From: a virus
Reading direction: 5' to 3' (one strand)
DNA: 43,535 nucleotides
IMG/VR virus record: IMGVR_UViG_3300031565_000096
Location: 1-43,535 of that record
In this document: piece by piece, positions 1 to 43,535 of the stretch
Layout: every line of letters starts with the position of its first letter
Position numbering within the stretch: position 1 is the first letter of the stretch
Notes under the pieces: model-generated
Database searches by the model: none
The model's input: only the letters and a program-made list of their open reading frames with translations
Told to the model about the DNA's origin: nothing
Made by a program: the position numbers and the translations under genes

Positions 1-126
1 GCAAGTTTGATGATTGGATAAAAGAGTTAAGTAAGACTCATGATGTTCCAAACGCTCCATTTGTTGTTGAGGCCATGAAGGCTGCTTTTATTGGTGGACG
101 CGAGTCAGTCTTGGCGCAATGGCCGA
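1..126. repeat. Terminal direct repeat, left copy
   Basis: These 126 bases are identical to bases 43409-43534 at the other end of the window. The next base differs (G at 127, A at 43535). The repeat lies inside one open reading frame that continues across the joint, so it marks a circular or terminally redundant molecule rather than a duplicated gene. A length near 127 is also what a de Bruijn assembler leaves at the ends of a circular contig, so it may not be a biological repeat. Confidence 0.95.
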
Positions 127-233
127 GTGATGAGGAAATAAATAATCAATATAAAGGATTAATTGGATCAGATCATGGTTACGGATTAGCGGTTAATTTT
201 ATAAAAAAACGACTGATGGGGGATAACGAATGA
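3..233 (+). CDS. Hypothetical protein, 3' part (5' end at 43405)
   Basis: This is the remainder of a gene whose ATG is at 43405. Joined across the ends it encodes 78 residues beginning MSKFDDWIKELSK. It is a small, charged, soluble protein with no recognised motif. It ends in an ATGA overlap with the next gene, so it belongs to the rightward accessory operon that runs through the joint. I do not recognise the family. Confidence 0.8.
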   Translation, partial: KFDDWIKELSKTHDVPNAPFVVEAMKAAFIGGRESVLAQWPSDEEINNQYKGLIGSDHGYGLAVNFIKKRLMGDNE

Positions 234-514
234 GAACGTCTGAAGAGATAGCTAAAGAAATAGTTGATAACGGCATGAGAGTTAAACAACATATTCACAG
301 TCCAGTAGAAACAATGAGCGATAATTTAAAACTTCATATTACTAAAGCCATCGCCGCAGAGAGAGCCCGTGCGCAGGGACTCGTCGATGCACTGGAGTTT
401 TACGCTAATGGTGGAAATTTTAATCGTGATATATGGATAGATGAAAAACTCGGTTACTTTACTGGTAAAAGAGCAAGACAGGCTTTAGCGGATTTTAGTG
501 GTGAACATTTATAA
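230..514 (+). CDS. Hypothetical protein, 94 aa
   Basis: The start ATG overlaps the previous stop (ATGA) and a GGGGG run lies about 8 bases upstream. The C-terminal half has the pattern RAQGLVDALEFYANGGN followed by basic and Ala-rich residues ending in ALADF. This resembles small phage proteins of unknown role that carry a similar ALxxYAxxxNW-type segment. There is no signal peptide or membrane segment. It is the second-last gene of the rightward accessory operon. Function unknown. Confidence 0.75.
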   Translation: MRTSEEIAKEIVDNGMRVKQHIHSPVETMSDNLKLHITKAIAAERARAQGLVDALEFYANGGNFNRDIWIDEKLGYFTGKRARQALADFSGEHL

Positions 515-560
515 CTATTCAAAACACTCGTTTATGGTCAATTATAAATGCATATCAATG

Positions 561-590
561 TATACAAAAAACCACATATTTGTATATAAT
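561..590 (+). promoter_or_regulatory. Possible sigma70-type promoter
   Basis: In the 113-base gap between two rightward genes there is a perfect TATAAT at 585-590. TATACA at 561-566 (4 of 6 matches to TTGACA) lies 18 bases before it. A start near 597 would give a short leader to the ATG at 628. The local AT-richness makes chance matches likely, so this is weak. Confidence 0.35.
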
Positions 591-627
591 GGTTGATATG
601 ATAATGGTAAAAATCAAGGGTCGTTAC

Positions 628-909
628 ATGTACAATCTATTCCTGACTTTAGATCAGAGTCTTAATACTATCCTTGGTGGTAGTGCTGATGAGTCTATAT
701 CTGGTCGTCTTGGTCGAGCTGTAGAGTCAGGCACACCTAAACGTGGGGTTAAGACAGCAGCTAAAGTAGTGGATTGGTTAGCTTATAGATTATTTAAACA
801 AAAAGACCACTGTGTTGAATCTATTGAGCATGAAGAAGATACTTCAGATGAAACATGGAGTTGGATTAAGAAGCCAAAGACTAGCGTTGACGACACCACT
901 GTAATTTAG
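628..909 (+). CDS. Conserved phage hypothetical protein, 93 aa
   Basis: I place the start at ATG 628 because AAGGG lies 7-8 bases upstream. In-frame upstream ATGs near 580-604 lack a ribosome site and overlap the candidate -10 box. The protein opens MYNLFLTLDQSLNTILGG and continues with ADESISGRLGRAVESG. This DQxLNxxLGG...DExxSxRxGR pattern is shared by small proteins found in many phages, whose function is not established to my knowledge. It is the last rightward gene, and its final 29 bases overlap the convergent lipoprotein gene. Confidence 0.75.
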   Translation: MYNLFLTLDQSLNTILGGSADESISGRLGRAVESGTPKRGVKTAAKVVDWLAYRLFKQKDHCVESIEHEEDTSDETWSWIKKPKTSVDDTTVI

Positions 910-1264
910 AAACTATCTTTTGTACGCCTTCAGGATCAGTACACACAGAAGCCACTAAGTCGGGATTCTTACAAGGCACTTTAACGAAGTTATCTATATA
1001 TATCTCACAGACCTTCATATCTTCCCAAGTGTTATCATCCTTTGGAAGTCTACCAGATTGCTCGCAATCCTGTAATTTCTCTCCTAAGAGATACTGAGCG
1101 TAGAAGTCCCAACAAGTGAACCCCTTCATCTCTTCTGGGAACTTAAGCTCTGATTTTTTATCGCCTACAGCACACTTCCCTACCGCACCATCAATGGTAC
1201 ACATACGGATTTTTCTCATAGAATTACATCCAACAAGTAACAAAATCAGTAATAATCTGGTCAT
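881..1264 (-). CDS. Putative Cys-rich lipoprotein at end of lysis region
   Basis: The start is ATG 1264, which forms an ATGA overlap with the preceding stop. It gives a short basic N-terminus, a hydrophobic run and the lipobox LLVGC, typical of signal peptidase II substrates. The 115-residue mature part has eight further cysteines, suggesting disulfides in the periplasm. It is the last gene of the leftward late operon, next to a small membrane protein and holin-like and endolysin genes. An outer-membrane spanin-type or superinfection-blocking lipoprotein would fit, but no spanin family signature is visible. Lipidation is well supported; the role is inference. Confidence 0.7.
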   Translation of the reverse strand: MTRLLLILLLVGCNSMRKIRMCTIDGAVGKCAVGDKKSELKFPEEMKGFTCWDFYAQYLLGEKLQDCEQSGRLPKDDNTWEDMKVCEIYIDNFVKVPCKNPDLVASVCTDPEGVQKIVSKLQWCRQR

Positions 1265-1446
1265 AATCGCTCTCCCAGCCACTTAGATATTTCTGTCATA
1301 TCTTTCTTTTGTTTAGCTAGTTCAATAGCTGAGTCTAAGTCAGAGAGCGCCTTTCGACGCTCCTCTGTTGCTGTCTTAACAGTCTTGTCCAATATAAGCA
1401 TAATGATCTTAAATGCCAAGGTTAAAACTGTTAAGATGTCAGCCAT
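1261..1446 (-). CDS. Small membrane protein, possible lysis accessory
   Basis: It encodes 61 residues. Residues 4-20 form a hydrophobic helix (LTVLTLAFKIIMLILD), followed by a charged helical segment of about 40 residues that could form a coiled coil. This N-in, one-helix layout is seen in inner-membrane spanins, but the soluble part is much shorter than a classical Rz. The start follows the previous stop by one base (TAATATG) with no strong ribosome site, so it is probably translationally coupled. Together with the downstream lipoprotein it could be an inner/outer membrane pair; this is only positional inference. Confidence 0.6.
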   Translation of the reverse strand: MADILTVLTLAFKIIMLILDKTVKTATEERRKALSDLDSAIELAKQKKDMTEISKWLGERL

Positions 1447-1447
1447 A

Positions 1448-1627
1448 TTATACGATTTGAACTTTATCTTTTGTGATTAATCGCAGAACAACGTTAATCA
1501 TTGCCCAGCCCATACCAGCAGCAGAAAGGTTAGCTTCTACAAATGCGTGGGTTGACGGAACCAATACAACAACTAGTCCTAGAACCTGTAACCAAAATGT
1601 CTTAGATTTAAAAAGTGATTTATCCAT
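1448..1627 (-). CDS. Holin-like small membrane protein
   Basis: I choose ATG 1627, with GGGAG a few bases upstream, over a longer form starting at 1663. The 59-residue product starts MDKSLFKSKTFWLQVLG and has one strong hydrophobic segment (VLGLVVVLVPSTHAFV), a second weaker Ala/Met-rich segment and a basic tail ending LITKDKVQIV. The KSKTFW...P...LRxxTK layout matches small phage membrane proteins that are commonly annotated as holins or holin-like. Its place after the endolysin supports a lysis role, but pore formation is not shown by the sequence. Confidence 0.65.
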   Translation of the reverse strand: MDKSLFKSKTFWLQVLGLVVVLVPSTHAFVEANLSAAGMGWAMINVVLRLITKDKVQIV

Positions 1628-1666
1628 ATATTCTCCCTTTGTACATAGTACACAGTATACCATATA

Positions 1667-1927
1667 CTATTTGAATCGTTTAATCTCCCTGCCTGTTCCG
1701 AAGACGTACATTTTTAATATGGTGCTTCTAAGGATATTGTAGACCTCATTATTGTGGCTATTTGGTATTCCATCAGCACACTTCCAACAAGTTACCTCAA
1801 AATGTAGCTTAGTTGACTTAGTTAATTCTCCAATAACCTGACAAGTTATAACCCCTGTTTCAGCTCCGTTAGATTGTGCATGGTCATTGAATATTATTAA
1901 AACCGCCTTACCCATTATACTTTTCAT
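1667..1927 (-). CDS. Hypothetical protein, 86 aa
   Basis: The start is ATG 1927, overlapping the phosphoesterase stop as ATGA; a longer frame to 1963 would overlap by 40 bases without a better ribosome site. The protein begins MKSIMGKAVLIIFNDHAQ and reads like a beta-rich fold, with the pattern VITCQVIGELTKSTKLHFEVTC and a possible CxxC pair (CWKC). The C-terminus (LRSTILKMYVFGTGREIKRFK) is basic. I do not recognise the family. Confidence 0.65.
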   Translation of the reverse strand: MKSIMGKAVLIIFNDHAQSNGAETGVITCQVIGELTKSTKLHFEVTCWKCADGIPNSHNNEVYNILRSTILKMYVFGTGREIKRFK

Positions 1928-2652
1928 ACAACTCCTGGATAATAAGGAACCCAAATTGGACATCGTCCGTTATCTAAAATTACGCCAACACCCAAGCTAG
2001 GTTTCAATTTAGCTTGTTTGGCGTAATGAAAGCAATACTGTGAATGGTCAATTAAGCACCCTGCATTCATTGCCCAGAGATCCTGTGTATGAGTATTCAT
2101 CCAAGTCACTGTAGCACCAGAATGCAGATGGCCAAACACTGTTGACATCCCAAAATGCATTATTTGACTTCTGCCAGTCTTATCGGAGAACCCTTCTCCG
2201 TGAAATGCTATAAAAGGCTTCTTTGTATTAACCACATAACATTCTTGAACATCCCAGAGGCTAGGATAGTTAAATAGCTCCCGATATGATCTAAGCACCT
2301 GGGTAGGAAGCTCACCACCAGCTGCCTTCCTAAAATATCTACTAGCATGATTAGAAGAACAAATATTAAGCATAGGAAACGCTTTTCCCATTTCTTTAAT
2401 AAGTTTTCTGGCATGTTCTAGCTCCTGATCAGGTGTGTGGGGCATATCAGCCCCTTTAGGATAGGCTCCAAGGAAGAAGTTGTCTTCCATGTCTCCAGCT
2501 TGGAATACGTTCTCTGTAGGGATATTAAAGTCATCCTTGACCTTTATGCAGAACTTTATCGCATCATCAAGATGATAGGGAAAGTGGAGATCCGGTATGA
2601 ACATGTAGTTCTTGTGGCTCTGATTGCCAATATACGGTTTTATAGGGTGCAA
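1924..2652 (-). CDS. Calcineurin-like metallophosphoesterase
   Basis: The 242-residue protein carries the full motif set of the family: DLH (D21, H23), GD (G53, D54), NH (N101, H102), H151 in HGEGF, and GHLH (H175, H177). These residues bind two metals and hydrolyse phosphomonoesters or phosphodiesters. The start is probably TTG 2652, because AAGGAGA lies just upstream; the first in-frame ATG (2604) would cut into the fold just before DLH. It sits between the M15 endolysin and the holin-like gene, so it is expressed late. The substrate cannot be deduced: nucleic acid, cyclic nucleotide or an envelope phosphate are all possible. Confidence 0.85.
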   Translation of the reverse strand: MHPIKPYIGNQSHKNYMFIPDLHFPYHLDDAIKFCIKVKDDFNIPTENVFQAGDMEDNFFLGAYPKGADMPHTPDQELEHARKLIKEMGKAFPMLNICSSNHASRYFRKAAGGELPTQVLRSYRELFNYPSLWDVQECYVVNTKKPFIAFHGEGFSDKTGRSQIMHFGMSTVFGHLHSGATVTWMNTHTQDLWAMNAGCLIDHSQYCFHYAKQAKLKPSLGVGVILDNGRCPIWVPYYPGVV

Positions 2653-2661
2653 GTTCTCTCC

Positions 2662-3051
2662 TTACGGATTGAAGATTCTACGTCCACTTCTTGGCATAAC
2701 GTCCTGCAAGTGAACCCATCCTTTCGTAAACTCAGGGTTTTCCATACATAGGCCAATATCAGCTAATAGTTGCACATTTAATTTGAAATAGTAACCTAAA
2801 GAGTTATCCACATCCTTGAAATCTCCCGCTCTGCATATAATGTGATTTGAGTGCTCAGAACCGCCTATTTTTAGATTGTAGTCTTTTGGTCTCCAACCGC
2901 TATTTAATATGAGTTTATATGGTAGTTTTTCTTCTAAACGATTGATTTTAGCAACGAACATAACAGCGTTGTTGTATTTATTATCGTCAAGTTCGTCTTT
3001 GTATTCTGGGTCATCGTCGTGGCCCATAAAGTACCGCTTAAGTGTGAGCAA
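2662..3051 (-). CDS. M15-family peptidase, probable endolysin
   Basis: This is a 129-residue Zn peptidase of the D-Ala-D-Ala carboxypeptidase / L-Ala-D-Glu endopeptidase group, which cleaves peptidoglycan stems. The zinc ligands are visible as H70 and D77 in the SNHIICRAGD segment (family SxHxxGxAxD) and H114 in GWVHLQD. SGWRPKDYN (51-59) matches the usual SGYRxxxYN. The start is probably TTG 3051 with AAGG upstream, because relatives begin with an MxTLxxYxMGxD segment, seen here as MLTLKRYFMGHD. It has no signal peptide, so release would need the neighbouring holin-like protein. Cys73 replaces the usual Gly in the first motif. Confidence 0.85.
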   Translation of the reverse strand: MLTLKRYFMGHDDDPEYKDELDDNKYNNAVMFVAKINRLEEKLPYKLILNSGWRPKDYNLKIGGSEHSNHIICRAGDFKDVDNSLGYYFKLNVQLLADIGLCMENPEFTKGWVHLQDVMPRSGRRIFNP

Positions 3052-3253
3052 CTCGACCTTCTAAGTTACGTAGTTGTCCTTCGTGACGAATAAGTGTTTC
3101 TTTATGGCTTTCTAAATGGGAAACTATAACCGCCATTTTTACATTTAGTTCATTAATAGAATCAACCAAGGTTTTAACCTGATAAGATAAGTACCCACAT
3201 ATTCCAGTTAATGCGGCCATCATTACTAAGTCCTTAGCTTGATTGAAATCCAT
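3038..3253 (-). CDS. Membrane-anchored coiled-coil protein, holin candidate
   Basis: It encodes 71 residues. Residues 7-27 are hydrophobic (DLVMMAALTGICGYLSYQV) and the rest is a heptad-like charged helix ending GQLRNLEGRVAHT. A GAGG ribosome site precedes ATG 3253. It lies directly upstream of the endolysin and overlaps it by 14 bases, a common position for class II/III-like holins or for spanins. A DUF-type one-helix holin is my best guess. The genome thus offers two holin candidates, this one and the 59-aa protein at 1448-1627. Confidence 0.65.
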   Translation of the reverse strand: MDFNQAKDLVMMAALTGICGYLSYQVKTLVDSINELNVKMAVIVSHLESHKETLIRHEGQLRNLEGRVAHT

Positions 3254-3254
3254 A

Positions 3255-3494
3255 TCATCCTCGCTCGTTATTTATCTTATTTTTATTCTTATCTATCAAA
3301 TCCCATGGGGATTGCTGTTGTTGTTGCATAGGAGGGAAATTATGATCCATAGGCTGAACTGGACCGCGCCCTTCTGGGAAGATCTGAGGGTATTTCAACA
3401 TAGCGTCTTTAGCATCTAATCTATCTTGAATTTCTTTAACAATTAAAGCTCTCTTGGCTTCATTTATTATTCGTTCTCTGTCCTTGTCGGTCAT
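3255..3494 (-). CDS. Hypothetical protein, 79 aa
   Basis: It is a highly charged helical N-terminus (KDRERIINEAKRALIVKEIQ) followed by a Pro/Gln-rich tail with a QQQQQ run and an Asn/Lys-rich end. The start overlaps the preceding stop (ATGA). Such low-complexity tails are common in minor virion proteins, but nothing here assigns a role. It lies between the ejection-type genes and the lysis genes. Confidence 0.65.
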   Translation of the reverse strand: MTDKDRERIINEAKRALIVKEIQDRLDAKDAMLKYPQIFPEGRGPVQPMDHNFPPMQQQQQSPWDLIDKNKNKINNERG

Positions 3495-3847
3495 GCGCCC
3501 CTCGCTTTATTCTTAGCCATCTTAAACGATTCTAAGCCCTTTTCCACAGAAGCAGCTTCTTGCTCTTCTACCATCTGATCTTCTGTCATATTATTGGCGC
3601 TACCGAGATTAATGGTGACAGAAACTTTAGCTTCTTCTTTCTCTTCAGGAACTTCATCGGATCCATCATCCTCTACAGGTTCAGATATATCGTTTAAGCG
3701 ATTCTTAATATCCTGAATGGACTCAATAGCTGCTTTCTTCTTATTCAAGAGAGCAACCGCTTTCTTCATGAGAGGTTTATCAGCTCTGATTTCTTCAGCT
3801 CGCAGAAGAGTATCTGCAGCACATTGTGCGTCCATGTCGTTATTCAT
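3491..3847 (-). CDS. Hypothetical acidic/helical protein, 118 aa
   Basis: GGAGG lies 9 bases before ATG 3847, which overlaps the upstream stop by a few bases. The protein is mostly charged helix (KKAVALLNKKKAAIESIQD), an acidic stretch (VEDDGSDEVPEEKEE) and a Gln/Glu-rich end. It lacks membrane segments. It follows the two large putative ejection proteins and may be a small internal virion protein or chaperone; this is positional inference only. Confidence 0.65.
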   Translation of the reverse strand: MNNDMDAQCAADTLLRAEEIRADKPLMKKAVALLNKKKAAIESIQDIKNRLNDISEPVEDDGSDEVPEEKEEAKVSVTINLGSANNMTEDQMVEEQEAASVEKGLESFKMAKNKARGA

Positions 3848-5471
3848 TCGGTATATCCTCCCAAGCGGAATTATCTTTCATAGTTTTAATTCTTTGTCTT
3901 TGCAAAAGCGGCATAAGGAAACGTGTTTGTGGATTATTCAAGTAGTTTACCCACATACTAGGGCCGAACAAACCACCTGCAGTTAAAGCACCAGCTCCTG
4001 CTCCAATAGCGGTTGACTGTTCTGCATCAGAATATCTTCCACCTATTGCACCAGCTATAGTGGAAGCGGTTCCTAAAGCAATTCCTGGATGTTCTCCGAC
4101 TTTATCTAATATTTTTCTAAAAGAATTGTTTTTTCTAGAAGAACGAATTGCTTCATCGGAATCTTCTAGAGCACCAAATGTCTTTTTCAACGCTTGGAAT
4201 CTTTTTAATTCTTCTGGAGAGTGAATCTGTCCAACTTTGCTTTCTGTTAGATCCATGATTCCTCTCATCTTAGCCCTATCGAATCTAGCTAAATTTCTAG
4301 CATCCTGAGTTTGTAATGGGCCATGAGGTAATTCTTTACTAATTAAAACCTTCTCTTTATACAGTTTTTCTATATCCAAAGGAGTAGTCACTGTTTCTTT
4401 TTTAACATCAGGTACAACTTGTTTCACAACATCTTTTTTTCTTCCAAAAATAGTAGGATCAACAGGTACTTCTTTTTCAATAACTTTAGTGGTAGGCACT
4501 TCTACTTCTACTTTATTTACTTTAATAAGATCTTTTTTTAATTTATCAAAGAATTTTCTTTTCCCTGTATAATCTGTTTCTGATTTTCTTAGATTTAGGT
4601 TATCTTCAATAAAATTATTTAAAGCCTGTGGATGTACATCTCCACCACCTTTTGCTTTAACTGTACTAACAACATTACCTATTTCTTTTCCTGCTTCATT
4701 TCTAGCTGAAGCTATATTTTCTTGAACACGACCTCGTGAACTAAAATTACCAAACACACCCTGATCTATTAATTCTCTACCGACAGGGTCACCAACTTTT
4801 TTATCATATGGAGCACTTCTTCCAGCAACTCTGGCTTCTTCAGAAAGAAGTTCATCTGAAGGTCTTGTGAATTTTCTAGCAGCTACTTCTGCTCCTTTTC
4901 TACCACCAAAGAATTGTCTTAATGCTTCTGGAGCATAAGACAGTCCCATAGTTAAAGGATCAGTTGCTGTCTGTTTCATCGCTTCAACTCTGTCCACACC
5001 TTCTGGCAAGTTAGAAGCTCCAACAATACCTGTTCCCATAGCAAGGTTTGCTGTACCAGATCCTATCATATCAGCTATGCGTGGATATTTAGAAAATAAC
5101 TTAGATAAAGCCTGACCAGATTTTTCAGTGACTTTAGACATAGGGCCACCAATTCCATACATAGAAAGAAGATTTCCACCAACTTGGCCAGCCGCTTTAA
5201 TTTTAGGAAATTCTTTACCTAATTTATTCTCAGGGTCTAACTTTTCAGACCAACCAAGTGTTAATGGATCCATCAATCCAGTTGCTCCAGCAGCCGTTGC
5301 TCTCATTAAATAATCAGAAATTTCTTTCTGTTCTTCAGCAGTCAGTGGCTTTCCAGAGCCTTCTCCCTTAAGAGAACCGAACAGTTTACCCATAGGATTG
5401 AATTGAGCACCTTGAGGAACATCTTCCCAACCTTCATCAACATCAATCCAACCTTCATCATGATTGCTCAT
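3840..5471 (-). CDS. Putative internal virion (DNA ejection) protein
   Basis: I place the start at ATG 5471 (ATGA overlap with the upstream stop) rather than at ATG 5483. The 543-residue product has an acidic N-terminus with repeated DEGW motifs, then a Gly/Ala-rich hydrophobic part with membrane-active character around residues 60-170, a long Lys/Glu-rich helical middle, and a Gly/Ala-rich C-terminal segment (TIAGAIGG, AIGAGAGALTAGGLFG). Amphipathic Gly/Ala-rich segments with long coiled regions are typical of podovirus ejection proteins, which leave the capsid and cross the cell envelope. No enzyme motif such as a lytic transglycosylase is visible. Assignment rests on composition and position. 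Confidence 0.6.
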   Translation of the reverse strand: MSNHDEGWIDVDEGWEDVPQGAQFNPMGKLFGSLKGEGSGKPLTAEEQKEISDYLMRATAAGATGLMDPLTLGWSEKLDPENKLGKEFPKIKAAGQVGGNLLSMYGIGGPMSKVTEKSGQALSKLFSKYPRIADMIGSGTANLAMGTGIVGASNLPEGVDRVEAMKQTATDPLTMGLSYAPEALRQFFGGRKGAEVAARKFTRPSDELLSEEARVAGRSAPYDKKVGDPVGRELIDQGVFGNFSSRGRVQENIASARNEAGKEIGNVVSTVKAKGGGDVHPQALNNFIEDNLNLRKSETDYTGKRKFFDKLKKDLIKVNKVEVEVPTTKVIEKEVPVDPTIFGRKKDVVKQVVPDVKKETVTTPLDIEKLYKEKVLISKELPHGPLQTQDARNLARFDRAKMRGIMDLTESKVGQIHSPEELKRFQALKKTFGALEDSDEAIRSSRKNNSFRKILDKVGEHPGIALGTASTIAGAIGGRYSDAEQSTAIGAGAGALTAGGLFGPSMWVNYLNNPQTRFLMPLLQRQRIKTMKDNSAWEDIPNE

Positions 5472-6703
5472 TGAACAACCCATCCCCTTTCTGTCATTAT
5501 TCTAACTTTACCGGTTGTAGGATGAACTTGTTTATCTCCTATTTTATATTCCTTTTTAACTGGAGCAGATTGGGTAACCTCAGGTTTTACATATCCTTCT
5601 CTTTCGAGTCTTTTATCCCATGCTTGTATTTGTTTATCTGTCCCACTTGCTCTCTTGGATCTTTCTCTATTCTTTAATACACTTAAGAGAATAGATGCAC
5701 CTTTTCTCATGTTCTCTTCGATTCCGCTTTCAATTAATTGAATACCAGATTTTGCTCTATCGAAATCTTTATCAGTTGCTCTCATACCACTAAGTTCTTT
5801 ATTAGCTATATTAACCACATTGGTTAAAGCATCTCGCATTTCTGTGGCTCCAGCGTCTAATAATCCTAATGACTCACCTGGAGCTACTAAAAATTTAGGA
5901 GTCTTTCCTTCTGCTGGGCCCACCCCTGGTAATTTACCAGTTGGGTATTTATTCATTAAGTTTTGAAGTGCAACAACAGCAGATTGTGCGTCCAACACTG
6001 GAGTTAGTAATTTTTCTAATTTCTCAGTGTTAGGTTCTTTTAATGAACTAGCTGAAGGGACAATATCTTGTTGAGTAAGAGTCCCCCCAGTTGGTTTAGA
6101 TAAAAGATTAGCCAACCCCATTTGAGTAGAGAGATCGCTTCCACCGCCCTTTTTTTGTAAGAAGGTATCTTTAAGCAGTTTCATCCTATCATCTTGCTGT
6201 TCAGAATATGCTTTAGCTGTTCCACCTTTTAATTTAATAAGCATTTCTTGACGATCTTCTGGTGTCATAGGAGCAGATATATTTTTAGCTAAATCACCAC
6301 CTGTCCATTGATCAAAGAAACCCGCCACTGGTTTTAAATTAAGACCGCCAGGCATTTTTTCTAGATTTTTTAAATTACCACGCATTCCTTCGATCAGTTC
6401 GGATTGGGCTTTTAAATTAGGATTTTCTTCAACTCTCTTTAGTCCAGCATTCCATACATCTTCTGGGATAGATTGAATATCGGGTTCTTCCCCTCTTCTA
6501 GCTACCTGTCTCAAAATATCTGTAACTATTTCATTAGATTTCTTTAAGTTTGCTTCATCATAAAGAGGTTTAACTAAAGTTGTTTTCCTTCCTTTAAATT
6601 GTGGTGCAGCCTCTACATCACCTTCATTAGTATCCATATTGGAAGGACTTCTACCCAGCTTAGCCATTTCTTCTGCCATCCAAGGGCTTAAATTAAATGC
6701 CAT
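5468..6703 (-). CDS. Putative internal virion protein, 411 aa
   Basis: It starts at ATG 6703 just after the previous stop. The protein is mainly helical and charged, with LSxxM and DRAKSGIQLIESG segments and a short C-terminal stretch EYKIGDKQVHPTTGKVRIM that reads like a small beta hairpin. No catalytic motif or signal peptide is seen. It sits within a block of candidate ejection proteins between the nozzle/adaptor genes and the lysis genes, where T7-like and P22-like phages keep their internal proteins. Function is inferred from position. Confidence 0.6.
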   Translation of the reverse strand: MAFNLSPWMAEEMAKLGRSPSNMDTNEGDVEAAPQFKGRKTTLVKPLYDEANLKKSNEIVTDILRQVARRGEEPDIQSIPEDVWNAGLKRVEENPNLKAQSELIEGMRGNLKNLEKMPGGLNLKPVAGFFDQWTGGDLAKNISAPMTPEDRQEMLIKLKGGTAKAYSEQQDDRMKLLKDTFLQKKGGGSDLSTQMGLANLLSKPTGGTLTQQDIVPSASSLKEPNTEKLEKLLTPVLDAQSAVVALQNLMNKYPTGKLPGVGPAEGKTPKFLVAPGESLGLLDAGATEMRDALTNVVNIANKELSGMRATDKDFDRAKSGIQLIESGIEENMRKGASILLSVLKNRERSKRASGTDKQIQAWDKRLEREGYVKPEVTQSAPVKKEYKIGDKQVHPTTGKVRIMTERGWVVQ

Positions 6704-6704
6704 A

Positions 6705-7031
6705 TTACTTACCTAACCATCCACCAAGTCGTGGGGAAGCAAATGAAGAAGATCCAGTTAAATCAGCAGGAGTTTCTTCACTACCCAAGATATCCCAAAT
6801 AGATGGTTTCAATGCTTCATGACCAACAAGAGCACCTTGAGCACCACCTGCAATAGGGCCAGTTAAATAATCCCAAGGATTTGCTTTAGATGCTTTCCAA
6901 TCTTTACCTGTCCAAGCGTCTGCAACAGCTTTAATATTGGCAACCTTGGCTTCTTGTTGTTTTCCCCTAGCATCTGTTAATCCTTTTAAAACTCCAGCAC
7001 CTGCTAAAAGTGGTATTAATGGCAATGGCAT
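6705..7031 (-). CDS. Small Gly/Ala-rich putative virion protein
   Basis: GGAGG precedes ATG 7031. The 108-residue product begins with a short hydrophobic segment (MPLPLIPLLAGAGVLKGL), then a charged stretch and a Gly/Ala-rich segment (GPIAGGAQGALVG). This looks like a small membrane-active protein and it lies in the ejection block. It could be a small ejection protein comparable in role to P22 gp7 or T7 gp14; no homology is claimed. Confidence 0.6.
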   Translation of the reverse strand: MPLPLIPLLAGAGVLKGLTDARGKQQEAKVANIKAVADAWTGKDWKASKANPWDYLTGPIAGGAQGALVGHEALKPSIWDILGSEETPADLTGSSSFASPRLGGWLGK

Positions 7032-7032
7032 A

Positions 7033-7449
7033 TTAGATTCCTCCAGCTAAATACAATTCAACAAATAAATTATTTTGATTTCTTAACATAACGGTTCCTA
7101 CAATCTTGTATCCGATATTTAAACACATCTTCAAAAATACAGTATTTTCATTATGAACTTTTGTATATATGTGTTTGTACTTTTGTTTCAAATAATCAAT
7201 AATCTTAACCAATCCACGGTAAGCCAACGCGGATCCACGGAATTCAGGAAGTGCTCCACCGTATTGCAAATATGCAGTTTCTGAGTCGGTTTCTATAACC
7301 GTAGCATAACCTGCAGCTTCACCGTTTTTAACCATTAAAATGGCATAATCAATCCTGTCTTCACAAAGACGATTTTCATTAAAAACAAGAGAGTGGATCC
7401 CTCTTGAAATTAACTTCCAATCTATAGGATTGATTATTCTTAATTCCAT
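7033..7449 (-). CDS. GNAT-like protein in virion gene block
   Basis: The 138 residues follow the GNAT acetyltransferase layout: beta strands with AGYATVIETD (46-55), a motif A-like segment ALPEFRGSALAYRGL (66-80), and a C-terminal NENTVFLKMCLNIGYKIVG. The acetyl-CoA signature (R/QxxGxG/A) is degenerate, reading RGSALA. T7 gp13, located among internal virion genes, is also a GNAT-like protein with weak catalytic signature, so this may be its positional counterpart and assist virion assembly rather than acetylate. The start shares one base with the preceding stop (TAATG). Confidence 0.65.
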   Translation of the reverse strand: MELRIINPIDWKLISRGIHSLVFNENRLCEDRIDYAILMVKNGEAAGYATVIETDSETAYLQYGGALPEFRGSALAYRGLVKIIDYLKQKYKHIYTKVHNENTVFLKMCLNIGYKIVGTVMLRNQNNLFVELYLAGGI

Positions 7450-8186
7450 TATTTACCTTGAGATGCAGCGTCTTCTGCTGCCTTTCCAGATATTAGTTTA
7501 GATAGGGCTTCATTGGTAAGACCGTATTTACCGAGTTCGTATCCCATTTTATTTTGCTGTCCAGCTGCGTTCTGCTGAAGAGTATTCCCAATATTGAACT
7601 TATCAGGAGCTTGATAAGCAGCTTCTTGTCCTGCCAGTCCAGAAAGGTCTTGGCGACGATTTTGCTCGTCTTGCATACTAAGAGACAGACGATCTTGAGC
7701 GCCTTGTCCACGGATGTTCTGAGTGCCCAAAGCCCCTTGATTAGCGCCTTGCATAGCCATACGAGTCGCAGCTCCACCACGGAGACCACCAGTGCTTGCC
7801 AGTTGAGAACGAGCACTTGCTAAACCAGAAGCATTCTGCTGAGCAGATTGCCCCAACTGGTTCTGTTCTCCCAATTTTTGTTGTTGAAGAGCCATTCCAC
7901 CCCATGCAGATTGGGTGCCTGGAGCGCGAAGAGCGTCTGATCGTAATTGTTGTAAACCTCTTGGATCATAAGATCCGAGTTTAAGATCGGGTCTTAGTGA
8001 TCCATTCTGCATACTTGGATTTTCTTGAAATCCAGGGATTCTACTTTCGTCTACAAGACGATTTTTAGCCTCTTGAGTTTGCTGATAAGAATTAGGTGTT
8101 AAAGATGGATTATTGGCTGAAAATTGATCTACTACTTGTCCATTAGTAGTATTTTTTTTAGTAACAGTTTGTCCTGATTCGGCCAT
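7449..8186 (-). CDS. Gln/Ala-rich putative ejection protein
   Basis: The 245 residues are very rich in Gln, Ala, Ser and Gly, with stretches such as ALQQQKLGEQNQLGQSAQQ and a Gly/Ala-rich centre (GGLRGGAATRMAMQGANQG). It is predicted to be helical and soluble. Such composition is common in small internal proteins ejected with podovirus DNA. GGAGAG lies upstream of ATG 8186. It directly follows the adaptor gene and precedes the GNAT-like gene. Confidence 0.6.
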   Translation of the reverse strand: MAESGQTVTKKNTTNGQVVDQFSANNPSLTPNSYQQTQEAKNRLVDESRIPGFQENPSMQNGSLRPDLKLGSYDPRGLQQLRSDALRAPGTQSAWGGMALQQQKLGEQNQLGQSAQQNASGLASARSQLASTGGLRGGAATRMAMQGANQGALGTQNIRGQGAQDRLSLSMQDEQNRRQDLSGLAGQEAAYQAPDKFNIGNTLQQNAAGQQNKMGYELGKYGLTNEALSKLISGKAAEDAASQGK

Positions 8187-8187
8187 A

Positions 8188-9090
8188 TTATGTACTCTCC
8201 GTATAAATTGTGTTGTCTATCTCTATTTCATCATGCTGATCAGGTGTCATGTTAGCCAACGTGCCTTCCATGTCTTGTTGTAGTTCAGCTAGTTTTGCCT
8301 GTTCTGTTTGTAGTCTAGGATTGCCAACATCTTTTTTCAGACACTCAACAACCATATACTGTATAATATAACTAGAAAACTCAGGTATTTCAATAACGTC
8401 TGTATCTGAGAGTGGTTTGTTAACATTACGGATGTAGTAAAGCATAACATCTGGCTGAGTGATAGTAGAAGCCGTTCCTGTGTTAGTAGCTGTTGCCGCA
8501 GCAGATAGAAGCACAGACGTTCCAGTTATAACCTCAATTCTTGTTCCAGATGGGATATTAGCTGACGACACGAATTGTCCTCTTACTAACCCAGTGGCTG
8601 AAGAAACAGTAACAGTTGGGCTTCCGATGTTTGTATCCAAAGTTGGTGTATAGGTAGCTACCGTGATCGAAGGACGAGGAAAAACTCTCATTACAGGTTT
8701 TACCGAATGAGAGTTGTTAAATATCATGTATTTCAGAAGATCAGAATGAGAATACTGAGTGTAAAGAGCCATATCGCCATATCTATCTTTGTTAGTAAGA
8801 CGACGAATTTCATAAATGTCGGTTCCTCGTTCATACATGATTTTCGTGATTTTATTTGCATAAATATTACTAGGAAGTTGATAATCCATTACTCCTGATA
8901 CTAATGCCAACGGGGCGACTGTCTCGAAGTACCTGTCTGCAACTTGGAATGTATGTATCTTATTTTCGCAGAAATCAATTGCATCCTGACAATAACGTAG
9001 AAGCTCATTGGGTGAGATAAAGGTTTCTTCTTGAATATCAATGCGCTCTTGTGCTCTTTGTTTGATACTCGCATATGTAGGATAATCCAT
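8188..9090 (-). CDS. Putative head-tail adaptor protein (SU10-type)
   Basis: The N-terminus (YASIKQRAQERIDIQEETF, then LLRYCQDAIDFCENKI) follows the pattern of phage adaptor proteins that form a ring under the portal: a first helix, a threonine/phenylalanine turn and a helix with conserved Asp/Glu. Residues about 145-205 look like an inserted beta domain (PTVTVSSATGLVRGQFVSS, then IPSGTRIEVITGTSVLLS), a module common in phage structural proteins. The C-terminus returns to helix with Gln/Glu. It is encoded next to the nozzle-like 848-aa gene, as expected for a short-tail assembly. Confidence 0.65.
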   Translation of the reverse strand: MDYPTYASIKQRAQERIDIQEETFISPNELLRYCQDAIDFCENKIHTFQVADRYFETVAPLALVSGVMDYQLPSNIYANKITKIMYERGTDIYEIRRLTNKDRYGDMALYTQYSHSDLLKYMIFNNSHSVKPVMRVFPRPSITVATYTPTLDTNIGSPTVTVSSATGLVRGQFVSSANIPSGTRIEVITGTSVLLSAAATATNTGTASTITQPDVMLYYIRNVNKPLSDTDVIEIPEFSSYIIQYMVVECLKKDVGNPRLQTEQAKLAELQQDMEGTLANMTPDQHDEIEIDNTIYTEST

Positions 9091-9446
9091 TATAATCCCT
9101 CGTCTAAATTGCCAATGAGTGCTCTTACTATAATTGTACCAGTAACACCGGCAGTTGTAATGTCTACGGTTGTTTTATCGAATAAATTATGGTTCCAAGT
9201 TAGCGTCCCCAATACACCAGTATCGGGGTTTGCCTTTTTATAGGCAGTTTGAATAATATCCTTGGGTATAAATCCCAAATTGTGAGCAAATTTCTGATTT
9301 GTTACGTTACCAGTGATTCTTATCTCAAATAGCTTGAGATTCCTGAATATATACTGCTCTGCGGCATAGCTCTTCAGCTTCCGAAAGTTTTCTCTCACAA
9401 ACTGATCTGAAATCTCAACAATGTAAAGTCCATCAAGTGTCTGCAC
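9090..9446 (-). CDS. Phage structural protein, 118 aa
   Basis: The start is probably GTG 9446 with AGGAG upstream, overlapping the nozzle gene by 14 bases. The C-terminal half has the segment QKFAHNLGFIPKDIIQTAY followed by short beta strands (GTLTWNHNLFDKTTVDITT). An FxHNLGFxPK pattern is widespread in small phage tail or head-closure proteins of unknown exact role. It sits between the nozzle and adaptor genes, so it is likely part of the tail complex. Confidence 0.65.
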   Translation of the reverse strand: MQTLDGLYIVEISDQFVRENFRKLKSYAAEQYIFRNLKLFEIRITGNVTNQKFAHNLGFIPKDIIQTAYKKANPDTGVLGTLTWNHNLFDKTTVDITTAGVTGTIIVRALIGNLDEGL

Positions 9447-11979
9447 TTGATGCTCCTACTTCTCCAGTTGTGTTCTTAGCAAAACTATCCTGAGTACTAC
9501 CGAAGACAATATACCCAATAGTGTATGCCAAAATATTGACGATCTCACCCTTAGGATATCCACGAATTACCCACTTGCTTGTAGCAGCTGTGGCGCTGCT
9601 ATTGAGAAGATCTTCATAAACAATCTGATCAGCAGAAGCTCTCGAAGTAATCAAGTAATCCACAACATATCCATCGGACTCAAACGAAATATAATAATCA
9701 ACCAGATCTGTAGGCCAATCAAGAGTAGCAGCATCCACTAAATCAACTGTTTTAGCGGAAGAATCTACGTTGCCTAACCCCAATGAATCTGAGTTATAAA
9801 TAGCCACGTATGCGTTTGTTATCTCAATTTGCTTATAGGAGAATCTCAACGAAGTCTGAGGAAACGCTCTTACGTTCTCGATAATACCATCGAATGCCCA
9901 AACTATATCTGGATCTCCCCATTCAATATCAGGATCTCCCCAGCTTACATTGCCTCTGAACCTAATAGGTTTTAAATCCCTAATCTGCTTGTTATCATCA
10001 TTGTTAGATTTAACCTGAACAGAAATATTTGATTTGTTCTTACAGGTTAGAATAAAACTAGTGGCATATTTTCTCTGCAGCAATACTCCGAAGTCCATAG
10101 CGGATCCCTTGTATTGGTATGGTATGTATTTAGTGTTCCAAGATGTCGAATACACCAACGTATCAATCTTAGCGTCTGTGGCATGATCTGGGCTATGGAT
10201 TAGAAAATATCCACGCTTGTCGCCGTGATACATATTGTTTCCAGAAAACTCTATAGCTGTTGGATAAAAATTACCCTCACTTGACCACGTTGTAAAAGAA
10301 GAATTTTCGTTAATTCCACTTCTTAAATGCAAAACATAGCAAGTGTCATTTTCAGTGTCTTCTTTTTGAACAGTCCAAACGATTCTACGATTAAACGAAT
10401 CGTACTTCCCTTGGATTTTTAATTTCTTAGCATCTGTATCAACCAATGTGGAATAAGTAGTTGCCCACTCTTCGTTGATCTTTATTACCTGATATCCGTT
10501 GGTGTAATAGAACGCATCTTTACCAGCCCAGAAAACACCATCCAAAGTTTGAACGACACTCTGAGAAGATACACAAGAACAAGTGTCAGAGATCTTAAAT
10601 CTCTGAGGAGCGCCTCTTCCAAGCTCGTCATATGTCCCTTCGATACGATAGGCACTGTTTAAGCAAAGTGCTATTCCAAGAGCGTTTTTAGAAGAGAACC
10701 CAACTATTTCTTCATCGATCTCAATAGCATTGTCAGCAGGGAGTGAATCAATATCCGCTGCCTTCGCCTGAAGAATAGTACTTTTTAATACCTCTGTGCC
10801 ATCCTTAACATGAACATAGTAAGCAACGTCAGTGTTAGTAACATGGACAATTTTAGCAGGTAGCGGAGCATCGTTATCAAGAACCCCTCCTTCGGTATAT
10901 AAAAGAGAATTACCAACAAGTGTTGTATCAGTTACGGCATCATTAAACGCTAAGAATGTACCGAGAGCAGGATCGATAGCGATTGTACCTACCAAATAGA
11001 AAACCGTTCCATTACTAGTGGTTCTATATACACTTACTTTTATATTTTGAATGTCGTAATTTAAATTTGAACCGTTAGATAGAACTGGGGTTGCTCCAGC
11101 AGCTATGGTCATTCTATTTCCAGCTGCGGCAGGTGCCACACCATTTCCTGCTAGGGTCAATTGTCTTGTTGGCCCTAAATCTACGAATGTAACTGTGTCG
11201 TTAGTATAAGTATATTCGTATATGAATCTATATAAATAAGAAACAGCTGTACCTCCTGCCACTAACACACAAGTTGGATCACTTGCTAGTTGAGGTAAAC
11301 CTGCTGTTCTTATCATTAATGTAACTGGTGTGAATGTATGCGTACCTGGATTGTTTGTTAATCCAATAGTTAGACCACCCTGTGTGAGTGATAATTTAAA
11401 TTCAGTAGATGAAGCATTTAACACATAGTAATTGTTACCACTTGTTAAACCTGTAAATGGAGTGGACGATGTATAGGTGACAAGTTGCCCATTAACCAAA
11501 CTGTGATCCGCTAAAGTAACTGTAGTACCTGCAGCTGTAGCAGCTCCAGATACGATTTTACCATTATATAGTTTAGAGGGAACACTGCTCAAATCATCAT
11601 TGGTAATAAGCAAGTGCCTATTCCACTCTGACATAGAACATACATTAGAAGTGGTAGTCGTAGATGGGTACAATTGATTACTAGTTGGGCCTATTAGTTT
11701 TACCCAACCCACTGTAGCTACATATTGGTAAACAGAACGATTTATAAAATTTAAAATCTTTCCATCAAATACTTTAATAGCACCGACTCTATCGGCAATT
11801 GCCCTCTCGCCCGTTACAGAAGTGTCGTAAACTTCACTTCCTGATCGAGTTAATAGCTTAACCTTACCAGAGTGATATTCTAGATTAAAGTTATCTAAAA
11901 CTTCAGCCTTTCTAACTGGAGCGCCGACATAATTATCGGTTATTCCTCCAGAGAAATCATCTACGGTAAGTTCAGCCAT
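9433..11979 (-). CDS. Putative tail nozzle / hub protein
   Basis: At 848 residues this is among the largest proteins. It opens with DDFSGGITDNYVGAPVRKAE, LDNFNLEY and KLLTRSGSEVYD, a pattern shared by podovirus tail nozzle or DNA-stabilising proteins (T7 gp12-like and P22 gp10-like groups). It then continues as a beta-rich, propeller-like protein. Residues about 145-220 hold an inserted domain with the common YYVLNASSTEFKLS motif. A WGDPDIEWGDPDIVW tandem lies near residue 685. It would form the distal tube that closes the portal and adaptor. Homology is judged by eye. Confidence 0.65.
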   Translation of the reverse strand: MAELTVDDFSGGITDNYVGAPVRKAEVLDNFNLEYHSGKVKLLTRSGSEVYDTSVTGERAIADRVGAIKVFDGKILNFINRSVYQYVATVGWVKLIGPTSNQLYPSTTTTSNVCSMSEWNRHLLITNDDLSSVPSKLYNGKIVSGAATAAGTTVTLADHSLVNGQLVTYTSSTPFTGLTSGNNYYVLNASSTEFKLSLTQGGLTIGLTNNPGTHTFTPVTLMIRTAGLPQLASDPTCVLVAGGTAVSYLYRFIYEYTYTNDTVTFVDLGPTRQLTLAGNGVAPAAAGNRMTIAAGATPVLSNGSNLNYDIQNIKVSVYRTTSNGTVFYLVGTIAIDPALGTFLAFNDAVTDTTLVGNSLLYTEGGVLDNDAPLPAKIVHVTNTDVAYYVHVKDGTEVLKSTILQAKAADIDSLPADNAIEIDEEIVGFSSKNALGIALCLNSAYRIEGTYDELGRGAPQRFKISDTCSCVSSQSVVQTLDGVFWAGKDAFYYTNGYQVIKINEEWATTYSTLVDTDAKKLKIQGKYDSFNRRIVWTVQKEDTENDTCYVLHLRSGINENSSFTTWSSEGNFYPTAIEFSGNNMYHGDKRGYFLIHSPDHATDAKIDTLVYSTSWNTKYIPYQYKGSAMDFGVLLQRKYATSFILTCKNKSNISVQVKSNNDDNKQIRDLKPIRFRGNVSWGDPDIEWGDPDIVWAFDGIIENVRAFPQTSLRFSYKQIEITNAYVAIYNSDSLGLGNVDSSAKTVDLVDAATLDWPTDLVDYYISFESDGYVVDYLITSRASADQIVYEDLLNSSATAATSKWVIRGYPKGEIVNILAYTIGYIVFGSTQDSFAKNTTGEVGASSADT

Positions 11980-12383
11980 TATTTATAAACCGCCGTTAAA
12001 GTTAGAGTATTGTCATTGATATAAATATCATAAGAAGTAGCAGAAACTCTCTCGATTGTTAGGTTCAAACGAGCGCCAGTGGATGTATATACATAAACTG
12101 TATAATTATTCACTTCTGTAACCGCAGCAGGGACATTGACTGTTTGTTTATACAATCCTGTGTGTCCAGAAACGGCTGCCCATGACCCTGCCGCTATAGT
12201 AGATTTGAAGTTAGCCAATACAGCCGTTGTACTAAAAGCCGATGGAGAGATTAATGGAGAATTAGCTCCATCGTGGGTATGAGAATTTACTCTTGTAATA
12301 TTGTCTTCTAGGGCAGGAAAGAAAGTAGCTCCCTTTTCACCTGTTACTGGAAGTTTGTAGCCGTAAGAAAGTGTAGTTGCCAT
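11979..12383 (-). CDS. Fibre-associated beta protein, 134 aa
   Basis: AAGGAGAT precedes ATG 12383. The N-terminus (YGYKLPVTGEKGATFFPAL, then NITRVNSHTHDGANSPLIS) is a motif seen in many phage tail-fibre or baseplate-associated proteins; the HTHDG part often marks a turn near a trimer. The remainder is beta-rich and ends LTLTAVYK. It is probably a tail appendage component. It lies between the nozzle gene and a fibre-tip gene. Confidence 0.65.
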   Translation of the reverse strand: MATTLSYGYKLPVTGEKGATFFPALEDNITRVNSHTHDGANSPLISPSAFSTTAVLANFKSTIAAGSWAAVSGHTGLYKQTVNVPAAVTEVNNYTVYVYTSTGARLNLTIERVSATSYDIYINDNTLTLTAVYK

Positions 12384-12392
12384 AATATCTCC

Positions 12393-13187
12393 TTATAGCT
12401 CGTAGGCTACCAATCTAGCATTAGCTATACCTGCAGTGTGGCCAGCTCTTGCGGAAGTTACTCTAAATTCAACAGTGTATACATATGTCCCTGCTCCCAC
12501 CACATCTAAAGTATGAAGTGAAGAGCCAGGCACCCACACTCTACCAACACCAACTGGGTCTGTATAAGGTGCATTCAATCCAGTTAAATATTTTTCTACC
12601 CCATCTCTTAATATTCTAAATTCAGCAGATGCCGCTGAAGCTGAAGTACAATCTGACTTTAAAAAACATGGTGTAGTAGTTGATCCATCACCTATTAATC
12701 CAACCCAGATAGGTCTACCAGTTGTTGTAATTGTTGCGGTTAGGTTTGTTATTCCAGTGCTGACAAATGTTGCGGAAGTAGTATTAACATCTCCAACAGA
12801 GGAGCTAACTTGTTGCCCAACAGATGGTAATGCGGTTCTAGCAATAGTTCCAAAACCTAAAGTAGTTCCAGATCTTCGTAGAACATGGCCATCTGTCCCT
12901 GCAGCTATATCAGCAGGATCTCCGCTAGAGTTTGCTGATCTACCAATAACAGTTAATGCTGCGCTATCTCTAATTTTAGCATCAGTTACCGCATTATCAG
13001 CAATCGTGATGGCTGATATCTCACCGATCTCTACCCATGCTGATCCGCTATAATAGTAAACACCTGGGGGGTTTCCACCATCGAGTGTTGTTAGGTAAAC
13101 AATACGAGCTTTGACAAGCCCTGCCCCAGTGGGTAAAGTGGCAACCTGCTCTAGTTGTGCTCTCTCAAGCTCGCCAAAAACATTCAT
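12393..13187 (-). CDS. Tail-fibre / receptor-binding protein with AYEL tip domain
   Basis: AAAAGGAG precedes ATG 13187. The 264 residues have an N-terminal part (1-60) with PPGVYYYSGSAWVEIG, a linker typical of fibres (ITIADNAVTDAKI, GTDGHVLRRSGTTLGF), and a C-terminal beta domain (about 122-264). That domain is visibly related to the last about 140 residues of the 868-aa fibre at 17194-19800: both share TNLxxTITTTGRP, a central RILRDxxV segment, a GTYxYxVE strand and an AYEL end. The shared domain is a candidate receptor-binding or trimerising tip. Confidence 0.7.
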   Translation of the reverse strand: MNVFGELERAQLEQVATLPTGAGLVKARIVYLTTLDGGNPPGVYYYSGSAWVEIGEISAITIADNAVTDAKIRDSAALTVIGRSANSSGDPADIAAGTDGHVLRRSGTTLGFGTIARTALPSVGQQVSSSVGDVNTTSATFVSTGITNLTATITTTGRPIWVGLIGDGSTTTPCFLKSDCTSASAASAEFRILRDGVEKYLTGLNAPYTDPVGVGRVWVPGSSLHTLDVVGAGTYVYTVEFRVTSARAGHTAGIANARLVAYEL

Positions 13188-13189
13188 GT

Positions 13190-13414
13190 TTACTCCTTTT
13201 TAGCCAAGACTTTAATATCGAAATTAATCTTGCCGTCATCATTAATTATAGCAGAACATTTTAATTCACACTTGTGACTTTCTAGTGCCGCTATAATAAT
13301 ATTTGCGCATTCTCTCGTTCTATCGTTCTCAGACATTACATCTGCGATAGGCATTGCTTCTTCAACTTGAGGAATTGCTTCTTCTACTTGTGTTTCTACG
13401 TTAATTTCGCTCAT
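13190..13414 (-). CDS. Hypothetical protein, 74 aa
   Basis: The ATG at 13414 overlaps the preceding stop (ATGA). The N-terminus has a short acidic repeat (VEEAIPQVEEAMPIADV), followed by a predicted helix and beta strands around two cysteines (CELKCS). No family is recognised. It lies in a run of four tiny genes within the fibre region. Confidence 0.6.
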   Translation of the reverse strand: MSEINVETQVEEAIPQVEEAMPIADVMSENDRTRECANIIIAALESHKCELKCSAIINDDGKINFDIKVLAKKE

Positions 13415-13569
13415 ATTTTCTTCACTTTCCGCACCGTGGTGCTCTGTTTAGGCTGTTTTGGAGCCTTTTCTGGTAGCTTACTATAATCTGTCTTAGATGC
13501 CCATTCTTTAGCCATTTCTGGCTTATTTTGGAACATCCACTCGGATTGCTTTTTAGACTTAAAAGGCAT
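13411..13569 (-). CDS. MPxKSK-motif microprotein, 52 aa
   Basis: The frame translates to MPFKSKKQSEWMFQNKPEMA followed by KEWASKTDYSKLPEK and a basic tail. The opening matches the widespread MPxKSKxQxxxM group of very small phage proteins (DUF3008-like), usually found among head or tail genes with unknown function. A GGGG ribosome site precedes the ATG and the end overlaps the next start as ATGA, both supporting a real gene. A second, shorter MPxKSK protein is encoded at 17069-17182. Confidence 0.7.
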   Translation of the reverse strand: MPFKSKKQSEWMFQNKPEMAKEWASKTDYSKLPEKAPKQPKQSTTVRKVKKI

Positions 13570-13589
13570 AAATTCCCCTTATCCTACGA

Positions 13590-13742
13590 TTACTTAATCT
13601 CTTTTTCCTTAAGAAGTTTTTCTTTTCTCAGCGATAATTCTTCTTTTAAGATTTTCACATTAAGTGCGCTTTGTTGTAATCTCTCTAATTCTTGAGATAA
13701 AAATTCAGCTAATTCTAAATCAGTTAATTCCGATGGTTTCAT
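13590..13742 (-). CDS. Small helical protein, 50 aa
   Basis: The frame encodes MKPSELTDLELAEFLSQELE and then a Leu/Lys/Glu-rich helix (ILKEELSLRKEKLLKEKEIK) that could be a coiled coil. The start follows the upstream stop directly (TAAATG) and AGGTGA lies before it. It is one of several micro-genes between fibre genes; a small assembly chaperone is possible but unproven. Confidence 0.55.
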   Translation of the reverse strand: MKPSELTDLELAEFLSQELERLQQSALNVKILKEELSLRKEKLLKEKEIK

Positions 13743-14096
13743 TTATTCACCTAGCCCAAGATCATCTATTTGTTGTTGTGCCTGTGTTTTAGCTTGAGCA
13801 ATAGCAGATAGTTGGACAAACCTATTGAATTTTTGTTTAACATCAAGTCTAACTTTCTGCATAATGAATTGCAAAGGACCTACTGCGTCTTCTACTTGTT
13901 CAGGGTCCCAGCCCATACTCATTGCATAGCCTTTTATTTTAATCATGTCTGAATCGAATAAAATCTTTGGCACGTATAAAGGAACATTTATTACTGACTC
14001 CGTAACCTTAGCAGGTTCAAAAACCACGGACGCTACAGCATTCTCTATATAAGTATCAAGTTCTTCGGGTGTTAATGTTCCGTCTTCATTAGGCAT
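13743..14096 (-). CDS. Hypothetical protein, 117 aa
   Basis: AAGGAGAA precedes ATG 14096. The product is acidic at the start (DGTLTPEELDTYIENA), then beta-like (VINVPLYVPKILFDSDMI), then helical with a Gln/Ala-rich tail (AQAKTQAQQQIDDLG). It directly follows the 683-aa fibre gene, where fibre assembly chaperones are often encoded, but no specific family is recognised. Confidence 0.6.
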   Translation of the reverse strand: MPNEDGTLTPEELDTYIENAVASVVFEPAKVTESVINVPLYVPKILFDSDMIKIKGYAMSMGWDPEQVEDAVGPLQFIMQKVRLDVKQKFNRFVQLSAIAQAKTQAQQQIDDLGLGE

Positions 14097-14106
14097 CTTA
14101 TTCTCC

Positions 14107-16158
14107 TTATGCTATAATGGCGATCTTTTTAGACACGCCACCTATTTTTATTATTACGTATTCACTTAATGTTTCCGCTGTAACAGCACTAGCACTTTGA
14201 TTAACTAAATCTATTGTTCCACTTCCAACCAATGCGCTACTTATTTTTAAATCGGTGCCATCATAATAAATTGAAGCATCATCCCCTGCCCCTAATATTA
14301 ATGCTTTATTGTCTGCTCTAATAATCAAGTTAGAGTTTGTATACAGAGAAGCAACACCTGCTCTATGAAGATAACTATCGGGACCAGTACCCCCCCCAAC
14401 CCCCCAGTATATAACTCCTGAATCCCCCACAGACCATTTAGGTTGTGTATCCACATTATAAAAAATTCCTAAAACTCTATAACCACCAGCAGAACTAGAT
14501 AATCTTAAAACATCACTTGTACTTAATTGTTTTATGTGGGTTTGACCTGTTATATTAACTTTACCAGAACCAACTTCTCTAGGATTAATAACCATATCTG
14601 TTCCATTGTAAGTTATAGAAGCATCATCTGCTGCACCGAAGTAGAGTTTTGCATTATCGTTTGGCAATTTCATTGAGGTTCCTGTTAAACGCATAACCTC
14701 GATATTATTAGTTCCGAATATAATTGGTTTATTTAACGCTAATGTTCCAATCATTAAACCATTACCGACATTCGCCAAAACTTCAGAAAATCCACCTAAT
14801 GCGGTTCCATAATGAGTTGATACCCTCCCCGAACCATGAGCGATTAAACTAGCTCTTGAAGCGTCACTATCAACCCTAGTAGAAGCAAAAGCACCAGTTC
14901 CCGTATTCTCGTTTTCAACTTCCAGATATGTTCCAGCATCTTGGTCACGTGTAATATTTAATCCAGAAAGATTATTTGAACCTGTACTAAAAATATTAAG
15001 ATTACCACTACCAACTTCGGTTGGGTTTATAATTAAGTCTGTTCCATCGTAAGTTATTGAAGCATCATCTGCTGCACCGAAGTAGAGTTTAGAGCTGTCT
15101 GCTAAAATTCTTAAATCAGTACCATCAAAAGTAAGAAGCGAAGAGTAATCAAAATCATTTCCACCTGCATTAGTATATGGTATCTGCCCGACCGTTCCAA
15201 AACTTGTTGCTACTAATCCCTCAATCTTATCATATACAGCATTTTTAGTGGGGACCTGAAGAGACCCATTCCACCCTGCCCCATAGACTTCATCAACCAC
15301 AGATAGATTGAATGTCCCTAGATCGACATTGGCTGTCGCGCCTGTATATGGTACGAAGTTAGTGGCATCAACCACAGGAGCAGGAAGATTAATTCTAGTA
15401 TCGTCCGTTCCACCAACATAAATAGAAACTGTCCCTGAGGAACCACCGACAGACCCAACTGAATAAATTTTTGTTTTTATTCTTGATGAAGTTCCCGCAA
15501 GATTTTTTAATGTAGTTGATTGTGCCACTATATATTCAGAATTTGAACCAGTTAAATCTATACTTGGGCCACATGATGCAAGCATTTGAATATCTGCCCC
15601 TGATGCATTACATTCCCATATCTCAACTAATATTTGATATGTTCTTGAACCACCTGTAGTTGATGCATGAATATGAACAGCGTATTCACCTGCAGGAATA
15701 AAAGCTCTATTTGGATTACTTGGTTCAGTCACAAATGTTTGAAGCAATACAGTTCCACTCGCAACTGTTGGAGTTGATAAAGTAGTGGGCGTTACATATG
15801 GATCAACTAATTGTTTTAAAGCACTGCCAACATCGGAAGCAGTAGGCGTAGAATAATAAACCAAAACACCCTGCGCAGGGATTGGCTGAAAACTCGTAAC
15901 ACCACTAACGCTTGATAAAAATAACTGCGATGATAATGGATTAGCTGCTAATCTAATCGGAGAACCGCCAGTGTCAGCAATAATCAAATCGGAAAGAGTT
16001 GTCATAGGGTTTGACATACCTGTGCTTGGTCCTATCTTCTCTTCTGTGCCAGCGTCGTCAACGGTATATAACCCATCTGATTTTACATAGACTCTTTTTT
16101 CATCGGTAGAGGGTGTTGATGGCTGTGCTGCCTGTTCTTTTAGTTTAATTGTGCTCAT
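14107..16158 (-). CDS. Tail-fibre protein with internal repeats
   Basis: This 683-residue beta-rich protein has an N-terminal anchor, a jelly-roll-like region (about 85-250), then NFVPYTGATANVDLGTFNLS and the module VYGAGWNGSLQVPTKNAVYD (291-310). Three repeats follow at about 357-388, 504-536 and 618-650, each with the core DDASIxYxGTDxxI and VGSG. Repeats of this kind build elongated fibre shafts. The C-terminus (VIIKIGGVSKKIAII) is a short beta strand. The VYGAGW module also occurs in the 868-aa fibre. It probably forms part of the host-binding apparatus. Confidence 0.75.
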   Translation of the reverse strand: MSTIKLKEQAAQPSTPSTDEKRVYVKSDGLYTVDDAGTEEKIGPSTGMSNPMTTLSDLIIADTGGSPIRLAANPLSSQLFLSSVSGVTSFQPIPAQGVLVYYSTPTASDVGSALKQLVDPYVTPTTLSTPTVASGTVLLQTFVTEPSNPNRAFIPAGEYAVHIHASTTGGSRTYQILVEIWECNASGADIQMLASCGPSIDLTGSNSEYIVAQSTTLKNLAGTSSRIKTKIYSVGSVGGSSGTVSIYVGGTDDTRINLPAPVVDATNFVPYTGATANVDLGTFNLSVVDEVYGAGWNGSLQVPTKNAVYDKIEGLVATSFGTVGQIPYTNAGGNDFDYSSLLTFDGTDLRILADSSKLYFGAADDASITYDGTDLIINPTEVGSGNLNIFSTGSNNLSGLNITRDQDAGTYLEVENENTGTGAFASTRVDSDASRASLIAHGSGRVSTHYGTALGGFSEVLANVGNGLMIGTLALNKPIIFGTNNIEVMRLTGTSMKLPNDNAKLYFGAADDASITYNGTDMVINPREVGSGKVNITGQTHIKQLSTSDVLRLSSSAGGYRVLGIFYNVDTQPKWSVGDSGVIYWGVGGGTGPDSYLHRAGVASLYTNSNLIIRADNKALILGAGDDASIYYDGTDLKISSALVGSGTIDLVNQSASAVTAETLSEYVIIKIGGVSKKIAIIA
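14618..14649. repeat. Near-exact direct repeat inside the fibre gene (with 15059-15090)
   Basis: Thirty-two bases here are identical to 15059-15090, 441 bases away. They encode the repeated KLYFGAADDAS segment of the 683-aa fibre. Such DNA-level identity suggests recent duplication or gene conversion and could allow repeat-number change by recombination. Confidence 0.85.
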
Positions 16159-16364
16159 AATATTACAAACTCCCCACCGTCTTCGACGCTTATTTCATAG
16201 CCATCCGTTATAGATGGGTTGAATCTTGAATAAGTATATCCTGAAGCAACGGTTTTGTTAAATTCGATATCATTTTTTGTATATGTTAAATCAGCATCAA
16301 TAATAGTCCCTAAATTTATTTCTTTCGGAACACCATTTGGCCCTGCCTGTAAAACTTTAGCCAT
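16155..16364 (-). CDS. Small beta-rich protein, 69 aa
   Basis: The start shares bases with the upstream stop (TAATG) and its end overlaps the fibre start (ATGA), so it is tightly coupled to both neighbours. The sequence MAKVLQAGPNGVPKEINLGT followed by alternating polar and hydrophobic residues suggests a small beta fold. It is probably a minor virion or fibre-attachment protein; no family is recognised. Confidence 0.6.
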   Translation of the reverse strand: MAKVLQAGPNGVPKEINLGTIIDADLTYTKNDIEFNKTVASGYTYSRFNPSITDGYEISVEDGGEFVIL

Positions 16365-16768
16365 TATATCAACTCCATAGCTTGTTTGAGACTAACAAAT
16401 ATTTCTGTGGTGCTAACTGCAAATCCTATTTGCTGCACTATCCCTGCACCTGTAGGTACTGTCTGAGTCGTTGTGCCGTCTGCTTTTACAAACACAGGAT
16501 CACCAACTGCTAACCCTGAATAACTTCCAACGATGCCGACGAAGATCACCTCTACTGTAATAGTAGTGGGTTTTGAATAAGCTACGCCGAATATCCCATT
16601 AGGGATTTCACTCGCCGCATTACTTGTTATCTCCTCAACAAAGTTGACTCCAGTTAGTTTAAGTAAATCACCAACCGCTGTACCAGAAACAGTATCCATT
16701 AACTGGATAAGTTTTGGTACAGATAATACTGTTTCGGCTATACCAAATTTTATACCAATTTTGGCCAT
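16364..16768 (-). CDS. Beta-rich virion protein, 134 aa
   Basis: The C-terminal half has the pattern LAVGDPVFVKADGTTTQTVP, then AGIVQQIGFAVSTTEIFVSL. This small beta-barrel layout is common in capsid cement, head fibre and tail-associated proteins. Both ends are coupled by TAATG overlaps. It is likely a structural protein of the head or fibre base. The exact location in the particle cannot be deduced. Confidence 0.6.
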   Translation of the reverse strand: MAKIGIKFGIAETVLSVPKLIQLMDTVSGTAVGDLLKLTGVNFVEEITSNAASEIPNGIFGVAYSKPTTITVEVIFVGIVGSYSGLAVGDPVFVKADGTTTQTVPTGAGIVQQIGFAVSTTEIFVSLKQAMELI

Positions 16769-17067
16769 TACTCATCCATTAGATACTCTACCCTCACATT
16801 TTGAGTAGCAGTACCTATCACATAAATTTTAGATAAATCAAATAATGTAAGTGTTCCTCTAGCCATTGGCCTTGATTCTTTTTCATTACTTTCTCCTGCC
16901 TGTATAAACATACCGGTAGTTGCACTTACAGTAGAATCTCCTGTATAAATATCGTCATTTCCTATTTCGTTTCTAACGGCAAATGCCTGTGTATAAATTT
17001 TAGAAGTAGACAATGGCTGAGCTGAACCAGTTAGAGTTAATCTAAATGTTTTCAGCAATGTTGCCAT
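16768..17067 (-). CDS. Beta-rich virion protein, 99 aa
   Basis: The sequence alternates short beta strands and contains FIQAGESNEKESRPMARGTL and LFDLSKIYVIGT near its end, closing with VRVEYLMDE. That strand order is similar in general style to the 102-aa protein at 20445-20753 (LKDMWIDSS...LSILYF), which suggests two small virion proteins of one structural class. Function beyond virion structure is not assignable. Confidence 0.6.
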   Translation of the reverse strand: MATLLKTFRLTLTGSAQPLSTSKIYTQAFAVRNEIGNDDIYTGDSTVSATTGMFIQAGESNEKESRPMARGTLTLFDLSKIYVIGTATQNVRVEYLMDE

Positions 17068-17068
17068 A

Positions 17069-17182
17069 TTATAACCCCAGTACTTCTAAGATAGCCATAA
17101 CAGCCGTTTTTACTTTAGCTATTTCTGGATTATGTTCCATCATCTTCATGAATCTGAAAGCGGCCTTTGATTTTACTGGCAT
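17069..17182 (-). CDS. MPxKSK-motif microprotein, 37 aa
   Basis: AAGGAA lies before ATG 17182. The product MPVKSKAAFRFMKMMEHNPE is followed by IAKVKTAVMAILEVLGL. It shares the MPxKSK opening and the following M...NPExAK pattern with the 52-aa protein at 13411-13569, so the two are probably distant paralogues. The function of this microprotein group is not known. Its end lies two bases from the next start. Confidence 0.6.
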   Translation of the reverse strand: MPVKSKAAFRFMKMMEHNPEIAKVKTAVMAILEVLGL

Positions 17183-17193
17183 TGTTTATTCCT

Positions 17194-19800
17194 TTATAAT
17201 TCGTAAGCTATTAATTTGGTATTTTTAAAAGCCACAGTTCCACCTAAACCACCCTGTGCCCAAACCTCTACCTTATATGTATATGTACCAGCTGTAGGTA
17301 TATCCATAGTATTAACTACGGATGTTGTGGTAGTTAGTATTTTTAGTGTCGATGTACTATCATTTGAATTTTCTCTAGCATAAAAGACTACCGTAGCATC
17401 TCTTAATATTCTTGACCAAAACTGGACTAATGCTGATGCTGATGTTTGGGTACTAGAGTAATCATTAAATGATGTTGTTCCATCATGAATACATTTAACA
17501 ACTACAGGTCTTCCCGTTGTTGTAATTGTAACACTTAGATTTGTTACCTGTGTTCCTGATGCTGTTACTGTTGTTGTATAGCTACCAGAACTAGAACTTA
17601 TTTGATAATTTAATGTTGGAGCTGCTGGTGTAGACCATGTAGGCGCACCTGCACCTCCACTAGTCAAATACTGACCACTTGTTCCTGCTGCCGACACTTC
17701 CATTGAATCAGCATCAGTATAAACAACGCCACCAGCCACAGCGGTAAGAGCCTTCGCTGTTCCACCGTTAGCTAATGCAACTATTCCTGTTACGTTAGCA
17801 GATGTGCCTGTAGTGTTCTGATTTAGAGTGGGAATAGCAGCCCAAGCTCCTGATCCATCTACGTTAGTTGATGTCCATACGTAACCAGGTGTTGCTGTAG
17901 ATGCATCTTGTAATTTTATTTTACCTCTAGATACACCTGTGCCTGTATTTAAAACAATATTACCAGAAGTCCCAGATACTGAGTCTCCAGTGGTTAATTC
18001 TATAGGCCCAGATGTAATATTCTGAGTTGATCCGGTTATTAATCTTATTAATCCTGAATTACCACCAGTTGCAGATGCGGAGCCTGTAGATATAGTAACC
18101 CTACCTGTAAAAGTGTCTGTGGTATTTCCAGAACCCAAAACAACGTTACCTGTTCCACCTCCTGAGGAGGAAGCTCCCGACAAAATTGTTACAAGTCCTG
18201 TGGCTCCTGTGGTAGATGTTCCTGATTTTACGTTTACTGCACCTGATACACCGGCAGCGCCAGAAGCATCTCCTGAGCCTACGGTTACAACCCCAGATTG
18301 TCCTGTTGATACTGCTCCTGTTTGGAGGAATGAATTAGCACTTGTTCCTGATGTTTCTGAAGCCGTTGTAACGGTGTTGGTTGTTTTAGAGGTAGAGATT
18401 ATAGAACCAACTGTTGAGGTAGAAGATATGCTGTGTGCATCTAAAGTTATTGATCCTCTAGTACCGCTACTTGTTCCTGTATTTAATATAATGTGACCTG
18501 AATCACCTAATGCGTTTCCTGTAATAATATCTATACGACCAGAAGCTCCTGACGACGAAGCTCCAGTTCTTAGTTGAGCTAACCCTGATCCACTATTAGC
18601 CGCTCCTGTGAATAAATCTAGTTCCCCGCTTCCGGTAGATCCGACTCCAGTTCCCACTTCAGTATTACCGGAAGATCCAGATGTTGCTTCACCTGAAGCT
18701 AAACTTACTACGCCAGTGTCTCCAGCTACCGTACTATTTCCACTCTTTATTGATACTTCACTAGAGGTAGATGTTGAATCACTTGTTTTAATAGTTGTTA
18801 TTCCACTTGATTCTAACTCTAAACCGTTATCATAACTCGATAAGAATGTCTTTCCATCCGTTAGTAGATAACCTCCACCTCCGGTTAATCCGGTTATACC
18901 TAGTGGAGTAATATTTAAAGCTCCTCTAGCTAGAGTAGTAGTAGCTGTATTTCCAGTTTGTGGAGAACCATCAAATAATCCATAAACGTCCCCACCAACT
19001 GTAAACGTAGACCCGCCTGTGTCGTTAGGATTAGCTTTAATGTTATAAATATGAACTCTTGTTACTGAGAAAGTATTTCCAACACTAAATGTTGGAATAG
19101 AGAAACTATTTAAAAATGTAACAGTCCCTGCGCTAATAGTTTCTATTAATGTTTTTCTTCCGCTACAACCACCAGATGTGAATGTGATTGTATCACCGAC
19201 CACACAACCTGCAGCAGTCAAATCAGTTGTTGCAATAAATTCAGTGGTGCTTGTTTTAGTTAAAATAGTATCGCTAGCTACAATAGTAGAATCAGCGTCT
19301 TCACCATATCCTACAAATAAATCACCTTTAATATTTGTTAAGCCAGCTGCTGTAGCGGGAGCCGACTTGAAGTTCATATTTTTCTGAACCCAGCAGTCCC
19401 CATTAACAGTTAAATCATGTCCTGCTGTATTTGTTAAAATACCATCAACCTTCAAATATCCATGAACCGTTACGTTAGCCCCTAAGGAAGCATCACCTTG
19501 AACTAAAACGTCTCCATCATATGTTCCAGAGAGTGCAGTGGCATCTGGTAGAATGGTTAATCCTTTGATTGTTTCAATCTTATTGTACAAAGCATTCTGT
19601 GATGGAGCCAACAAAGATCCGCTCCAACCTGCTCCGTAAACCGCGTCTGAAACTCCGGTGAATTCAACCCAGTCGGCTACAGTAGCGGTTCCTTTAGAAA
19701 ACCATTGCTTGTTTGTCGCAGTATTAATCCAGTGTTGTCCTACAACTAATGGTGCCGCTGATGGATCTACTATCGCTTTTATAACGTGAATTGTACTCAT
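17194..19800 (-). CDS. Long tail-fibre protein with beta repeats and AYEL tip
   Basis: At 868 residues this is the longest protein. Regions in order: an N-terminal domain with GQHWINTATNKQWFSKGTAT; a VYGAGWSGSLLAPSQNALYN module (54-73) shared with the 683-aa fibre; a middle region to about 340; a low-complexity beta region (about 340-630) of 14-15-residue units with the core SGxxxxxTG; a GGT-type linker (VALANGGTAKAL, about 674-685); and a C-terminal domain (about 730-868) related to the end of the 264-aa protein. The units probably stack as a beta-solenoid or triple-helix shaft. It is a strong receptor-binding candidate. Confidence 0.75.
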   Translation of the reverse strand: MSTIHVIKAIVDPSAAPLVVGQHWINTATNKQWFSKGTATVADWVEFTGVSDAVYGAGWSGSLLAPSQNALYNKIETIKGLTILPDATALSGTYDGDVLVQGDASLGANVTVHGYLKVDGILTNTAGHDLTVNGDCWVQKNMNFKSAPATAAGLTNIKGDLFVGYGEDADSTIVASDTILTKTSTTEFIATTDLTAAGCVVGDTITFTSGGCSGRKTLIETISAGTVTFLNSFSIPTFSVGNTFSVTRVHIYNIKANPNDTGGSTFTVGGDVYGLFDGSPQTGNTATTTLARGALNITPLGITGLTGGGGYLLTDGKTFLSSYDNGLELESSGITTIKTSDSTSTSSEVSIKSGNSTVAGDTGVVSLASGEATSGSSGNTEVGTGVGSTGSGELDLFTGAANSGSGLAQLRTGASSSGASGRIDIITGNALGDSGHIILNTGTSSGTRGSITLDAHSISSTSTVGSIISTSKTTNTVTTASETSGTSANSFLQTGAVSTGQSGVVTVGSGDASGAAGVSGAVNVKSGTSTTGATGLVTILSGASSSGGGTGNVVLGSGNTTDTFTGRVTISTGSASATGGNSGLIRLITGSTQNITSGPIELTTGDSVSGTSGNIVLNTGTGVSRGKIKLQDASTATPGYVWTSTNVDGSGAWAAIPTLNQNTTGTSANVTGIVALANGGTAKALTAVAGGVVYTDADSMEVSAAGTSGQYLTSGGAGAPTWSTPAAPTLNYQISSSSGSYTTTVTASGTQVTNLSVTITTTGRPVVVKCIHDGTTSFNDYSSTQTSASALVQFWSRILRDATVVFYARENSNDSTSTLKILTTTTSVVNTMDIPTAGTYTYKVEVWAQGGLGGTVAFKNTKLIAYEL

Positions 19801-19955
19801 ACTGTAACCTCTGTAAGAACGTCACCGAGATCATCGGTTAGTTGTGTAAAAACAGCTCCATCTTGGAATAACAAATCATTGATTAATGGAACAACAGTTG
19901 AAACAACTCCAAATATTGTTTGAAAAATTGCTCTTCTAGTTCCAAAAAATCTCAT
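19797..19955 (-). CDS. Small protein, 52 aa
   Basis: AGGATT lies upstream of ATG 19955, and the stop overlaps the fibre start as ATGA. The product MRFFGTRRAIFQTIFGVVST continues with a hydrophobic/polar stretch VVPLINDLLFQDG and ends in acidic and beta-branched residues (DLGDVLTEVTV). It may have one weak hydrophobic segment. It is coupled to the long fibre gene; function unknown. Confidence 0.6.
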   Translation of the reverse strand: MRFFGTRRAIFQTIFGVVSTVVPLINDLLFQDGAVFTQLTDDLGDVLTEVTV

Positions 19956-19958
19956 ATA

Positions 19959-20444
19959 TTAATCCTGCATTATCCCTAATTGAATAACTAAATCTGAAGT
20001 TGTTCCATATGTTGGTGATCCACCAGCCAACACAACCATATAAATATTTCTCTTTAATGAAATATCTTTATTTGGTTCTTTATTATCCAATACCAATCCG
20101 TTTCCATTAATTGTAGCCACTGAATTATTTGCTAGGTCTACATAATCAGTTGTATCAACTGCGACTTTGCCTAAGCACTTATCCATTTCAACATCTGAAA
20201 TATCTAATGGAGCATTGTCTGAACTTACTAGTGTAGGAAGAGCGGAGAAGAACAATAAAGTTAAGATAGAATTCTGTTTTGCTTTATCAACAATAGTAAC
20301 ATGAGAAAGAACTCCTGTTCCTCCGTTATCACATACAGCGTTTGCTATTGTATTCAATGATCCAACTTGATCGCCTGATGCATATATATTTGTATCAATT
20401 ATTGGTGTGACTGTGAATGTACCACTAAGGGTTCTTGCTAACAT
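19959..20444 (-). CDS. Virion structural protein, 161 aa
   Basis: GGAGG precedes ATG 20444. The order of segments (TPIIDTNIYASGDQVGSL, then SHVTIVDKAKQNSILTLLFF, then DNAPLDISDVEMDKCLGKV) matches a common small phage structural protein pattern found downstream of coat genes. It is beta-rich and soluble. It probably belongs to the head or head-tail region. The precise role is unknown. Confidence 0.65.
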   Translation of the reverse strand: MLARTLSGTFTVTPIIDTNIYASGDQVGSLNTIANAVCDNGGTGVLSHVTIVDKAKQNSILTLLFFSALPTLVSSDNAPLDISDVEMDKCLGKVAVDTTDYVDLANNSVATINGNGLVLDNKEPNKDISLKRNIYMVVLAGGSPTYGTTSDLVIQLGIMQD

Positions 20445-20753
20445 TTATGCCTCCGAAAAGTAAAGGATTGATAGTTTCTCTCCGTTTACTGAAGAATCAA
20501 TCCACATATCTTTTAAATTGAAGAAATCATCTCGGCCACCGATTTCAATGTCTCCTAAAACGAGAGGTGGTGCGCCTACTTTTAATTGTAAACCAACTGT
20601 GGACGAAACATTGGATGTTCCCAAGAATATATGTCCTGTGTTTGCAGCGTGACCTGCTATAATAACTTTTTTAACTAATAAATCAGTTGTAGAAACCTGT
20701 ACACGCGTTCCTGCTGTCGTTACCGTTACGTTTAATGTGTGAAACGCTGCCAT
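20445..20753 (-). CDS. Small virion beta protein, 102 aa
   Basis: AGGAGG lies just before ATG 20753 and directly after the U-tract of a terminator. The protein has strands TAGTRVQVST, LLVKKVIIAGHAANTGHIFL and LKDMWIDSSVNGEKLSILYF, a layout common in small phage head or tail proteins. Its stop touches the next start (TAAATG). It begins the fibre part of the late region after the terminator. Confidence 0.65.
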   Translation of the reverse strand: MAAFHTLNVTVTTAGTRVQVSTTDLLVKKVIIAGHAANTGHIFLGTSNVSSTVGLQLKVGAPPLVLGDIEIGGRDDFFNLKDMWIDSSVNGEKLSILYFSEA

Positions 20754-20763
20754 AATTCCTCCT

Positions 20764-20793
20764 AAAAAATAGTGGGGGTTTTATCCCCCACCA
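20764..20793 (-). terminator. Intrinsic terminator after the 107-aa virion gene
   Basis: Read on the minus strand, a stem GTGGGGG / CCCCCAC with a six-base loop (ATAAAA) is followed after two bases by TTTTTT. The stem can extend by two further pairs including one wobble. It lies between the 107-aa gene and the next gene, whose ribosome site starts right after the T-run. It should stop part of the transcripts coming from the capsid genes. Confidence 0.85.
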
Positions 20794-20798
20794 CTAAA

Positions 20799-21122
20799 CT
20801 AAGTAGCCGCTTTTAAAACTTGAACAACAACAACTGCACCAGCGCCTGGGTCAGCTGACCAAACACATGTCAATGCATTTGCGGCCAAAGTTGTATATCC
20901 AAGAAGGGGCAAGCTGTTTGCACCTTGTGTTTTTTGTGTAACAGAAAGAATGGTATCTGCAGCCGCTAGTCCTGTAAGAACCATAGCTTCTGTTGCAGCT
21001 CCACCAGCTCCTGCAGAAGATGTATAAACTTGAAGATTTAACTTATCTCCGAGTTTAACATCAGCGTGCAGTTTACCATCTAAGTGGTTTAGCTTGTAAA
21101 CTTCATCTACTGAAATTGCCAT
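20799..21122 (-). CDS. Small virion protein, possible decoration protein
   Basis: A strong AAGGAG precedes ATG 21122. The 107 residues are Ala/Gly/Val-rich and beta-like (AAADTILSVTQKTQG, LPLLGYTTLAANALTCVW, GAVVVVQVL). It lies directly downstream of the major capsid gene between two terminators, which implies separate control of its dose. Capsid decoration proteins often occupy this position, but no decoration family is recognised by sequence. Confidence 0.65.
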   Translation of the reverse strand: MAISVDEVYKLNHLDGKLHADVKLGDKLNLQVYTSSAGAGGAATEAMVLTGLAAADTILSVTQKTQGANSLPLLGYTTLAANALTCVWSADPGAGAVVVVQVLKAAT

Positions 21123-21133
21123 ATTTACTCCTT

Positions 21134-21165
21134 AAAAGTGGGAGGCTACCCGAAGGCAGCCCCCC
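21134..21165 (-). terminator. Intrinsic terminator after the major capsid gene
   Basis: On the minus strand an 11-pair GC-rich stem (GGGGGGCTGCC with GGTAGCCTCCC, two G-T wobbles) closes on a TTCG tetraloop and is followed by ACTTTT. The UUCG loop is unusually stable. The U-run is short, so read-through is probable, giving high coat mRNA and lower downstream levels. The next gene's AAGGAG follows immediately. Confidence 0.8.
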
Positions 21166-21171
21166 TGTTAA

Positions 21172-22440
21172 TTAGAATCCAGTGCTAGGAATGCTGTGAA
21201 GAATTCCGCAGTTGGCTGGTTTGGTGTACATCATTTCCCCGAAGAGAGAGAAGTCTACCAAATATTGGTATCCGGTTGTCGCTCTGATTTCGTAGAAAGA
21301 TTTTCCATCTGGTGCTACTCGTTTACGGAACATACCGTTCGACATAAACTTCATTGCAGACCAATCGATGTAGGCAATGATATCATTGTCCCATTCTTGG
21401 ATAGCTACAACTTTGAGTGAACCCTTGATGGAACCGATTTCGATCTCATCCCAGCCGTACTCAGAAGCGTTACGTTGACCAGCAGTTACTTTAAAACCAC
21501 CCTTTTGTGTTTCGATCAGTTTCATGATCGCGCCAAGGTGACCAAAGGAACACATAATGGTTTTAGCATTACCGCGTGCTCGTTTTCGTACGTTGACATA
21601 ACCATCGAACAGTTTATCGAGAATATTGGCAGGTGTGATTGAACTTCCGTCAATGTTAACTGCTTGCAAGTGGGGGTAAGCCAACTTGGTTTGGCCGTGT
21701 AGGGTAGCTGAACCACCGTTTGCTGAACTCAAGAGAGCAGAGCGAATGGAGGTAAAGGAAGTGGATTGTGAACCAGGGTGGAAGAACTTAGCCGCGTTTG
21801 CAATTGCATATGCAGACAAGTTGGCAGCAGCTCCGCCGAATCGGTCAGTAGCATCAATGGTAAGAGTTACCAAATCGTTACTAACGTCGATAGCAGTTAC
21901 GAAGCAAGTTTGTGGAACAGAGTTATCGTCATCCAAAACTACTTCCATACCGAGTTCAAAACGGTCGATTTTGTCTACAGTGAAGATACCGGAAGCAGCA
22001 GAGGCTTCAGCGGTTACTGTAGCGAAATGAGGGCCAGATCCAAGGTTAACAGAAGTTGCGCACTTCATGTAATCCATGAAATCTTCCAATTGATCAGGAA
22101 GAACCTTCAAAAAGGAATCTTCGGTGATACGGCCAGAGTGATCATAAAGATCGCGTTGGTCGAACGCCATAGTTCCCCACAGTTCAACATAGTCCGTGAT
22201 TTGACCACGAACGTATTTGTTCTTGTGGATACCTTGAGAAGCAGTGTGATCAGGAAGTGAACCAAAGCTGATTTGTGTAGCTTGGTTACCACGGAAAGGA
22301 ACAGGAATAGTTCCGCCTTTCCAGCTGTCATCTTTTTCTACGTTCATGAGAATATAATCTCGTTTCAAAAGTTCTGTTTTTAGCATTTTATTAGTTACAT
22401 ACTCGTTTAGCATGTTACTAAAGTTGCGATTCGTTGCCAT
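21172..22440 (-). CDS. Major capsid protein
   Basis: The 422-residue protein sits directly after the scaffold gene and has a strong ribosome site (AAGGGGAC). Features include an N-terminal helix (NRNFSNMLNEYVTNKMLKTE), a beta segment with TIPVPFRGNQATQISFG, FDQRDLYDH and a C-terminal MMYTKPANCGILHSI. The order and length suit an HK97-fold coat protein of podovirus type. No N-terminal delta domain or protease gene is seen, so a separate scaffold is used instead of coat cleavage. A terminator follows it, as expected for an abundantly made protein. Confidence 0.8.
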   Translation of the reverse strand: MATNRNFSNMLNEYVTNKMLKTELLKRDYILMNVEKDDSWKGGTIPVPFRGNQATQISFGSLPDHTASQGIHKNKYVRGQITDYVELWGTMAFDQRDLYDHSGRITEDSFLKVLPDQLEDFMDYMKCATSVNLGSGPHFATVTAEASAASGIFTVDKIDRFELGMEVVLDDDNSVPQTCFVTAIDVSNDLVTLTIDATDRFGGAAANLSAYAIANAAKFFHPGSQSTSFTSIRSALLSSANGGSATLHGQTKLAYPHLQAVNIDGSSITPANILDKLFDGYVNVRKRARGNAKTIMCSFGHLGAIMKLIETQKGGFKVTAGQRNASEYGWDEIEIGSIKGSLKVVAIQEWDNDIIAYIDWSAMKFMSNGMFRKRVAPDGKSFYEIRATTGYQYLVDFSLFGEMMYTKPANCGILHSIPSTGF

Positions 22441-22454
22441 TTAGTTGTCCCCTT

Positions 22455-23426
22455 TTATCTTCTCGACTGAGCTAATTTCTTCAAGTCCGAGATAGAGTTA
22501 ATTTGTTGTTTACCTGGTGCTGCTGCTCCTGCCCTGACATTAGGAATTACTTTAGGCTTAGGTTGGCTCGTTCCCGAACTCATTCCTTTTTCGTAAATAG
22601 GTTTTGCGCGATTAACTATCTGTTGTACTGCTTCCGCAGCCGATATATCGCGTTTATTTACGGCCCATTCATATTTCCCCAGTTTCACTATTTCATCCCT
22701 GAATGCACCAGTGCCATACAAGGAATCATACCTTTCGGAGATTTTTTTAACATCATCTTTCCCAAGCTGCTGTTCGAGTTGGAAGGATCTTGCTTGAACC
22801 TCACCTTTAAACTCTCTCTCCTGAAACTGCCGGTTCTGTTGCTCCATCTGGCTTATGCGAGCACGGTTGTCCCTATCTCTATTGTAAAGGTCTTGTTGCT
22901 CTTTTGGAAGATCCATAAATTTTAATTTTTGCTCAACGACCTTAAAAAGCTGCTCATCGGATATATTAACGGTCTTTAGAAAGCCCTCTAAGTCATTTTC
23001 TTTCTGTTGGGCTAGGTTTCCGACCTGTTGATTTAGTGTTTCATAAGCAGGTGCGACCTGTTCATAGCTCTTTTGTAGCTCAGAATATCGCTCTTTATAC
23101 AAGGGTAGAGCCTCTGCTCTTTCCACGTAGTCTCTAACTGCCCTTTCTGATTCTTCAGATGTAATAAGTGATTTAAACATCTCAGGGATCTGTTTTTCTT
23201 CTCCCATAAATTTATAGGTAAGATTAGGAGAATATGGAACAATTTCTGATCCATCTTCCGCGTATTGCTTCTCTACTTCCTGCCCATCTTCATTTGTTTC
23301 ATGTGAAACATTTTGTTCAGGTGAATCGGCTGTTTCCTCCGATTCATTGGTAGTTTCCTCAGTTTCCTGAGAATCCATTATATCTTCTTGTATTTCTTCT
23401 AAGGGTTCTTGTGTTTGTTCGTCCAT
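22455..23426 (-). CDS. Scaffolding protein
   Basis: The 323-residue product has a strongly acidic, Glu/Gln/Ser/Thr-rich N-terminus (EEIQEDIMDSQETEETTNES), a long helical, Gln-rich middle with coiled-coil character (about 110-230), and a basic C-terminus ending in NSISDLKKLAQSRR. A charged helical protein with basic C-terminus encoded between portal and coat is the standard arrangement of podovirus scaffolds, whose basic end binds the coat. No protease motif is present. Confidence 0.8.
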   Translation of the reverse strand: MDEQTQEPLEEIQEDIMDSQETEETTNESEETADSPEQNVSHETNEDGQEVEKQYAEDGSEIVPYSPNLTYKFMGEEKQIPEMFKSLITSEESERAVRDYVERAEALPLYKERYSELQKSYEQVAPAYETLNQQVGNLAQQKENDLEGFLKTVNISDEQLFKVVEQKLKFMDLPKEQQDLYNRDRDNRARISQMEQQNRQFQEREFKGEVQARSFQLEQQLGKDDVKKISERYDSLYGTGAFRDEIVKLGKYEWAVNKRDISAAEAVQQIVNRAKPIYEKGMSSGTSQPKPKVIPNVRAGAAAPGKQQINSISDLKKLAQSRR

Positions 23427-23475
23427 ATTGATTTCCTTTCTAGTTATTCAGCTTGCTTGCCAAAAAACGTAAATC

Positions 23476-25563
23476 CTATTGCTGCCCTTGATCTGGAGGA
23501 ACCTGTTGTGGTTGAGCTTGACCGGCATTTGCCAGATTAGCTTGTTCTTCCTGACCCAATTGGCTTATTTGAGTCTTGTATGCACCTTGTTCTTGTAGTT
23601 TCGTATACAACCATTCCAATGCGGAGGCTGGAAACTCAGCTCGGCGCACCTTGGATGGATCCGCTGCATCGTAGTTTACATAATAATCGGCTCTAACTAA
23701 TGATCCACTATCTGGGATAAACCCAGCTTGTGACCTTTGAATAGCTGCTGCGTTGGCTGCAATCACCTGATTATGCTCTGCAATTTTAGCATCGTAGTTC
23801 CCTTGTATGAAAGGATGCAAAAAGCGGAAATCGGCCTGTTTTTGACGATTTATGAGCTTTCCTACCAAATATTGGTGATTTTCAGAGGGGTAAGATTTAG
23901 GCATTTCACCCCTATCTAAAGCCAATATTTCGTTGTTTGCAGCCTCATAATCAGCCGTTAAATCATCAAAACTCTTATCTAATTTAGCATAAGGCATGTT
24001 TTTAATGATCTTTCCGATGTCAGACTTGTCCATTTGAGGCCCAACATACTGTAATATGTGATTCATGATGAGTTGTTGGCCCATAACTGACTCTATATCG
24101 TCATTTGAAGGCTCTACCTTGAGTTTATAGCCCAATTTGCCCTGAGATCTGAATTCTGCTAGGTTAACTTGCTCTTTCTTGCCTACCATCATTATAACCT
24201 CTTCATCACCAAGGTTATATCGGCACATATCAAGGTAAACCTCGACAAATTCAACTAAAAAGTCGCCAAATCGAGCAATCCACATCTGGTAGGCTCTTTT
24301 CTTGGCTGCAGCACGGAAAAGCATCGAATACGGGTCGTATTGACCTTCACTTGGCATGGTTGTCTCTTGAACCATACCAACTTGATACATTTCCGCTATC
24401 TGAGAGTTCATATACTCGAGATATTGTGCTCCAGAACGACCTTCCATAATGATAGGAGCCTGTCCTGTGACTGAAATGCCACGAACGCCAGGCACCTGAC
24501 CCCCGGCAGACAACTTTGAACCGTTGGGGAGTATCAATTTGTCATCACCAAGGGTCATTTGGTGCTCGGCGATCTTTGATGCGCAGCGATTTATCTCAAT
24601 TTGGTAAGGTCTAAGCTGCTTTAAAGGGCTTCTGCCACGCGGTGTGGTCTGAATACGGTCACAATATGCCGTAACGATAGGGAAAATACCATTTGGTAGC
24701 TCTCCCTCATCGAGAATTACCTCGTCAGTGTAGATATAATAGTATCCTTGTGGATATTCTGGACCTGGACGATAGAAGCATTCCTTTAAAAGAACCTCAT
24801 CCTTATCAGATTTACGGAATCCCTCTCCACTATTGTCAAAAATAAGGAAAGTTTTATCTTCACTTGATTTAATTTTATCCTTGCTATCAGGAAACATCTT
24901 CTTAAGGGTGTTTACTTTAGACATTTTTCTTATAATTAAGTAGCAAGAGTCAGACATTGTCTTAGATTCTGGCTCTCTAAGTAGGTTAAATGCTGGAATA
25001 TCTTCTACTCCAACAGCAGGAAGGTACTCAGGTGCTTCCATATCGGGCATCATCTCACCGTTTTCATCAACCTTTGGAGCACCTTGTTCGTCGGAAGCCT
25101 GTGCATAGCCCTTAAACTTACCACCAGTTGTGTTTACAAAGATCTTCGCGGCGATTTCACCGGATGTGAAGTAGTCTTCTGCCCAGTTTCTGACTCTTTC
25201 GTCCATTTTATGCTTATGTTTGGCATCTTTCCAAACAGATTTGTTCAAATCGGCTGCTTTTACGTCCTGAATCTCGGTAGAAAGCTGTGGTTCAATAGCA
25301 ACACCAGGGGCGCAAGCTATCAAATTGTTAGTATATACCTTGTGAATTTTCTGAATGTGGTTCTTTGTTAAACGAACCTTCATTTCCCCCGATAATTCAC
25401 GCGATGTGCGCACTCTATCGAAGAACTTCTGACCAGCTCGGGTGAAATGCTCACCGGCAACCAATAATGCATTGGATTTCATCTCAGCAAACACTTCTTT
25501 GTCTACTTCTTCAGCTTGTGTATAAAGACGATTTAGTTCTTCTAATGTTTTTTTCTTAGCCAT
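23476..25563 (-). CDS. Portal protein
   Basis: The 695-residue product is of typical size for podovirus portals. Segments such as RVRNWAEDYFTSGEIAAKIF, the region around EDIPAFNLLREPESKTMSD, and a Gln/Pro-rich C-terminal tail (QAQPQQVPPDQGQQ) fit the family. It lies between the terminase and scaffold genes. It would form the dodecameric ring at one capsid vertex through which DNA enters and leaves. The assignment combines sequence style with gene order. Confidence 0.8.
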   Translation of the reverse strand: MAKKKTLEELNRLYTQAEEVDKEVFAEMKSNALLVAGEHFTRAGQKFFDRVRTSRELSGEMKVRLTKNHIQKIHKVYTNNLIACAPGVAIEPQLSTEIQDVKAADLNKSVWKDAKHKHKMDERVRNWAEDYFTSGEIAAKIFVNTTGGKFKGYAQASDEQGAPKVDENGEMMPDMEAPEYLPAVGVEDIPAFNLLREPESKTMSDSCYLIIRKMSKVNTLKKMFPDSKDKIKSSEDKTFLIFDNSGEGFRKSDKDEVLLKECFYRPGPEYPQGYYYIYTDEVILDEGELPNGIFPIVTAYCDRIQTTPRGRSPLKQLRPYQIEINRCASKIAEHQMTLGDDKLILPNGSKLSAGGQVPGVRGISVTGQAPIIMEGRSGAQYLEYMNSQIAEMYQVGMVQETTMPSEGQYDPYSMLFRAAAKKRAYQMWIARFGDFLVEFVEVYLDMCRYNLGDEEVIMMVGKKEQVNLAEFRSQGKLGYKLKVEPSNDDIESVMGQQLIMNHILQYVGPQMDKSDIGKIIKNMPYAKLDKSFDDLTADYEAANNEILALDRGEMPKSYPSENHQYLVGKLINRQKQADFRFLHPFIQGNYDAKIAEHNQVIAANAAAIQRSQAGFIPDSGSLVRADYYVNYDAADPSKVRRAEFPASALEWLYTKLQEQGAYKTQISQLGQEEQANLANAGQAQPQQVPPDQGQQ

Positions 25564-25564
25564 A

Positions 25565-25816
25565 TTAACTTAATATCTTCTCGGCCATTAAGGCTTCATA
25601 TCTAGCTGGATCTTCAAGTAATAGCTGTGACATCTTTGCTTCCTCGAGCATTTCTAAGTCCTGCTCATCCACTTCTTTTAGTTCTTGATTTGGGTTGGTT
25701 TCAGGCCATGCAAATGAATTTTCATGAAAAGAAAACGATAAATCACCTTGTTTAAACTCTTTTATGCCGGCCTTTTTGCAAGCAGCCATAATCTTCAATA
25801 TTGATTTATGATCCAA
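25565..25816 (-). CDS. Hypothetical protein between terminase and portal
   Basis: The start is probably TTG 25816, because GGGAGGG lies upstream at normal spacing; the first in-frame ATG would remove eight residues. The 83-residue product begins MDHKSILKIMAACKKAGIKE, continues with beta-like GDLSFSFHENSFAW and ends in an acidic helix. Small genes in this position are common in podoviruses, with unknown role. Confidence 0.6.
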   Translation of the reverse strand: MDHKSILKIMAACKKAGIKEFKQGDLSFSFHENSFAWPETNPNQELKEVDEQDLEMLEEAKMSQLLLEDPARYEALMAEKILS

Positions 25817-25849
25817 GAAAAATCCCTCCCCAGGGTACCCAGAATTAAA

Positions 25850-27370
25850 CTAGTTATCTAATTGATCTTGCCAAAAGTCAAGTTCCCCTTCAGTATCCCA
25901 CGCTTTTTCTGTTTCCGCATCCCCTTCGTCCCAAAACTTACGTCTTTGTTCACCTGGACTGAGTTTAATAACTTTAGCAAGCATCTTCGGTATATTTATC
26001 GTCTCCCAGTTCCATGGAATGGAACACACACAATAACGAGTGGAATCAACTCCATCATCTCTAGCCTTTTTCTTATCTGTTGAAGTTAATAGTGATGTAA
26101 ATTCATTACTTAGCTTGTCGAACTCTGCTCCATAGGGGATGAAAAGCATTCTATTTCTAAATAAGCTGTTTAATAGGTTCTCTCCGGTTGCATGTCCCTT
26201 ATCTGCTTTAACAATAGGAATACCGCCTGTTCTTTCTGCGATATTAAAGAAATCCTTAGAGGCCCAATCGTATGACAGTAGATTTACCTGATCTTCACCC
26301 TTCATCTCGAGATATTTAATCAACACGTCTTGTGCTGTTGTGTCTACGCCATCACCGCGCCAAAACTTATATACATAACCCAGTGTGTACTCGGGGTTTA
26401 CAGCTACAAAGCAAATTGCTGATGGATGTCCCTTTTTACCACCAGATCCGATATCAACTCCAACAAACTTACTCCAATTCTTACCGATCTTCATATCTTC
26501 AAACTTGCATCGGTTATCTGTGGAATAAGTAGAGTATTTACGACCACTATCTACGATGAACTTACCCCATACTCGTTTTAATATTTCATTCTCGGTTCCG
26601 CATCGTCTTTTTACTCGTTCAATAGAATCATTTGTCCAATGGCTTGGAGTACCGTCTTCATAATATTGACAATCATATAAACTAATCTGCATGACCACGG
26701 CTTCTGTCCACATCGTTTTATCTTCTACGATCTGTCTCCATTCTTCTTGTCCCTTCGTTGCGGTAAAGGCCACAGAAAGCAATCCATCGGTTGCACTTTG
26801 TCTAACCATAATTTCAGGTACGATATCAAACTCTGGTTCTTCATCGATTCCGATAAAATAAACTGAGTTACCTTGTAATGAAGATACGTCCTGCGCGTAT
26901 GTTTTAAATGAAATAGTAACACCGCTTTTAAATACAATATGACTGATTTGTTTATTGAACCAATGCTCTGACCAACCGTATTCTGGGTGGTTCTGATCTT
27001 TAGGCATAAATTGCTTCCACTTGAATTGCCACTCCGTGGAAGCTATATTCTTGTCAGGATAAAGATACCAAAATAGATTAGGAATTTGATTCGGCAGCAT
27101 ATTAGGCCATGCCACTTTCCAAAGATCCTTATTAATAGCTAATTCAATTGTCTTACGAATCTGAAATGATGATTTACCAGCTTGGTTGCCAGAGCAAATA
27201 ATCTGAATCTTATCAGTGAAGTTATCAAAGTACTTTCTCGCCCATGGATAGAACTTATATAAATATCGATGAGGCAATGCCTCACGCTCAGCAATCGTTT
27301 GTTCTAATAGTTCTAGTTTTCTTAACTTTAAACTAACTAGATCTTCTGGAATAACTTCAATATCACTCAT
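25850..27370 (-). CDS. terL: Terminase large subunit
   Basis: This is the ATP-driven DNA packaging motor with nuclease. Walker A is GNQAGKSS (61-68). Walker B with the catalytic acid is YFIGIDEE (171-178). The RNase H-like nuclease domain shows three expected acidic positions: D306 in KFVGVDIG, D368 in LLSYDWAS, and the cluster in RDDGVDS (about 437-443). Length (506 aa) is normal. The start overlaps the small-subunit candidate by eight bases. This gene fixes the identity of the window as a tailed phage. Confidence 0.93.
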   Translation of the reverse strand: MSDIEVIPEDLVSLKLRKLELLEQTIAEREALPHRYLYKFYPWARKYFDNFTDKIQIICSGNQAGKSSFQIRKTIELAINKDLWKVAWPNMLPNQIPNLFWYLYPDKNIASTEWQFKWKQFMPKDQNHPEYGWSEHWFNKQISHIVFKSGVTISFKTYAQDVSSLQGNSVYFIGIDEEPEFDIVPEIMVRQSATDGLLSVAFTATKGQEEWRQIVEDKTMWTEAVVMQISLYDCQYYEDGTPSHWTNDSIERVKRRCGTENEILKRVWGKFIVDSGRKYSTYSTDNRCKFEDMKIGKNWSKFVGVDIGSGGKKGHPSAICFVAVNPEYTLGYVYKFWRGDGVDTTAQDVLIKYLEMKGEDQVNLLSYDWASKDFFNIAERTGGIPIVKADKGHATGENLLNSLFRNRMLFIPYGAEFDKLSNEFTSLLTSTDKKKARDDGVDSTRYCVCSIPWNWETINIPKMLAKVIKLSPGEQRRKFWDEGDAETEKAWDTEGELDFWQDQLDN

Positions 27371-28085
27371 CGTCTTCAGCCGATTGAATTATCTTAGGAG
27401 CAGATCGCGCTTCTTCAATAACTCCCTTCATCTCCAGCTGCTTGATCTTCTCTTCAATTTCCTTCAGCTCCATAGAGGAACTCAACTTCTTGAAATCCTT
27501 TTGATAAAGATTCAAGTTCTCAGTTCGTTGAACTATTCCACCATTCTTTCTCATGTCTAGAAAGGCCACGCACTTAAGCAGCAAGTCGGCCTTCTTAACA
27601 TCAACCAAGCCGTCTGGGCCGTGAATATCCATAGCGAGAATATCATTTCGCATTCTACGCAATCCATATGACAGAGCTTCATCCAAGAAGATGTCGTATG
27701 AAGCAGGTGGTGTGATGATCCAAATAATATGCTTTGGCATTCTCAAATGCGCCATAATACTAGCCGAAGGAACTCCCATCGCGATAGATAGCGCGTTCAG
27801 GTTCATCTTTCGTAGTTTACTCTGTGACTCTTCGTACTCACGCCAGAAGGCTAATCGTAGTCTGCAAACAAATGGATCTGGATTTAACTCAAATTCCAAT
27901 TCCTTTTCAGTCTTTCCAATTAACTTAGGATTTATTTTAGATATAGATTGCTGAATGGCTGGAGGTAAGAGATTGTATAAGCTACGTGGTTCCGATTTCA
28001 TTTCTTCGACTAATAATTGTGTTGCTGATACTTCTATTTCTGACTCTATTGCAGGGATAATTTTTAATTCTGTTTCTGTTGGCAT
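27363..28085 (-). CDS. Putative terminase small subunit
   Basis: The 240-residue protein lies just before the large subunit and overlaps it. A central part (NALSIAMGVPSASIMAHLRM) could hold a helix-turn-helix-like DNA-binding segment. The C-terminal part (TENLNLYQKDFKKLS, then MELKEIEEKIKQLEMKG) is helical and resembles the oligomerisation tail of small terminases. The family is assigned mainly by position. GAAGG precedes ATG 28085, which lies within the end of the exonuclease gene. Confidence 0.6.
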   Translation of the reverse strand: MPTETELKIIPAIESEIEVSATQLLVEEMKSEPRSLYNLLPPAIQQSISKINPKLIGKTEKELEFELNPDPFVCRLRLAFWREYEESQSKLRKMNLNALSIAMGVPSASIMAHLRMPKHIIWIITPPASYDIFLDEALSYGLRRMRNDILAMDIHGPDGLVDVKKADLLLKCVAFLDMRKNGGIVQRTENLNLYQKDFKKLSSSMELKEIEEKIKQLEMKGVIEEARSAPKIIQSAEDDE

Positions 28086-28642
28086 AAGCTCAACCTTCCA
28101 GTCTTTCTATAATTAACCAATTTAAGTAGATCTTCCATATCGTAGTTCTTCAGCAAATCTAAAAGCATTCTGCAATCATTGTACGCTTCATGCCCTGGAA
28201 GTATTTGTAATCCATGTTCTGCGGCAAGATGTAGTAATTTACGAGTTGAGATGTGTTGAGGATACGGAATATCGGTTCTACTATCAGCCCAGGGTATATT
28301 TGGCGGTGTTATATTAGACTTCCTGTAGTGGTTCCACATGATTGGTTTATCAAATCCATTTCCGTTATGTGCAATAATAAAGTCAGATTTGTCCACAGTA
28401 GCAGTAAAATAACCAAGAGCGATATCAATTTCCACGCCATATGCTTCACATAACTCCTCTGTGATTCCATGAATCTTCGTTACAGCAGGTGGAATACTTA
28501 ACTTAGGCCAGTAAACCAATTGGCTATACTGCTCTACAATTCTATGAGCTTCTGTATCGAATAATATACAAGCGACTTCTAGTATGCGGTCATTGAGTGT
28601 ATCAAGTCCGGTGGTTTCGAGATCTACGATTGCGATTATCAT
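28064..28642 (-). CDS. DnaQ-like 3'-5' exonuclease (DEDDh)
   Basis: The 192-residue product has all three exonuclease motifs of the DEDDh family: D7 and E9 in VDLETTG; D98 in IAHNGNGFDKP; and H151 and D156 in GHEAYNDCR. These acids bind two metals and remove 3' nucleotides from DNA or RNA. It is a stand-alone domain with no polymerase fused or nearby. It is placed between a structural-type gene and the terminases, with ATGA coupling to the gene before. Proofreading, host DNA degradation or RNA turnover are all possible. Confidence 0.88.
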   Translation of the reverse strand: MIIAIVDLETTGLDTLNDRILEVACILFDTEAHRIVEQYSQLVYWPKLSIPPAVTKIHGITEELCEAYGVEIDIALGYFTATVDKSDFIIAHNGNGFDKPIMWNHYRKSNITPPNIPWADSRTDIPYPQHISTRKLLHLAAEHGLQILPGHEAYNDCRMLLDLLKNYDMEDLLKLVNYRKTGRLSLCQQKQN

Positions 28643-29955
28643 TTGTTGTCTTTCTTTTCTTTAAAATATTTCCACGGGGAGTTGCCTTGCATTATTTCGT
28701 CATTTATTTTTTGAAGATCGAAGGATTTATAATTATATCCATCTGGTGTTTTTGGCATTAACCTGTACTTTAAAGAATTATATGTATCAGATGATATTTT
28801 TTTTAGTTCGTCACCCCTGGTTAAATCCAGCCAGGAACTATAATTCTTTAAAAACTCACCTGATCTTTTTTTATCTGGAATTAAAATACTAACATCTTGG
28901 CGCGCCTTATCCATTAGTATATTTTTATTGTTTATAAAATTTTCATCCTTAGTCATTCCAAAAGAGGTGTCTTCATCTAGAGTTCTCGGGAATTTATCTT
29001 CTCTGGAGTATTTATTTGCTCTATGGAAATAAAATGGAATATCCTCTGAATTTCGATTTCTATAGTTATACCTTGAATTTTTTTGGTAATCGTATTCTGG
29101 TATTTCTGAATATTCTCCAACTCTATTCATTTCTGAGTTGAGTTTGTTTCCTAGGTTAGAAATTGCCATCTTGGTTAGGTTATTCTCTATATCTTTTTCA
29201 CCCATTGGTATTTCTATTCTTTTATCAACTGGTTTAGATTTGGTGTATTCTTCAAATATTTGTGGATATCTTTCACCATATCTTTCTTTCACCCAATCAT
29301 ATAGACCCACGTGTCCTTGTGTTCTTGCTGCATCTTCTGGAGATATTACACCAACATTATTGTATGTTTCTGGTTCTTCTGTTACTCGTTGTAAATAAGC
29401 CTCTATTGCTTTTTCCTCAGAATCTTTATCTACCTCTTTTGATTTCTGTATTTCAAATGCAACACTAGTACCGCCGTTTTGAGGTGTGGAATGTGATCTA
29501 ACCCAAGATTGTACTCCTGGTTCTGAAAAATGTTTGTCTAAACTTTTTTTAATAGATGGATCAATAACAACCGTAGTCTCTATATTATCTGGGCTTGCTT
29601 TTTTCCCAAGTGGGTTTACACCCTTGAATCTATTAATATCCAAGGCTTTCCATATTGATGATGGGTTAAGTGCTTCCGGTCTCCCCATCTGCTCCTTTTC
29701 CTGCATGGCAATTTGCTTTTCCATACTCTCTGGCTCTTCTGCCAACTGCTCATGAGACATTGATCGAAGTCGCTTTATTCTCATTAACTTATTAGCATCA
29801 TCCATCTCGGGGGTTCCGATAGCCTCTGGACTCTTCCCCTTCGCCGCCATCAACGTCCCAAGAGCTGTCCAAATAGCAGCAGGATCTACTCCTCCACTAC
29901 CAGCTCCTCCGCCAGGGGCGTCGAATGTCGGTTGATTCTTTAGATCGAATCCCAC
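28639..29955 (-). CDS. Hypothetical protein, 438 aa
   Basis: The start is probably GTG 29955, because AAGGAG lies just upstream. The product has a Gly-rich N-terminus (APGGGAGSGGVDPAAIW), two similar short segments (DPAAIWTALGTL and NPSSIWKALDINR), and a charged, low-complexity C-terminal half rich in Asn, Asp, Lys and Tyr. No enzyme motif or membrane segment is visible. It lies early in the late operon with other unknown genes. It may be a virion or packaging-related protein, but there is no direct support. Confidence 0.6.
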   Translation of the reverse strand: MGFDLKNQPTFDAPGGGAGSGGVDPAAIWTALGTLMAAKGKSPEAIGTPEMDDANKLMRIKRLRSMSHEQLAEEPESMEKQIAMQEKEQMGRPEALNPSSIWKALDINRFKGVNPLGKKASPDNIETTVVIDPSIKKSLDKHFSEPGVQSWVRSHSTPQNGGTSVAFEIQKSKEVDKDSEEKAIEAYLQRVTEEPETYNNVGVISPEDAARTQGHVGLYDWVKERYGERYPQIFEEYTKSKPVDKRIEIPMGEKDIENNLTKMAISNLGNKLNSEMNRVGEYSEIPEYDYQKNSRYNYRNRNSEDIPFYFHRANKYSREDKFPRTLDEDTSFGMTKDENFINNKNILMDKARQDVSILIPDKKRSGEFLKNYSSWLDLTRGDELKKISSDTYNSLKYRLMPKTPDGYNYKSFDLQKINDEIMQGNSPWKYFKEKKDNK

Positions 29956-30344
29956 GCATTCTCCTTAAGTAAATATCCATTGTTACCATTGGGGGGCAAT
30001 TGATCTCGTTTGATATCGGCTTTCTTATCAGCGATGTACTCCTGTGGAGCGTTTTCAGCCGCGAAGATAGGCTCTTCATCAAGTGGTGTATTGGTTGACT
30101 CAGGAGAACCATAAACGGCAGTACCGTCTGGCTCTTTATACTCGCGCTCTTGCCGTTGGTTATCAGCGTTTAACCGCTCGATAGATGGGTCATACCTTGA
30201 TTCCCTTGATTGAGTAAGCGGTGCTTTACTTACAGATTCCGTTAGTAAAGGCTCGTTTATATGAGGAGCGTGTAGTCGTTGAGGAATAGCTACCTCATGT
30301 GTTTGCATGGCTTCCCACGCGGATAGAAGTTGCCCTATGTCCAT
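29940..30344 (-). CDS. Hypothetical protein, 134 aa
   Basis: A GAGGGG ribosome site precedes ATG 30344. The protein is hydrophilic with many Pro, Glu and Arg residues (SRESRYDPSIERLNADNQRQ) and looks partly disordered. It ends inside the start region of the next gene with a 16-base overlap. Family not recognised. Confidence 0.6.
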   Translation of the reverse strand: MDIGQLLSAWEAMQTHEVAIPQRLHAPHINEPLLTESVSKAPLTQSRESRYDPSIERLNADNQRQEREYKEPDGTAVYGSPESTNTPLDEEPIFAAENAPQEYIADKKADIKRDQLPPNGNNGYLLKENAWDSI

Positions 30345-30553
30345 ATATCAATCCCCTCTTCCCACTCTTCGATTATATCATCAATAATCCATTCATCAAA
30401 GTTTGCCGTTCTCAAGAAGTTCCGTATCTGCTGTCTCGTCTGCCAAATCTTAAACGGATCCCCAACATACGACTTAATCATACTGCGATACGCATTCATG
30501 TATCTTTCCAGGTTCTCGGCAGAGATGTCGTATTCTGAGGCTACGACAATCAT
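30335..30553 (-). CDS. Hypothetical protein, 72 aa
   Basis: I place the start at ATG 30553, four bases after the previous stop; an upstream ATG at 30610 would overlap that gene by over 50 bases. The protein MIVVASEYDISAENLERYMN is followed by a helical part ending in an acidic/aromatic tail (EEWEEGIDIW). No recognised domain. It could be an assembly adaptor or regulator; nothing in the sequence decides this. Confidence 0.55.
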   Translation of the reverse strand: MIVVASEYDISAENLERYMNAYRSMIKSYVGDPFKIWQTRQQIRNFLRTANFDEWIIDDIIEEWEEGIDIWT

Positions 30554-30557
30554 GGAC

Positions 30558-30902
30558 TTAGTCGCTTCGCTTCTTCGATTCTTCCAAGTACATCTTCTGT
30601 CCCATAGCACTCATAATATCAGCACCATTAGCCTCAACAATATCAGGGCCAGCATTGTAAACATGTATATACCCATTATCAATCATCGAGAATCGCTTCG
30701 ACCACTTCGCCGGATTAGTCATCGCCTTCAGTGTCTTCGCCATAATAGTGACATCAGTGCAGAGTCTATCAACAGCAATACCAATCACGTCCAATTGGGT
30801 CTGAGCCTCTGCAACTTCGTTCTTATTCGTCTCAGCTGCTAAAGTTGATATCTTCCGACTCAACATCGCTATATTTGTACTCAACTCAGTTAACTTATCC
30901 AT
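30558..30902 (-). CDS. Helical protein, 114 aa
   Basis: The first half is a regular amphipathic helix with heptad spacing (TELSTNIAMLSRKISTLAAE), suggesting a coiled coil. The second half is mixed and ends in a Lys/Glu-rich tail. A weak GGAC ribosome site precedes ATG 30902. It is the second gene of the late operon. Function unknown. Confidence 0.6.
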   Translation of the reverse strand: MDKLTELSTNIAMLSRKISTLAAETNKNEVAEAQTQLDVIGIAVDRLCTDVTIMAKTLKAMTNPAKWSKRFSMIDNGYIHVYNAGPDIVEANGADIMSAMGQKMYLEESKKRSD

Positions 30903-30928
30903 TTCATCACGTCCGTTTCTGATCCAGC

Positions 30929-31186
30929 TTAATAGGATCTCTTTTCCTTTTTAACAACAGCCGCCTTCAACGCCTGTAAATCAGCTATCGACTTTACCTT
31001 CTTCTTAGATGGCTTAGATCCCTTAGCCATAGACTTAGGTGGCACAGCATCTCCACGCTTACCAGTCTGCGCAGGTACTGCCTTACCCTTCAGCACGCTA
31101 CCATCTGAATTAGGCCGCTTAGCCTTCTCTAGCTTCGCTTTACGTTGTTCAAGGAACATATTCTTGAAATTCTGTTTTGTACTCAT
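30929..31186 (-). CDS. Small basic protein, first gene of late operon
   Basis: The 85-residue product is very rich in lysine (KKKVKSIADLQALKAAVVKK) with a Gly/Pro/Ser-rich middle, and is probably largely unfolded alone. It could bind nucleic acid by charge. It is the first coding gene downstream of the tRNA in the leftward direction, so it begins the late operon. No family is recognised. Confidence 0.6.
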   Translation of the reverse strand: MSTKQNFKNMFLEQRKAKLEKAKRPNSDGSVLKGKAVPAQTGKRGDAVPPKSMAKGSKPSKKKVKSIADLQALKAAVVKKEKRSY

Positions 31187-31323
31187 ATATCCAATCGTAG
31201 CGCGTCTGCGCGAGATTGTGAAGAGGTGTTCTTAGTTTTAAATGATATACGGGTCCGGTAAAACACTTTTTGTAAAACCATATAAAAACATATCATTTTA
31301 TAGGTCTAATTGATAGATAAAAT

Positions 31324-31398
31324 TGGTCTGCGAGGTAGGATTTGAACCTACGATCCCTTGGTTCCAAACCAAGTACGATACCGCTTCGCCACTCGCAG
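31324..31398 (-). tRNA. tRNA-Pro(UGG)
   Basis: The minus strand folds into a full cloverleaf. The acceptor stem is CTGCGAG/CTCGCAG. The D-stem is GCGA/TCGT. The anticodon stem CTTGG/CCAAG has loop TTTGGAA, giving anticodon TGG. The variable loop is five bases. The T-arm is GTAGG-TTCAAAT-CCTAC, and A73 plus an encoded CCA complete the 3' end. The first pair C1-G72 and A73 are the known bacterial proline identity elements, supporting function. It reads codon CCA (and probably other CCN). It lies just upstream of the late operon on the same strand. Confidence 0.95.
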
Positions 31399-31414
31399 AT
31401 AAGAAATAGTCGGC

Positions 31415-31514
31415 TGTATAGCCCAATTATCGGCGTAGAGGGTTAATCACGCCGTCACCTGCTCTATACAACCAAGCTACGGTTGGAGGTTACAGGTATA
31501 AGTTGTAACCGTAG
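31415..31514 (-). other. Structured RNA or pseudo-tRNA region upstream of tRNA-Pro
   Basis: Nested inverted repeats TGTATAG (31415-31421) with CTATACA (31464-31470) enclose CGGCGT (31431-31436) with ACGCCG (31449-31454). Next to it CTACGGTT (31477-31484) pairs with AACCGTAG (31507-31514), while GGTTAC (31488-31493) can instead pair with GTAACC (31505-31510); these two share bases and exclude each other. On the minus strand, 31455-31483 reads like the 5' half of a bacterial tRNA (GTAGCTTGGTTGTATAGAGC), but no anticodon stem or T-arm follows. Confidence 0.5.
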
Positions 31515-31578
31515 TTGAGGATATCATAGTCGGCGGCGGAATTTCGGGGCGGCGGAAAAATTTGGAGTGAGTGATATT

Positions 31579-31612
31579 CCCCCCACCACCGATCGTGGCC
31601 CCCTATCCCCCC
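31579..31612 (-). other. G-run cluster, possible G-quadruplex
   Basis: The minus strand has G-runs of six, five and six at 31607-31612, 31599-31603 and 31579-31584, plus GGTGG between the last two. This is conspicuous in an otherwise AT-rich gap. It could form a two- or three-layer quadruplex or simply a stable barrier in the leftward leader. Confidence 0.35.
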
Positions 31613-31625
31613 GTGTCTGTATAGT

Positions 31626-31670
31626 ATTATCAATAGGTTAGCTATATATTGATAATGATACGCATTATCA
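31626..31670. repeat. Inverted ATTATCAAT-type motif cluster
   Basis: ATTATCAAT at 31626-31634 is the exact inverse of ATTGATAAT at 31648-31656, and TGATAATG at 31650-31657 is the exact inverse of CATTATCA at 31663-31670. A further ATTATCAAT lies at 32167-32175. The spaced dyads look like operator or origin-binding sites for a dimeric protein. Confidence 0.6.
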
Positions 31671-31894
31671 TATAACACGATATGTAATCTCTTAATGCAA
31701 GATATATGCCAAGTATATCAATGAGATACAATGGCGGTATGGCCTATGTATTGCTAGTAGCAAGATGGATGCCGCCGCTGTTTAGATGTATATAGCTATG
31801 CAAGTATCGTGCCATACTATGCTATTATGCTATAAACGAAAAATAGAGAAATAAAATAGCGAATAAATGATGCATAAAGACTGAGCGCCGCATC

Positions 31895-32175
31895 AATTTA
31901 ACAATTATATACATTTTTTTAGAATTATATACATGGATTATATTGCCAAAAAGGGCTTTAAACATAGTCTTATATTAACGCAGACCTGAATAGCATTGAT
32001 ATTATTAATATATTAAGAATTATATATATAATTATACAGATATTTTCTGTTTTGTTTCTTTGCCCCTTAGGCCATGCTTGAATAATATAATTGTTAAATA
32101 TTTAATAATATCAATTATTTACACAGAAAAACCGTATATATAATTTATATATAATTGTTAAATTATATTATCAAT
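31895..32175. repeat. AT-rich repeat region, candidate replication origin
   Basis: A 17-base word at 31895-31911 is exactly inverted at 32148-32164. Its core TATAATTGTTAAAT also occurs at 32086-32099. AATTATATACAT is repeated at 31903-31914 and 31923-31934. The 15-mer TATAAACGAAAAATA occurs at 31831-31845 and 32214-32228. The stretch is extremely AT-rich and gene-free, as expected for an unwinding element next to protein-binding repeats. Confidence 0.5.
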
Positions 32176-32218
32176 AAAATCACAAAAAAATAACGCAATT
32201 GCTAACAAAAACATATAA

Positions 32219-32271
32219 ACGAAAAATAACGAAAAATAATCATTGACACTAATTTTCTAATCAGCGATAAA
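32219..32271 (+). promoter_or_regulatory. Early rightward promoter with tandem upstream repeat
   Basis: A perfect TTGACA (32243-32248) is followed after 17 bases by GATAAA (32266-32271, four of six matches to TATAAT). Just upstream, ACGAAAAATA is repeated twice in tandem (32219-32228 and 32229-32238), at a ten-base period, so both copies face the same side of the helix; this may be an UP element or operator. Transcription would start near 32278, upstream of ATG 32311. Confidence 0.65.
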
Positions 32272-32310
32272 GTGATTAGCCTACTAGCTAGGCGTGAAAG
32301 CGAGTTAACT

Positions 32311-32508
32311 ATGATCAATAAAAATAAACCCTATACCGTGATTAACCTTATTTCTGGGCCATATAAAACGCCGCCCAAGCTACGCAATGAGATTATCCAA
32401 GCATGGCTAGCAGACGCCTATGACTGTGGAGCGTGGATCATTATGGGGTTCTCCGTGGCATTGTGTGCTTGGTTAGTCTTGGCCGCGTTGGCAAGGGTTG
32501 GCGGTTAG
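32311..32508 (+). CDS. Small membrane protein, first early gene
   Basis: ATG 32311 is chosen because the GTG at 32272 would lie upstream of the expected transcript start. The 65-residue product begins MINKNKPYTVINLISGPYKT and ends in a clear membrane helix (GAWIIMGFSVALCAWLVLAA). A single-helix early membrane protein could alter the host envelope, for example to block superinfection. No family is recognised. It ends two bases before the next start. Confidence 0.65.
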   Translation: MINKNKPYTVINLISGPYKTPPKLRNEIIQAWLADAYDCGAWIIMGFSVALCAWLVLAALARVGG

Positions 32509-32509
32509 T

Positions 32510-32689
32510 ATGACCATTAAGGAACTATTATCCGCAGCGATATCCGCAGCGATAATCAAGGCAGCGAATCAATCTGATTTTTATAATCTAGGCAGATATC
32601 AGCAAATGGAAACTCAATTTAAACAAAACAAAAAACTAACCAAGGCAGAAATATTTGACTTGGAAACATATTTAAGAGGATGGCATTAA
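32510..32689 (+). CDS. Hypothetical early protein, 59 aa
   Basis: The start is ATG 32510, just after the previous stop. The product is MTIKELLSAAISAAIIKAAN followed by a charged helical part (QSDFYNLGRYQQMETQFKQN). The N-terminal Ala-rich helix is amphipathic. Function unknown; it is part of the early operon. Confidence 0.6.
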   Translation: MTIKELLSAAISAAIIKAANQSDFYNLGRYQQMETQFKQNKKLTKAEIFDLETYLRGWH

Positions 32690-32690
32690 T

Positions 32691-33119
32691 ATGAGAAAAC
32701 CAAATTATAAACAAAGAACAATTAATAACATAAAATCGGGAGTCTATAATTTCCAAGAATTAAAGAAACAACATGCGCAACTTGCCGAATTATCACTATT
32801 TGAAAGCGCCGCCGATAGAACAGTTTATTATATTAATCAAGAAATATTTGTTAATAATATAAATTTATTCCTAGAAAATAACAAGTCTTGGGCGCTTGAC
32901 ATGACCAAAGCTGATTTGCTGATTATGTTGTGCATATGTTCAAGTTTTCGGCCAATTCAGCCTTTTCAATTGTTAACCGACATTGCAATTCAATGCGCTA
33001 AAATAGAAATCGGCGTTAAACCTGATGACATTGTCGAAGTAGCCACAAAACAAGGCAAGCTTAAGATTATCGCAGTTAATGGCCTTGGCGCACAGGAAAT
33101 GATTATGGTGAAGTCATGA
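32691..33119 (+). CDS. Hypothetical early protein, 142 aa
   Basis: The protein is basic at the start (MRKPNYKQRTINNIKSGVYN), helical through the middle (ADLLIMLCICSSFRPIQPFQ) and ends with short strands (KLKIIAVNGLGAQEMIMVKS). No signal peptide or catalytic motif is visible. It is coupled to the GP88 gene by an ATGA overlap, so the two products may act together. Family not recognised. Confidence 0.6.
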   Translation: MRKPNYKQRTINNIKSGVYNFQELKKQHAQLAELSLFESAADRTVYYINQEIFVNNINLFLENNKSWALDMTKADLLIMLCICSSFRPIQPFQLLTDIAIQCAKIEIGVKPDDIVEVATKQGKLKIIAVNGLGAQEMIMVKS

Positions 33120-33757
33120 TTCAATCTAAGCGTAAATTATTACAAAAAGGAAATTCCAAATTATCCAAGGATGGAATTTATTCATGGAGTCTACCGGCTG
33201 TTAAGTCGTGTCCTATGGCGGGAACTTGTAAAATTGGTTGCTATGCCACGCAAGGGACATTTAATTTTCCTAACGTGAAAAAGGCCTATGCGCTTAATTT
33301 TGCGTTGGCGAAAAATCATGATCGATTTTATAATTCAATGCAAAAAGAAATAAGCAAATTAAAGCATAAATCAATCATTAGAATACACGCAAGCGGCGAC
33401 TTTTTTAATAAGAGTTATTTTTATAATTGGTATTCACTAGCTAATGATTTCCCCAATGTTCAATTTTACGCTTATTCCAAGATGGTATTAATGATTAAAG
33501 AATTTAAACAAGATCTTATAATGCTAGGCAAACATTGGCCGGATAATCTAACAATAATATTCAGCGAGGGCGGCAAACAGGATAGCATGATATCGGAGAA
33601 TAATGATAGACATGCGCGAGTTTTCAACTCAATAAGTGAATTGAAAAAAGCCGGCTATGCCAATGTAACGGAACACGATATCGGCGCAATGGGCAATAAT
33701 CATAAAATCGGATTAGTCTATCATGGCGCGGAGTCTAAGAAGTGGAGCACACAATGA
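33116..33757 (+). CDS. GP88-family protein
   Basis: The 213-residue product matches the phage Gene product 88 family in its three-cysteine motif C32-x5-C38-x3-C42-Y (CPMAGTCKIGCYATQG), a following Asn/Ala-rich helix, and the RIHASGDFF (89-97) and YNWYSLANDFPNVQFYAYSK segments. The Cys cluster could bind an iron-sulfur centre or zinc, and the layout is reminiscent of radical-SAM-type folds, but the reaction is not known. It is widespread in phages and here sits in an early operon. ATGA overlaps couple it to genes on both sides. Confidence 0.8.
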   Translation: MIQSKRKLLQKGNSKLSKDGIYSWSLPAVKSCPMAGTCKIGCYATQGTFNFPNVKKAYALNFALAKNHDRFYNSMQKEISKLKHKSIIRIHASGDFFNKSYFYNWYSLANDFPNVQFYAYSKMVLMIKEFKQDLIMLGKHWPDNLTIIFSEGGKQDSMISENNDRHARVFNSISELKKAGYANVTEHDIGAMGNNHKIGLVYHGAESKKWSTQ

Positions 33758-33960
33758 GTTTTTTTAATCAAAACGCGAAAGAACACTCAAACGATATTCT
33801 AGCAATGGTCAAACATCATTGCGAATTATCCGAGCGAGCACAAAAGCAATTGATTGAGTATTTTGAAATAAAAATTGACTTGATTGTCATGCAAGCCCAG
33901 ATAAGAGAGTCAAACGAAAACCACAAACGCACAATGGCATTATTGAAAGGAAATAATTAA
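33754..33960 (+). CDS. Hypothetical early protein, 68 aa
   Basis: The start is ATG 33754, overlapping the GP88 stop as ATGA. The product begins MSFFNQNAKEHSNDILAMVK and continues as a charged helix (IEYFEIKIDLIVMQAQIRES). It may form a coiled coil. Tight coupling to the GP88 gene suggests a possible partner, but there is no direct evidence. Confidence 0.6.
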   Translation: MSFFNQNAKEHSNDILAMVKHHCELSERAQKQLIEYFEIKIDLIVMQAQIRESNENHKRTMALLKGNN

Positions 33961-33961
33961 C

Positions 33962-34459
33962 ATGGAAAATAATAACATTACACCATCACAAATAAACTAT
34001 TTTGAGCTATTCAATAATATTGTACGTGATCATATGGTCAACAATAAGCTAGCGCCGCTAGTGCAACCAAAGTCACTCGATGAATGGTTTCAGCGCGTGG
34101 GTGTGTTAGATGCTTGTCAATTGACTCATTTAACAGGCCTTGATTTTCATGAATTAGACATTGACGGTGACGGCGCGATTGATGCTAATGACGACGACCT
34201 GGAGTCATTGACAAAATTCTGTGAAGAGAATGAAATCTATCATATAGCGACGAGGTCATACGACGATGACGATAAGGACATTCTTTACACTAACGAAGTG
34301 CAAAATATTAACAGGTCAAAGTATTATCTGTGCAATGGCAGCAAATTAAGATTAACCTATGATAATTACGAAGAGTCATATGAACCCGACGAGGACTGCG
34401 AAAAGGAAAATTACCTTGAGCGCATGATGGAGACCATGGAATCACGGGAGGATAGATAA
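33962..34459 (+). CDS. EF-hand-loop (dockerin-like) protein, 165 aa
   Basis: AAGGAA precedes ATG 33962. Residues 66-77 (DIDGDGAIDAND) form a textbook 12-residue EF-hand calcium loop, with D66, D68, D70, G71, I73, D74 and D77 in the expected places. The preceding segment (DEWFQRVGVLDACQLTHLTG) could be the entering helix. The rest is acidic (SYDDDDKDIL, ESYEPDEDCEKEN). Only one loop is clear. Calcium binding is well supported by motif; the cellular role is unknown. It is unusual in an early phage operon. Confidence 0.7.
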   Translation: MENNNITPSQINYFELFNNIVRDHMVNNKLAPLVQPKSLDEWFQRVGVLDACQLTHLTGLDFHELDIDGDGAIDANDDDLESLTKFCEENEIYHIATRSYDDDDKDILYTNEVQNINRSKYYLCNGSKLRLTYDNYEESYEPDEDCEKENYLERMMETMESREDR

Positions 34460-34461
34460 TT

Positions 34462-34656
34462 ATGGCAAACATAACAGATAAAATACAAGAATTAACAAAG
34501 AGGGAATATTTTATATCAATAATGATGCAGGGGTTAGCGGGATCAATTCCGGAATATAATAAAGAAGAAACTATTGAAAAAATAGTCAAGCAAGCTGTGG
34601 ATTTAGCCGATGAATTAATTTATCAATTATATTTTTCAGATGAAAAATCAAAGTGA
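34462..34656 (+). CDS. Hypothetical early protein, 64 aa
   Basis: GGGAGG precedes ATG 34462. The protein is mainly helical (DKIQELTKREYFISIMMQGL, then EETIEKIVKQAVDLADELIY) and has no recognised domain. It is the last gene of the early operon and its end overlaps the convergent primase-helicase gene by nine bases; no terminator hairpin is visible at this junction. Confidence 0.6.
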   Translation: MANITDKIQELTKREYFISIMMQGLAGSIPEYNKEETIEKIVKQAVDLADELIYQLYFSDEKSK

Positions 34657-36798
34657 TAAATTGCCCCCAACTTGGTCAGGTTCATCACGATAAAATTCTA
34701 CGGCATAAAAACGCTTAGATGGTTTGCCTTTACCATCGGGGCGTTTTTTCTGAATTTCTATAATTTCTTCACCATCTAATAAATTTTGTATAACTCCAGC
34801 GCGTTGATTAGGTGTTAAATATTGCCAGTGGGGCTGCATTCCAGATAATAGTAAACCTTTGCTTTTTGTTTTTCTAATCTCTTTTAAGATTTTGTCATAA
34901 TAGTATTTCATATTGAATCGTCCATTATTGAATGATTCCTGTTCTTTGAAAATTTGTTCAACGCATTTTAAATGATACTCAAACATATCATTTGCCCATT
35001 CCATGTTTTTCAATTCTACCAGCTGCTGGCCACAAAGAACGGAGTCGATGAGAGCAAGCTTTAGAATGATTTCTAAACGACGAGTTAGAAATTTAGTTGA
35101 AATATTATCACTCATAATATTTGAGCGTATTCTCTCGTGGTTTTCCATTCTTAACTGCAATCTGAAGTCTTCAGCGGCAAAGCTCAAGTGACGGCAACGC
35201 AAAGCCATTGGCCTGTCTGCTGTCAGATCACTTGATGCGTCGATGCGCTCAATAGGGAATTCTAGGATAAAGTCATTGATGAAGTTCTTAAAATAAGAAT
35301 AATCAATCGGATTATGGTTATTATTCAATTCCAAATAGGGCTGATCAAAGAACAGGAAGCGCGGAAATAATCCCTTACTGATTAGTAGTTCCGATACGGA
35401 GTCGGTCAAACCTTCTGGAGTACATACGGATACTAACGACACGAACGGATTATTGAAGTCAATGCGCTGTTTTTCTTTCTTAGCGTTCATTGATGCTTGA
35501 CCTAAGAATAGGCCAGTGGAGCTAGTAAATAGAGAGCACAGGGTTTCTACCATCTCGGTTTGAGAAGAACTTGAGCTGGTGGTCATTGTTTTGAAAATGG
35601 ATGTGATCTCGTCGATAACGTCAAGTCTTTGACGCTGCATGAATAGGTCACAGACAACGGCTTGAGCGGAGCGATATCCACCGCGTCCGATTAGCTCATT
35701 GTCATGGAGAATCTTTTTGCAGAATTCTAGTAGCGAGTTCTTGCCTATTCCTGTGCGTCCAACGGCGCAGAGGTAAAGGTTTGGAGCTAATGTTTTATCG
35801 CTGTTCTCACCCATTGACTTTACTTCAAAGCGATTGCCTAAGAGAATGGATCCGATGCCAATTGCGCCAGCTATTGCTAACGCAGGGATGATTTTATCAC
35901 TCTCGTTTTGAATAGCCTCGGCGCATTTGTTTAGAAAGATATTCTCTTTGCGGAACGGTGGAGGAAGTAACAAAACTTCTTCTTTGACTTCTTTTTTCTC
36001 AACTAGTTCTATGAATTGTTTAACGTCATCACGTGCTTTTTTATCGTAGAAGTCGTACATTCTTTGCGCGAATAGCATAGCTGCGCCGATGTCTGTCTTT
36101 GCTTTGATAAAATATTGCTCTGTTGGATCTCTGAACAATGGCGGTTTGTGCATTTTAAGATCGTATTCGAGTATTTTAGCGGCGCATTCTTCTACGCTCA
36201 TAAAGGCATGGCGACAAATTGCTGCCTGTGTTTTCAGAGTATTGTTTCTTCCCTCTAGTCCTTCCATCTTAATGGATCCATCGTCCAATCGAGGTAGGAA
36301 TAGTTTACATATCTCCTGTATATTATCCTGTATGATTGGCATAGCGGAGATATCAAGTTCCTCACTTGACAACCATTGATAGGGCTTTTTTGTATCCGCA
36401 TGAAGGCTAGGTGGGATAATTGTTTGTCTACCAGTGGAGAGATAATCAATCTTTCCGATACTGAAAGATTGCACCTTTGGATTGTATTTGAAGAATCGTG
36501 ACTCACCTTTTTTACCACGCTTAATGAATGGTGACTTCGGCAAGCGAGGATCTCTTATGTAGGAGTCATCGTCTATATCGAGTACCGATATACCCGAAGC
36601 TGGGCCACAAGCGATACCGATGTTAGCGCCAGGGTGTTGGATAATCCAACCTTCGACTTCTTCTTCAGTAGGAAGATGCTCACAGTAGTGCTGCCAACCA
36701 TCGATCAATGGGCGCTTTTCGTTCCTGTGAATAGGAATGATGGAGAATCCCATCTCAAGATATCTCATTGCGTTTTCTACAAAAGGTTTATTTGCCAT
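34648..36798 (-). CDS. Primase-polymerase / helicase (DUF3987-like C-terminus)
   Basis: The 716-residue product has two parts. The N-terminus (1-160) follows the bifunctional primase-polymerase layout: GFSIIPIHRNEKRPLIDGW, metal-binding SVLDIDDDSY (D74, D76) and GRQTIIPPSLHADTKKPYQW (123-142). The usual GxHxYF motif is not evident; SRFFKY stands there. The C-terminal ATPase has Walker A GRTGIGKNS (347-355) and Walker B LDVIDEI (392-398), as in DUF3987-type phage helicases. It would prime and unwind DNA at the origin. It follows the XRE gene directly (TAAATG). Confidence 0.8.
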   Translation of the reverse strand: MANKPFVENAMRYLEMGFSIIPIHRNEKRPLIDGWQHYCEHLPTEEEVEGWIIQHPGANIGIACGPASGISVLDIDDDSYIRDPRLPKSPFIKRGKKGESRFFKYNPKVQSFSIGKIDYLSTGRQTIIPPSLHADTKKPYQWLSSEELDISAMPIIQDNIQEICKLFLPRLDDGSIKMEGLEGRNNTLKTQAAICRHAFMSVEECAAKILEYDLKMHKPPLFRDPTEQYFIKAKTDIGAAMLFAQRMYDFYDKKARDDVKQFIELVEKKEVKEEVLLLPPPFRKENIFLNKCAEAIQNESDKIIPALAIAGAIGIGSILLGNRFEVKSMGENSDKTLAPNLYLCAVGRTGIGKNSLLEFCKKILHDNELIGRGGYRSAQAVVCDLFMQRQRLDVIDEITSIFKTMTTSSSSSQTEMVETLCSLFTSSTGLFLGQASMNAKKEKQRIDFNNPFVSLVSVCTPEGLTDSVSELLISKGLFPRFLFFDQPYLELNNNHNPIDYSYFKNFINDFILEFPIERIDASSDLTADRPMALRCRHLSFAAEDFRLQLRMENHERIRSNIMSDNISTKFLTRRLEIILKLALIDSVLCGQQLVELKNMEWANDMFEYHLKCVEQIFKEQESFNNGRFNMKYYYDKILKEIRKTKSKGLLLSGMQPHWQYLTPNQRAGVIQNLLDGEEIIEIQKKRPDGKGKPSKRFYAVEFYRDEPDQVGGNLSL

Positions 36799-37044
36799 TT
36801 AGAAAGACTTCCAATCACCTGTACTAACAAGGCCGAACGTGAATTCTTGTACTCTTAATTTCATCTTAGGGTGCGGTGTAACCTTACCAGCTTCCCAACG
36901 GAAATAAGTTGTAGTGGAAACTTTAAATTTATTGGCCATCTGTGCCAGAGTTAACCCCTTGGTTTCACGGTACTTAATTAAGAGATAAGCTGCCGCATGT
37001 TTCTTGTTTGTTCTATATCTTTCAGTATGTTTAGTTTTTCGCAT
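36799..37044 (-). CDS. XRE/Cro-type DNA-binding regulator
   Basis: The start is ATG 37044 with AAGGAG upstream; a TTG start at 37086 is less likely. The 81-residue protein has a basic N-terminus and then a classical helix-turn-helix (GLTLAQMANKFKVSTTTYFR followed by WEAGKVTP), typical of Cro/CI-like proteins. It is divergently oriented to the recombination operon, with 89 bases between starts, so it probably binds there. It is in one transcript with the primase-helicase, so repression would also control replication. Confidence 0.85.
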   Translation of the reverse strand: MRKTKHTERYRTNKKHAAAYLLIKYRETKGLTLAQMANKFKVSTTTYFRWEAGKVTPHPKMKLRVQEFTFGLVSTGDWKSF

Positions 37045-37133
37045 ATTTACTCCTTGCGTTTTAAGTAAAGGTAGATTACACTTCAAAAGAAAGCAATAAG
37101 GCCTGAAAATAATTTAGGCGAGAGAAAGGAAAT
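37045..37133. promoter_or_regulatory. Divergent control region, regulator versus recombination operon
   Basis: The 89 bases separate the XRE start (leftward) from the Sak4-like start (rightward) and must hold promoters for at least one of them. An imperfect dyad, TTAAGT (37061-37066) and ACTTCAA (37080-37086), and a palindrome AGGCCT could be operators. AATAAT at 37108-37113 resembles a rightward -10 box but has no well-spaced -35. Individual sites are uncertain. Confidence 0.45.
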
Positions 37134-37889
37134 ATGAAAATTAAAAACACAGATACGATTCATCAAGGGCCGCTTAAGGTTATCGTCTATGCACAGAGTG
37201 GAGTTGGTAAGACAAGTCTAGCTAAGACATTGCCACACGATAGAGTATTGGTATTAAGCGCGGAGAGTGGACTACTGCCATTATCTGGCACTAGCATTCG
37301 CTACATTGACTTATCAAAGAATGACGAAGAGCAAGTTCTTCCTACAGCAGAAGGACGCATTAAGAGATTAAACGAAGTGTTGACATACGTCACCAAGCCA
37401 GAGGTCACAAAAGATTTCGATTGGTTAGTATTCGATTCTGCAACAGAGATTGGTGAGTTATATGCCGACTACTGGAAAGCAAAGATCACTGATAAAGCTA
37501 AAGCGTTTGAAGTATGGGGAAACATTGCTAAGGATCAAATCACATTGTTAAAAACCCTGCGCGATATGGCCCACTACAACGTGGTGATCACCTGCTTGGA
37601 AGAATACGAGAAGGACGATGCGAGTCGTTTCTTTTATGGCCCCAAGATGCCAGGAAACCTCGGAAAAGAATTCATGGTGCCAGCATTCGACTTGGTGTTC
37701 AGAATGATATCAGACGATAAGGGAGTTCGTTACTTGCAAACCAATGCGATGGCTAACATGCGCTGCAAAGATAGGAGCGGAAAACTACAACCACAAGAGC
37801 CAGCAGACTTAGGAAAAATCGCCTCGAAGATTCGCGGCGTAGAAGGAGATAAGAATGAAAAAGAAAATAGTAAAAAAGAAAGTAAGTAA
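37134..37889 (+). CDS. Sak4-like RecA-type ATPase / annealing protein
   Basis: The 251-residue product has Walker A AQSGVGKTS (20-28) near the N-terminus and a Walker B-like DWLVFDSATEI near residue 100. The remainder (for example GPKMPGNLGKEFMVPAFDLV) matches phage nucleotide-binding proteins of the Sak4 group, which promote single-strand annealing in recombination. It is encoded directly before an ssDNA-binding protein, the usual arrangement. The C-terminus is Lys/Glu-rich and overlaps the next gene by 35 bases. AAAGGA precedes the ATG. Confidence 0.8.
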   Translation: MKIKNTDTIHQGPLKVIVYAQSGVGKTSLAKTLPHDRVLVLSAESGLLPLSGTSIRYIDLSKNDEEQVLPTAEGRIKRLNEVLTYVTKPEVTKDFDWLVFDSATEIGELYADYWKAKITDKAKAFEVWGNIAKDQITLLKTLRDMAHYNVVITCLEEYEKDDASRFFYGPKMPGNLGKEFMVPAFDLVFRMISDDKGVRYLQTNAMANMRCKDRSGKLQPQEPADLGKIASKIRGVEGDKNEKENSKKESK

Positions 37890-38094
37890 GAAAGCAACCA
37901 AGAAAACGGATAATTCATGGAAGGATAAAGGATTAGTATATTTTCATAATTCAATTGAAAAAAACTTTAAAACTTTACTGGGTTTAACATTCCAAGCTGA
38001 TTTTACAGCAGATTATTTAACAAAAATGGTAATTATGGCTGGGAAACAAGCGTATGTGGATACTGTTAAATTTAACATAGGAGCAACAAAATGA
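37855..38094 (+). CDS. Hypothetical basic protein, 79 aa
   Basis: AAGGAG precedes ATG 37855, which lies inside the end of the Sak4-like gene. The N-terminus is extremely basic (MKKKIVKKKVSKKATKKTD), followed by a folded-looking part (SWKDKGLVYFHNSIEKNFKT). The basic tail suggests nucleic acid contact. It lies between the annealing protein and the ssDNA-binding protein, so a helper role in recombination is plausible but unproven. Confidence 0.65.
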   Translation: MKKKIVKKKVSKKATKKTDNSWKDKGLVYFHNSIEKNFKTLLGLTFQADFTADYLTKMVIMAGKQAYVDTVKFNIGATK

Positions 38095-38480
38095 GTGATT
38101 TAGATTTTACAAACGACAAGGTACAAGGACAATTGGATGACGGTACATATACAGTACGTATTAAAGCTGCTGAGTTGAAGGACAGTAAATCCGGTGGTGT
38201 TTACATCAACGCGGAATTCGCTGTGTTTGATAAGGACGCTGTTGTTGCTACTGAGCAACTGGGAACCGTATTCCATATGTTCAATATCAAGAACGCCAAT
38301 GCTAAGGCCGAGCAAATTGGCCGTGGCCAGTTGAAGCAGATTCTCGAGATCTGTGAGCAGCCCACCAAGTTGGAAGATGTCAGCGCACTATGCGGATTGA
38401 CTCTTCATGCAAGTGTTAAGAATAAGCTTGATGATTACACTGGTACCATGAAACCACGTATTTCAGGATTCAAGAAGTGA
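38091..38480 (+). CDS. DUF669-like ssDNA-binding protein
   Basis: The 129-residue protein begins MSDLDFTNDKVQGQLDDGTY and continues with beta strands of an OB-like pattern (YTVRIKAAELKDSKSGGVYI, ATEQLGTVFHMFNIKN). The C-terminus (TGTMKPRISGFKK) is similar to the NRIxGYK-type end of the phage DUF669 family, usually found next to Sak4 or other annealases. It probably coats single-stranded DNA. The start is coupled by ATGA to the gene before. Confidence 0.7.
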   Translation: MSDLDFTNDKVQGQLDDGTYTVRIKAAELKDSKSGGVYINAEFAVFDKDAVVATEQLGTVFHMFNIKNANAKAEQIGRGQLKQILEICEQPTKLEDVSALCGLTLHASVKNKLDDYTGTMKPRISGFKK

Positions 38481-40087
38481 TCGAGTTAAGACCATATCAG
38501 AGAGAGGCAGTTAATAGCTGCCTCTCTTCTATTGAAAGTGGGATTAACCCACTTGTTGTGCTGCCAACAGCGGCTGGCAAGACGGTTATCTTCATAGAGT
38601 TGATCAAGCAGCACCTGCTTCGCAATCCGAAGCATAGAGTGGCTGTTGTTTTAAATAAGGTTAATTTACAGTCACAGACATTGCTTAGAATAGAGGGTAA
38701 TTTTCCATCGTCTATTGTGGGGAGCGTTTGTGGAACCAAAGGTGAGAGAGATGACAAGAAACAAATTGTCATCTCCACCGTTGGATCCTATCCAAAGGAT
38801 GAAAAGTTCGATTTGATTATAATAGACGAAGCACACCGGTCTATTGAGAAAGAGGATTCACAGTATGCATCATTTATTTTTAATGATAATTCTATTATCT
38901 GCGGTTTTACTGCTACTCCTTGGCGCACTAATAGCGGATATATTTATGGTGACGATAAACTCTGGGAAAAAATAACATACAAAAAAGATATCAAGGAAAT
39001 GATTAACGATGGCTGGCTATGTAAGCCTACAATGAAGTGCGGCCTTGAGGAGTTCGATACTGACAATGTCAAGGTAGTAGGTGGCGAGTACGCCATAGGT
39101 GAGCTTGCCAAGGTAGTGGAGAATAAGACCAAGATCGACAAGCAGATAGCAGACGCACTTCCAAGGCTTAAGGATAGAAATAAGATCGTTTGGGCGTGTG
39201 TCACCATCGAGCATGCCAATATGGTTTGTAATAGATTAAATGAGCTAAATGAATTAGCGGTTACGATTAATTCCAATCAAACACAGAAGGAGCAACAAGA
39301 TGCTAAACGAGAATTTGAAGAAGGAAAAGCGAGACACTTTGTTTTTATTACCATCGTCTCAGAAGGTTACGACTTCGCTCCAATTGACTCCGTTGTCTTC
39401 ATGCGCCCAACCAAAAGTTCTGTATTATGGGTCCAAACAGTTGGGCGAGGACTTAGAACAAGTGAAGATAAAAATGACTGTCTTATACTCGACTATGGAA
39501 GAGTTGCAGAGAATTGTGGATCGCTTGACAAACCGCTAGTTAAGAAGGGTCGTGAGACCGTATCTGAGAAGGAAGAGTTTAAAGTTTGTCCCAATTGTCA
39601 GGAGATTGTCCCAATATCATCGCGTAAATGTCCCGATTGTAATCATGAGTTCATGGCTGAGAAAACTGATCCCGTCAAGAATCTGACATCAAAGGCTAAG
39701 ATATCAGATCTTCTAAGCGAGCCTACCAAGGTGCCAGAAGTTGTGAGAGAAGCCATACCGATTAGCAACAAGATCACCCTGGCCTATCATAAGGCGGCAA
39801 GTGGAAATGTTTGTCTCAAGGTAACGATATATCCAAAGGATTATCTACGACGGCCAATCATGCTGTTTAAACCAATAGGGAGCAAGTACTACAACCAATT
39901 GGTGACGATGCTGGTAAATGCCGGAGTCGGTAGTTATTCAGATATCAGCTCAGTTGTGAATGTTCCTAATCTACGGAAGGACTTCCCACTAACTGGTGAT
40001 TACGTTATTCATACTGAGTTCAAGAATAATTTCTATGATCTCAAGAGAATAGAACGCGTTACTAAGGAAGAAGAATTAACATGGTAA
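38477..40087 (+). CDS. SF2 helicase with C-terminal zinc finger
   Basis: The start is GTG 38477, overlapping the previous stop as GTGA. Superfamily 2 motifs are clear: ELRPYQREAV (Q-motif region), motif I PTAAGKT (30-36), motif II DEAH (117-120), motif III TAT (145-147) and motif VI QTVGRGLRT (320-328). A four-Cys zinc finger follows at C371-x2-C374 and C385-x2-C388. The 536-residue protein is like phage UvsW/RadD-type helicases. It would unwind branched DNA during recombination-dependent replication. It may also remodel forks for host polymerase. Confidence 0.88.
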   Translation: MIELRPYQREAVNSCLSSIESGINPLVVLPTAAGKTVIFIELIKQHLLRNPKHRVAVVLNKVNLQSQTLLRIEGNFPSSIVGSVCGTKGERDDKKQIVISTVGSYPKDEKFDLIIIDEAHRSIEKEDSQYASFIFNDNSIICGFTATPWRTNSGYIYGDDKLWEKITYKKDIKEMINDGWLCKPTMKCGLEEFDTDNVKVVGGEYAIGELAKVVENKTKIDKQIADALPRLKDRNKIVWACVTIEHANMVCNRLNELNELAVTINSNQTQKEQQDAKREFEEGKARHFVFITIVSEGYDFAPIDSVVFMRPTKSSVLWVQTVGRGLRTSEDKNDCLILDYGRVAENCGSLDKPLVKKGRETVSEKEEFKVCPNCQEIVPISSRKCPDCNHEFMAEKTDPVKNLTSKAKISDLLSEPTKVPEVVREAIPISNKITLAYHKAASGNVCLKVTIYPKDYLRRPIMLFKPIGSKYYNQLVTMLVNAGVGSYSDISSVVNVPNLRKDFPLTGDYVIHTEFKNNFYDLKRIERVTKEEELTW

Positions 40088-40317
40088 AAGAAAAGAAGAT
40101 GCGCGTTAGCCGCGCTATAAAAGCACTGCAGAGAAGAGCAGAGATGTTAACGATGAGACTGCAGTCATGTCCTGACCATAGCTACGATAAGGAAGAAAGA
40201 GCAGCAATAAATCGTATGATAGATATTTATTTTGCTTTAAAGTCTGAAAATGATTTGTTTAGATCCCTGTTGAAAATAGAGAATACATTTGAGGAGTCTA
40301 TAGATGAACAAGACTAA
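40081..40317 (+). CDS. Hypothetical helical protein, 78 aa
   Basis: The start overlaps the helicase stop. The product begins with Lys/Arg-rich helix (MVKEKKMRVSRAIKALQRRA) and ends acidic (ENTFEESIDEQD). It has no recognised domain. It lies between helicase and nuclease genes and could be a small partner of one of them. Confidence 0.6.
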   Translation: MVKEKKMRVSRAIKALQRRAEMLTMRLQSCPDHSYDKEERAAINRMIDIYFALKSENDLFRSLLKIENTFEESIDEQD

Positions 40318-40672
40318 AAGAGAAGTGCTGGAGAAATTTACAGAACAGCAAATAATTTTTGCGCTTAACAAATTAGAAAATACAAGATGTGTGAAGATAA
40401 ATACTAAGGGTAGCTTTAATCAAGTTCTGCAGCAGAGAATGAAGATGCCAATTGGTTGTCTTAAGGGAACGCCGGATCTTTTAGTAATGTCCAGAGGTGT
40501 TCCTAGTTATTGGATAGAAGTTAAAAGAGCAGGTGTAGGAATTCAAAGCAGGGATCAAAAAGAATTTCAAGAAATTTGTAGACAGTGTGGAGTTAGTTAT
40601 TATATATGTACATCGAAAGAAGAAGCTCTGAATACAATAGAGCAGGAAAGGATTAAACATGAACAACGATAG
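40304..40672 (+). CDS. VRR-NUC-type nuclease
   Basis: GAGGAG precedes ATG 40304. The 122-residue product has the PD-(D/E)xK core: GTPDLL (55-60, D58), the following strand with IEVKR (E72, K74), and a QxxFxE-like helix (SRDQKEFQEICRQCG). This is the stand-alone VRR-NUC layout found in phages; such enzymes resolve Holliday junctions or cut flaps. It follows the SF2 helicase in one operon with YqaJ-type exonuclease, forming a recombination set. Confidence 0.85.
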   Translation: MNKTKREVLEKFTEQQIIFALNKLENTRCVKINTKGSFNQVLQQRMKMPIGCLKGTPDLLVMSRGVPSYWIEVKRAGVGIQSRDQKEFQEICRQCGVSYYICTSKEEALNTIEQERIKHEQR

Positions 40673-41495
40673 AAAGAAATCAATTGGCGGATCCGACATC
40701 GGAGTGATAATGGGAGTGTCTGAATACAAGACTCCGTATGTTCTATGGCAGGAGAAGACTGGTAGAGTAACTCCAGAAGATATTTCCATGCAACCACACG
40801 TTCTTAAGGGAACGATGTTTGAGGATGTTGCTCGTAAGGAAGTTGAGCGATTGTTGGGCAAGACCTTCCACTTCGGTTTCTATAAAGGAAAAGAAGATTG
40901 GATGAGTGCCAACGTGGACGGTATCAGCGAAGATGGATGCCTACTTGAAATTAAGACTACAGGTAAGGCTAAGTTTGAAGATGCAAAATGTGGGAAAATC
41001 CCACTTGATCATCAATACCAGGTTCAGTGGTATCTTATGATCACAGGAGCTAAAGAAGCACGCTATGTTAACTACAATACCGCTACTGAGGAAATGGCAG
41101 AAGTGCAGGTTGCTCACGATTTAGCTATGCAATCAGAGATCTTCAATACAGCTAAAGACTTCTGGTTCAATAATGTGATATCCGATACAGCTCCTGACTT
41201 CGTTAAAGGCGACTGCATTGAGATCGATGATCCATTCGCTGAGGAAGCGGCTGAGAAATATAAGAACCTTATGGCACAGATCGCCGCACTCGAGTCCGAG
41301 AAGGACGAGATGGAAACTATTCTAAAAACAGTGGCTAGTGACTATCCATCCATCAAGGTAGGTGGAGTGAAGGTTACTAAGGTTGAGCGCGTGGGGAATA
41401 TAAACTACAAGAAGATCCCAGTACTAGAAGGATTGGATCTAGAACAATACCGTGGAGAGACGAGTCATTTCTATAAAATATCGGTGAGCAAATGA
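40659..41495 (+). CDS. YqaJ-like viral recombinase exonuclease
   Basis: The 278-residue product matches the lambda-exonuclease-like YqaJ family. It has an N-terminal IGGSDIG (9-15), the GxxxE element (GTMFEDVARKE, E55), then D87 in ANVDGI, E97-x-K99 in LLEIKTT, and QYQVQWYLMITG (119-130). It would chew 5' ends of double-stranded DNA to expose 3' tails for the Sak4-like annealase. AGGATT precedes ATG 40659. It is coupled by ATGA to the lipoprotein gene after it. Confidence 0.9.
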   Translation: MNNDRKKSIGGSDIGVIMGVSEYKTPYVLWQEKTGRVTPEDISMQPHVLKGTMFEDVARKEVERLLGKTFHFGFYKGKEDWMSANVDGISEDGCLLEIKTTGKAKFEDAKCGKIPLDHQYQVQWYLMITGAKEARYVNYNTATEEMAEVQVAHDLAMQSEIFNTAKDFWFNNVISDTAPDFVKGDCIEIDDPFAEEAAEKYKNLMAQIAALESEKDEMETILKTVASDYPSIKVGGVKVTKVERVGNINYKKIPVLEGLDLEQYRGETSHFYKISVSK

Positions 41496-41707
41496 AATAC
41501 TTATTATTGTTACTTATTTTAATATCAGGTTGTGCATCTAAAACAGAATTTGGAAACTGCGTTGGAATTATGGATGATAAAGACCCCAAGCTTGTTTATA
41601 AATATTCTGTTAGAAATATTGTTATTGGTTCTATATTTTCTGCAAGTATTTTTGTACCAGTATTGGTTGTTGTGAATGAATTACAATGCCCAGTTGGTGT
41701 AAAATGA
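41492..41707 (+). CDS. Putative lipoprotein with membrane helix
   Basis: The 71-residue product begins MKYLLLLLILISGCASK with a lipobox (LISGC), so Cys14 is a predicted lipidation site. A second hydrophobic segment (NIVIGSIFSASIFVPVLVVV) follows further on. The mature protein would be anchored at the membrane by lipid and helix. Small lipoproteins in accessory operons often exclude related phages; no family is recognised here. It is not in the lysis region. Confidence 0.75.
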   Translation: MKYLLLLLILISGCASKTEFGNCVGIMDDKDPKLVYKYSVRNIVIGSIFSASIFVPVLVVVNELQCPVGVK

Positions 41708-41886
41708 GCACCTTCGGTCAGCGCCTACAGCAGTCGCGTACGCTTATGGATATGATGATCCGAAAGCAGGGCGGCGTAGTTAAGAAAAAAGATAAGCAAG
41801 ATAAGAAAAGTTATGTTGAGGTAGATGGCAAGATGGTCTTAATTTCTGCTAACGAATTGAAGGAGAAAAAAGATGTCCAACCTTGA
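41704..41886 (+). CDS. Hypothetical protein, 60 aa
   Basis: The start is ATG 41704 (ATGA overlap with the lipoprotein stop). The product MSTFGQRLQQSRTLMDMMIR is followed by a Lys-rich stretch (KKKDKQDKKSYVEVDG) and ends in KEKKDVQP. Hydrophilic, no domain recognised. Confidence 0.6.
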   Translation: MSTFGQRLQQSRTLMDMMIRKQGGVVKKKDKQDKKSYVEVDGKMVLISANELKEKKDVQP

Positions 41887-41983
41887 AGCTGTAGAGATGT
41901 TCTTCCTCGGTAGTGGATTAGTGGCTTGGGGAATTTGCGTATTGTTTTTTATCATGCATGTTCTGGAGAGCTTCAATGACTAG
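41873..41983 (+). CDS. Small membrane protein, 36 aa
   Basis: AAGGAG lies seven bases before ATG 41873. The product MSNLEAVEMFFLGSGLVAWG has a membrane helix (FFLGSGLVAWGICVLFFIM) spanning most of its length. Its TAG overlaps the next gene's start. Tiny single-helix proteins are common in phage accessory operons; role unknown. Confidence 0.6.
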   Translation: MSNLEAVEMFFLGSGLVAWGICVLFFIMHVLESFND

Positions 41984-42332
41984 TAATGAAGCAGATTGTG
42001 CGATATCTGATTTACTAAAGCAGCACTTTATTAATAACCATTATGAGATGGCTGAGAGTGAAAAGCATTTGATAAGAGATATAATTAAAGAGCTTCATCT
42101 TAAGTCTAGTAAAATGCCGGTAGGTGACTGGCCCACCGCTTACGAAGTAGCCACAGCGGCAGAAGACACAATCAAGGAAATGGTACAGCGCACAGATATT
42201 AACTTATCAGCTTCTAATTTAAAGGGAGTTAGATTAGGGTTCATGGAATGTTACAACTGGATCAGGAGTAGAAAACACAGTAAAGAGAATTGCCATTTGA
42301 AGATCCGATGTAGAAAGAAAGAAGAAGTATGA
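41976..42332 (+). CDS. Hypothetical protein, 118 aa
   Basis: GGAGAG precedes ATG 41976, which overlaps the previous stop. The product MTSNEADCAISDLLKQHFIN is helical and charged, with a basic C-terminus (RSRKHSKENCHLKIRCRKKE) and four cysteines. No domain is recognised. Confidence 0.6.
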   Translation: MTSNEADCAISDLLKQHFINNHYEMAESEKHLIRDIIKELHLKSSKMPVGDWPTAYEVATAAEDTIKEMVQRTDINLSASNLKGVRLGFMECYNWIRSRKHSKENCHLKIRCRKKEEV

Positions 42333-42478
42333 CCAAAAAAGCCTTCGATTCTATGTTGTTTATATATTTTGTTTTATTTCTAATGTTTAGATATTGTGAA
42401 AAACAATCGAGTGAAAAGGCTGCTGTATGGCCAGCAAGGGCAGCAAGGGCATTGGTGGATGAATATAATGGAAAATAA
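42329..42478 (+). CDS. Small membrane protein, 49 aa
   Basis: The start overlaps the previous stop (ATGA). The product MTKKAFDSMLFIYFVLFLMF has a basic N-terminus and one hydrophobic helix followed by a charged/Ala-rich tail. It ends within the start of the next lipoprotein gene. It is probably an inner-membrane protein; role unknown. Confidence 0.55.
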   Translation: MTKKAFDSMLFIYFVLFLMFRYCEKQSSEKAAVWPARAARALVDEYNGK

Positions 42479-42698
42479 ACTAATATTTATAATTTTATTA
42501 TTATCTTCGTGTAGTGATCGCTTATGTTCAGACAAACCAGTTGTAACTGAATATGCAAAAATAAACAGTAAGTGCACAGTTTATAGAATAGAACATGATT
42601 GTATAAGAGACATTTATACAACTAATTGTGAAGGCTCAACTTCTTGGGAGAGACCCTCTGGGAAGTCGAAGGTTATAGAGGAAGTGGAGACAAAGTAA
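42468..42698 (+). CDS. Putative Cys-rich lipoprotein, 76 aa
   Basis: The start is ATG 42468, since a longer frame has no ribosome site and this one gives a proper signal peptide, MENKLIFIILLLSSCS, with a lipobox (LLSSC). The mature part has four further cysteines (LCSDK, SKCTVY, HDCIRD, TNCEGS), so disulfides are likely in the periplasm. This is the third lipoprotein of the genome. Its first 16 coding bases are identical to those of the next gene. Confidence 0.7.
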   Translation: MENKLIFIILLLSSCSDRLCSDKPVVTEYAKINSKCTVYRIEHDCIRDIYTTNCEGSTSWERPSGKSKVIEEVETK

Positions 42699-42964
42699 TG
42701 GAAAATAAACTAACTCTTAACCCCAAGCGCAGATGGCCTGATTTATTTATGGGAAAAACAATGTCTGTGAATGCGTCTTCAGTCGAAGCACAATTTAAAG
42801 TATGGCTCGAAGCTAATCTCTCCAAAGAAGAGTTGGCAAGAATAGCACCAGTAATTTGTGACCATGAGAGAATACTTGTTGAAAGCTTTCCTAAAGATCT
42901 TCTAAATGTTAGATGCGCGGATTGTGGTGCTAGAGTAATTCCTACAGGATGGGAAGAAGTATGA
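42698..42964 (+). CDS. Hypothetical protein with CxxC, 88 aa
   Basis: The start is ATG 42698, overlapping the previous stop by one base. The product begins MENKLTLNPKRRWPDLFMGK and ends with ICDHERILVESFPKDLL and VRCADCGARVIPTGWEEV. The C-D-H and CADC residues could bind zinc. It ends in an ATGA overlap. Function unknown. Confidence 0.6.
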   Translation: MENKLTLNPKRRWPDLFMGKTMSVNASSVEAQFKVWLEANLSKEELARIAPVICDHERILVESFPKDLLNVRCADCGARVIPTGWEEV

Positions 42965-43200
42965 AGCCAACCAAGCACGATGGGGTAAGATTTGAAGAGT
43001 CATGTTATATGACGGCTGTAAAAGATTTGGAAACACATAAGCTGATGTTAAATGGCCCTAAACTTAAATACGCCATAGATGATTTTATCAACGAGTCACT
43101 TCGGAAACGGTTGAAGTACGGCAGCCTTAGTGAAGCCCAACATAGGTTAGTGACGACTATTCGAGAAGAGCTGTTGGCAGCGATGGGGGATAATATATGA
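42961..43200 (+). CDS. Hypothetical protein, 79 aa
   Basis: The start is ATG 42961 (ATGA overlap). The product MKPTKHDGVRFEESCYMTAV is followed by a helical, basic part (NESLRKRLKYGSLSEAQHRL). No domain is recognised. It is part of the tightly overlapped accessory operon. Confidence 0.6.
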   Translation: MKPTKHDGVRFEESCYMTAVKDLETHKLMLNGPKLKYAIDDFINESLRKRLKYGSLSEAQHRLVTTIREELLAAMGDNI

Positions 43201-43418
43201 ACCATAAACAGGCCAAAGCAACATCACAATCTATTCTAGAATACAATGGACTTATGACTGATGAAATTAAAACTCTCGCAGCTTGCTATCTCGACCTACT
43301 CGAAGCAGTGAGAGAGTACGTAAAAAATCATTCTATGATTTGTTATGATTCAGATTGTGGTTGTAGCGCAGGGAAAGCATGGGCACGAGTGGAGGCGATA
43401 ATAAATGAGCAAGTTTGA
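43197..43418 (+). CDS. Hypothetical protein, 73 aa
   Basis: GGGGGA precedes ATG 43197, which overlaps the previous stop. The product MNHKQAKATSQSILEYNGLM is followed by LAACYLDLLEAVREYVKNHS and a short Cys cluster (CYDSDCGC). The three close cysteines could bind a metal. It overlaps the gene that crosses the ends of the window. Confidence 0.6.
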   Translation: MNHKQAKATSQSILEYNGLMTDEIKTLAACYLDLLEAVREYVKNHSMICYDSDCGCSAGKAWARVEAIINEQV

Positions 43419-43535
43419 TGATTGGATAAAAGAGTTAAGTAAGACTCATGATGTTCCAAACGCTCCATTTGTTGTTGAGGCCATGAAGGCTGCTTTTATT
43501 GGTGGACGCGAGTCAGTCTTGGCGCAATGGCCGAA
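43405..43535 (+). CDS. Hypothetical protein, 5' part (continues at base 3)
   Basis: ATG 43405 lies within the end of the previous gene. The frame runs off the window at 43535 and continues unchanged from base 3 to 233 when the ends are joined, giving 78 residues. The final base (A) differs from base 127 (G), which would change one residue from Ser to Asn in that codon if real. Confidence 0.8.
   Translation, partial: MSKFDDWIKELSKTHDVPNAPFVVEAMKAAFIGGRESVLAQWP
43409..43534. repeat. Terminal direct repeat, right copy
   Basis: Identical to bases 1-126; see the left copy. Removing one copy gives a unique length of about 43.4 kb. Confidence 0.95.

Follow-up and report, generated by a model that had tools for sequence, protein, structure and literature searches.

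A phage GP88-family protein with an invariant three-cysteine motif and a predicted radical-SAM-like fold

Introduction

Spore photoproduct lyase, a radical-SAM enzyme of DNA repair, carries the canonical C-x3-C-x2-C motif together with an essential fourth cysteine, and three-cysteine motifs other than the canonical one have been reported to support radical-SAM chemistry (PMC3742179). In another enzyme of the superfamily, SkfB, the cluster and S-adenosylmethionine (SAM) are held by the cysteine motif, a GGE motif and a serine of the ribose motif (PMC6231123). Members of the GP88 family ('Gene product 88', Pfam PF17338) occur commonly in phages and archaeal viruses and in the plasmids and genomes of Actinobacteria, and the libraries that we searched record no function for them. 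Our literature search returned no paper naming PF17338 or the DUF5131 family, with 'GP88' in papers denoting progranulin or unrelated gene numbers, and yielded no function for GP88 from work on TcmP and three-Cys-motif proteins. Here we describe a GP88 protein from a viral genome record and argue, from its sequence relatives and predicted structure, that it is probably a minimal stand-alone radical-SAM-type enzyme of a GP88/DUF5131 group.

The GP88 gene and its surroundings

The window, the whole stretch of DNA analysed here, comprises 43,535 nucleotides of a virus record (43.5 kb; IMG/VR IMGVR_UViG_3300031565_000096). Genes for replication and recombination lie near GP88 and encode a Prim-Pol primase, a Sak4-like protein, an SSB-like protein, a helicase and a YqaJ exonuclease. 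The features discussed below are as follows.

32691–33119, plus strand: 142-aa orphan ORF upstream of GP88; ATGA overlap with GP88; homologue search empty
33116–33757, plus strand: GP88-family protein, 213 aa; Pfam match and predicted radical-SAM-like partial barrel
33209–33244, plus strand: C32-x5-C38-x3-C42-Y43 motif, codons 32–43; putative [4Fe-4S] site, from conservation in relatives and a place on the loop that follows strand 1 in the model
33380–33406, plus strand: RIHASGDFF, codons 89–97; end of strand 2 in the model, the likely counterpart of the GGE-motif place of radical-SAM enzymes
33754–33960, plus strand: 68-aa ORF downstream of GP88; ATGA overlap with GP88; homologue search empty
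33962–34459, plus strand: 165-aa ORF in the same run as GP88; no family assigned

The 213-aa ORF is clearly a GP88-family protein by its Pfam match, which has an E-value of 3.8e-41 (a score of 141.9 bits, where the cut-off is 24.4) and covers most of the model (positions 2–211 of 230). Both segments by which an earlier, sequence-only reading had recognized the family, C-x5-C-x3-CY and RIHASGDFF, were found, as C32-PMAGT-C38-KIG-C42-Y43 and R89-IHASGDFF, and the protein contains three cysteines in total. That reading had also placed the gene between two ATGA overlaps, which the coordinates confirm at 33116–33119 with the 142-aa ORF and at 33754–33757 with the 68-aa ORF; many other 4-base overlaps occur elsewhere in the window, and the remaining genes of the run are spaced by 1–2 bases. 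The early expression that this reading proposed for GP88 is a prediction from gene position; a promoter scan of the window found 25 candidates against 17.8 ± 3.9 expected, little above background. A tRNA-Pro (TGG) gene lies at 31324–31398 (minus strand) in the long intergenic stretch that precedes the run, and the 165-aa ORF (33962–34459, plus strand) has a single EF-hand-like loop (DIDGDGAIDAND) with a Pfam score under the cut-off.

Residue conservation and relation to DUF5131

We drew GP88 relatives from IMG/VR, GTDB genomes, phages and plasmids; the window protein is about 25–46% identical to those found. Of 147 distinct relatives, 146 have C32, 146 have C38 and 145 have C42, with R89, G94, D95, N144 and S150 fixed about as strongly across these sequences. 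No member of the 88-sequence alignment (A3) lacks any of the three cysteines, and the C-x5-C-x3-C spacing is kept by 97 of 104 classified relatives. Conservation of the cysteines is, on these alignments, not due to chance. The residues typical of the family (C..C..CYA, RIHxSGDF, FYAYTK, N, S, GG and D) are present in the window protein, which differs from the usual GP88 protein in having S121 in place of T and A92 in place of D and keeps the remaining strongly conserved residues. Two mycobacteriophage and two spring-water phage members (L008:4013-4654, L009:1401-2048, L010:1994-2701 and L011:1621-2328) carry an additional C-terminal C..C-x2-C-x2-C cluster, possibly a second Fe–S site, which the window protein lacks.

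When the 88 GP88 members were scanned one by one, 14 matched DUF5131 (Gp37/Gp68, PF07505; best E-value 9.9e-4) and 10 matched DUF7227, with every other family matched by two members at most. In the reverse direction a DUF5131 protein matched PF17338 with an E-value of 2.9e-5 and 24.5 bits, just above the cut-off, and profile–profile comparison of GP88 with DUF5131 gave a modest E-value of 0.0035 over 165 columns, the best of 18 decoys reaching 0.0079 over 29 columns. A joint alignment has C, C, C, Y, A, D95, T121, K122, N144, S150 and F170 near-invariant in both families, and most residues fixed in the two lie where strands 1 to 4 of the model described below end. DUF5131 proteins share with GP88 the distance from first to third cysteine, followed by Tyr-Ala, an Asp at strand 2, T-K at strand 3, and N and S around strand 4; unlike GP88, they have the spacing C-x6-C-x2-C and an extra GGESGP segment. 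The window protein itself does not match the PF07505 model. On alignment and profile evidence, GP88 is thus related to the DUF5131 family, of which the window protein is not a member. The relation to DUF7227 (PF23872) is weak and covers the N-terminal half, the window protein scoring 17.3 bits, below that family's cut-off of 27.

Searching PDB sequences with the GP88 family profile gave chance matches only, and GP88, the 142-aa gene and the primase, each run as a single-sequence query against viral contigs, gave no matches. None of the PADLOC anti-phage defence models matched the window protein, with two stray weak matches among the 88 members. An identity as DpdA/7-deazaguanine transglycosylase was considered and set aside, having neither Pfam nor structural support.

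Predicted fold and structural matches

An AlphaFold2 model of the window protein, built on the 88-sequence alignment, has a mean pLDDT of 91.2 and a pTM of 0.88, with six strands alternating with helices. We built a second model for an actinobacterial member of about 32% identity to the window protein, using its own alignment, and both predicted structures contain the partial (β/α)6 barrel of radical-SAM enzymes, at structural-alignment Z-scores under 8. In the model of the window protein, the cysteine loop lies between strand 1 (residues 21–24) and the first long helix, so that it directly follows strand 1 of a predicted partial β/α barrel, as in the radical-SAM layout. Rather than a fold with no metal site, which would have spoken against the earlier suggestion of an iron–sulfur centre, the prediction has the three invariant cysteines at the place that the cluster occupies in radical-SAM enzymes, judged from model position.

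When the window model was compared with the PDB using VIA-align 2, every one of the 15 best entries was a radical-SAM enzyme. Spore photoproduct lyase came first (Z 7.5, 166 residues, 3.8 Å), followed by QueE (6.3), queuine lyase (6.0), RlmN (6.0), NifB and a sactipeptide enzyme; unrelated barrels in the list had Z-scores of 4.7 or less. The actinobacterial model likewise ranked spore photoproduct lyase first (Z 6.4) and viperin second, with unrelated barrels after them, and the top radical-SAM matches of the two models aligned 160–183 residues. Z-scores below 8 are middling, and the tool warns that they can reflect a common arrangement; the structural case therefore draws its weight from the concordance between two models, from the leading ranks being filled by one superfamily and from the position of the cysteines. 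Among predicted viral structures, those resembling the GP88 model were GP88 proteins and one Gp37/Gp68-like protein.

The GP88 models share with spore photoproduct lyase a partial barrel and a tri-cysteine site, which holds a [4Fe-4S] cluster in the lyase. They differ from it in sequence (8–12% identity) and in the longer chain of the lyase (338–340 residues in its solved structures), the Pfam SPL family matches neither the window protein nor any of the 88 members, and the fourth cysteine is absent from the window protein. The canonical C-x3-C-x2-C spacing is likewise absent from GP88, none of the 88 members matches Pfam Radical_SAM (PF04055), and profile–profile comparison with a radical-SAM profile was not significant (E-value 0.1). 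Given the reports of other three-cysteine motifs, the unusual C-x5-C-x3-C spacing lowers the case for membership without excluding it. The earlier hint that the cysteines hold an iron–sulfur centre of a radical enzyme is thus supported at the level of predicted fold and motif, but not by canonical spacing or a Pfam Radical_SAM match; on this evidence the cysteine cluster is a putative Fe–S site of a radical-SAM-type enzyme.

Proposed mechanism

We infer a [4Fe-4S] cluster, SAM binding and radical chemistry for GP88. The cluster would be held by Cys32, Cys38 and Cys42, in the loop that follows strand 1 of the six-stranded partial barrel, and its open iron would bind SAM. The SAM pocket would be formed by Asp95 at the end of strand 2, Ser/Thr121-Lys122 at the end of strand 3, Ser150 at the end of strand 4, and Arg165; from strand order, D95 would take the GGE position and S150 the ribose position of radical-SAM enzymes. 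One-electron reduction would then split SAM, and the resulting 5'-deoxyadenosyl radical would attack the substrate. GP88 would act as a single enzyme that does not depend on forming a complex with the neighbouring gene products.

Alternative readings

The unusual spacing, together with the missing Pfam Radical_SAM match and the weak profile similarity to radical-SAM enzymes, would also fit a barrel derived from that superfamily in which the cysteines hold zinc or a structural cluster and the protein binds nucleic acid or protein without radical chemistry. We consider this unlikely, as GP88 and DUF5131 share, besides the cysteines, fixed polar residues where strands 2–4 end, as expected of a catalytic pocket, and the top structural matches are radical-SAM enzymes with catalytic activity. 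Less probable still is an unrelated barrel or Rossmann-type enzyme, such as a class I SAM methyltransferase, with no more than a similar arrangement in common with radical-SAM enzymes. VIA-align Z-scores under 8 leave room for this, and Foldseek alone, with no PDB match to the window model at an E-value of 0.001 or better, places class I methyltransferases in its first rows (E-values 0.02–0.1); the comparison with radical-SAM folds that the sequence-only reading had proposed agrees in fold and top matches for two models, without significance in Foldseek for the window model. These methyltransferase matches have TM-scores of 0.19–0.29 and rmsd values mostly of 7–13 Å, and no class I methyltransferase is among the 50 VIA-align matches listed, so we rejected that identity. 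Both models rank radical-SAM entries first over long alignments, and an invariant tri-cysteine loop after strand 1 would have no role in such a fold.

The ATGA overlaps on both sides of GP88 permit translational coupling, and the earlier reading had suggested from them a complex of GP88 with the 142-aa and 68-aa products, alongside a modification of host targets. We now regard such a complex as highly improbable. Neither neighbour has a detectable homologue beside GP88 in 80 related viral loci or anywhere in the phage collection searched, nor does the 142-aa protein in viral contigs; 4-base overlaps are common in the window, and of 79 viral relatives only 13 have one at the GP88 stop codon. 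The ATGA overlaps resemble the usual close packing of phage genes, and the two genes, judged by homologue searches, are not a conserved part of a GP88 system and are not supported as members of a complex. The main reservation is that fast-evolving small partners could be missed, since the relatives are at most 46% identical.

Occurrence and possible substrate

Across viral GP88 loci, no single neighbour recurs widely or indicates a substrate, the surrounding genes being ordinary phage genes (terminase, DUF932, ParB-like, recombination). GP88 lies beside thyX, polA and SSB genes in cyanophage S-EIVl, among capsid genes in Streptomyces phage Gilgamesh, and among small genes close to one genome end in mycobacteriophages. 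A GP88 relative is also present in 44 plasmid records. In 27 of 80 actinobacterial loci (L110:3004-8406 and 26 others, including L099, L100 and L103), GP88 belongs to a conjugation operon, flanked on one side by a VirB4-type gene and on the other by a gene for a T4SS coupling protein.

The closest structural match is a DNA-repair enzyme, and GP88 adjoins replication genes in some phages and sits in actinobacterial operons for conjugative DNA transfer. On these grounds we tentatively suggest a nucleic-acid substrate, probably the mobile element's own DNA, while regarding this as a guess that may well prove wrong. A broader and more speculative proposal, which we would not favour as it stands, is that GP88 and DUF5131 together make up an uncharacterised clade of minimal radical-SAM enzymes whose cysteine spacing departs from the canonical one, in which GP88, mainly on mobile elements (tailed phages, archaeal viruses and actinobacterial conjugative elements), might chemically modify or repair incoming mobile-element DNA.

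Implications

If GP88 is a radical-SAM enzyme, as we think probable, it would add to the superfamily a very small stand-alone domain with unusual cysteine spacing. The assignment makes the protein directly and cheaply testable, through its cluster and its cleavage of SAM, and for this family of phages, archaeal viruses and actinobacterial elements it would justify a search for modified nucleosides or proteins during phage infection and conjugation.
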